From NCBI GenBank assembly GCA_030655145.1, contig JAURWD010000108.1, positions 1-35,702 of the forward strand: a DNA stretch of 35,702 nucleotides. Reading direction: 5' to 3'. The notes beneath the pieces were generated by a model, which was not told where the DNA came from, did no database searches, and worked only from the letters and a program-made list of their open reading frames with translations. The DNA is from Ferruginibacter sp. (GTDB lineage: Bacteria > Bacteroidota > Bacteroidia > Chitinophagales > Chitinophagaceae). The position numbers and the translations under genes were made by a program. Positions 1 to 35,702 of this stretch are shown one piece after another. How positions within the stretch are numbered: the stretch's first letter is position 1; the number at the start of each line of letters is the position of its first letter.

Positions 1-754
1 CTGACCCATTTAAATTAAAGCGGCGTAGGGTTTGGTAGCTGCTGTAGTCGGCGTAATTGAAGCCGCGGGACAGCACGACAATTTTGTTTCCCTGCATGCC
101 AAATAAGTACTCGAAATCTTCCGGATACCAGTTTTCCAGCGGTACAGGATCCCCGAGGGAAATATCCGACGCCAGGCCTGTGGTGAGGTCATATTTATAA
201 AAATGATTCGCAGCAAACCCACCCACCAGGGAAGCGCTGCTGGCACCAACTATCAGCACAGTATTCTCGATCAGTACATTTCTAACTTCATCGTATGAAG
301 CCTGGGTCGCTGATTTGTAACTGATCCCGGTGCCATCGAAAGACGCATCCAAAACACCACCAGTTGTAAACCGCGCTAACATAATATCCGTATGGAAATC
401 AGAATAGTAGTTTTCGTTGGTAGTACCGATCAGTATTAATTTTCCATTGGCCTGGGCCACGGCATCCTGGAAACGAATTGGCACAGAAGCCGAATAGCCG
501 GCCGTCCCGTAACTAAGATCAATCGTTCCCGCAGGCGTATACTTCACCGCGGCCACAAAATCTTCGTCCATTCGGGTCACCTGGTAATAACCGCCATCCG
601 CAAGCGGAACTAATTTCAGCGAAGTTGAAACTGTAGGCGAGGGTTGAAATACACGGATACCATTTACATCATAAGTGAGGTCCAGGCTTCCAACCTGGGC
701 GTTAACATTGATCAATAAAATGGAAGAGAGGAGGAGGAGGAGAAGTGTTTTCAA
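1..754 (-). CDS. Delta-60 repeat (DUF5122) beta-propeller protein, C-terminus cut by the window
   Basis: Reading leftwards from a TTG at 754, the frame stays open to the window edge (about 251 codons visible), so the C-terminus is missing. It starts MKTLLLLLLLSSILLINVNAQ, a classic Sec signal peptide ending in the Ala-Gln common in Bacteroidota; this is why TTG was chosen, as no in-frame ATG precedes it. Three copies of the Delta-60 signature are visible: GSLDLTYDVNG, GTIDLSYGTAG and GGVLDASFDGTG, each spaced by about 50 to 60 residues. This repeat builds secreted beta-propellers, often in large surface proteins carrying a type IX sorting domain; whether one follows here cannot be seen. The precise function is unknown. 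Family call is firm, the exact start moderately so. Confidence 0.8.
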   Translation of the reverse strand, partial: MKTLLLLLLSSILLINVNAQVGSLDLTYDVNGIRVFQPSPTVSTSLKLVPLADGGYYQVTRMDEDFVAAVKYTPAGTIDLSYGTAGYSASVPIRFQDAVAQANGKLILIGTTNENYYSDFHTDIMLARFTTGGVLDASFDGTGISYKSATQASYDEVRNVLIENTVLIVGASSASLVGGFAANHFYKYDLTTGLASDISLGDPVPLENWYPEDFEYLFGMQGNKIVVLSRGFNYADYSSYQTLRRFNLNGS

Positions 755-992
755 GCAAATCTTTTTTAGGGTTAAGGGGTTCAGATCCTGGGAGTGAATG
801 TAGAAAAAATTGAATTATCAACCTCCAACTGTGCGTAATTTTCTTGAAATCGTGTGGTAATTACGGCTGAATTGTGGCAATTATGCGGCGCAGGGCTGCG
901 ATATGGGGATTAATAGCTGGTTAGCGATCGACCAGTTGCAGGTTGTGGCGAACGGTCAGGAATAGTCAGCTGCATTTTCAAAACTTCATTGG

Positions 993-1124
993 TTACGGTT
1001 GGTGGACGATCTTTTCATAGATGTACTCCGGCAGTAAAGGGAAAATACAGGAGTTCAGCGATGGATGCATCGTATAAACGACGGATGAATAAGCGTGTTT
1101 TCGCCCACGAATACGTTCGACCAT
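993..1124 (-). CDS. possible small protein or gene remnant, 43 aa
   Basis: A short ATG-to-stop frame not similar to anything I recognise. It begins MVERIRGRKHAYSSVVYT and ends LLPEYIYEKIVHQP. The composition looks protein-like, with mixed charged and aromatic residues and no low complexity, and the preceding in-frame codons include a stop, so it is not a piece of a longer intact gene on this strand. It could be a genuine small protein, a decayed C-terminal piece of a lost gene, or chance. No promoter or ribosome-binding signal supports it. Confidence 0.25.
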   Translation of the reverse strand: MVERIRGRKHAYSSVVYTMHPSLNSCIFPLLPEYIYEKIVHQP

Positions 1125-1397
1125 AAAGCAATTGGCTCATGAATTCGCAGATGCTAAAAGTGCAAGCACCGCCGTCAGATCCAATTTCGCATATGCGGTA
1201 TTGTTATAATAAGAACAATCGGTCAAAACACATTTCTCAAGGTTCATTGGAGCGCATCGTTTTGTAAGGGCAAAGCGATTTTTGGACCGGTCGGCGAAAA
1301 AAATGGCCATAAAACTTGGGTGAAAGCTTTTAGATTAAATTAATTTTTCAAAAATTTGTGAAGTAAACTTACAGGACACTTGAATGGAAGCACTCAC

Positions 1398-1480
1398 CCT
1401 AACCCGCAGCGTACTGGTTAGGCAGAGAGTAGGATGGAAAGTGGAATGCTGACCGAGGTAGCCGTCGGTACAAGACCGGC
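1398..1480 (+). ncRNA. candidate structured RNA or leader upstream of the DinB-like gene
   Basis: A perfect 7-bp stem (CCTAACC at 1398-1404 with GGTTAGG at 1416-1422, 11-nt loop) is followed by ACCGA (1452-1456) pairing with TCGGT (1465-1469). An alternative, mutually exclusive pairing is GCCG (1461-1464) with CGGC (1477-1480). The segment is unusually G-rich compared with its surroundings and ends about 55 bases before the DinB start. I match it to no riboswitch or RNA family. It may be a leader, a mobile-RNA remnant or chance pairing. Confidence 0.25.
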
Positions 1481-1534
1481 AAAGACAAATACAGCAGGAG
1501 CTATGGAAACGAAATGGAAACGTAACTGACCCGA

Positions 1535-2017
1535 ATGAACTATCCCTTACAAATCGCTAAACATATCCGGGAAATACATTCTGGAGGCAACTGGACCTCC
1601 GCGAATGTCCAGGAACAACTGGCCGGCATCACCTGGCAGCAGGCAAACAAACGGGTTTTCAACTTCAATTCTATTGCCGCCCTCGTTTATCACATGAACT
1701 ATTATGTGGTCGCCATCTCCCAGGTTCTGCGGGGAAAGGCTTTGAGTTCGAAGGATGAATTAAGTTTCGATCACCCGCAAATAACCTCGAAAGAAACCTG
1801 GGAGAAGCTGATCCGAAAAACCCTTACGGATGCGGAAAATCTCGCCACCCTCGTAGAGCAACTTCCCGAAAATAAACTTGCCGAAAATTTCTCCCAGCCA
1901 AAATATGGTTCTTACGATCGCAATCTTCATGGAGTTATTGAACACCTGCATTACCACCTGGGCCAGGTCGTGTTGATCAAAAAGATCATCCTGCAGGAAC
2001 CGGCCCCATTGAATTAA
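1535..2017 (+). CDS. DinB-like family protein
   Basis: 160 residues, the usual size of the DinB/YfiT-like four-helix-bundle family (DinB_2 type). Three histidines sit where the family places its metal ligands: His53 in LVYHMNYY at the end of helix 2, and the His137-x3-His141 pair in HLHYHLGQ of the last helix, so the metal site looks intact. Members bind a divalent metal; some are thiol transferases, but many, including this type, have no assigned reaction. No signal peptide, so cytoplasmic. The gene stands alone, with a possible structured leader upstream and an unrelated lipoprotein gene downstream. The minus-strand frame over 1760-2020 is a shadow. Confidence 0.85.
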   Translation: MNYPLQIAKHIREIHSGGNWTSANVQEQLAGITWQQANKRVFNFNSIAALVYHMNYYVVAISQVLRGKALSSKDELSFDHPQITSKETWEKLIRKTLTDAENLATLVEQLPENKLAENFSQPKYGSYDRNLHGVIEHLHYHLGQVVLIKKIILQEPAPLN

Positions 2018-2062
2018 CAACCGGATCGATTGACTTTATTCTCTGGGTTCACAAATCAACTT

Positions 2063-2070
2063 TACATTTG
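2063..2070 (+). promoter_or_regulatory. candidate Bacteroidota -7 box (TACATTTG)
   Basis: A perfect match to TAnnTTTG lies about 105 bases before the lipoprotein gene at 2176. No good TTTG -33 element is seen at the expected distance, so this is a moderate candidate only. It implies a leader of roughly 100 nt. Confidence 0.35.
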
Positions 2071-2175
2071 ACAGACACTATTCAATGATGGGATGGCTGC
2101 GCCTGTAGGGGTCATACAGATTTACAAGATCATCGAAGAGTAACGGCCCTGCTTATACGAAAATAATTGTAAACG

Positions 2176-3096
2176 ATGCGCCCGATTCAATCACCGTTCT
2201 ATCTTGTCAGCAGTTTTTTATTTGCCTGTACCGCAATCATTTTCGGTTGCAGCAGCGAATCGGTTTCCCGGCCAGCGATCGTTCCCCGCCATTTTAAGGT
2301 GGAGGTGCCGTTCCTGCTCACCAGTCGTGGCATCATCATCAATACTTACTGGGGGCCCAAGAGAACGCATCATGTGCTGTGCCTTGACAACTATTCCCCT
2401 TCCTGGATCAGGAAGGGCGCCATTCAATACGACAATTCTTTTGTGCGTCTCAAAAAGCAAACTTTCAAAACCACCACAGCCGATGGTACTGCTGTCGCGG
2501 GAGAAGTGGGCATCTGTGACAGTCTTCGCTTTGAAGACTTGACTTTTTTAAACGCTCCCTTCTACGTAATGCCGGCCCAGGCGGACGGAAAGGAAAATGA
2601 CGACGGCGTGGTTGGCAGCGAGCTGATGGCGCAGGGTATTTGGAAAATCGATTTTCGGAGCAGTGTGCTCACTTTCACCTCCACAATTGATTCTCTTCCG
2701 GGAATGAATGCAACCGAAGTTTTTCCTGCCAGTTTTACCGAGGGGTCAATCGAACTCGGCGTGAAATTCAGCAATGATGTTGAACAATCAATCGCCATTG
2801 ACCTGGGTTTCAACGGTGATTTTCTTCTACCCGCCGACGCATTCAAGAATGTAAGTGGCCAACGGAAAAGTTTTACTGAGACGAAAAAATTCAGTACGCC
2901 TGCCAGCTGGAACATCGTCAACGTCACCACTACGTTGGACACAGTGCAGATAGGTCACAATTGGTATTTCGCTTTTGTTTCTACCAGCGATACGGTGAAA
3001 GAGCGTCTGCTCGGGCTGCAATTTTTCCGCCGTTTTGATTACGTTATTTTCGATTTTATCAACGAACGCGTTTACTTGCCAAAAAAGGTTTGGTAA
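2176..3096 (+). CDS. lipoprotein with two retropepsin-like (aspartyl protease fold) domains
   Basis: 306 residues. The N-terminus is a lipoprotein signal with lipobox IFGC, giving lipidated Cys25, so the protein is membrane anchored outside the cytoplasm. Two repeats resemble the retropepsin-like aspartyl protease family common in Bacteroidota. The first has Asp71 (LCLDNYS) and a flap-distal GVVGSELM...IDF strand. The second has Asp209 (AIDLGFNGDF) and the typical LLGLQFF..FDYVIFDF..E.VYLP end. Neither Asp is in a canonical D-T/S-G: the first reads DNY and the second DLG, so peptidase activity is doubtful and a binding role is possible. Monocistronic by spacing: 158 bp upstream and 92 bp downstream. 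Confidence 0.65.
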   Translation: MRPIQSPFYLVSSFLFACTAIIFGCSSESVSRPAIVPRHFKVEVPFLLTSRGIIINTYWGPKRTHHVLCLDNYSPSWIRKGAIQYDNSFVRLKKQTFKTTTADGTAVAGEVGICDSLRFEDLTFLNAPFYVMPAQADGKENDDGVVGSELMAQGIWKIDFRSSVLTFTSTIDSLPGMNATEVFPASFTEGSIELGVKFSNDVEQSIAIDLGFNGDFLLPADAFKNVSGQRKSFTETKKFSTPASWNIVNVTTTLDTVQIGHNWYFAFVSTSDTVKERLLGLQFFRRFDYVIFDFINERVYLPKKVW

Positions 3097-3153
3097 TCAT
3101 TTACTCCTTACAACCGCCTCGTTCGAGCCACCCTTTTTAAAGAAGAATATATT

Positions 3154-3161
3154 TATCTTTA
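3154..3161 (+). promoter_or_regulatory. candidate -7 box (TATCTTTA) for the serine hydrolase gene
   Basis: Seven of eight bases fit TAnnTTTG, with a T-run at 3134-3138 about where a -33 element would lie. The box ends 27 bases before the ATG at 3189, giving a leader of about 20 nt. Confidence 0.35.
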
Positions 3162-3188
3162 GCGGCGCCGGTCAAAAATGCTCAATTC

Positions 3189-4745
3189 ATGAAAGGATTA
3201 TCCTGCAGCTTCCTGCTTTGTATTTTGTTTACTACCAGTTACGGGCAGCCGCTGAATGGAAAGCAACTTGATTCACTTGTCCTGCGGGCCATGAAAGCCT
3301 TTGATGTTCCGGGTATCGCCGTAGCCATTATCAAAGATGGGAAGCCGGTGCTTATGAAGGGTTATGGCGTTAGTTCGCTTAACAGTAAGGCACCGGTAAA
3401 CGAGCATACATTATTTGGTATCGCCTCTAACACGAAAGCCTTTACCACCGCCGCACTTGGGATACTGGTAGATGAAGGCAAGTTGAAATGGGATGACAAG
3501 GTTTCTAACTATATTCCCGAGTTTAAACTGCACAACCCTTACGTAACAGATGAATTCACCATTCGGGACCTGCTCACGCATCGCAGTGGTCTTGGCCTGG
3601 GGGCAGGCGACCTGATGTTTTATCCCGATTCCTCTGATTTCACTATTAAGGACGTCATTTATAATCTTCGTTTCCTGAAGCCTGTTTCAAGTTTTCGTTC
3701 CAAATATGATTACGACAATACGCTGTACATTGTTGCCGGCGAGGTGATCACCCGGGTGAGTGGAATGAGTTGGGACGTTTTTGTTGAGGAACGCATTTTG
3801 CAACCGTTAGGGATGAGCCATAGTGCTGCTTCTTACGATCGCCTAAAAGACAAATCGAACGTAGCAGATCCACATGCGCTGGTGGAGGGAAAGGTAAAAG
3901 TGGTGAGCCGGCATGGCGCCAGTTACAGCCGGGCATCGGGAAGCATGTATTCGAGTGTGGCTGATCTGGGCAAATGGGTGCAGGTTCATCTTGATAAAGG
4001 AAAATTTGGCGCCGGGCTTGATAAAAAAATATTCTCTGCGGCGGTGTTTGAAGAACGTTGGACGCCGCAGACCATCCTCCCGGTACGTAGCGCCGGAGAT
4101 TATAATACTCATTTCTCTTCCTACGGCCTCGGCTTTTTTCTCAGCGATGTCCACGGTTTAAAACAAGTGACTCACACGGGTGGAACGGTGGGTATGCTCA
4201 CGCAGGTAACCATGATACCGGAATTAAACCTGGGCATCATCGTGCTGACCAACCAGGAAGAGTCGGGCGCCTTTCGTGCGATCGCAGACCAGGTGAAAGA
4301 CGGTTATTTTAATATGAAAGGAACGGATCGGGTAGCGCAATATTCGAAAGGAAGAAAAACCCAACGGGAATTTGCCCGTACGATCACAGACTCTATTTGG
4401 AATAACATCGGTATTGCCCAGAAAGCAACAGGTGAAAAGATTGATATCGCCGCCTACGCGGGAACTTACCACGATAAGTGGTTTGGTGATGTGGTTATTT
4501 CTATGGAAAATGGAAAGCCCTGGTTTGCTTCGAAAAGGTCACCAAAGTTGACCGGCCAGCTCTTCCCCTATAAAGGAAACAGCTTTGTTGTAAAATGGCG
4601 GGAGCGGAGTATGGATGCAGATGCCTTTGTGAACTTTACCCTCGATGCCGCAGGAAAGGCCGCTGGTATCACCATGTCGGCCATTTCACCGCTAACTGAT
4701 TTTAGCTATGATTTTCACGACCTGGATTTTATCCGTGTAAAGTAA
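3189..4745 (+). CDS. secreted serine hydrolase, class C beta-lactamase / PBP4 family, with C-terminal DUF3471-like domain
   Basis: 518 residues. A signal peptide covers about residues 1-19 (ending TTSYGQ). The beta-lactamase domain spans about 25-370 and has all three catalytic motifs: Ser80-x-x-Lys83 (SNTK), Tyr175-Asp-Asn177 (YDN) and His329-Thr-Gly331 (HTGG), the HTG form being usual in this esterase/peptidase-like branch. The tail from about 400 to 518 resembles the small beta-barrel DUF3471 domain often fused to these enzymes. Likely periplasmic. Substrates in this family range from D-amino peptides to esters; true antibiotic hydrolysis should not be assumed. Stands alone on the plus strand. 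Confidence 0.88.
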   Translation: MKGLSCSFLLCILFTTSYGQPLNGKQLDSLVLRAMKAFDVPGIAVAIIKDGKPVLMKGYGVSSLNSKAPVNEHTLFGIASNTKAFTTAALGILVDEGKLKWDDKVSNYIPEFKLHNPYVTDEFTIRDLLTHRSGLGLGAGDLMFYPDSSDFTIKDVIYNLRFLKPVSSFRSKYDYDNTLYIVAGEVITRVSGMSWDVFVEERILQPLGMSHSAASYDRLKDKSNVADPHALVEGKVKVVSRHGASYSRASGSMYSSVADLGKWVQVHLDKGKFGAGLDKKIFSAAVFEERWTPQTILPVRSAGDYNTHFSSYGLGFFLSDVHGLKQVTHTGGTVGMLTQVTMIPELNLGIIVLTNQEESGAFRAIADQVKDGYFNMKGTDRVAQYSKGRKTQREFARTITDSIWNNIGIAQKATGEKIDIAAYAGTYHDKWFGDVVISMENGKPWFASKRSPKLTGQLFPYKGNSFVVKWRERSMDADAFVNFTLDAAGKAAGITMSAISPLTDFSYDFHDLDFIRVK

Positions 4746-5109
4746 ACTGCGTTTATACTTAGCGTTAGTACACCTGCTTTACAATTTAATTTCGTTAACT
4801 CATGAATGTTAAGAAATCAACAGTTGCCTTCTTTTTCTGCAGCACCTTGTTGGACTATTTGTAACTAATGCGCATACTCAAAATGTTTTTGCACGGCACC
4901 TTACCATTTTTACCCGAGCAACAGTCACTGTCGAGCGTGGAATTGTTCACCGGCTGATGTCATTCGAAAACACCCGGAGGTTTTTCAACAATAAAGCGTT
5001 CGTCTTAGCAATATCTGAATGTAGAGTGTAGTGTAACGTCGATGGATAACCGCAATAGCACAACCCGGTTTTTAAACCCGCTGGCACGGGAGTCTGAATT
5101 TTTTTACAC
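4746..5109. other. 364-bp intergenic region with a possible frameshifted remnant
   Basis: Apart from the possible broken short gene at 4802-5031 nothing is recognisable. There is no clear -7 box ahead of the acetyltransferase at 5110. Confidence 0.4.
4802..5031 (+). pseudogene. possible frameshifted remnant of a small exported protein
   Basis: An ATG at 4802 opens MNVKKSTVAFFFCSTLLDYL and stops at 4862. From about 4837 another frame is open for 64 codons to a stop at 5029-5031, beginning LQHLVGLFVTNAHTQN. Joining the two by one frameshift inside the T-run near 4832 would give a plausible signal peptide (basic start, hydrophobic core, Ala-His-Thr-Gln end) and a tail of about 50 residues. I recognise no family. 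Could equally be chance. Confidence 0.2.
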
Positions 5110-5661
5110 ATGAATCAAGAAGCAATGGATACAAAAGAGGTAGATTGGCAACCCAAAGGTCTTGCGAACGATCTTGTTCAACTGGTACCTGTGAGTGCTT
5201 CGGATTTTGATCGCCTTTTCGCGGTCGCCTCGGACCCCTTGATCTGGGAACAACACCCAACGAAAAACAGGTTTGAACGGGCAGTGTTCCAGGGGTATTT
5301 CGACGGCGCGGTGGCCTCGGGCACCGCCTTTCTTATTATGGAAAGAACTACCGGCGAAATTGCAGGTTGTACGCGTTACTACGATTACAAACCAGGTGAA
5401 AGCATCGCCATCGGTTTTACCTTTCTCGCAACGGCGTACTGGGGCGGAGCGTTTAATAAAGCGGCGAAACAATTACTGGTGGACTATGCCTTCCGGTTTG
5501 TTGACACCATTTATTTTCATATCGGCGCAACCAACCTTCGATCGCAATTAGCAACGGGTAAGATCGGCGCCGTAAAGGTCCGGGAACTGGATATACCTAA
5601 CAATAACGGTAGCCCGCAGTTGCATTATGAATACGCGCTGCGGAAACCGGGTGCTAAATAG
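5110..5661 (+). CDS. GNAT family N-acetyltransferase (RimJ/RimL-like)
   Basis: 183 residues of the Acetyltransf_3 type, which moves an acetyl group from acetyl-CoA to an amine. Landmarks: N-terminal substrate strand VQLVPVSASDFDRLFAVASD, central strand FLIMERTTGEIAGCTRYYDY, the acetyl-CoA-binding region near ATAYWGGAFNKAAK (residues about 110-125), and the C-terminal NLRSQLATGKIGAVKVRE, equivalent to the conserved N.RS...K.GA segment. The typical Q/RxxGxG/A loop is degenerate here (YWGGAFNKAAK), as in many RimJ-like members. ATG 5125 is an alternative start, five codons in. Cytoplasmic; substrate unknown. Confidence 0.82.
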   Translation: MNQEAMDTKEVDWQPKGLANDLVQLVPVSASDFDRLFAVASDPLIWEQHPTKNRFERAVFQGYFDGAVASGTAFLIMERTTGEIAGCTRYYDYKPGESIAIGFTFLATAYWGGAFNKAAKQLLVDYAFRFVDTIYFHIGATNLRSQLATGKIGAVKVRELDIPNNNGSPQLHYEYALRKPGAK

Positions 5662-5723
5662 CCGGCTCAACCTGGCTCGTGGTTGCTGCTAAAAATTTCA
5701 ATCAGAAGTTATGGTGTTCAGCT

Positions 5724-6536
5724 TTAGCGCTGAACTGTAACCCGTAAATACGTAGCTGGGATTGAGGTTGTACCAGGAGTTGTGCTGGTATTCTGGCTGA
5801 CAAAAAGCTCTTCTAATTCACGCTTAAGTTCAGCAGATTTGCCATTCTTTTCCGCCGCTTCAAATGCATTCATGGTGGGGCCATAGAATTGCTGGAAGAG
5901 TGCAACCAGCTCCTTCGGGTCCCCGGGAATATTAAACACAAAACTGTCCCGCAGGAATGAAACATTCTCTTTTGGTATGCCGGCACTTTCAAACCGTTCT
6001 GTAACATTCGTTTCCACTCCCCAAAGCATGGGACTCACAAAACCTTCTGGCGGAGGCGGTGTATACGCAGAGCTGATCTTTAAGATTTGTGCGACGAGGG
6101 TGGGGTCACCTGGTATCCAGTTTCCCATCACGATCCGGCCTCCTGGCTTGGTAACGCGGACCATTTCTTTTGCAACATCAAAAGGGCGGGGTGCGAACAT
6201 GGCTCCGAAAATGCTAACCACCAGGTCGAATTGACTATCCTTCAAAGCCTGCAGATCCATTGCATCGCCTTCCTGGAAACTACAGTTGGTTAGGCCTTCT
6301 TTGCTTACCCGTTCGTTACCTGCCGCAACCAGGTTTTGGGCAATATCGACGCCGAGAACATTGGCTCCCAATTTAGCGGAAGGTATTGCTGTTGTGCCGT
6401 CTCCACATCCAAGATCCAATACATCCATGCCTTTTGTAATACCCAGTTTTGCGACAAGCGCCGCGCCGCTTTCCCGCATGGTTTCTGCGATGCGGGTGAA
6501 GTCACCTTTTTCCCATAATGCTTTGTTCGGATTCAT
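5724..6536 (-). CDS. class I SAM-dependent methyltransferase
   Basis: About 270 residues from ATG 6536 (MNPNKALWEKGDFTRIAETM). The frame can be extended to a TTG at 6560, but a TACCTTGG sequence resembling a -7 box covers that codon, so the ATG is preferred. The Rossmann core shows motif I VLDLGCGDGT, the acidic end of strand 2 (LGVDIAQN), a motif II region FDLVVSIFGAMFAPRPFD and post-II MVRVTKPGGRIVMGNW, matching the Methyltransf_11/25 type (UbiE-like small-molecule enzymes). The C-terminal third carries a helical substrate cap. Substrate unknown. Convergent with the acetyltransferase gene, 62 bp apart. Confidence 0.85.
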   Translation of the reverse strand: MNPNKALWEKGDFTRIAETMRESGAALVAKLGITKGMDVLDLGCGDGTTAIPSAKLGANVLGVDIAQNLVAAGNERVSKEGLTNCSFQEGDAMDLQALKDSQFDLVVSIFGAMFAPRPFDVAKEMVRVTKPGGRIVMGNWIPGDPTLVAQILKISSAYTPPPPEGFVSPMLWGVETNVTERFESAGIPKENVSFLRDSFVFNIPGDPKELVALFQQFYGPTMNAFEAAEKNGKSAELKRELEELFVSQNTSTTPGTTSIPATYLRVTVQR

Positions 6537-6864
6537 AAGCGAGATTTTTTGAGTAGCCAAGGTAATATTTATCCCGGTATTTTTTTAGCGGTTTTAGTCC
6601 AGCCTTCCAGCAGAGCGATATCCATTTCTGCCTGAAGTCTTTGGCAGATCAGTTACCTATTTTAAACTTTTGTCGTGTTGGCAAATTGTCTCGTTTAAAC
6701 AGGTTGCTAAACAGCGTTGTGTCGCTAACGTTACCAGGCATTCTTTCGCAAAATTCATCCATTGAGAAAGTTTTTTTGCAAGATGGCAGGATGGAGTTCA
6801 ACCCTTGTATGCCTGTTGCAACATCGAATCGGAGAGGGACATTATTTTCTTCACAATCAAATAA

Positions 6865-7098
6865 TTGGCACAATATGTGGATAATAATCCGGGAAGTTTA
6901 ATCGGAATTTATCCCCCGTTTTTCGGCAGTCACGGTGTAACGTTGCCCGTTTTTGATCTGCTACTTAGATTGGAAACTATTTCAGAAAAGCATTTAATTT
7001 ATAAACTATACCAGCTGCAAAACGGGATACATATTGATTGGAAATGTGTGCGCAGTTTTCGGGATTTCCTCAAGTGTAACCCGTTTCCTCTTTTTTAG
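6865..7098 (+). CDS. possible small hypothetical protein, 77 aa
   Basis: Unrecognised. The frame opens MAQYVDNNPGSLIGIYPPFF and contains an amphipathic stretch (VFDLLLRLETISEKHLIYKL) followed by WKCVRSFRDFLKC. Its only outside support is the good rho-independent terminator 52 bases past the stop codon, which implies that something on this strand is transcribed. It could equally be noise inside an AT-rich spacer. Confidence 0.25.
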   Translation: MAQYVDNNPGSLIGIYPPFFGSHGVTLPVFDLLLRLETISEKHLIYKLYQLQNGIHIDWKCVRSFRDFLKCNPFPLF

Positions 7099-7149
7099 TG
7101 AGCATATTCAATCGCCCGGTTTGCTTCCTTATTCTCACCAACTCATGTG

Positions 7150-7175
7150 ACCATCCTGGAAAGGATGGTTTTTTT
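7150..7175 (+). terminator. rho-independent terminator
   Basis: ACCATCCT (7150-7157), loop GGAA, AGGATGGT (7162-7169), then an unbroken T-tract to 7175: an 8-bp perfect stem with a tetraloop. The T-run is only on the plus strand, so it ends a plus-strand transcript that has no confident gene. Confidence 0.75.
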
Positions 7176-7331
7176 ATTGACAAGGTTTACGTGACAAAGG
7201 ATATACAAGTTTCTGCAAAGTCTAATAACATGTACTCCTCCCGGGCCTACTTTTAAATTTTAGGAGGCGACCAATATACTTCGCAACCTGGTAAGGTTGA
7301 AAGCTTCAGCATCTTCTCAATAAAATAAAAT

Positions 7332-7339
7332 TACATTTG
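7332..7339 (+). promoter_or_regulatory. -7 promoter box (TACATTTG) of the alpha-glucosidase gene
   Basis: Perfect TAnnTTTG. It covers the TTG that would otherwise be the first possible start of the downstream frame, and it lies 33 bases before the ATG at 7373, which opens with a textbook signal peptide. No strong -33 TTTG is seen. Confidence 0.5.
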
Positions 7340-7372
7340 AAGAAGCGATCTGCTCCACCACAACACATTCCG

Positions 7373-9115
7373 ATGAAACGGTGCCATTATTGCCTGCTTG
7401 TCTTTTTTATCCTGTCCTTCGGTGCCCAATGGGCAACGGCCCAATCAATAGTGAAGAATGACCAGCCGGGTGAAAAATGGTGGAAAGAGGCCGTGATCTA
7501 TCAACTTTATCCACGCAGTTTCCAGGACAGTGATGGTGATGGTATCGGTGATCTTAAGGGGATTATTTCGCGGCTTGACTATATCAAAAGTCTGGGCATT
7601 GATGCTCTCTGGCTTAACCCGATTTATAGTTCTCCCAATGATGACAATGGTTATGATGTCAGTGATTACCGGAATATCATGAAAGACTTTGGGACGATGG
7701 AGGATTTTGAAGCCCTCCTGAAAGGATTGCACGAGCGGGGTATCAAACTCATCATGGACCTGGTGGTCAACCACAGTAGTGATGAGCACGAATGGTTTAA
7801 AGCCAGCCGCAGTTCGCGAACCAGCCCTTACCGTAAATACTACCATTGGTGGAATGCTGAGCAGGGAAAGCCTCCCTACCGGTACAGCCTGTTCGATATT
7901 AACCACGACGCCTGGATGTATGATTCTGTTACCAATGCCTATTACCTGCATTATTTCTCCCGCAAGCAACCCGACCTGAACTGGGAGCATCCCGCCTTGA
8001 GGCACGAGGTGTACGACATCATGAAATTTTGGGCAGGAAAAGGCATAGATGGTTTCCGGCTGGACGCATTCCAGTTTGCAGCAAAGGATACTACGTTCCC
8101 AATGTTTCCAAAAAATTTCGAAAAGAACTTCACAAAGTATTACGCCATGCAAGGTAACCTGCACGGCTACCTGCAGGAGATGCACAAAGAAGTCTTCAGC
8201 AAGTTTGATGTAATGAGTGTTTCCGAAGGCGCCGGCAATTCCTATGAAGATGCGCATAACCTGGTGGATGCCCATCGAAATGAATTGAACATGGCCTATG
8301 CTTTTGAAGGAGTTGATATCCCGAAGCAGGACGGGTACAGCCTGCTGCATTTCAAAGAGGTTTTTTCACGGTGGGACAGCGCCTTTGCAGAGAATGGCTG
8401 GTTATCAATTTTTCTTGCGAATCACGACCAGGCAAGGCTGGTAAGCAGGTTTGGAAACCCGGATCCGGCGTTCCGGGAATTGTCGGCGAAAATGCTCGCG
8501 ACTTTTATCATGGCAATGCGCGGCACTCCCTATGTATATTATGGAGACGAACTGGGAATGACCAATGCCGGGTTTACGAAGATTGAAGACTACCGCGATG
8601 TATCCACGCAAAATGAATATAAGTTTCAGAAAGCGAATGGTGGCGATCTCCAGAAGTTCATGAAGCGTATTCAATTTGAGAGTCGCGATAACGGGCGTAC
8701 ACCCTTCCAATGGGATACTTCGCCGAACGCTGGTTTTACAACCGGCAAGCCCTGGATCAACGTGAATCCCAATCACGCCACCATCAATTATGCCGCACAG
8801 GAAAAAGATCCGAACAGTGTGCTTAATTATTTCCGCAGGCTGGTAAAGCTGCGCAAGGACAATCGCCTGTTGGTATACGGGAACTACACGCTGCTGGATA
8901 AGAACAACACGAATGTTTATGCATTTACGCGGGAGAGTGGTGGAGAGAAAATGCTCATCCTGCTAAATTTTTCAGCAGCCACGGCACAAGCCGCGACCGG
9001 GCTCAACCAGGCTAACTTCGAACTGGTTTCCTCAAATTATAAAACAACGGTGTTGCCAAAGAAAGGAACACCGATCGTTCTGCGGCCGTATGAAGCGTTG
9101 GTCTTAAAATTTTAG
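7373..9115 (+). CDS. secreted GH13 alpha-glucosidase (oligo-1,6-glucosidase-like)
   Basis: 580 residues from ATG 7373; the frame is open back to TTG 7337, but a promoter box covers that codon. Signal peptide MKRCHYCLLVFFILSFGAQ, ending WATAQ. The catalytic barrel shows the GH13 conserved regions: DLVVNHSS (region I), QPDLNWE (region V), GFRLDAF with nucleophile Asp231 (II), VSEGAG with acid/base Glu285 (III), and LANHDQ with transition-state Asp352 (IV). The start WWKEAVIYQLYPRSFQDSDGDGIGDL is typical of GH13 subfamilies 17/31 and of trehalose synthases; the length and the C-terminal beta domain favour an exo-acting alpha-glucosidase. Expected to release glucose from short alpha-glucans in the periplasm. 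No susC/susD genes adjoin. Confidence 0.92.
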   Translation: MKRCHYCLLVFFILSFGAQWATAQSIVKNDQPGEKWWKEAVIYQLYPRSFQDSDGDGIGDLKGIISRLDYIKSLGIDALWLNPIYSSPNDDNGYDVSDYRNIMKDFGTMEDFEALLKGLHERGIKLIMDLVVNHSSDEHEWFKASRSSRTSPYRKYYHWWNAEQGKPPYRYSLFDINHDAWMYDSVTNAYYLHYFSRKQPDLNWEHPALRHEVYDIMKFWAGKGIDGFRLDAFQFAAKDTTFPMFPKNFEKNFTKYYAMQGNLHGYLQEMHKEVFSKFDVMSVSEGAGNSYEDAHNLVDAHRNELNMAYAFEGVDIPKQDGYSLLHFKEVFSRWDSAFAENGWLSIFLANHDQARLVSRFGNPDPAFRELSAKMLATFIMAMRGTPYVYYGDELGMTNAGFTKIEDYRDVSTQNEYKFQKANGGDLQKFMKRIQFESRDNGRTPFQWDTSPNAGFTTGKPWINVNPNHATINYAAQEKDPNSVLNYFRRLVKLRKDNRLLVYGNYTLLDKNNTNVYAFTRESGGEKMLILLNFSAATAQAATGLNQANFELVSSNYKTTVLPKKGTPIVLRPYEALVLKF

Positions 9116-9173
9116 ACAACAACTTACAGTATAACATTACCCTTTTTCCCAATCCGTTGGAACGGGTGTTAAA

Positions 9174-11510
9174 CTATTGATCCAGGATCTTTTCAAAATG
9201 TAAGATCCTGCCATCGGCAGTAAATCCTTCTATAACAACCTGCATCCGTTTCACGCTTTTGTAGCGTTTAACCGTAAACGTTTGGCTGCTTTTTTCACCG
9301 TCCACTGAAATGTTTGGATTCCAGTAAAGCGTGGTTGGAACAAAGGTTTGCGTCGCTCCCACGATCTCCTGTTCCGTTTCAAAATCTTTGTTGGGCGAAT
9401 AACCTACATATTTGAAAGTATTGATTCGAGAGCTCGTAGGAAAACTCATTTCACTTGGTTTCTTTGTGTATACCACCAATGCCCCTGCAATGCCGATCCC
9501 CGGCAGGCTGCTTCCCGGCGAATAATATTTTACCAGCGCAACTTCCTGCACCTGGATGGGGATAAGAAATTCCAATGTAATATCTTGCTCGTTCAGGAAA
9601 AATTTAAACGGCGGAGTGTTCGATAATGATAATTGGCGCTGGCTGGAGATCGTATAATTCGCCCCGTTTTTAGTAATGATCAGGCCGGGGAACTTGCCTT
9701 GCAAATAATCTAAAATATTGCCACCCGTCATTGCAGGTGGATTGTTGATGAGGTCCAGCGATCTTGCCATATTCGAACTTTGAAATACCCCACGGGTGTA
9801 CCTGTCATTGACTTGCTGTGTTGGCGTTCCCCGCTTCGCGGTTACTTTCACCTCTGCGAGGGTGGTAGATCTCTTGTCTGCGTCAGCAAAATATTGGTAG
9901 GCGATCTTCGCCTGGGCGGTTACCTGCTCGGCAGGTAAATTGAAGCTACGGGCTTCTTGCAGGTGGCGCAGGTAACTTGCTGAAACCCTGGAAGAATCTC
10001 GCTGTTGCTGCTCGAGTTTGATCACGATCGCGTCTTTATTTTTGCCGTTTAGTTCATAGTTCACAACGCTGGTGTCATAAAAGATCAGGTTCGGAAGTTC
10101 AATACTGCCGTCGGGATTGATAGGAGAAGAAAGAAAAGAAGTAGTAGAATCTGCCCCGTGGAAGATAAAATTCACCTCACCTTTTTTCACCAACACATCC
10201 TGGTGTTTCTTGTACACTTTGCCACGGATGGTAAGAAAATTAGTGTCGTAAACCGCTGTGGTTGGTGCCGGGGCCAGAAGTTCTTTTAAGCCGATCGGTT
10301 GCCAGTCTGTCGTCGCCGCGTATAACTCCAATAATTTTTGATCAAAGCCAAATATCCCGGCGTTCGCAGTCTGTGCAATGATCGTCTCCGGGTGGTGCTG
10401 GTCCACCAACAGGTCTGCTGCAATCTCATTGCGGGAGAATTGAAATTCAATATCGAAGTTGGTTACGGACACAGCAAAGGAGCCAATCGTGCTGTCGGGA
10501 AAATCAATGGTGAATGCCTGGTTGTCCCCTAATGATTCGGACGCATTTGTTGAAAGCCGGATCGGCAAAGCGGCCGTTTCTGTACTCACAAAAATCGTGG
10601 TGGTAGCGAGAATAGTTGACGCGTCGTAGACAAAGATCCGGAGCAATCCTGTAAGTAATTCTTGTGTTGGCAAAATGAAACTGTAGTTGCCAGTTGCGCT
10701 GAATGTTTTCTGAAAAATAATGTCGTTCGCCATCAGGCCGACAATATTCAACGACTGCTCCTTTCCGACGGATTGAATGCTTATTCTTTTTCCTTTCGCT
10801 ACATCCGAGGTGCTGACAATGACACCCGTTTCGCTAACCAAAGGAAACTCCTTCACCTGCGTTTCACCATTTTTGAATTTGATTTCGGCCGAATATTTTT
10901 CATGCTGGGCAGGAACAAAATCAAATTTTCCCTTTCCATGGTACACCCCGTCGAACTTCAGGATGGGCTCCTTATTTGAATTTAAAAGAGCGCCTTCCAC
11001 CGCTACAGGAAACCCGTGTTCATCGGAAGCTTTAAAGTAGACCGTGTTGGTTATCCCCTGCACCAGGCTCATACTGCTGGTGTAGAAGATGATGTCCTGT
11101 TTCTTGGGAAGTTTTGCCGGCAGAGATTCTGTTGAAGACGAAGGGTTGAACACGTACAACATCTTCGTATAAATTGTTCCTTGCTTCAGTGGCTGTCGAA
11201 GCCCCAGGAAATAGATCCCGCCGGGGGCGGAACTAGGAAGATCAATATTGCCCGCAGCTGTTCCACCAAAAATCGGCAACACCTTCGACGCGATAGGTTT
11301 ACCGGAGCTATCGAGCAAGTCAATGCTGAGCGAAGTCTTACTCACTGTTGGGTAAAAATCAGTCAGGATGTACGCTTTGAACCACACCGTTTCGCCGGCC
11401 ACGTAGGCCGACCTGTCTAACTGCAAATGAAATTTATCGGTGGACTGGTTTTGAGCTGCAAGGGGAATGCTGATCAGCAGGAGCCAGCAATAGAATACGA
11501 TCTTGTTCAT
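9174..11510 (-). CDS. MG2-domain protein with TonB-dependent receptor plug domain
   Basis: 778 residues. Signal peptide MNKIVFYCWLLLISIPLAAQ. Residues about 25-120 are a macroglobulin MG2-type beta domain (FHLQLDRSAYVAGETVWFKAY...). Further beta-rich domains follow, and residues about 560-685 form a TonB-receptor plug-like domain (ILDYLQGKFPGLIITKNG ... VALVKYYSPGSS ... GIAGALVVYTKK). There is no 22-strand barrel after the plug, so this is not a transporter. Such MG2-plus-plug proteins are frequent in Chitinophagaceae and Sphingobacteriaceae and have no settled function; surface or periplasmic assembly roles are conjecture. Convergent with the GH13 gene, 58 bp apart. Confidence 0.8.
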   Translation of the reverse strand: MNKIVFYCWLLLISIPLAAQNQSTDKFHLQLDRSAYVAGETVWFKAYILTDFYPTVSKTSLSIDLLDSSGKPIASKVLPIFGGTAAGNIDLPSSAPGGIYFLGLRQPLKQGTIYTKMLYVFNPSSSTESLPAKLPKKQDIIFYTSSMSLVQGITNTVYFKASDEHGFPVAVEGALLNSNKEPILKFDGVYHGKGKFDFVPAQHEKYSAEIKFKNGETQVKEFPLVSETGVIVSTSDVAKGKRISIQSVGKEQSLNIVGLMANDIIFQKTFSATGNYSFILPTQELLTGLLRIFVYDASTILATTTIFVSTETAALPIRLSTNASESLGDNQAFTIDFPDSTIGSFAVSVTNFDIEFQFSRNEIAADLLVDQHHPETIIAQTANAGIFGFDQKLLELYAATTDWQPIGLKELLAPAPTTAVYDTNFLTIRGKVYKKHQDVLVKKGEVNFIFHGADSTTSFLSSPINPDGSIELPNLIFYDTSVVNYELNGKNKDAIVIKLEQQQRDSSRVSASYLRHLQEARSFNLPAEQVTAQAKIAYQYFADADKRSTTLAEVKVTAKRGTPTQQVNDRYTRGVFQSSNMARSLDLINNPPAMTGGNILDYLQGKFPGLIITKNGANYTISSQRQLSLSNTPPFKFFLNEQDITLEFLIPIQVQEVALVKYYSPGSSLPGIGIAGALVVYTKKPSEMSFPTSSRINTFKYVGYSPNKDFETEQEIVGATQTFVPTTLYWNPNISVDGEKSSQTFTVKRYKSVKRMQVVIEGFTADGRILHFEKILDQ

Positions 11511-11621
11511 GTAGGGGTAAGGATTGATTAAATAATTTAAAGTTCATCGTCTCGACTGGTGCAATGTCCTCCTGTATCGTAGCACCCCTGTTTCATCACC
11601 ACTAACAGTATTGCGTATTCG

Positions 11622-12551
11622 CTATTTTACACCGAGGGATCTTTTGAAAACAGACGGGTTTGCCCCTGTAAGTTTTTTAAACAATTTATTAAAATACGAA
11701 AGGCTTTCAAAACCCACCTCGTAACAGGCTTCTGAAACGCTTACGTCTTTCAACAACAATGTCTTCGCCTGCGTTACCCGGTATTGATTCACAAAATCTG
11801 TGAAAGTCATTTTAGTTTGTTTTTTGAAATACCGGCAAAAGGCAGCCGTGCTTAAATGAACACTGGAGGCTACGATGTTTACGTCGGGCTTGTTGTTGTA
11901 GTTTCCATGGATGTATTTGTACACGGCACCCATCCGTATTTTATCATCGAAGAAAAGTTTGATGCTCGTATCCTGGTCGTTGAGTTCGGTAATGTCAGTT
12001 GAGGTGGCGAGGATCTGGAACACCTCCAGCAACCTTATCACCTGGTCAAAGTGCGACAGGTCCTGCATCTGCTGAAGTTTTTCGGCCACGATCGTTTTTG
12101 TGTTGCCACTGAACGACAATCCGAGGTAGGCTTTTTGAAACATGGCGTAAATAGCAGCAAATTCCGGGGTTTCTTTAAACGCTTCTCCTAAAAAATTTTC
12201 TTTAAGCTGCACGACAACCTGGTGGTAGGCAGTCTCTATCCCGTAGTCAAAATTGAGGTGGGGCACGTTGGGCCCGATCAACACCAGGTCGCTTTCCATA
12301 AAGCCGGAAATGTGCTGTCCAACGTGGCGGATACCATTGATCGCTTCAACATATACCAACTCATACTCGGGATGATAGTGCCAGTAGAAATAGTTTTTCA
12401 AGCTCGGCTGAAAGAGTTTAAACGATTGGCCCGAACCCGGTAACACTATTTCTTTCTGAATTTTCAATGGCGTTGATTTATCTGGGCGATTAGCTGTTGC
12501 TGATAAATTTAGCTGATAAATGTCAATAGAGAGCAAATATTGGTCATTCAA
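11622..12551 (-). CDS. AraC family transcriptional regulator
   Basis: 309 residues as drawn from ATG 12551. N-terminal half: cupin-like sensor domain with WHYHPEYELVYVE and a second histidine in PNVPHLNF. C-terminal about 100 residues: two-helix-turn-helix AraC DNA-binding domain (DVNIVASSVHLSTAAFCRYFKKQTKMTF and VSEACYEVGFESLSYFNKLFKKLTGANPSVFKR). The true start may be the TTG at 12467 (then MKIQKEIVLPG...): the extra N-terminal 28 residues are unlike the family, and a sequence resembling a minus-strand -7 box (AATATTTG, 12541 to 12534) lies between the two. Divergent from the PhyH gene and thus a likely local regulator of it; the effector is probably a small ligand bound in the cupin. Confidence 0.88.
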   Translation of the reverse strand: MNDQYLLSIDIYQLNLSATANRPDKSTPLKIQKEIVLPGSGQSFKLFQPSLKNYFYWHYHPEYELVYVEAINGIRHVGQHISGFMESDLVLIGPNVPHLNFDYGIETAYHQVVVQLKENFLGEAFKETPEFAAIYAMFQKAYLGLSFSGNTKTIVAEKLQQMQDLSHFDQVIRLLEVFQILATSTDITELNDQDTSIKLFFDDKIRMGAVYKYIHGNYNNKPDVNIVASSVHLSTAAFCRYFKKQTKMTFTDFVNQYRVTQAKTLLLKDVSVSEACYEVGFESLSYFNKLFKKLTGANPSVFKRSLGVK

Positions 12552-12556
12552 CAGGT

Positions 12557-12586
12557 TTTGAAGCGCTTCTTCATCATAGAAATTTG
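12557..12586 (+). promoter_or_regulatory. candidate promoter of the PhyH-family gene
   Basis: TTTG (12557-12560), 18-nt spacer, then GAAATTTG (12579-12586, seven of eight to TAnnTTTG). It sits 31 bases before the ATG at 12618 and inside the shared AraC/PhyH divergent region, so it supports the downstream start for the dioxygenase. Confidence 0.45.
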
Positions 12587-12617
12587 CAGTATCAATTCAA
12601 TCAAAAAACTTGTTATA

Positions 12618-13595
12618 ATGGAACAACAAACAATGACCCCGACCATGACCATGGGCACAGCGAATGTGCATAAAGATATTCCTGGTAATCCATCGACAGC
12701 AAAAAGCAGTAATGTCAAATTGAATGACCGCAGCAATGGCGAACCACTCCGCGTATTATCTGAGGAAGACTGGAAATTCTGGATCGACAATGGTTACATC
12801 GTTATCAAAAATGCGGTACCGAAACAACAGGTCGCACGCCTTGCCGCCTTTCTTTGGGAGTTTGAGGAGAAAGATCCGAATGATGTTGAATCCTGGTATG
12901 CGCCGGCAAGGGCTGAAATGCAAATGAAAGAACTCACCAATACCGGCATGGTAGAAGTATACAATCATCAATATTTATGGGATAACCGGCAGATGCCAAA
13001 AGTGCACCAGGCCTTTGCCGACATCTGGGGTACGGAGAAATTGTGGTGCACCATCGACCGGGCAAATTTGAACTTCCCGATTCGGCCCGGGCATGAATAC
13101 AAAGGGTTTATTCACTGGGATTATGATCCTGAAACAAAGCCACAAAACGTGCAGGGAGTGTTGGCGCTCGCGGATCAGACAGATGAGCATATGGGTGGCT
13201 TTCAGTGCATACCTGAACTGTACCGTACCTACGATACCTGGAAGCTGACACAGCCTGAAGACAGGAATCATTTCAAGCCGGATGTGGCCGGGTTTGACCT
13301 GGTAAAAGTAAAGATGGAAGCCGGTGACCTGTTGATCTTCAACAGCACCCAGCCACACGGAATCCGGGCGAATACCAGCGGTAATAAAGTGCGCATGGCC
13401 CAATATATTTCCATGATGCCGGCTGAAGAAGATAATGAAGCCTTACGGCAGTGGCGGATCAATTCCTGGAAGGAGCGGCAGGCGCCGGAAGGCTATGCTT
13501 TTCCGGGTGACCCAAGAAACTGGGAGAAAACAAAATACACCACAGCCGATCTATCGCCTTTAGGAAAAAAATTACTGGGCCTGGAAAACTGGTAA
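12618..13595 (+). CDS. phytanoyl-CoA dioxygenase (PhyH) family protein
   Basis: 325 residues from ATG 12618. The frame is open to 12540, but that would overlap the AraC gene and the promoter candidate. A double-stranded beta-helix Fe(II)/2-oxoglutarate oxygenase: His166-x-Asp168 (FIHWDYDP) and distal His247 (TQPHGIRAN) supply the metal triad, and an arginine shortly after (GNKVRMAQY) is placed to bind 2-oxoglutarate. Family members hydroxylate small molecules, lipids or natural products; the substrate here is unknown. The N-terminal 40 residues are polar and Thr/Met-rich, without a signal peptide. Probably controlled by the divergent AraC regulator; no other biosynthetic gene adjoins. Confidence 0.85.
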   Translation: MEQQTMTPTMTMGTANVHKDIPGNPSTAKSSNVKLNDRSNGEPLRVLSEEDWKFWIDNGYIVIKNAVPKQQVARLAAFLWEFEEKDPNDVESWYAPARAEMQMKELTNTGMVEVYNHQYLWDNRQMPKVHQAFADIWGTEKLWCTIDRANLNFPIRPGHEYKGFIHWDYDPETKPQNVQGVLALADQTDEHMGGFQCIPELYRTYDTWKLTQPEDRNHFKPDVAGFDLVKVKMEAGDLLIFNSTQPHGIRANTSGNKVRMAQYISMMPAEEDNEALRQWRINSWKERQAPEGYAFPGDPRNWEKTKYTTADLSPLGKKLLGLENW

Positions 13596-13846
13596 TTAAA
13601 ATCCATCTGCACCAGCAGTCCTGCTATCTAAACCTTCGATTTTTTAAATTAATAATGTATGTGTTTCACAAGCTTAAACGAACTTCCGAAAACCTGTTCC
13701 TGTAAATATGCCGCATTCTGCCCCCGGCAGAAAAATGAAGGCCTGGGTTCAAACCAACCGGCAGCAGTTGCTCAACAAGTGGCGTTAAATTCATTTCAGC
13801 AGTTGCCGCATACAGCTACGAAAAACCTGCAACCTGGCTTGCAGCG

Positions 13847-14554
13847 TTAAAAGATCTTGACCAGCAGGTCCTGTACAAAACTTGAGAAAAAAAAACTGAG
13901 CCCGATGTTGAAGATCGTTTTGAGAATGATTATTGATTTCGATCCTTCCTTGAAAAAATTGAGGTTCGTTAATATGCAATAGGCGATGATGAGGGGAAGT
14001 TCTATGTACCGGGTTTCGATATGGGGGAAGATAAACTTCAACAAGTGAATAGCGGTCAATAAGAGGAAGAGAAAGGAAAACTGGTAGAGTTGCAACACCA
14101 TTGCTTCAGCATAATTAAACCGGGCGGATCTGAAAAACAGGAAGGCTAAAAGCGCGTGGAGCGGCAACATACAAACCTGCATGATGACCCAATACTGATG
14201 AAAGAAGGCTGCTTCCTGCGCCTCGCCGGCGTTGAAGTATTTTACCACCGAACTGTTGATCCAGTAAAGGGCCAGGGCTGCGAAAGTGGCGCAAAGAAAA
14301 AACATGGAAAACGGCTTCTGGTATTTAGAGCGGTCGCCATCAATGTAGGAACGCTGCATTTTGCCCGGCGCAACTACGAGTCTTTTCAAGGTGTAGGGAA
14401 AGCCGCTGTCGAGGTGGGTAAAAAAATGCGTGGCTTCGTGGATGATGCCCTTCAAGGTCAAACGTTTCACGACGAAGCTTTGGCCACAACAGTTGCAAAA
14501 TTTTCCTGACCCGTAAGAATCACAAAACCGGCACTGACTGATTTCGTTTGTCAT
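13847..14554 (-). CDS. DUF3667 family membrane protein
   Basis: 235 residues. A cysteine knuckle near the N-terminus (Cys8-x2-Cys11 and Cys20-x2-Cys23 in CRFCDSYGSGKFCNCCGQ) should bind zinc. It is followed by the family block HLDSGFPYTLKRLVVAPG and YIDGDRSKYQKPFSMFFL, then about four hydrophobic segments (near residues 85-100, 120-145, 155-175 and 190-230). This layout is DUF3667, an inner-membrane family found mostly in Bacteroidota with no assigned function. Monocistronic, convergent with the PhyH gene. Confidence 0.85.
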   Translation of the reverse strand: MTNEISQCRFCDSYGSGKFCNCCGQSFVVKRLTLKGIIHEATHFFTHLDSGFPYTLKRLVVAPGKMQRSYIDGDRSKYQKPFSMFFLCATFAALALYWINSSVVKYFNAGEAQEAAFFHQYWVIMQVCMLPLHALLAFLFFRSARFNYAEAMVLQLYQFSFLFLLLTAIHLLKFIFPHIETRYIELPLIIAYCILTNLNFFKEGSKSIIILKTIFNIGLSFFFSSFVQDLLVKIF

Positions 14555-14797
14555 GTTTCAAAACTGGCATTCGGTTGTTAAAAGGAGCGAGCAGCCGTTC
14601 ACGTAAGCCTGCTTTTCATAAAGGAAAGTTGGCGTACCTGCAGTAAGAATGTCTGAATGAAGTTAAGGAGGAATGGGTAAAGTTGCGGGACGTCACATTT
14701 AAATGTAATTGAAACTCACCCTTCTGTTAGGTACATTGTAAACAACACCAGTCTTTATCAAATTACTTATTTAGTGGGTCAGCTTTTTTTATCCAGT

Positions 14798-15142
14798 TCA
14801 ATTATACCAAACAGCATAACCCTTTCTTCTCAGTTCCAGGGCGAGCTTTGCTTCCATCGCGAGTGCCTGTGCCCTGTTCATCGCTTTTAGATTTAAATGA
14901 TCGTACAAACTTGGACGCAGGTAAGTCCCGTACTTCTCAACAATGTTTGCGGACAGCTTGTGGCCTTTTTTGTTGATATACCCCGTTTTGTGTTGTTGAA
15001 ATCTCTCAGCGGGTAACTTGCTGGTCATGCCCACATAAAGACATTGCAACACACCATTAAATTGTGGATTGGCATCTCGGAATCTTGCGTTTTCCGTGAA
15101 GACCCGCCTGGATAATTCAACCACATAAACATTATAGATCAT
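14798..15142 (-). CDS. GIY-YIG-like nuclease domain protein
   Basis: 114 residues forming a single small domain. The N-terminal strand VYVVEL and CLYVGMT (residues 34-40) stand for the GIY and YIG elements, followed by Arg47 and His51 in ERFQQHKTG and a C-terminal acidic residue Glu97 in AMEAKLALELRRKGY, the expected spacing of catalytic residues in the GIY-YIG fold. Stand-alone proteins of this kind are thought to be structure-specific nucleases or repair accessories; activity is unproven. The cytoplasmic protein begins at an ATG close to the core, with no extra domain. Confidence 0.65.
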   Translation of the reverse strand: MIYNVYVVELSRRVFTENARFRDANPQFNGVLQCLYVGMTSKLPAERFQQHKTGYINKKGHKLSANIVEKYGTYLRPSLYDHLNLKAMNRAQALAMEAKLALELRRKGYAVWYN

Positions 15143-15223
15143 CAGGAAAAGATCGAAATTTTATAAGCCAGGCCGTTCACAGTTAGGTGGAAATTTGAAG
15201 ACGGGCAGGAGTGCACGAAGTAA

Positions 15224-15988
15224 TTAATTCCATATTTCATTTTGTTCCGTCAGGATGATTGGCTTGCCATCGGTAACAACAATGGTATGTTCGTGTTGGG
15301 CCATAAAGCCACCTTTGTTTCCAACCATCGTCCAGCCATCTTTCAAGGTTTCAGTGTAGGTTGAGGTTGTAGCGATGAAGGTTTCAATCGCAATGACCGA
15401 GTTTTTCTTAAACCTTGTTTGATTATACCGATCCCGGTAATTCGCTATTTCTCCCGGCTCCTCATGAAGGCTTCTTCCAATGCCATGCCCGGTTAAATTC
15501 CTGATCACTTTGTAGCCACGCTTCTTTGCTTCAGTTTCAATCAGGTGGCCAATGTCGGCTATTCGAACCCCGCCTTTAATATTAAAGATGGCTTTGTGCA
15601 GGATCTGTTTTGAAGCCTCCACTAATTTTTGATGTTGATGAATATCTTTTCCCAGCACAAAGGAATTGCCATTGTCTGACCAGAACCCATCTAGTTCCGC
15701 GGACACATCGATGTTTATAAGGTCGCCTTCTTCCAGGATGGTATTGTCGGAAGGAATGCCGTGACAAAACTCGTTATTGACGCTGATGCAAGTCCAGCCG
15801 GGGAAACCATACGTTAAATGCGGTGCAGACTTTGCGCCAAAATCAGCCAGTATTTTTGCGCCATATTCGTCGAGATGTTTCGTCGTCATGCCGGGTTGAG
15901 CGTATTTACTCATTTCCTTCAAGGTGCAGCCCACGGCTTCGCTTGCTTTTTTCATCCCGGCCAGTTCCGATTCTTTTGTTATTGACAT
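15224..15988 (-). CDS. map: type I methionine aminopeptidase
   Basis: 254 residues from ATG 15988 (MSITKESELAGMKKASEAVG); an upstream ATG at 16024 would add 12 hydrophobic residues and is less likely. All five metal ligands of the pita-bread fold are present: Asp94 (NIDVS), Asp105 (WSDN), His168 (TGHGIG), Glu202 (IETF) and Glu233 (QHEHT), plus substrate-contact His76 (CHGIP). It removes initiator methionine from new proteins. It is not next to secY or infA, where the main bacteroidete copy usually lies, so this may be an additional paralogue. No N-terminal SH3 or zinc extension. Confidence 0.93.
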   Translation of the reverse strand: MSITKESELAGMKKASEAVGCTLKEMSKYAQPGMTTKHLDEYGAKILADFGAKSAPHLTYGFPGWTCISVNNEFCHGIPSDNTILEEGDLINIDVSAELDGFWSDNGNSFVLGKDIHQHQKLVEASKQILHKAIFNIKGGVRIADIGHLIETEAKKRGYKVIRNLTGHGIGRSLHEEPGEIANYRDRYNQTRFKKNSVIAIETFIATTSTYTETLKDGWTMVGNKGGFMAQHEHTIVVTDGKPIILTEQNEIWN

Positions 15989-16063
15989 GATTGCTATGCT
16001 GTTTATTAGGAACTTGAAAAACACGGGGCTAACGGCAACGGTTGATGCTTTTTAGCGAGTGCT

Positions 16064-16615
16064 TTATTTGAGTTCGTAATGGATGACGGTAATGCCACAT
16101 TGAAACCCGGCTGTATCTTTTAATTCGAGGTGTCGGGTGGAAGGGATATCGTGAAAAATGGCCATTCCATTACCGATCAATGTTGGATTTACCAAAAGGT
16201 AAAATTCGTCTATTAGTTTGTATTTGATCAATTTGGAGATGAAATTTGCACCTCCATATACGATGATGTCTTTACCGGTTTCGTTTTTTAGTTGAGTGAC
16301 TTCCGCTACCAGGTCGCCGGTCGCAAGTTTAGTATTGACCCAGGGAGATTCGGTCAATGTCTTAGAGAATACAATTTTTGGGGTTTGATTAATATTTTCA
16401 GCGCCTTCTTCTCCAGGATGTGAGGCCCAGTACGGGATAAAGGATTCGGCTAATTTCCGGCCAAGGAGGATGCTGTCAACCGTTTCCGTTAGTGCCGTCA
16501 CGTATTGTTTTAATGGCTCATCCCAGTCGAATATCATCCAGTCCATTTCCCCATTGGGTCCAGCGATGAAACCGTCAACGGATAGTTGTACCTGCAATTT
16601 TAATTTTCGTGGCAT
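16064..16615 (-). CDS. dihydrofolate reductase family protein (RibD C-terminal fold)
   Basis: 183 residues. Hallmarks: KLQVQLSVDGFIAGPNGEMDWM at the start (the DGxxA substrate loop), SILLGRKLAESF, IVFSKTL, and the NADPH-binding IIVYGGANFISKLIKYKLIDEFYLLVNPTLIGNG. This is the YwjB/RibD-like branch, a predicted NADPH-dependent reductase of unknown substrate rather than true folA. Cytoplasmic. It follows the methionine aminopeptidase gene's start by about 75 bp on the same strand, so the two could share a transcript with this gene first. Confidence 0.85.
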   Translation of the reverse strand: MPRKLKLQVQLSVDGFIAGPNGEMDWMIFDWDEPLKQYVTALTETVDSILLGRKLAESFIPYWASHPGEEGAENINQTPKIVFSKTLTESPWVNTKLATGDLVAEVTQLKNETGKDIIVYGGANFISKLIKYKLIDEFYLLVNPTLIGNGMAIFHDIPSTRHLELKDTAGFQCGITVIHYELK

Positions 16616-16863
16616 TTTTCAATTTTATTGAGCCATTTGATTAACGCCGCTGAATGCTGCTACCTTAGTTTTCCGCGTTGCGACTTGCCCTTGAATAGCT
16701 GCTCCGCTTGAAGAGCGACGGGATCAAAAGTAAAACGAAATTCTTTAGATGGGAAAGTGTTGTCAAAGGCAGGTATATCCCGGGTTCACAGAGTTGAAAA
16801 ACATAAGTACCTGCCTTGCCGCATCACTTGCTTAGGTTAGGGAACTATTTATACAGTCGGTTT

Positions 16864-17436
16864 TTATTTTGTCTTCCCCAAATGAATTTTCAGGCCAACA
16901 CCACTGTTGAATGTGTTGCTCCGCGTTGCTTCGAAGGCATTTAGTTTAGTATGTTTAAATCCGACTGTAAATTCTACTGCTATTTGTTTGCTGAGAAAAA
17001 TAGCAGGTCCGGCCATGATACTAAATCCATGCGATTTTTCAACATATTCGGGACTTTGTAAATTCCTCCACCGGGTCTTCTGATAGAGGTAGCCCGCATC
17101 AAGAAATGCATTTACCTTTCTTTGTACCGGAAGGAAGTAGCACCTTAAAAATGGCGAAATTGACGTGGTTCTGTACCTGGTTTCGACAAGTCTATTTCCA
17201 GAATTGTATGCGCCAAGATCCAGCCTGAAGCCACCTGCGATGTTATCTACAATGAAGTATCCAATATTTGGTGAAAAGATAAAATTGGTTGACGCATAAT
17301 CAGGGCTGTAATAATTTTTGTCCTTAACTGATTCGAAATTTATTTTACCGCCGACCAGGAAATTTCCTTTGGTCGTTTGCGTGTATCCAGGAATACTGAG
17401 GCACAGCAAAAAGAAGGAGAGGAGAAATGTTTTCAT
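16864..17436 (-). CDS. outer membrane beta-barrel protein
   Basis: 190 residues: signal peptide MKTFLLSFFLLCLSIPGYTQ, then alternating strands with aromatic girdles (NFLVGGKINFES, FIFSPNIGYFIVDNIAGGFRLDLGAY, ISPFLRCYFLP, NAFLDAGYLYQ, FSIMAGPAIFLSKQIAVEFTVGFKH) and a terminal strand SGVGLKIHLGK. About eight strands, the OmpX/OmpW-like size (PF13505-type). Probably a small outer membrane structural protein or porin; ligand unknown. Monocistronic by the large flanking gaps. Confidence 0.82.
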   Translation of the reverse strand: MKTFLLSFFLLCLSIPGYTQTTKGNFLVGGKINFESVKDKNYYSPDYASTNFIFSPNIGYFIVDNIAGGFRLDLGAYNSGNRLVETRYRTTSISPFLRCYFLPVQRKVNAFLDAGYLYQKTRWRNLQSPEYVEKSHGFSIMAGPAIFLSKQIAVEFTVGFKHTKLNAFEATRSNTFNSGVGLKIHLGKTK

Positions 17437-17810
17437 GCGTGTTAGTGTGGGTAGGTGAAGATCGAAAGTATCCCGAAAACACTTAAGGAAATTGTAAAGT
17501 TTTAAAAAACCGGAACACGTCCCCGGCCCGTATAAAAATTAATAACCTGCCCTCCCTCGTATCAACAAATAACTTTAGCACCGTATCCAAAGGATACTCA
17601 AGTTTTAAAAGAGCACAGCGCTATTGATAGAAATTTTATCCAGGTCAATTTTGTTCGAGACGTTTTCTGTTAGGACATCCAGGCAATCGAAATTGAATTG
17701 GATGTAATCAGCTAATAAGGCGTCGTTTTCCGCTGTGCTGCCTTTTATTTATTTTAAAAGAAAAAAGTGGTTGTAAGAGAATTTTGCAGGTTAGACGAAA
17801 CACTTGGGGA
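17437..17810. other. 374-bp intergenic region with an ORF remnant
   Basis: It contains the startless minus-strand open frame at 17605-17748, whose ends coincide with a 9-bp inverted repeat (AGCACAGCG at 17612-17620 and CGCTGTGCT at 17731-17739). Nothing else is recognised, and there is no clear promoter box for the barrel gene. Confidence 0.4.
17605..17748 (-). pseudogene. startless open frame, probable gene remnant
   Basis: On the minus strand 47 codons read GSTAENDALLADYIQF ... NVSNKIDLDKISINSAVLF and then stop at 17605-17607. The composition is strongly protein-like, with alternating hydrophobic and acidic residues. There is no ATG, GTG or TTG between the preceding stop (17749-17751) and the body of the frame, so it appears to be the C-terminal end of a lost gene. 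No family recognised. Confidence 0.3.
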
Positions 17811-18236
17811 TTAGGGTGTGTCGAATAATTCTCTGCCCCCGGCTGTTTTACTTTTGAGGTACACAATTGGGAAACCCAGTACAGCTAATTCGGCTGTTTG
17901 TCCGGCCTGGTTTAAATTTTTGATTATTTCGTTTACGATCTGCCTCGCGATTGTATAAGTGAATCCGGGAGTAAAACTCATGTGAAGGCCGTCAGTGTCC
18001 TGGGAAAAATTGTAAGATTCCTCGTTTACTGTGTAGATGGTCGAATTTTTCATCGTGACCTTTGTCCAGTCAAAAGAATTCGGCGTCATGAGATTGTCGT
18101 ATTCCCCGGCCGGAATTTGAATGTTCCCGACTAAGAGGAATTCAAAATCTTTTCCTGTCCATTCAGACGTATCCATGTTCTCCGGGACAAAAAATGGTTT
18201 TAGATCTACTGTTTTATTACCTGGGTAGCCAAACAT
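17811..18236 (-). CDS. hypothetical protein, 141 aa
   Basis: Not recognised. No signal peptide or membrane segment. The N-terminal half reads as beta strands with turns (NKTVDLKPFFVP, EFLLVGNIQIPAG); the C-terminal half has an amphipathic helix (TIARQIVNEIIKNLNQAGQ) followed by ELAVLGFPIVYLKSK. It could be a small cytoplasmic effector, an immunity-like protein or an orphan. The downstream spacer holds another remnant frame on the same strand, which hints at a decayed two-gene unit. The protein-like composition and clean ATG support a real gene; function unknown. Confidence 0.6.
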   Translation of the reverse strand: MFGYPGNKTVDLKPFFVPENMDTSEWTGKDFEFLLVGNIQIPAGEYDNLMTPNSFDWTKVTMKNSTIYTVNEESYNFSQDTDGLHMSFTPGFTYTIARQIVNEIIKNLNQAGQTAELAVLGFPIVYLKSKTAGGRELFDTP

Positions 18237-18959
18237 TTGCGAGAGGGTTTATGGATGAAAGATAGCAAGCGTCTACAGTCATAAACCTAACACAAATTCC
18301 ACAAACTTCAACAGTACAATATCAAGGTTCAGCAGCAATTTTCTAGGAAAATTACCTTCACAGTTCAATAAACCTGGGATGGCAAACAAGTGTTTGTACT
18401 ACCGGTATCTTCATAATAAATTTATGGTTCCCTGATAGTTAAAGAACTTTCCAATGGGATGACTTTTACCTGCCCATAGCTGGTAAAGCAGGGGATGAAG
18501 ACCTAAATTAGAATTGCAAATTGTCTCATATACGATTTTTTGAAGTTATCACTGCACTGTTCCTGACAGGACGTTAGCCAGGTTATCTTTAAACTTTGTT
18601 GGTCATCTCCAGCAGTATTTAGAATGGCTTGTTAACATAAATTATTCAAATGAAACAAGCCACCACATTTGTAATACAGGTTATCATTTTGAAATGTTGG
18701 TGATGGTATCACTTTGAAAGCGGAGATGCCGCAATGTCTCGAGCTTTGGAAAAGAGACATTACGGTCATGTTAAGCCCCGATGATTCAAGAACTCAAGAA
18801 AACTGAGCCCTGGCATTTTGTTTTTTTAAAAGTCCGTTTAGTCATCGGGGGTAGCAGTGTAACTCCATCCAGTTTATAATTGCTTGTGGCCTGGAGTAGC
18901 TATTTTCTATTCTAAAAAAAACGACAAACGAAAAAGCACATTTTATTTACTTCTTTTTG
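18237..18959. other. 723-bp intergenic region with clustered inverted repeats
   Basis: No gene is visible on either strand. The right half (18699-18850) contains a dense run of inverted repeats that could fold as one RNA. The left half has only short, stop-broken frames and a weak TTTACC/GGTAAA repeat near 18465-18500. Confidence 0.5.
18699..18850. ncRNA. candidate structured RNA / inverted repeat cluster
   Basis: Four helices can be drawn in order: GTGAT/ATCAC (18700-18712, 3-nt loop), GCGG/CCGC (18720-18732, 5-nt loop), AATGTCTC/GAGACATT (18733-18740 with 18754-18761, perfect 8 bp), and a long-range CCCCGATGA/TCATCGGGG (18776-18784 with 18842-18850, perfect 9 bp). The second and third abut exactly. 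No known RNA family is recognised, and the strand is undetermined. A decayed mobile element end is an alternative. Confidence 0.35.
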
Positions 18960-20021
18960 TCATTGTTCCTCAATACGTAAGGTTTGTTCCATGGCGTAGG
19001 CCTGGTCCCAAATGAAAACATCATAGCCTCCAAGCCTGGTAGACCATTTGGGTGTGACCGAGTTTACGATCTGGATCACGACGCGGTCAATATAATTCCC
19101 AAATCCCGCCCACGCATTCATGCCATCAGCAGGATCAAGCCCCTCGCCGAATTTGGTTGATGCTAATGCTACGCGGGCAGCTTTTTTCAAGTCATTCATA
19201 AATTCAAGTTGCTCAGCTACATCCGCGTGTGTGCCCGTTCTTTCAACATGTCCGGATACAAGCGTTTTCCACTTCATCTTATTTATTTCTTCAACCTGCG
19301 CAAAATAGCCGGGAACATCTTTTGCCAGGGCAAAGCGTCTCCAGGGCATCCAGCCTGGAAAGATAACATCAACGACCATCAGCGTTTGCTGCGCCGGGGC
19401 GTATATAAAAATGTTGCCTGGCTCATGTGCAACTCCATGGTACGACAGCTCGAGTTGTCGAGTGCCAACTTTAAGGGTGTATTTGTCTTTAAACGTAATT
19501 GTAGGAACCGGGCGACCGGCATCATTTGCCCTTACTAATAATCGTTTAGTTTCCTCCTGCCCTATAATGACAGGTTGCTTTTCTAAGTTGAGACTTTTGA
19601 CGCCACCGATATGATCAATGTGTGCATGGCTGTAAACCAAATGCGTAATTCGCTTATTTGTTACTTCAGCAATTGCCTTCCGGATGTGTTGAGCAAATGA
19701 AGGCGGTGCATCAATTACCACAACATCGCTTTCATACTCCATAAACATGGATTGGTAAGCATTGTCAGTGATCATGTAGATACCCTTACCTAGTTCCTGG
19801 ATTCGATAACCTTTACCAGGCTCGATGGCTGGTCCTTTCGACGATTCCGGCACTTCAAGGTGCTTCCCGATGTGCACAGCAAGTGGCGCTATCTCCGGCA
19901 TATCCGGGTAAGGAATCCCGGCAGCTCCTTTTTTTAATGCTTGTGCAAAGCTGCTTGTTGAAAGGAGTAAAACAACTCCTGTAAATAATAAATTGATGAG
20001 TATTGATCTGACCTGTTTCAT
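18960..20021 (-). CDS. secreted metallo-beta-lactamase-fold hydrolase
   Basis: 353 residues: signal peptide about 1-27 (MKQVRSILINLLFTGVVLLL ... SFAQ). The MBL core has the full zinc motif His132-x-His134-x-Asp136-His137 (SHAHIDHIGG), His195 or His199 (YHGVAHEPGN), bridging Asp218 (VVDV) and His258 (SGHVER), so a dinuclear site is likely intact. The roughly 90 C-terminal residues form a helical extension (ALASTKFGEGLDPADGMNAW...). It probably hydrolyses an ester, lactone or thioester outside the cytoplasm; nothing specifically indicates beta-lactams. Last gene of the epoxide hydrolase, cupin, Ohr, MBL series on this strand, 142 bp after ohr. Confidence 0.85.
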   Translation of the reverse strand: MKQVRSILINLLFTGVVLLLSTSSFAQALKKGAAGIPYPDMPEIAPLAVHIGKHLEVPESSKGPAIEPGKGYRIQELGKGIYMITDNAYQSMFMEYESDVVVIDAPPSFAQHIRKAIAEVTNKRITHLVYSHAHIDHIGGVKSLNLEKQPVIIGQEETKRLLVRANDAGRPVPTITFKDKYTLKVGTRQLELSYHGVAHEPGNIFIYAPAQQTLMVVDVIFPGWMPWRRFALAKDVPGYFAQVEEINKMKWKTLVSGHVERTGTHADVAEQLEFMNDLKKAARVALASTKFGEGLDPADGMNAWAGFGNYIDRVVIQIVNSVTPKWSTRLGGYDVFIWDQAYAMEQTLRIEEQ

Positions 20022-20163
20022 TGTTTTTCATTTTTGATTGTTCCTTCAAAGTATTCAATGGCTGGAGCAAGTTTCTCCAAACCATACGGGAAGTATATTC
20101 TTGAAAATTGCTAAAATTTATTTCAGATTTTTCCAGGCTTGAATCAACCAACGGGAAGCGGTT

Positions 20164-20592
20164 TTATAAAAGGTAGTAGTCAACTTTTATATTTCCCTTG
20201 ACTGCTTTTGAATAAGGACAGGTATGCGTTGCATCTTCAACCAATTGCATTGCGATTTCTCTTTCCACCCCGGGGATCGTAATGTTAAGCCGGGCCTGGA
20301 GTGAGTAATCTCCGTTATCGGAGCAGAGATCAATTTCCGCATCAACCGCTGTGTCCTCGGGAAGTGTAATTCGCATTCTACGGGCAACGGTGCTCAATGC
20401 GCCTTCAAAACAGGCAGACCATCCTGCAGCAAATAATTGTTCGGGATTGGTACCGGTTCCGTTTGTGCCGGGCGTGGAAAGCCTGATGTCAAGATGCCCG
20501 TCAGAACTTTTTGATACACCATGTCCGCGGCCGCCTGTTGTGTGCGTTTTAGCCGTGTATAATACTTTGGTTGATTGAGAGATTGTTTCCAT
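20164..20592 (-). CDS. ohr: organic hydroperoxide resistance protein, Ohr/OsmC family
   Basis: 142 residues, the typical Ohr length. The peroxidatic Cys61 (GWSACFEGAL) and resolving Cys125 (HTCPYSKAV) are both present, with Arg22 in the GGRGHG loop and Glu51 in TNPEQLFAAGW completing the active site. It reduces organic and fatty-acid hydroperoxides to alcohols, usually with lipoylated-protein or dithiol electrons, in the cytoplasm. TNPEQLFAAG and the spacing favour the Ohr branch over OsmC. No OhrR repressor gene is next to it. Located between the cupin and MBL genes on the same strand, 56 bp after the cupin gene. Confidence 0.9.
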   Translation of the reverse strand: METISQSTKVLYTAKTHTTGGRGHGVSKSSDGHLDIRLSTPGTNGTGTNPEQLFAAGWSACFEGALSTVARRMRITLPEDTAVDAEIDLCSDNGDYSLQARLNITIPGVEREIAMQLVEDATHTCPYSKAVKGNIKVDYYLL

Positions 20593-20648
20593 TATTTGTC
20601 TTTTTAATAATTTATGATTTCTGATATTTTTATTTTTTTGAGAGCAGC

Positions 20649-21059
20649 TTATTTCACCGCCTCTACCAGCGGCTTCCCTTTTTCCACGATATAGGTTGCA
20701 AGTTCTGCCCCGTTACCGCTGCCAACGTTTTTCGCTGAATGGACCGTCCCGGCCGGGATGAACAGCACTTCTCCAACCTTAAGCGTAACAGGCGGCTTTC
20801 CTTCAACCTGGTATTCAAGCAATCCTTCGGTGACATAGATTACTTCTTCGCCAGGGTGCCGGTGATTCCCAGCCACGACTCCTTGCCCAAACTCAACCAG
20901 TAATTGAACAGCCTCACGCCCGGGTATGCTGAGGTCATGACGCTGCAGTTCGGTGCGGGTGATTCCTTCGGGCTTTTTCTCAGGGGAACAGGAAATGATA
21001 ACTGCTGATAGTACCGCTATTGCCACAGTACAGATGAGGAGGTTTACTCGCTTTTTCAT
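20649..21059 (-). CDS. cupin-domain lipoprotein
   Basis: 136 residues. Lipoprotein signal with lipobox VIISC, lipid-modified Cys24, so the cupin is anchored outside the cytoplasm, which is uncommon for a single-domain cupin. The conserved barrel motif 1 is His66-x-His68-x3-Glu72 (GNHRHPGEEVIYVTEG), and motif 2 ends with His107 (LFIPAGTVHSAKN), giving a complete 3-His/1-Glu metal site. Possible roles are a small-molecule sensor or a dioxygenase- or isomerase-like enzyme. Encoded between the epoxide hydrolase and ohr genes, in the same direction, so probably co-transcribed. Confidence 0.85.
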   Translation of the reverse strand: MKKRVNLLICTVAIAVLSAVIISCSPEKKPEGITRTELQRHDLSIPGREAVQLLVEFGQGVVAGNHRHPGEEVIYVTEGLLEYQVEGKPPVTLKVGEVLFIPAGTVHSAKNVGSGNGAELATYIVEKGKPLVEAVK

Positions 21060-21163
21060 TTTATTTATTTTGTCAAGCTCAAAATTTTATTGACGATTGC
21101 CTGCATTGCAAATACTTTTCATAAACAAAAGGAGCACAACAAGCTGCTGTCTTTGCCCGGGAT

Positions 21164-22459
21164 CTACCGTAGCGATGCAAATGCCGCACGAATTTCAGTG
21201 GTGAATAATGCAGGTTGTTCCCAGGCGGCAAAATGTCCTCCTTTATCTACCTCTTTGAAATAGACCAGGTTTTTAAAAGCCTTGCGGGCCCAGCTTTCGG
21301 GTGATGCATATACATCCTGCGGAAATGTCGTAATGGCTACAGGTATCTTGATCTGGTCAGATTTCATGCTGCCTGCACTTACAAGATTTATCTTCCTGTT
21401 TTCCCAATAGATCTTTGCTGAAGAAGCAGATGAACCCGTTAACCAGTAGAGAGAAATATCATCGAGCACTTCATCTTTTGTTGGCAACTGGTTCGCGTCT
21501 TTACCATAGGCCCAGTTTTCAAAACCTGGATGCATGAAGAGCCAGGCTGCAAGCCCGGTTGGAGAATCTGCCAGTCCATAACCTATCCCTTGTGGGCGAG
21601 CCTCCATGGTGGTCTTATAGGTAAACCAACCTGTTTTAATGGCTTTATTCAACTGATCGAAAGACGCACGTTCCTTGGCTGAAAATCCTTCGGGAGCAGC
21701 AGCTCCGCCCAGGGCCATGCCTGCTTCATTTGGTAAGGTTGCCGGCAAATTACTGTGGATGCCTAACAAGCCCGTAGGGGCCTGCATAGCCATACTGTGA
21801 ATGATGGCTGCACCCCAATCGCCACCCTGTGCAACATACCGTTTGTATCCCAGGCGATCCATCAACACGATCCAGGCTTTTGCAATACGCTCATTATCCC
21901 AGCCTGCTTCTGTGGGTTTGCCGGAGAAGCCAAATCCTGGTAACGCGGGGATCACCAAATCAAATGCATCTGCTGATTTTCCGCCAAATTCAGTTGGGTT
22001 GGTTAGCGGCTTGATCACGTTCATAAATTCAAAGACGGAGCCAGGCCACCCGTGGGTTAAAATAAGTGGCATCGCGTTTTTGTTGTTGGATTTTACATGG
22101 ATGAAGTAGATATCAACACCGTCAATTTTTGTCATGAATTGTGGGTAAGCATTCAGTTTGGCCTCGGCTTTTCGCCAATCATAACTGGTTCCCCAGTATT
22201 TCACTAACTCTTTCATGTTGGAAAGATTTGCGCCCTGCGACTGATCGGCAACCGTTTCCTTATCTGGCCATTTTGTGTCCTGGACGCGTTTCCGAAGATC
22301 CTTTATGTCTGCGTCTGAAATTTTAACATGAAAAGGTCGCACGGACTCGTCAGTTGTATTTTCGACATGCGGTCCGCCCTGCGCTGTTGCAAATGAACCC
22401 TGCAAAGCCATTGCTCCGCTGAGCATGGTACTGGCAAGGATTTTTGTTGTTTTGTTCAT
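21164..22459 (-). CDS. secreted epoxide hydrolase (EHN domain plus alpha/beta hydrolase)
   Basis: 431 residues. Signal peptide MNKTTKILASTMLSGAMALQ ... ATAQ. The EHN domain (about 41-150: PFHVKISDADIKDLRKRV ... ISYDW-like YDWRKAEAKLNAYPQF) precedes an alpha/beta hydrolase with HGWPGS oxyanion turn (136-141), nucleophile Asp214 (GGDWGA) and general base His409 (KGGHFAAWEQP). It opens epoxides to diols through a covalent ester intermediate; microsomal-type relatives act on juvenile hormone or xenobiotic epoxides. The signal peptide is unusual for this family and places it in the periplasm. It heads the minus-strand arm of the locus, 3 nt after the leader ORF. Confidence 0.92.
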   Translation of the reverse strand: MNKTTKILASTMLSGAMALQGSFATAQGGPHVENTTDESVRPFHVKISDADIKDLRKRVQDTKWPDKETVADQSQGANLSNMKELVKYWGTSYDWRKAEAKLNAYPQFMTKIDGVDIYFIHVKSNNKNAMPLILTHGWPGSVFEFMNVIKPLTNPTEFGGKSADAFDLVIPALPGFGFSGKPTEAGWDNERIAKAWIVLMDRLGYKRYVAQGGDWGAAIIHSMAMQAPTGLLGIHSNLPATLPNEAGMALGGAAAPEGFSAKERASFDQLNKAIKTGWFTYKTTMEARPQGIGYGLADSPTGLAAWLFMHPGFENWAYGKDANQLPTKDEVLDDISLYWLTGSSASSAKIYWENRKINLVSAGSMKSDQIKIPVAITTFPQDVYASPESWARKAFKNLVYFKEVDKGGHFAAWEQPALFTTEIRAAFASLR

Positions 22460-22462
22460 TGT

Positions 22463-22654
22463 TTAAATTTTTATGTTTTGGGATTTGATAAATATTACCG
22501 GGCTGCCTTCATGGGCAACTGCTGGATCTGTGTGGCGAGATTCCTCCAGGCTTTGAACGCCATAGGGATCAATGAAGTTTCTCATTGATCGGAAGGAACG
22601 GTGTATGCCATCATCACCATCAGAATTAAAGCCTATTTTTTTATGCGCTGTCAT
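22463..22654 (-). CDS. possible small leader protein coupled to epoxide hydrolase gene, 63 aa
   Basis: Not recognised. Its ATG lies about 18 nt downstream of the start site implied by the TATTTTTG box at 22679-22686, and its stop is 3 nt before the epoxide hydrolase ATG, the layout expected of a translated, coupled first cistron. The sequence is hydrophilic (MTAHKKIGFNSDGDDGIHRS ... FIDPYGVQSLEESRHTDPAV) with no membrane segment. A 9-bp perfect hairpin falls inside it. It may be a real small protein, a regulatory leader or a remnant. Confidence 0.35.
   Translation of the reverse strand: MTAHKKIGFNSDGDDGIHRSFRSMRNFIDPYGVQSLEESRHTDPAVAHEGSPVIFIKSQNIKI
22567..22590 (-). promoter_or_regulatory. 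perfect 9-bp inverted repeat in the epoxide hydrolase leader
   Basis: GATCAATGA (22567-22575) and TCATTGATC (22582-22590) flank a 6-nt spacer. It lies about 80-100 nt after the predicted transcription start, so it could be an mRNA hairpin or a dimeric regulator site. There is no following T-run, so it is not a terminator. Confidence 0.4.
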
Positions 22655-22678
22655 TGTTTATATTTCACATTGATTGCA

Positions 22679-22710
22679 CAAAAATATTATTGGCCGAGAG
22701 CCAAAGCCAA
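22679..22710 (-). promoter_or_regulatory. candidate promoter of the epoxide hydrolase arm
   Basis: Read on the minus strand: TTGG at 22710-22707, 20-nt spacer, then a perfect -7 box TATTTTTG at 22686-22679. No comparable box was seen ahead of the cupin, ohr or MBL genes, which suits one transcript for the arm. Confidence 0.45.
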
Positions 22711-22949
22711 GTGCTAAAGGGTAAAACGGACCAAGTAAATCCTGAACCGTCCTTTTTTCAACCTGATCTTTAATTGCATGTTCAGGAAAAACGGGATGAT
22801 TCGGTAGGGATGTATTTTATGAGGATTAAAGGAAGACGGGTGAGTTGATCTGGATCGTATGTACCCGGCAGCAATTGAAACATAGCTGTACGGATGAAGC
22901 TTTTATAGTTAGGGCAGGAGAGGGTTGTGTCAGGAGGAGCGAGTATCAT

Positions 22950-24887
22950 TCATTCAAAATGTTCTTTCTGAATGCCGAGCTTTTTCATCTTTGATGCTAA
23001 GGTAGTGGGTGGTAAATTCAATATTTCGGCTGCGCCGCTACTACCCCATATTTTGCCGCTACATTTTTTCAATACCGTAATGATATAATCGCGTTCATTT
23101 TCATTGCTGGTCTTCATACGGAAATCTATAGGTGCATCTTTTTTTTGAACCGCGGGAAGCAAGCCATCTTCAATGATCGTTCCCTTTGCAAGTAACACAC
23201 TTCGTTCAATGACATTTTCCAATTCCCGGATGTTTCCGGGCCAATGATAAGCAATCATATTTTTTAGCACCTTCTCGGAAAGCCCGCTAATTTTTTTTCC
23301 TGCCTTCCGGTTGTAGATCTTTATGAAATGATCTGCGAGTAAGGGAACATCTTCAGCCCGTTCGCGTAATGGTGGTAGTGAAATGGGAAAAACATTCAAG
23401 CGATAATAAAGATCAAGCCGGAACCGGCCTTCTGCAACTTCTTTTTCCAGGTTACGGTTAGTGGCCGCGATGACCCGTACATCAACCCTGGTGATATCTC
23501 TTGATCCAATTCTTTCAATGTATTTTTCCTGCAGCACCCGCAATAATTTTACCTGGAGGTCAAGTGGCATCTCGCCAATTTCATCTAAAAAAATGGTGCC
23601 CTTATCCGCCTTTTCAAATTTGCCAATTCGTTTATCCAGCGCACCAGTAAAGGATCCTCTTTCATGCCCAAACAATTCTGACTCTATCAAGGTAGCGGGC
23701 AGCGCTGCACAATTAACCTTCACAAACGGCATTCCCTTCCTGGGAGAAAGATTGTGCATACAGTCCGCGATCCGTTCTTTGCCTGTTCCGCTTTCGCCTA
23801 AAATAAGCACGGATGTGTCTGAGTGAGCGACCTGCGTAACCAGGTCAAATACATTTAGCAGGGCGCGGCTCTTTCCAATTATGCTTTCAAAACCTTCCAG
23901 CTCGTAAGCATTTGGGTTAACTGGCGGCAAGCCGGTTTTTGGGGATTCAACAACACTATCCTTTTCTTCCCCCTTCAGCATAATTTCCATAACATTAGCC
24001 ATTGTCTTTTGCAAACGATTCATTAAACCGATGTGCGCCGTAGTATAGGTATCCGGCCTTTTGCAATAAAAACAAAATATAAAGACCTTGCCATTTGAAA
24101 GGTGCAACGGAAAATAGATAAACGATTTTACCTGGAAGATCTCTGAAAACAGTTTATTTAAAGAACGTTCAATGCAAGATTCTTCAAATGCTTTTTCAGC
24201 AACGATCCCCGGCATAGTTTCATACGCTGTGTTGTGAACCAGGGTTAACAGATCATTGAGATTCAAGCCAGCAATATTGAGCAATTCTGTTATGCCGATC
24301 GTTTGATATTCTTCGTAACCAATCCTTAAAAAACTGATCACTTTGGATGAAATGCCGTCGATGGTATTAAACCCTCCAGTGATATAGTCGAAGGATATGT
24401 GCAGTTTAAGTGTGGTGCAAATCGCCAACATCTTTTTTTCCCAGCTACCCGTATCATTTGCGATCGCAAGTAATTTTTCTTGTAGCATATTTTCTTTCCT
24501 GGTATTGGCCTCGATGCTATGTTCGTGCCGGTACCGGGCGATCTCCAGTGTTACCAGCAGGTCTTTTTCGCGGAATGGCTTTACTAAAAAGCCATAAGGT
24601 TGTGTTGCTTTCGCTGCACTCAGTACTTCTTCATTGGAGTTGGCACTCAGGTAAACAAATGGGATATTTTCATCCGACAGTTGCTTTGCAAGATCAATAC
24701 CTGTTAACTTTCCTTTCAGGAAAATATCGAGTAGTACAAAATCCGGCTTGTTATTGTTTATCATCTCCCGGGCTTGTACAACTGCATGCGCAATCCCCAT
24801 CACCTCGTATCCGGCTTTCACCAGCATAAGCCGGAGATAATCAGCTTCGATAAATTTATCCTCTACGATCAATATTTTCTCCTTCAT
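22950..24887 (-). CDS. sigma-54-dependent response regulator (receiver, GAF-like, AAA+, Fis HTH)
   Basis: 645 residues. Receiver domain 1-120 with phospho-acceptor Asp54 (FVLLDIF) and Lys103 (LVKPF). Residues about 135-305 look like a GAF-type sensor. AAA+ domain from about 335: Walker A GESGTGK (364-370), sigma-54 contact loop GSFTGA (411-416; Ser replaces the usual Ala of GAFTGA), Walker B TIFLDEIGE, and arginine finger FRLDLYYRLNVFPI. The C-terminal Fis-type HTH is about 598-640. It should open sigma-54 holoenzyme promoters when phosphorylated. It overlaps the sensor kinase stop by 4 nt (ATGA), so it is translationally coupled with its partner. Confidence 0.93.
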   Translation of the reverse strand: MKEKILIVEDKFIEADYLRLMLVKAGYEVMGIAHAVVQAREMINNNKPDFVLLDIFLKGKLTGIDLAKQLSDENIPFVYLSANSNEEVLSAAKATQPYGFLVKPFREKDLLVTLEIARYRHEHSIEANTRKENMLQEKLLAIANDTGSWEKKMLAICTTLKLHISFDYITGGFNTIDGISSKVISFLRIGYEEYQTIGITELLNIAGLNLNDLLTLVHNTAYETMPGIVAEKAFEESCIERSLNKLFSEIFQVKSFIYFPLHLSNGKVFIFCFYCKRPDTYTTAHIGLMNRLQKTMANVMEIMLKGEEKDSVVESPKTGLPPVNPNAYELEGFESIIGKSRALLNVFDLVTQVAHSDTSVLILGESGTGKERIADCMHNLSPRKGMPFVKVNCAALPATLIESELFGHERGSFTGALDKRIGKFEKADKGTIFLDEIGEMPLDLQVKLLRVLQEKYIERIGSRDITRVDVRVIAATNRNLEKEVAEGRFRLDLYYRLNVFPISLPPLRERAEDVPLLADHFIKIYNRKAGKKISGLSEKVLKNMIAYHWPGNIRELENVIERSVLLAKGTIIEDGLLPAVQKKDAPIDFRMKTSNENERDYIITVLKKCSGKIWGSSGAAEILNLPPTTLASKMKKLGIQKEHFE

Positions 24888-27379
24888 ACCAACTGAATTT
24901 GTTTGTTTGTCATTTGTGAAATTTCGCTGGCCATATCAGCATCATTTTCGAAACTGACTGTGATCTGCGTTCCGTTGTCACCACCTATTTTAAACCCGGC
25001 GCCGATCTCTTCGCTAAGTCCCTTCATCAGGTTCATACCCATTGACTTGGAATTATGGATGTCAAATGACGATGGTAATCCTCTTCCATTATCCGTAATG
25101 GTTAGTGTGAGTTCATCCGCTGAATTTTTCCTGAATGAAATGGATATTATTCCTGGAGAATCAAGCGGAAATGCATACTTGAAAGAATTTGTAATGGCTT
25201 CATTCAATATAAGGCCAAGGGGAATGCAGTGTGCAAGATCCAGTTCAATTGGCTCAATTTCCAGGTTGAAGCGTATGTGGTTACCGCTATTAAAACTTTC
25301 ACTCAAGGTATCAAGCAATTCATGAACATAGTCTGGCATCTTGATCGCGGAAAGGTTGTTGGATTGATATAATTTCTGATGGATCAATGACATGCTTTGT
25401 ATGCGCCGCTGGCTGTCAGTAATTGCGTTGACCGCGACATCATTCTTCTGGTAGCCGGCTTGTGTTCCAAGTAATCCCATCACGGTTTGGAAATTGTTTT
25501 TTACCCGGTGATGAATTTCTTTTACCAGCCAGTCTTTTTCATTTACCAGGTGTTGTAATTGTTCATTTTTATGAACGATGACTCCATTGTTTTTTTGTTT
25601 CAACTTCGTTTGCCTGAAAAGTAGTGCGGCGATAATTAACAACAGGACGATGCCACCAATTGTAATGTCTCTTATTAACGTAGCCTGCTTTAAATTGGCT
25701 TGTTCAAGTTTTGCTTTTTGATTGAGCGAGGCAATTTCCTTCTCCTTGTCTTCTGTCTGGTACATTACCTGTAATTCTTCCGCCTGCCTTAACTTCGAAA
25801 CCCGGAAGCTGGAGTCGAGAAGCCCTGTAAATTTTCGGTAATGAGCCAATCCTGCCTGGTGATCCTGGAGCACAGAATCTATATAGATCAACTTACGGTA
25901 TACAATAAGATCGCCCGAAAAGTTTCTCACCAGCACAGAACCGGAAGTGAAACTTTTTTCAAAATACATCTTCGCCTTTCGATACTCCCCCTGTCCAAAA
26001 TAAATGTGTCCAAATTGACTGGTGATCCAATCTCTTCTGAGTGGCCCCCTGATTGATTCCGCTATCGTCTCCAATGAATCAACCTTCGACAAATACATCA
26101 AAGCCATTTCAAACTTTTTCAGCGTAGTGTAACAGCTTGTATATGCCATGTTGTAAAAAATTTGTTCCTTCAGATTTACCGGGGGGATGTTTTTAGCGAT
26201 GTCATTTACAAGATCCAGTGCCTCTTTGCCACGTCCTTCGTCGCTCATCCGATTTATAAGGTTAAGTAGAGAATTATACACGTGGGGGTTACGATCCAGC
26301 AGAAATCGATCCACGGCTTTATGCAACCACTCCTGATCTTTTCTTTCATCTGCATCCACCATGCTATATAAAGTTGCCAGCCGGTCATAAAAATAAGCCC
26401 ACCCTATGCTATCAAGGCTGCTCTCCGCTGCTCTTATGGATTGCAGGCTGTATTTTAATGGTTCACCATATTTTCCACCAATTTGTGTTACGAGGGCAAG
26501 GACATCGGCGTTGTATTGTGTATAAGGATAGCCGATACTTTCTTCCAATTGGAAAGCTTTCAACAATGCATCATAAGATTGTTGTGGCTGCGAGGTAAGC
26601 ACAAATAAATAACCTATATCAGTCAATGCATTGATCTCACCCTCGGTGTTATTTAACCGGTGATAAATGTCTGCTGCTTTTTGCAAGTCTGCGATCATGT
26701 TTTGCCAGGTAGCCGGGGCAAGCGGTGTGTAAGTACCGCGGTATGAAAATGCTCTTGCCAATGTTTCGTTGTCCCCGGCAGCTTCGCATTCTTTGATCAA
26801 CGGCGCCAGGATGGAATCGCCCTTCTTCAATTGGTTTGCCTGTATGTACATTTTACCTAGCAGGCAGGATGCCTGTCTTCCTAACTTTTCTTCTTTTAGA
26901 CCTTTGCTTTCACTGATAGCTTTGGTAAGAAAATATTCAACGCTGTCTCTGTAACGATGATAATTACTCGGCTGAAAAGCATAATAAGCTCCCAGGAGTA
27001 TGAGTAATTCCAGGTGTTTTTTTTCCCTCGCCTGTGAAAGCCGCCGCATGCCCTCCCCTGGGTTATGTTGATCTACCCATTGTGACTGCGCCAGTAATGC
27101 CGGATCGTCAATTCCCTCTGCAAGTATGGATAGTCGGCTTAAACCTAAGGAACGGCTCGCCTGGATCAGGTAGGTGTCCAGGTCACTCTGTCCTTCGTTA
27201 ACTACAAGAAGAAAAGTGGCACTGAGCCACAAGTTCAATCGCTGCCAGGATGGTTTGACCGTGGATGGAGCATGATAGGAGTACGGGATGGACGAAACTG
27301 TTGCAGGTCGTGAATGCTGCTGTCCATGACTGGACAGGATGATAAACAGCAATTCTATTACAACTGTCAACCTTTTCAT
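24884..27379 (-). CDS. TPR-containing sensor histidine kinase, HisKA_2 family
   Basis: 831 residues. Signal sequence at the N-terminus (MKRLTVVIELLFIILSSHGQ), then about 500 residues of TPR-like helical repeats facing the periplasm (for example ADIYHRLNNTEGEINALTDI, YMAYTS-like and GQGEYRKAKMYFEKSF units). One membrane helix (about 571-588, DITIGGIVLLLIIAALLF) and a short coiled linker follow. The dimerisation/phosphoacceptor helix has EIHHRVKNNFQ with His623/His624, then HATPase with N-box NEAITNSFKYAF, G1 DNGRGLP and G2 GMNLMKGL. Likely senses an extracytoplasmic cue through the TPR domain. First gene of the two-gene operon with the sigma-54 response regulator. Confidence 0.92.
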   Translation of the reverse strand: MKRLTVVIELLFIILSSHGQQHSRPATVSSIPYSYHAPSTVKPSWQRLNLWLSATFLLVVNEGQSDLDTYLIQASRSLGLSRLSILAEGIDDPALLAQSQWVDQHNPGEGMRRLSQAREKKHLELLILLGAYYAFQPSNYHRYRDSVEYFLTKAISESKGLKEEKLGRQASCLLGKMYIQANQLKKGDSILAPLIKECEAAGDNETLARAFSYRGTYTPLAPATWQNMIADLQKAADIYHRLNNTEGEINALTDIGYLFVLTSQPQQSYDALLKAFQLEESIGYPYTQYNADVLALVTQIGGKYGEPLKYSLQSIRAAESSLDSIGWAYFYDRLATLYSMVDADERKDQEWLHKAVDRFLLDRNPHVYNSLLNLINRMSDEGRGKEALDLVNDIAKNIPPVNLKEQIFYNMAYTSCYTTLKKFEMALMYLSKVDSLETIAESIRGPLRRDWITSQFGHIYFGQGEYRKAKMYFEKSFTSGSVLVRNFSGDLIVYRKLIYIDSVLQDHQAGLAHYRKFTGLLDSSFRVSKLRQAEELQVMYQTEDKEKEIASLNQKAKLEQANLKQATLIRDITIGGIVLLLIIAALLFRQTKLKQKNNGVIVHKNEQLQHLVNEKDWLVKEIHHRVKNNFQTVMGLLGTQAGYQKNDVAVNAITDSQRRIQSMSLIHQKLYQSNNLSAIKMPDYVHELLDTLSESFNSGNHIRFNLEIEPIELDLAHCIPLGLILNEAITNSFKYAFPLDSPGIISISFRKNSADELTLTITDNGRGLPSSFDIHNSKSMGMNLMKGLSEEIGAGFKIGGDNGTQITVSFENDADMASEISQMTNKQIQLV

Positions 27380-27693
27380 CTTTTAAATTTTTCAGGATGA
27401 ACTAAGTCATTAAAAAGTCGGGGCGATGCTGGAAATTATTTTGAAAAGAAGGCTTTCGATACCGGGTACAGGGAAATGCAGAAGTCGAAGGAAAATCTAT
27501 GATACATCATTCAAATGATACAAAAAATAGCGAATCACTTGAAGACGCCCGGCGAAAAAGCTCCTGCATTTCGTGGTAAAAGTAATATCGCTACGATATT
27601 TAGTGGTATTAATTTTTAAAGAAATAATTAAACTGCTGATTCATAACAGTATACCGTAATGGCCTCTTGTTTGATTGATGGGAACCAAACAAT
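27380..27693. promoter_or_regulatory. divergent control region with two palindromes
   Basis: The 314 bp between the kinase (-) and alpha/beta hydrolase (+) hold two different perfect inverted repeats: ATCATT-CA-AATGAT (27506-27519) and AATATCG-CTA-CGATATT (27584-27600). TAATTTTT at 27610-27617 is a seven-of-eight -7 box for the plus direction, right after the second palindrome. Near 27521 an A-run weakly fits a minus-strand box. I found no clear sigma-54 GG-N10-GC element. Confidence 0.4.
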
Positions 27694-28482
27694 GTGACCA
27701 TGAACTCCCCAGCATCGATCGTCTTTATCACCGGAACATTTTTCGGTAATAATTGCTGGGACGAATGGTGTTGTTATTTTGAAAGCAAAGGTTATACATG
27801 CATGGCACCCGCCTGGCCACATAAAGAGGCGTCTCCTGAGGAACTGCGCAACCGGCACCCGGATGAGTCGATCGCATCTAACAGGCTCGCATCGCTGATT
27901 GATCACTATGCAAACATCATTTATCGGTTTCCGCGAAAACCGATCTTGATCGGTCATTCGTTGGGTGGACTTATTGTGCAATTATTAGTACAACGTGGAC
28001 TGGCAGCTGCGGGTGTTGCTGTTCATTCTTTTCCACCGCAAAATGCAAGAAGATTAAACTTCGTTTTTCTAAAGACTTGCTGGGAGGCGATGGGTTTCTT
28101 CAATGCTGTCAACAAAACATATATGCCCTCCTTCAGAAAATGGAAACTGGACTTTGCAAATGGAATGACGGGCGATGAACAAAAAGATTTGTTTTACCAG
28201 TATTGCATTCCCGAATCAAAACTGGTTTTCCGGGATTGTTTCACCAGCATTTCAAAAATAGATTTCAACCATCCGCATGCTCCGCTGCTGTTTACTGCGG
28301 GTACCCGCGACGAGGTTGCGCCAGCAGTTCTTAACCACAATAATTATAAAAAATATCATCCGGGTAATTCGATAACTGATTACAAAGAATTTGAAGGACA
28401 CAATCACCTTGTGTTTGATGGGCCGGCCTGCACCGCAGAAACCGACTTTATCCTTTACTGGTTACAGGGCATTCATAAATAA
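27694..28482 (+). CDS. alpha/beta hydrolase
   Basis: 262 residues. Nucleophile elbow GHSLGG with Ser87, acid Asp204 in TAGTRDEVAP and base His234 or His236 in EGHNHLVFDGP form a complete triad. The N-terminal TGTFFGNNCWDEW replaces the usual HG oxyanion turn. Residues about 115-175 are the lid. No signal peptide, so cytoplasmic; the reaction is probably ester or lipase-like hydrolysis, substrate unknown. First gene of the plus-strand arm; the LytTR gene starts 14 bp after its stop, so they are co-transcribed. Confidence 0.88.
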   Translation: MTMNSPASIVFITGTFFGNNCWDEWCCYFESKGYTCMAPAWPHKEASPEELRNRHPDESIASNRLASLIDHYANIIYRFPRKPILIGHSLGGLIVQLLVQRGLAAAGVAVHSFPPQNARRLNFVFLKTCWEAMGFFNAVNKTYMPSFRKWKLDFANGMTGDEQKDLFYQYCIPESKLVFRDCFTSISKIDFNHPHAPLLFTAGTRDEVAPAVLNHNNYKKYHPGNSITDYKEFEGHNHLVFDGPACTAETDFILYWLQGIHK

Positions 28483-28496
28483 AAAAACAACACAAC

Positions 28497-28964
28497 ATGC
28501 AAACTCAATTCAACCAAACCGATTGTGATGCAATGGAAAACTTCACAGGGACTAAAAATTTCGATCCGCGGGATCTGCCTTATGATCTCGATGACCTCCT
28601 GACCCGGATACAGGCATCAGCCGGCAAAAAGAGTTTCCTCGTGTTTGATCACAATAAATATCTCACCGTGCCGACACGAAACATTGCTTACTTCTACGTG
28701 AAGTATGAATCTCCAAAAATTGTATGTTTTGATAAGCATGAATATTTTGTCAACTACTCCCTGGAACAGATCCGCAACCTGGTTACTGAGAAACAGTTTT
28801 TCCGGGTAAACAGGCAGTACCTCATTAATTTCTCTGCCATAAAAGAAGTGGAACACTATTTCGCCCGAAAATTATTGGTAAACCTTGTGGTACCCATTGC
28901 CGACAAGATGCTTGTTGCCCGGGAAAAAGCAAGTGGGTTTCTACAATGGCTGGAGAACCGGTAA
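28497..28964 (+). CDS. stand-alone LytTR DNA-binding protein (copy 1)
   Basis: 155 residues. A polar N-terminal stretch (1-43) is followed by a LytTR domain (about 44-155) with KKSFLVFDHNKYLTVPTRNI, the FRVNRQYLINFSAIKEVEHYF core (the H/NRQYlvN motif) and LLVNL...MLVAREKASGFLQWLE. No receiver domain, unlike classical LytTR response regulators, so its signal is not a simple phospho-relay. LytTR domains bind direct repeats near promoters. About two thirds identical, by hand alignment, to the second LytTR protein at 32957. Follows the alpha/beta hydrolase by 14 bp. Confidence 0.9.
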   Translation: MQTQFNQTDCDAMENFTGTKNFDPRDLPYDLDDLLTRIQASAGKKSFLVFDHNKYLTVPTRNIAYFYVKYESPKIVCFDKHEYFVNYSLEQIRNLVTEKQFFRVNRQYLINFSAIKEVEHYFARKLLVNLVVPIADKMLVAREKASGFLQWLENR

Positions 28965-29147
28965 GCTGCACATCGCTACAATGGTTAAGATGACCTACAT
29001 GATCAACAAGCTTCAAATAACATATTGTTTCAAATCGCGGTACGGTGCTGTCAGCAATCGGGAGAAAATTATTGCAAACTGCCAGGCAAGTTTTATTATA
29101 TTTTTACGTGGGCCATATTCAAGCAAAATCTTCATACCCCACTACAT

Positions 29148-29720
29148 ATGAATGCCGAAGAAATTTTAAAATTGCATGTTGCTAAGAGTATCACCATACC
29201 TGGTGAACAGTTTAGTTATTTCTTCTCGCATTTTGAGCAACTCACTTTCAAAAAAGGCCAGGCCATTATTTCAGATGGAGACAAAGTAGAGCACGAGTAT
29301 TTTGTTTTGGATGGATGCCTGAAATCATTCTACCTGAATGACGAAGTGAGGATGTTCATACTACAGTTTGCAATGCCCGGCTGGTGGGCCTCCGACTACA
29401 ATGCGCTCTATAACGGCGGCCGTGCAACCATCAATGTAGATTGTGTTACGAATGCAGAAGTGTTGCGCCTGTCTTCTACCGATAGGGAAAAATTGTGCAA
29501 GGAGATCCACGAGATCGAATACTTCTTTCGCTGGCGTACAAACAAAGGTTATGCTGCAGCTCAAAAAAAGATGTTATCCTTCATGAATAATGATGCGAGG
29601 TCTCGCTACGAAGAACTCATGCAACAATACCCGGCACTGTATAATTTAGTCCCCAAGCACCTGATCGCTGCATACCTTGGCGTTTCCCGGGAAACACTCA
29701 GCAGGCTTTACCACACCTAA
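29148..29720 (+). CDS. Crp/Fnr family transcriptional regulator
   Basis: 190 residues from ATG 29148 (MNAEEILKLHVAK); the frame is open to 29025, but those 41 residues are unlike the family. A cyclic-nucleotide-binding-type beta-roll (about 15-115: GQAIISDGDKVEHEYFVLDGCLKSFYLN) is joined by a long helix to a C-terminal helix-turn-helix (LVPKHLIAAYLGVSRETLSRLYHT). The recognition helix has Arg181-Glu182-x3-Arg186, the arrangement of E. coli CRP Arg180/Glu181/Arg185 that reads TGTGA. The effector is not evident, and no cysteine cluster for an iron-sulfur site is seen. Ends just before tandem TGTGA-type sites. Confidence 0.9.
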   Translation: MNAEEILKLHVAKSITIPGEQFSYFFSHFEQLTFKKGQAIISDGDKVEHEYFVLDGCLKSFYLNDEVRMFILQFAMPGWWASDYNALYNGGRATINVDCVTNAEVLRLSSTDREKLCKEIHEIEYFFRWRTNKGYAAAQKKMLSFMNNDARSRYEELMQQYPALYNLVPKHLIAAYLGVSRETLSRLYHT

Positions 29721-29727
29721 ACACTAC

Positions 29728-29743
29728 TGTGATATAGATCACA
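29728..29743. promoter_or_regulatory. CRP-like operator 1 (TGTGA-N6-TCACA)
   Basis: TGTGA TATAGA TCACA, a perfect match to the CRP half-site consensus in both arms. It lies 7 bp after the Crp/Fnr stop codon and is centred about 78 bp upstream of the start implied for the yceI promoter. Confidence 0.65.
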
Positions 29744-29764
29744 TAATTGCATGCGCATGTTGAA

Positions 29765-29780
29765 TGTGATGTAGGTCACC
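29765..29780. promoter_or_regulatory. CRP-like operator 2 (TGTGA-N6-TCACC)
   Basis: TGTGA TGTAGG TCACC, one mismatch from the perfect palindrome, exactly 37 bp from operator 1. Its centre (29772.5) is about 41 bp before the start suggested by the TTCCTTTG box, the class II activator position. The -33 region otherwise lacks TTTG, as expected of an activator-dependent promoter. Confidence 0.6.
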
Positions 29781-29802
29781 CTATTACCTGTCAATTCCTT
29801 TC

Positions 29803-29821
29803 TTCCTTTGTGATGTCAAAG
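29803..29821 (+). promoter_or_regulatory. candidate -7 box and small palindrome ahead of yceI
   Basis: TTCCTTTG (29803-29810) fits TAnnTTTG in seven of eight bases. Overlapping it, CTTTG-TGATGT-CAAAG (29806-29821) is a perfect 5-6-5 palindrome. The A-rich leader to the ATG at 29868 is typical of well-translated Bacteroidota genes. Confidence 0.45.
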
Positions 29822-29867
29822 TATTCAAACAAAAATTTAATTATTAAACAATCTAAAAACAAAAAAA

Positions 29868-30419
29868 ATGGACACTCAAACATTCAAATTAGCAACTGCA
29901 CAAAGTGAAATCGCCTGGATCGGCCGTAAAGTAACCGGTGCGCACAATGGAACCATCGCCATCGAAAAAGGATGGCTGAATTTTTCCAACGATCAATTGG
30001 TTGGCGGACAATTCATCATTGACACCACTTCGATCAATATCCTTGACATCAGCGATCCTGCAACCAATGCACAATTTGCCGGGCACCTTGCCTCGGACGA
30101 TTTCTTTTCTTCGGCAAAATATCCAACTGCCAGTTTCGAAATTGTTTCCGCTAAACAAAAAACAGGCGGTAATTATGACATCACCGGCAACCTCACCATC
30201 AAGGACATTACGTACCCGGTAAATTTTGATGCAACAATAGTGAACGACGGACAGACCGTAAATGCATCAGGAAAAATTGTCGTCAATCGTACCCTGTTTG
30301 ACATGAAGTTCCGCTCCGGAAATTTCTTTTTGAATTTGGGAGATACGTTGATCTACAACGAATTTGATTTAAATGTACACATCACCGCCAAAGCTGTTAA
30401 TACAGCCGTACTGGCTTAA
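29868..30419 (+). CDS. YceI family protein
   Basis: 183 residues of the lipocalin-like YceI barrel, which binds isoprenoid or other amphipathic ligands. Landmarks: SEIAWIGRKVTGAHNGTIAIEKG, the family core FDMKFRSGNFF near the end, DDFFSSAKYPTASFEI (the conserved FFDxxKYPxxxF block) and LTIKDITYPVNF. There is no signal peptide, so unlike E. coli YceI it should be cytoplasmic, as in many bacteroidete copies. It is the first gene after the tandem CRP-like sites and is followed 11 bp later by the tautomerase gene, opening the plus-strand metabolic operon. Confidence 0.92.
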   Translation: MDTQTFKLATAQSEIAWIGRKVTGAHNGTIAIEKGWLNFSNDQLVGGQFIIDTTSINILDISDPATNAQFAGHLASDDFFSSAKYPTASFEIVSAKQKTGGNYDITGNLTIKDITYPVNFDATIVNDGQTVNASGKIVVNRTLFDMKFRSGNFFLNLGDTLIYNEFDLNVHITAKAVNTAVLA

Positions 30420-30430
30420 AACGAACCATC

Positions 30431-30649
30431 ATGCCATACGTAAAAATTGAGCTCACCCGGGAAGGGGTGAGCAGGGAACAAAAACAAGTTTTGATCAAGG
30501 GGGTAACAGATCTGATCACGAATACACTGAACAAAGATCCGCACCTCACCCATGTGGTGATCCAGGAAATTGACCTGGATGACTGGGGCTATGCAGGAGA
30601 GCAGACTTCGGTATTACGTGAACGGGGAATTTCCGCCAATAAAAAATAA
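30431..30649 (+). CDS. 4-oxalocrotonate tautomerase family protein
   Basis: 72 residues, the usual small tautomerase size. After removal of Met, the N-terminal Pro (MPYVKIEL) is the catalytic base; REGVSREQKQVLIKGVTDLITNTLNKDPHLTHVVIQEI follows the family pattern. The C-terminal DDWGYAGEQTSVLRER resembles the PptA/YdcE-like branch, with a conserved Trp-Gly. It converts enol and keto forms of small unsaturated acids, or dehalogenates related compounds; substrate unknown. Co-directional and tightly spaced with yceI (11 bp) and the SDR gene (4 bp). Confidence 0.92.
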   Translation: MPYVKIELTREGVSREQKQVLIKGVTDLITNTLNKDPHLTHVVIQEIDLDDWGYAGEQTSVLRERGISANKK

Positions 30650-30653
30650 AACA

Positions 30654-31388
30654 ATGAAAAAGCAAACAGTAATAATAACTGGCGCATCATCCGGGATAGG
30701 AAAAGAGATCGCAAAACATTTCCTCGACAAAGGCGATAATGTGGTGATCAATTCTTCGACAGAAGAAAAACTACAAAAGGTATTTGAAGAATTTGGAGCA
30801 GGACAAAACCTTGCAATGGTTGCAGGAAATGTGAGTGACAAAAACACGGGAAAAAAGCTCGTTGCCACTGCAATGGAAAGATTTGGATCGGTCGATGTGT
30901 TGATCAATAACGCGGGCATTTACGATACCAGGCCCTTCCTGGAAGTAACCGAGGAATACCTGGACACCTTTCTAAATACAAACCTGAAAGGAACTTATTT
31001 TACAACGCAGGCCGTAATTCCTCAAATGCTAAAACAGCAGGATGGCGTCATCATCAACATCGGTACGCCGTTGGTAGGCCACGCCCTTGGCGGCGCTCCC
31101 TCAACAGCACCGCTTACCAGCAAAGGAGCCATACATGCGCTGACGCTGCAGCTCGCGGCTGAATTCGGGATCAATAACATCCGGGTGAACACAGTGGCAC
31201 CTGGTGTTATCCGCACGCCAATGCATGGCGAAGATGCCGACCAGAGAGCAGGACTTCATTTGCTTAATCGCGTGGGTGAGGTGGAGGATATCGCAGAGAT
31301 GGTCATCACGGTGGCGAAAAGCCGGTTCATCAGTGGTGCCATTATAAACGTAGATGGTGGCATGGCGGCCGGTCATAACTTAAACTGA
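30654..31388 (+). CDS. short-chain dehydrogenase/reductase family protein lacking the catalytic tyrosine
   Basis: 244 residues from ATG 30654 (MKKQTVIITGASSGIG); the frame is open to 30570, but that overlaps the tautomerase gene. NAD(P)-binding TGASSGIG (9-16), NNAG (85-88) and the PG motif after RVNTVAPG are present. At the active site, however, the usual YxxxK reads Pro153-Leu-Thr-Ser-Lys157, and the Ser strand reads INIGTPL (Thr138 at the Ser position). Lys is retained, Tyr is not. Either a different acid is used or the protein is a binding or regulatory relative. Ends GAIINVDGGMAAG, the usual C-terminal strand. Operon member. Confidence 0.88.
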   Translation: MKKQTVIITGASSGIGKEIAKHFLDKGDNVVINSSTEEKLQKVFEEFGAGQNLAMVAGNVSDKNTGKKLVATAMERFGSVDVLINNAGIYDTRPFLEVTEEYLDTFLNTNLKGTYFTTQAVIPQMLKQQDGVIINIGTPLVGHALGGAPSTAPLTSKGAIHALTLQLAAEFGINNIRVNTVAPGVIRTPMHGEDADQRAGLHLLNRVGEVEDIAEMVITVAKSRFISGAIINVDGGMAAGHNLN

Positions 31389-31408
31389 TATTGAAGCAAA
31401 CTTTAATC

Positions 31409-31442
31409 GCTTTCATGAGCCTTGATTTTAGCTCATGAAAGC
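31409..31442 (+). promoter_or_regulatory. perfect 12-bp inverted repeat between SDR and NTF2-like genes
   Basis: GCTTTCATGAGC (31409-31420), loop CTTGATTTTA, GCTCATGAAAGC (31431-31442), without mismatch. It lies 21 bp after the SDR stop and 16 bp before the ATG at 31458. No T-tract follows, so it is not a normal terminator; an mRNA processing or stabilising hairpin, or an operator, is more likely. Confidence 0.6.
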
Positions 31443-31457
31443 TCAACATTAAATGAG

Positions 31458-31838
31458 ATGAAAAACAACCAGGCAGATATTGACGTCATCAGCAATGCAC
31501 TTGAGCAGTTTTACTTCAAGGGCATTTACAAAGGAGATCTTGATTTACTCAACCAGGTATTTAATGAAGGTGCGTTGCTGTTCGGTGACGTAAAGGGGCA
31601 ACCTTATGCAAAAACACTGGAAGTATATTTGGAGGGTGTAAAGAACCGGGTAAGCCCGCAACATTCCGGCAAGCCGTTTAAGGGGGATATCCTTTCGATA
31701 AAAGTAATTAACTCGATAGCGATAGCTGAAGTAGCAGTGAAAATGTACGAGTTCAATTACCAGGAGTTTCTTTCCTTTCACCGCATTGATGGCAAATGGC
31801 TCCTCGTCAACAAAATGATGAGCGATGTAGAAAACTAA
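31458..31838 (+). CDS. NTF2-like / putative lumazine-binding family protein
   Basis: 126 residues from ATG 31458; an upstream ATG at 31422 lies inside the inverted repeat and is unlikely. The sequence follows the SnoaL/NTF2 cone fold of the putative lumazine-binding type: ALEQFYFKGIYKGDLDLLNQVFNEGALLFGDVKGQPYAKTLEVYLEGV, then beta strands SIAIAEVAVKMYE and EFLSFHRIDGKWLLVNKMM. This family is often found beside redox enzymes and probably binds a small ligand; no catalysis is shown. It ends 11 bp before the nitronate monooxygenase ATG. Cytoplasmic. Confidence 0.85.
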   Translation: MKNNQADIDVISNALEQFYFKGIYKGDLDLLNQVFNEGALLFGDVKGQPYAKTLEVYLEGVKNRVSPQHSGKPFKGDILSIKVINSIAIAEVAVKMYEFNYQEFLSFHRIDGKWLLVNKMMSDVEN

Positions 31839-31849
31839 AAAAACACGCT

Positions 31850-32929
31850 ATGTGGTACAACACGCGAGCAACAGAAATACTCGGGATCGATTATCCAATT
31901 ATGCAGGGGCCGTTTGGTGGCGGACTATCAACCGTAGCATTGGTAGCAACGGTTTCGAATGCAGGTGGTTTGGGCGGCTATGGCGCCTATACCTTAAGCC
32001 CGCAGGAGATCTACGAGGTTGATAAAAAAATAAAAGCGGCGACGAACAGGCCGTATAATCTTAACCTCTGGGTTTCTGATTCGGATGCTATTGATGGTAC
32101 GGTTTCAGACGAATATTTCGAAGGCGCGAAAGCACTCTTCAAACCGTATTTTGATGAATTGGGGATTCCACTTCCCGAAAAGCCAGCTCCTTTTAAATCA
32201 CGTTTTGAAAACCAGGTTGAAGTGATATTGTCTATACGTCCAAAAGTGTTCAGTTTTATGTTTGGTATTCCCTCAGCAGATATTTTGGAGCAATGCCGCA
32301 GGCTAGGTATTAAAACGATCGGTGCGGCCACAACCCTTGATGAAGCGATCGCTTTGGAAACTGCCGGCGTGGACCTGGTCATCGCTTCGGGCTTTGAAGC
32401 TGGTGGTCACCGGCCCTCCTTCCTGGCTCCATCGGAACAGTCAATGCACGGCACGTTTGTGCTCACACAACTTATCAAAGAAAAAATAACAACACCGGTT
32501 ATTGCTGCAGGCGGTATCGCCAATGGACGTGGTATTGCAGCAGCACTCACCCTGGGTGCATCAGCGGCGCAAGTAGGAACTGCCTTCCTGGCTACTGATG
32601 AATCCGGCGCCGTACCCATTTACCGGCAAATGTTATTTTCAGATGCAGCAAAATACACAACCTTAACCCGTGCATTTACGGGTAGGCTTGGCCGTGGTAT
32701 CACCAACAGGATCGCAAAAGAGTTGTCCGGGAAGGAGAAAGAATTTTTACCGTTCCCCTTGCAAACCACGTTTATGTCATCGCTGAGAAAGGCGGCCATC
32801 GAACAGCAAAAATCGGATATGGTGTTGTTTTGGGGAGGACAGGTCGCTCCAGTATTGAAACATACCAGGGCGGCCGACCTCATGCATTCCCTCGTACAGG
32901 AAACTGGTGATATCCTGGCAAACAGATGA
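31850..32929 (+). CDS. nitronate monooxygenase (NMO family)
   Basis: 359 residues from ATG 31850; the longer frame to 31796 overlaps the previous gene. TIM-barrel FMN enzyme: PIMQGPFGGGLSTVALVATVSNAGGLGGYGAY at the N-terminus (FMN phosphate and base contacts), IGAATTLDEAIALETAGVDLVIASGFEAGGH with the catalytic His187, AAGGIANGRGIAAALTLGASAAQVGTAFLAT for phosphate binding, and FTGRLGRGI near the end. It oxidises alkyl nitronates such as propionate-3-nitronate, and related NMO-fold members are NADH:quinone reductases, so a quinone role is also open. Centre of the plus-strand operon. Confidence 0.92.
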   Translation: MWYNTRATEILGIDYPIMQGPFGGGLSTVALVATVSNAGGLGGYGAYTLSPQEIYEVDKKIKAATNRPYNLNLWVSDSDAIDGTVSDEYFEGAKALFKPYFDELGIPLPEKPAPFKSRFENQVEVILSIRPKVFSFMFGIPSADILEQCRRLGIKTIGAATTLDEAIALETAGVDLVIASGFEAGGHRPSFLAPSEQSMHGTFVLTQLIKEKITTPVIAAGGIANGRGIAAALTLGASAAQVGTAFLATDESGAVPIYRQMLFSDAAKYTTLTRAFTGRLGRGITNRIAKELSGKEKEFLPFPLQTTFMSSLRKAAIEQQKSDMVLFWGGQVAPVLKHTRAADLMHSLVQETGDILANR

Positions 32930-32956
32930 TTTAGATAACCAAACAAAATCAAACAA

Positions 32957-33508
32957 ATGGAAACTTCATCCAAAAGAAATATGATCATTCCCCGGGAGCT
33001 TTTTAGCAGCTTACCTGGTTTCAAAGAAGGCAACCTTTCAATGATGCCTTATAGCAGAGAAAATATTGATACGGAAGTTGAGAAAAAAGACAAGACTACA
33101 AAATTCTTTCAAAATTACCTTCAATCGATCCTGGATGAAACTTTACAGAAATTTATTACGCCAACAGGCAAGCAGAGCTTTCTTGTTTTCAAACATAATA
33201 AGTACATCCCGATACCAACAGAAAGTATCGCTTTCTTTTACGTCAAATATGAATCCTCTATTATTGTGACATTTGACCGGCAGGAATATTTTGTGAATTA
33301 TTCGCTGGATGAAATACAGCAACTCCTAAGTGACAGGCTGTTTACCAGGCTAAACAGGCAGTACGTCGTCAACTTCAATGCGATCAAAGAAGTTGAACAT
33401 TACTTTGCACGCAAGCTGTTGGTAAACCTCACGATTCCAACCCAGGAGAAAGTGCTGGTGTCCAAAGAAAAGGCGAGTGGCTTTTTGAATTGGTTGGAGA
33501 GCAGGTGA
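32957..33508 (+). CDS. stand-alone LytTR DNA-binding protein (copy 2)
   Basis: 183 residues, with a longer unstructured N-terminus than copy 1 (about 70 residues) and a LytTR domain from about 70 to 183: KQSFLVFKHNKYIPIPTESIAFFYVKYESS, RLNRQYVVNFNAIKEVEHYFARKLLVNL, KVLVSKEKASGFLNWLESR. No receiver. By hand alignment about two thirds of the roughly 112-residue core matches the protein at 28497, with the stretch AIKEVEHYFARKLLVNL identical, so the two arose by duplication. It starts 27 bp after the nitronate monooxygenase gene and 32 bp before doxX, in the same direction, so it is inside the operon it may regulate. Confidence 0.9.
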   Translation: METSSKRNMIIPRELFSSLPGFKEGNLSMMPYSRENIDTEVEKKDKTTKFFQNYLQSILDETLQKFITPTGKQSFLVFKHNKYIPIPTESIAFFYVKYESSIIVTFDRQEYFVNYSLDEIQQLLSDRLFTRLNRQYVVNFNAIKEVEHYFARKLLVNLTIPTQEKVLVSKEKASGFLNWLESR

Positions 33509-33540
33509 GCTTCCTGTTTTACTAGTGCGAATTAATTTTT

Positions 33541-34002
33541 ATGATACAACAACTGTTACAAACTGATGCCAGTTATACCTTGCTTTTGCTGCGGGTGGTA
33601 GCCGGCATTATTATTTTCCCCTACGGTATGCAAAAACTGTTGGGATGGTTTAATGATTTTGGTGGTGGCGTTGGTGTCAGAGGATCATTGCTTGAGTTCA
33701 GGAAGAAGAAGATCCCTGCAGTTTTTGCGTGGATGGTCATCATAGGACAATCTCTTGGAAGCATTGCACTGTTAACTGGATTTTGCGGTAGAATTGCAGC
33801 CCTTGGGAATTTCATCATTTTTACCGGTGCACTGGTAAGTCATTTGCCTGGTGGATGGGTAATGAACTGGAAGGGATATAAAAAAGAAGAAGGTATTGAA
33901 TATTTTGTGCTGTTGCTGGCGATATTGTTCGTAATTATTATCGACGGAAGCGGTGCTGTATCAATCGATCGTTGGCTGTTGCATGTGCTGAAATCAACCT
34001 AA
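33541..34002 (+). CDS. DoxX family membrane protein
   Basis: 153 residues with four membrane segments (about 12-30, 62-82, 85-105 and 120-140). The DoxX signature is present: LLLRVVAGIIIFPYGMQKLLGWF at the start and AALGNFIIFTGALVSHLPGGWV mid-protein. DoxX proteins are inner-membrane components linked to quinone or thiosulfate redox chemistry and to resistance to thiol and oxidative stress; here the partner is unknown. Last gene of the plus-strand arm, 32 bp after LytTR copy 2, and followed by the convergent hypothetical gene at 34188. Confidence 0.9.
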   Translation: MIQQLLQTDASYTLLLLRVVAGIIIFPYGMQKLLGWFNDFGGGVGVRGSLLEFRKKKIPAVFAWMVIIGQSLGSIALLTGFCGRIAALGNFIIFTGALVSHLPGGWVMNWKGYKKEEGIEYFVLLLAILFVIIIDGSGAVSIDRWLLHVLKST

Positions 34003-34187
34003 ATAAATTGATATTAAATAGGAGGGTGTCGATGGTGCGCCAGTTAAAAATGAATTCCAGGCTTGCCTCAACAAGAATCCTGGTTGCATTCATATCATGG
34101 TTCCCGAACGCTTGCGAATGTTGTCATCAAAGAGCCATACAATTTTCGGGAAGCGCTGCTGTGGTATTCTTTCCCCCGTGAAATTAA

Positions 34188-34904
34188 CTAACGGAATTTT
34201 ATTTCACTTAATTCGATTGATACAATGAGCGGTCCACCAGGTTGAGGCATATTGTTTTCGCCGATGCTGAACACTTCTCTCTTGGTAGCAATTTTGATCC
34301 CGGATATTTCTTTATAGGCTGACAGGTAATGCGCAGCCGGGACATTACCTGAAATTTCTACTTTATAATCCTGCCTTCTTATCAAGCCCTGCTTGTCAAT
34401 GTACAGCACCTGTTCTTCGCTATGGGTATGAATATCGTTCGGCCATTTAATTCGGAGCCTGCGCCAGGTTTCGTTGCCTTCCTCCCAGGGTTCTTCTTCT
34501 CTTATTTCAAATCCCGGGCGTGCAAACAGGAAGGGTGTATTTAAATAATTCCACATGGCATACCCGGTAAAGTAGGCGAGTTGCAGGTTGCTCCAGGTTG
34601 TTTCCAAAGTATGATCTTTAAAAGATTGCCGTGGGTTATACAGCTCCTCTACTACGCTGCCGTTACCAGCTTCAATGGCTACCCTGTTCGGTGTATATGC
34701 GGTATGCCAGGCTTCGCCGGGAATGTGAGATGTTTTTTGTTCAAGCAGGTTCACTGTTACATCTATTTCATCAATCGCTCCCGCGTGGCCCTTCATTGCC
34801 CATAATACGCCACCTACTGCGAGATGCGCAGAAAGCGTATAAAATTTTCTCCATTGATCAAGACCTCCATGTGCGTTGATCGTATATTCAATCAGCTCGT
34901 TCAT
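34188..34904 (-). CDS. hypothetical protein, 238 aa, possible LolA/LppX-like fold
   Basis: No confident family. Layout: an N-terminal helix (NELIEYTINAHGGLDQWRKF), then alternating beta strands (LSAHLAVGGVLWAM, IDEIDVTVNLLEQKT, NRVAIEAGNGSVVEELY) with an inserted aromatic stretch (LQLAYFTGYAMWNYLNTPFLFARPG), later WRRLRIKWPNDIHTHSEEQVLYIDKQGLIRRQDYKVE and GIKIATKREVFSI. The pattern of a half-barrel with a leading helix recalls LolA/LppX-type lipid carriers, but there is no signal peptide, so it would be cytoplasmic. The same strand continues with an alpha/beta hydrolase upstream (224 bp away), which may be functionally linked. Confidence 0.75.
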   Translation of the reverse strand: MNELIEYTINAHGGLDQWRKFYTLSAHLAVGGVLWAMKGHAGAIDEIDVTVNLLEQKTSHIPGEAWHTAYTPNRVAIEAGNGSVVEELYNPRQSFKDHTLETTWSNLQLAYFTGYAMWNYLNTPFLFARPGFEIREEEPWEEGNETWRRLRIKWPNDIHTHSEEQVLYIDKQGLIRRQDYKVEISGNVPAAHYLSAYKEISGIKIATKREVFSIGENNMPQPGGPLIVSIELSEIKFR

Positions 34905-35128
34905 TGATTTGGTTTGTAATTTTTAAAAAATATTAGTTTACTTTTTTCATGAAGCCATGACCTGCAGTAACCTGCGTCCAACTGCAAGACAGGTGAGCCG
35001 CCAAACTGCAAGCAGAACCGGCAGTTTTTAAAAATGGAAATTGTGCAACATCCACTCTGTCGAAATTTCAACACAGGTGTATAAAGAAATCAGCGAGTCC
35101 CCACGTACGTTCTGTCTGTTAGCAAGAG

Positions 35129-35702
35129 TTAACTGCCAAACCCATCAACATCAATAATCGCTTGCACAAAGGCCGTTGGTGCTTCCTGCGGCAGGTTGTG
35201 GCCTATGCCCTTCAGCAGCCGGTGCGAATACTTGCCAGTAAATTTTTTGGCGTAAGAAATGGGATCCGGGTGTGGTGCGCCGTTAGCGTCACCTTCAAGT
35301 GTTATTGAAGGAACAGCAATGAGTGGCCCTTCGGCAAGCCGCCTTTCAAGATCGTCATACTGTTGCTCGCCTTCAGCAAGACCAAGCCGCCAGCGATAAT
35401 TATGAATCACGATCGCTACATGATCCGGGTTGTCTAAAGCAATTACCGTACGCTCAAAAGTTGCATCATCAAACTGCCAGGTGGGGGAGGCTAATTTCCA
35501 GATGAGCTTTGCAAACTCACTGCGGTATTTATCGTAACCTTCTTTACCTCGTTCGGTGGCGAAATAAAATTGATACCACCATTGAAGTTCAGAGCCCGGC
35601 GGCAACGGCTTTTTCCAGGCCTCCTGGTTGCCGATCAGATAGCCACTCACACTCACCATTGCCTTACATCGGTCCGGCCAGAGTGCTCCCAGGATACATG
35701 CA
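35129..35702 (-). CDS. alpha/beta hydrolase, N-terminus cut by the window
   Basis: The minus-strand frame is open to the right edge, so the protein continues beyond it; the methionine at 35659 is internal. The edge codons read ACILGALWPDRCKAMVSVSGYLI, the helix and strand that follow the nucleophile elbow in dehalogenase/epoxide-hydrolase-like alpha/beta hydrolases, so the nucleophile itself is outside the window. Visible are the lid (EAWKKPLPPGSELQWWYQFYFAT ... LIWKLASPTWQ), the acid strand SITLEGDANGAPHP and the catalytic His in GIGHNLPQEAP. Cytoplasmic status cannot be judged. Family call is firm; substrate unknown. Confidence 0.88.
   Translation of the reverse strand, partial: ACILGALWPDRCKAMVSVSGYLIGNQEAWKKPLPPGSELQWWYQFYFATERGKEGYDKYRSEFAKLIWKLASPTWQFDDATFERTVIALDNPDHVAIVIHNYRWRLGLAEGEQQYDDLERRLAEGPLIAVPSITLEGDANGAPHPDPISYAKKFTGKYSHRLLKGIGHNLPQEAPTAFVQAIIDVDGFGS

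Follow-up and report, generated by a model that had tools for sequence, protein, structure and literature searches.

A pair of TGTGA-type operators, placed between the gene for a short Crp/Fnr-family regulator and a yceI-led operon in Ferruginibacter sp., is real and well conserved in orthologous loci. We consider it highly probable that the 190-residue regulator is a local class II activator of this yceI-tautomerase-SDR-SnoaL-NMO operon, reading TGTGA in the manner of E. coli CRP, and that a second dimer at the distal site may help or tune it. The locus lies in a stretch of 35,702 nucleotides (contig JAURWD010000108.1), hereafter the window, with the following features:

29148-29720, + strand: Crp/Fnr-family regulator, 190 aa (PF00027, 37.9 bits, cut-off 27.5), ending just past the recognition helix
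29688-29705, + strand: codons of R181-E182-T-L-S-R186, placed by alignment with E. coli CRP
29728-29743, + strand: distal operator TGTGATATAGATCACA, 10/10 consensus positions, centre at about -79.5
29765-29780, + strand: proximal operator TGTGATGTAGGTCACC, 9/10 consensus positions, centre at about -42.5 (class II register, predicted)
29803-29810, + strand: -7 box TTCCTTTG, sigma-A type TAnnTTTG, its spacing to the operator constant in relatives
29868-30419, + strand: YceI-family protein, first gene of the operon (PF04264, 89.1 bits), first downstream in most orthologous loci
30431-30649, + strand: 4-oxalocrotonate tautomerase-like protein (PF01361, 57.6 bits)
30654-31388, + strand: short-chain dehydrogenase/reductase, SDR (PF00106, 171.6 bits), conserved in relatives
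31458-31838, + strand: putative lumazine-binding / SnoaL-like protein (PF12893, 76.9 bits), conserved in relatives
31847-32929, + strand: nitronate monooxygenase-family flavoenzyme, NMO (PF03060, 243.2 bits), conserved in relatives
33541-34002, + strand: DoxX-family membrane protein (PF07681, 48.5 bits), putative member and possible end of the operon

Operator pair, promoter geometry and conservation

The first-pass annotation had described tandem TGTGA-N6-TCAC operators between the Crp/Fnr gene and yceI, and both are present. The distal site begins 7 bp past the stop codon of the Crp/Fnr gene, which lies on its 5' side, the proximal site starts 37 bp after the distal one, and yceI follows on the 3' side. 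From the start of the proximal operator to the TTTG of the -7 box the distance is 42 bp; the TAnn half of this box reads TTCC in the window, not TA. In Flavobacterium psychrophilum, a TAnnTTTG box occupies positions -12 to -5 (PMC9723704). Applied to the window, this placement predicts a transcription start near 29815 and operator centres at -42.5 (proximal) and -79.5 (distal), and over the range of 41-42 bp from site start to TTTG the proximal centre would fall at -42.5 or -41.5. This predicted centre agrees to within one base with the class II register of CRP in E. coli. A class II geometry of the proximal operator (about -42), which had been proposed at first pass with the site near -41, is strongly supported as a prediction, and the distance of 41-42 bp to TTTG recurs in 22 of 25 orthologues. 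The 37- and 26-bp spacings found between paired sites correspond to 3.5 and 2.5 turns of DNA at 10.5 bp per turn and, being half-integral, would make a distal dimer face away from the proximal one.

The number of sites, in the window or in the genome, is not exceptional. Allowing up to one mismatch, chance predicts 1.1 sites per window, at least two occurred in 27 of 100 shuffles, and the perfect palindrome was found at four places genome-wide compared with one for the reversed control, which is close to random expectation. Since raw counts are near chance, the case for the operators rests on conservation: the pair, its 37-bp spacing and the 42-bp distance to TTTG recur in relatives, and the pair is therefore more than a chance occurrence. 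A third perfect GTGATNTAGNTCAC (exact GTGATATAGATCAC) in the genome, at L005:1501-1514 (G000 C205), is situated within a coding gene and is probably due to chance.

Conservation was assessed in 25 orthologues of the regulator (63-82% identity) from several Bacteroidota families, which are separated by a clear gap from the next relatives at 49% identity or less. They came from a search of the family and from named genomes including Ferruginibacter, Chitinophaga, Pedobacter, Sphingobacterium, Chryseobacterium, Niabella, Taibaiella and Chryseolinea. The check fixed in advance, a search for such sites by orthologous yceI operons next to a Crp/Fnr gene, bore out the conservation. A site with GTGA/TCAC arms follows the regulator gene in 22 of the 25 loci, and its proximal copy starts 42 bp (20 loci) or 41 bp (two loci) before TTTG. 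Thirteen of these 22 loci carry a second, distal site upstream at a spacing of 37 bp (nine), 36 bp (two) or 26 bp (two); where only one site is found, it is the proximal one that is retained. The region upstream of the regulator gene itself was free of sites in all 25 orthologues. The three orthologues that have no adjacent site (L034, L038, L065) are accompanied by a pair 2-3 kb away that faces an SDR gene (L125, L126, L065). At a further locus (L127, genome G387), the operon is in two parts, SnoaL-NMO and yceI-tautomerase-SDR, with about 3.4 kb between them, and an operator pair precedes each, spaced by 38 bp at one half-operon and by 37 bp at the other. These displaced pairs indicate that the sites accompany the promoter of the target genes, not the 3' end of the regulator's coding sequence.

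We also scanned 399 genomes of the family using a pattern that consisted only of the arms and the 37-bp spacing and thus contained no protein information. This blind scan returned 18 pairs in 16 genomes, and none for the reversed control. In all 16 pairs that were read, one side had TTTG at 41-42 bp, and for 15 of the 16 an orthologue of the regulator was encoded no more than 4 kb away. This proximity, together with the conservation of the pairs alongside the operon, argues for control of the yceI operon by the adjacent regulator, as the first reading of the sequence had suggested. When the pair was combined with TTTG and searched for in a phylum-wide sample of 297 genomes, the window itself was the sole match, which speaks for a low background and a patchy distribution. 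Four sampled genomes of the same genus (G035, G129, G198, G246) yielded neither the regulator at E 1e-30 nor paired sites; the locus may have been acquired or often lost within the genus. Within the host genome, the proximal site followed by TTTG was found at four places compared with one for the control, and of these four the window alone has the pair. A global regulon was rejected, as the palindrome is at chance level genome-wide, and the regulon in this genome looks purely local.

Orthologous loci mostly combine yceI with the tautomerase, SDR, SnoaL-like and NMO genes; elsewhere part of this set is found, and in Sphingobacterium the target is a DJ-1/PfpI-like gene. The enzymes encoded by the window operon and by related regulons suggest a role in carbonyl, quinone or other electrophile stress.

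The regulator and its recognition helix

By its PF00027 match and its fold, the regulator has an N-terminal beta-roll domain of the cNMP-binding type characteristic of the Crp/Fnr superfamily. Its AlphaFold2 model (pLDDT 90.4) places helices at residues 170-177 and 181-188 as a helix-turn-helix (HTH), though Pfam gave no HTH match at E 0.001. The fold is matched most closely by 3dn7 and also by CRP, GlxR and FNR structures. The chain stops at residue 190 and hence has no wing. In the recognition helix, S-R-E-T-L-S-R, the residues R181, E182 and R186 align with Arg180, Glu181 and Arg185 of E. coli CRP and are invariant, as is C117 in an alignment of 22 sequences.

The cAMP pocket residues Glu72, Arg82 and Ser83 are not kept in the alignment, where SD or TD takes the place of GE, and RS gives way to other residues. 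The regulator scored 26.1 bits against the CRP equivalog model PRK11753 of NCBIfam, the cut-off of which is 266. We rejected an identity as E. coli-type cAMP-CRP on the grounds of the differing pocket, the absent wing and the far missed equivalog cut-off. A search of the genome found no class I cyclase and four matches to PF00211 for class III cyclase-type domains. Although such class III domains exist, the unconserved pocket and the missing class I enzyme make cAMP an unlikely signal, and the label 'Crp-type' should not be taken to imply cAMP dependence.

In the window, the regulator and operon are flanked by two LytTR-domain proteins of the stand-alone kind (28497-28964 and 32957-33508), which share about 67% identity across 114 residues. 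Both copies are likewise found around the orthologous locus L056.

It had been proposed that the Arg-Glu-x3-Arg helix reads TGTGA, and the alignment with CRP and the co-occurrence of the arginine with flanking sites support this. Among 113 Crp/Fnr proteins of the genomes analysed, a flanking TGTGA palindrome with at most one mismatch accompanied 54 of the 79 with the arginine compared with one of the 34 without it (Fisher 1e-11, a value that ignores relatedness); for the remaining 25 Arg-bearing regulators no site was detected in the flank searched. Within an otherwise PETLSR clade, three of five members of an RETLSR subclade (L116, L118, L153) have sites, and two of these three flank a YceI-family gene. 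The arginine at the CRP Arg180 position therefore probably has at least two origins, one of them an independent gain, as judged from the tree. In the printed tree the helix labels of L114 and L144 were misread, so that L144 was counted as Arg-bearing despite its PETLSR helix; the Arg-bearing subclade is unaffected. An independent-pairs test of arginine against site yielded four pairs, too few for significance, and the association rests on few independent events. A clade with the helix AHYLG(V/L)SRETLSR (L102, L104-L107, L111, L113) has the arginine, but a search of its flanks gave no TGTGA site; these regulators may have their targets at other places.

In most members of a sister family (about 30-50% identity; L040-L055, L085-L122), a full TGTGA palindrome precedes TTTG by 64-65 bp, and a half-site of the form GTGAnnTATGTCCTT follows 23 bp later, at 41-42 bp; in a few members the site at 41-42 bp is the sole one. 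The two registers, each at a fixed position, suggest that class I-like and class II-like use would occur within one family. The first genes behind the operators of relatives (L067, L043, L049, L087, L089, L093, L116 and others) encode DJ-1/PfpI-like, RidA-like, aldo/keto reductase, SDR, flavodoxin-fold reductase and glyoxalase-fold proteins.

Proposed mechanism and alternatives

From these spacings and the helix alignment, we infer the following course of events. A regulator dimer would bind the proximal operator, centred at about -42, where it would take the place of the -33 element and contact RNA polymerase as a class II activator. TGTGA would be read by R181, E182 and R186 as by Arg180, Glu181 and Arg185 in CRP. 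Some 3.5 helical turns further upstream (2.5 in two relatives), another dimer may occupy the distal site and assist or tune this activation. The signal is probably not cAMP, and the regulon enzymes suggest carbonyl, quinone or other electrophile stress.

The same regulator might alternatively act from both sites as a repressor, in which case the proximal dimer would block the -33 region and be released by an electrophile or another ligand. Many regulators of such enzymes are repressors, and geometry alone is compatible with this reading given that the proximal site spans about -50 to -35 and thereby overlaps the -33 region. We nevertheless consider repression unlikely, because 22 orthologues keep the distance to TTTG constant to within 1 bp and because the sister family places its full site at 64-65 bp, near the class I position, and a half-site at 41-42 bp; occlusion would have no need for two activator registers. 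Further Crp/Fnr proteins are encoded in the genome and TGTGA-N6-TCACA is a generic motif, so that another member, for instance a global one, might read the sites with the neighbouring gene as a passenger. Of the three paralogues found in the genome, two have Pro-Glu and one has Ala-Thr where the regulator has Arg-Glu; the site shows no enrichment across the genome, and nearly all of the blind-scan pairs (15/16) have an orthologue of the window regulator within 4 kb, all of which makes a different reader very improbable.

That the sites act chiefly on the regulator's own transcript, by autoregulation, a roadblock or termination at its 3' end, seems to us the least credible reading of all. The stop codon is overlapped by the distal or sole site in several orthologues, as it might be under this reading, but the fixed distance is that to the downstream TTTG and not to the stop codon, and the sites relocate with the target and are absent upstream of the gene in the 25 orthologues. 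Termination or an RNA structure was rejected, as the fold is not unusual (z-score -0.08 against shuffles) and the region has no terminator-like site. The interpretation offered at first pass was accordingly retained for the tandem operators, the recognition code, the class II position and the control of the operon, and the autoregulatory or termination effects that it suggested for the regulator's own 3' end were dropped as unsupported.

Beyond local class II activation in the window, we tentatively entertain a broader, rather less likely scheme, in which a hitherto undescribed, wingless and cAMP-independent group of Bacteroidota Crp/Fnr proteins uses the E. coli CRP code, each member beside its own electrophile or carbonyl genes, with two exchangeable promoter layouts. 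If this were true, one layout would combine a class II site with a distal helper at half-integral turns (26 or 37 bp), and the other would pair a half-site 41-42 bp before TTTG with a class I-like full site at 64-65 bp. In the former, the proximal and distal dimers would then occupy opposite faces of the helix, and we know of no conserved arrangement of this kind from E. coli.

Comparison with known systems

Little is known about local Crp/Fnr mechanisms in Bacteroidota, where the primary sigma factor uses -33/-7 promoters, and literature searches on Crp/Fnr and TGTGA in this phylum, on yceI and Crp and on tandem class II sites found nothing direct. The locus brings regulator, operator and promoter together with locked spacings and so offers a ready system for study, in which a natural Pro/Arg swap in the helix tracks the presence of TGTGA sites. 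It makes testable both the use of E. coli class I and class II registers at Bacteroidota promoters and the effect of a distal dimer offset by half a helical turn.

The known Crp-like global regulator of the phylum, Bacteroides BT4338 (Cur/MalR), is an activator that is thought not to use cAMP (PMC6989115), and its motif is TATGTTnTAnAACATA (PMC3878776). It resembles the window system in belonging to the Crp family of a Bacteroidota host and in a 16-bp palindrome with the same central nTAn. The sites of the window and its orthologues do not match the BT4338 operator, having GTGA/TCAC arms, and they serve a local stress-type operon, whereas the BT4338 regulon is a global one for carbon starvation.

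The closest solved structure by both sequence and fold is 3dn7, a cyclic nucleotide-binding regulatory protein of Cytophaga hutchinsonii, which is of similar length and also ends soon past the recognition helix; it differs in being only about 30% identical and in having Pro-Glu where the regulator has Arg-Glu. E. coli FNR has the same fold, and its helix shares Glu-Thr-x-Ser-Arg with the regulator, but FNR carries Val at the position of the arginine and reads TTGAT.

With E. coli CRP and its class II promoters (e.g. galP1) the system shares the fold and the Arg-Glu-x3-Arg helix, its predicted operator centre is likewise near -41.5, and the operator consensus is alike (TGTGATCTAGATCACA in E. 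coli, WGTGATSTASRTCAC here). Unlike CRP, the regulator is without a wing, has Asp for E72 and Ser for Gly184 and does not keep R82-S83 as such; its regulon appears local instead of global, and its promoter is of the Bacteroidota -7 type.
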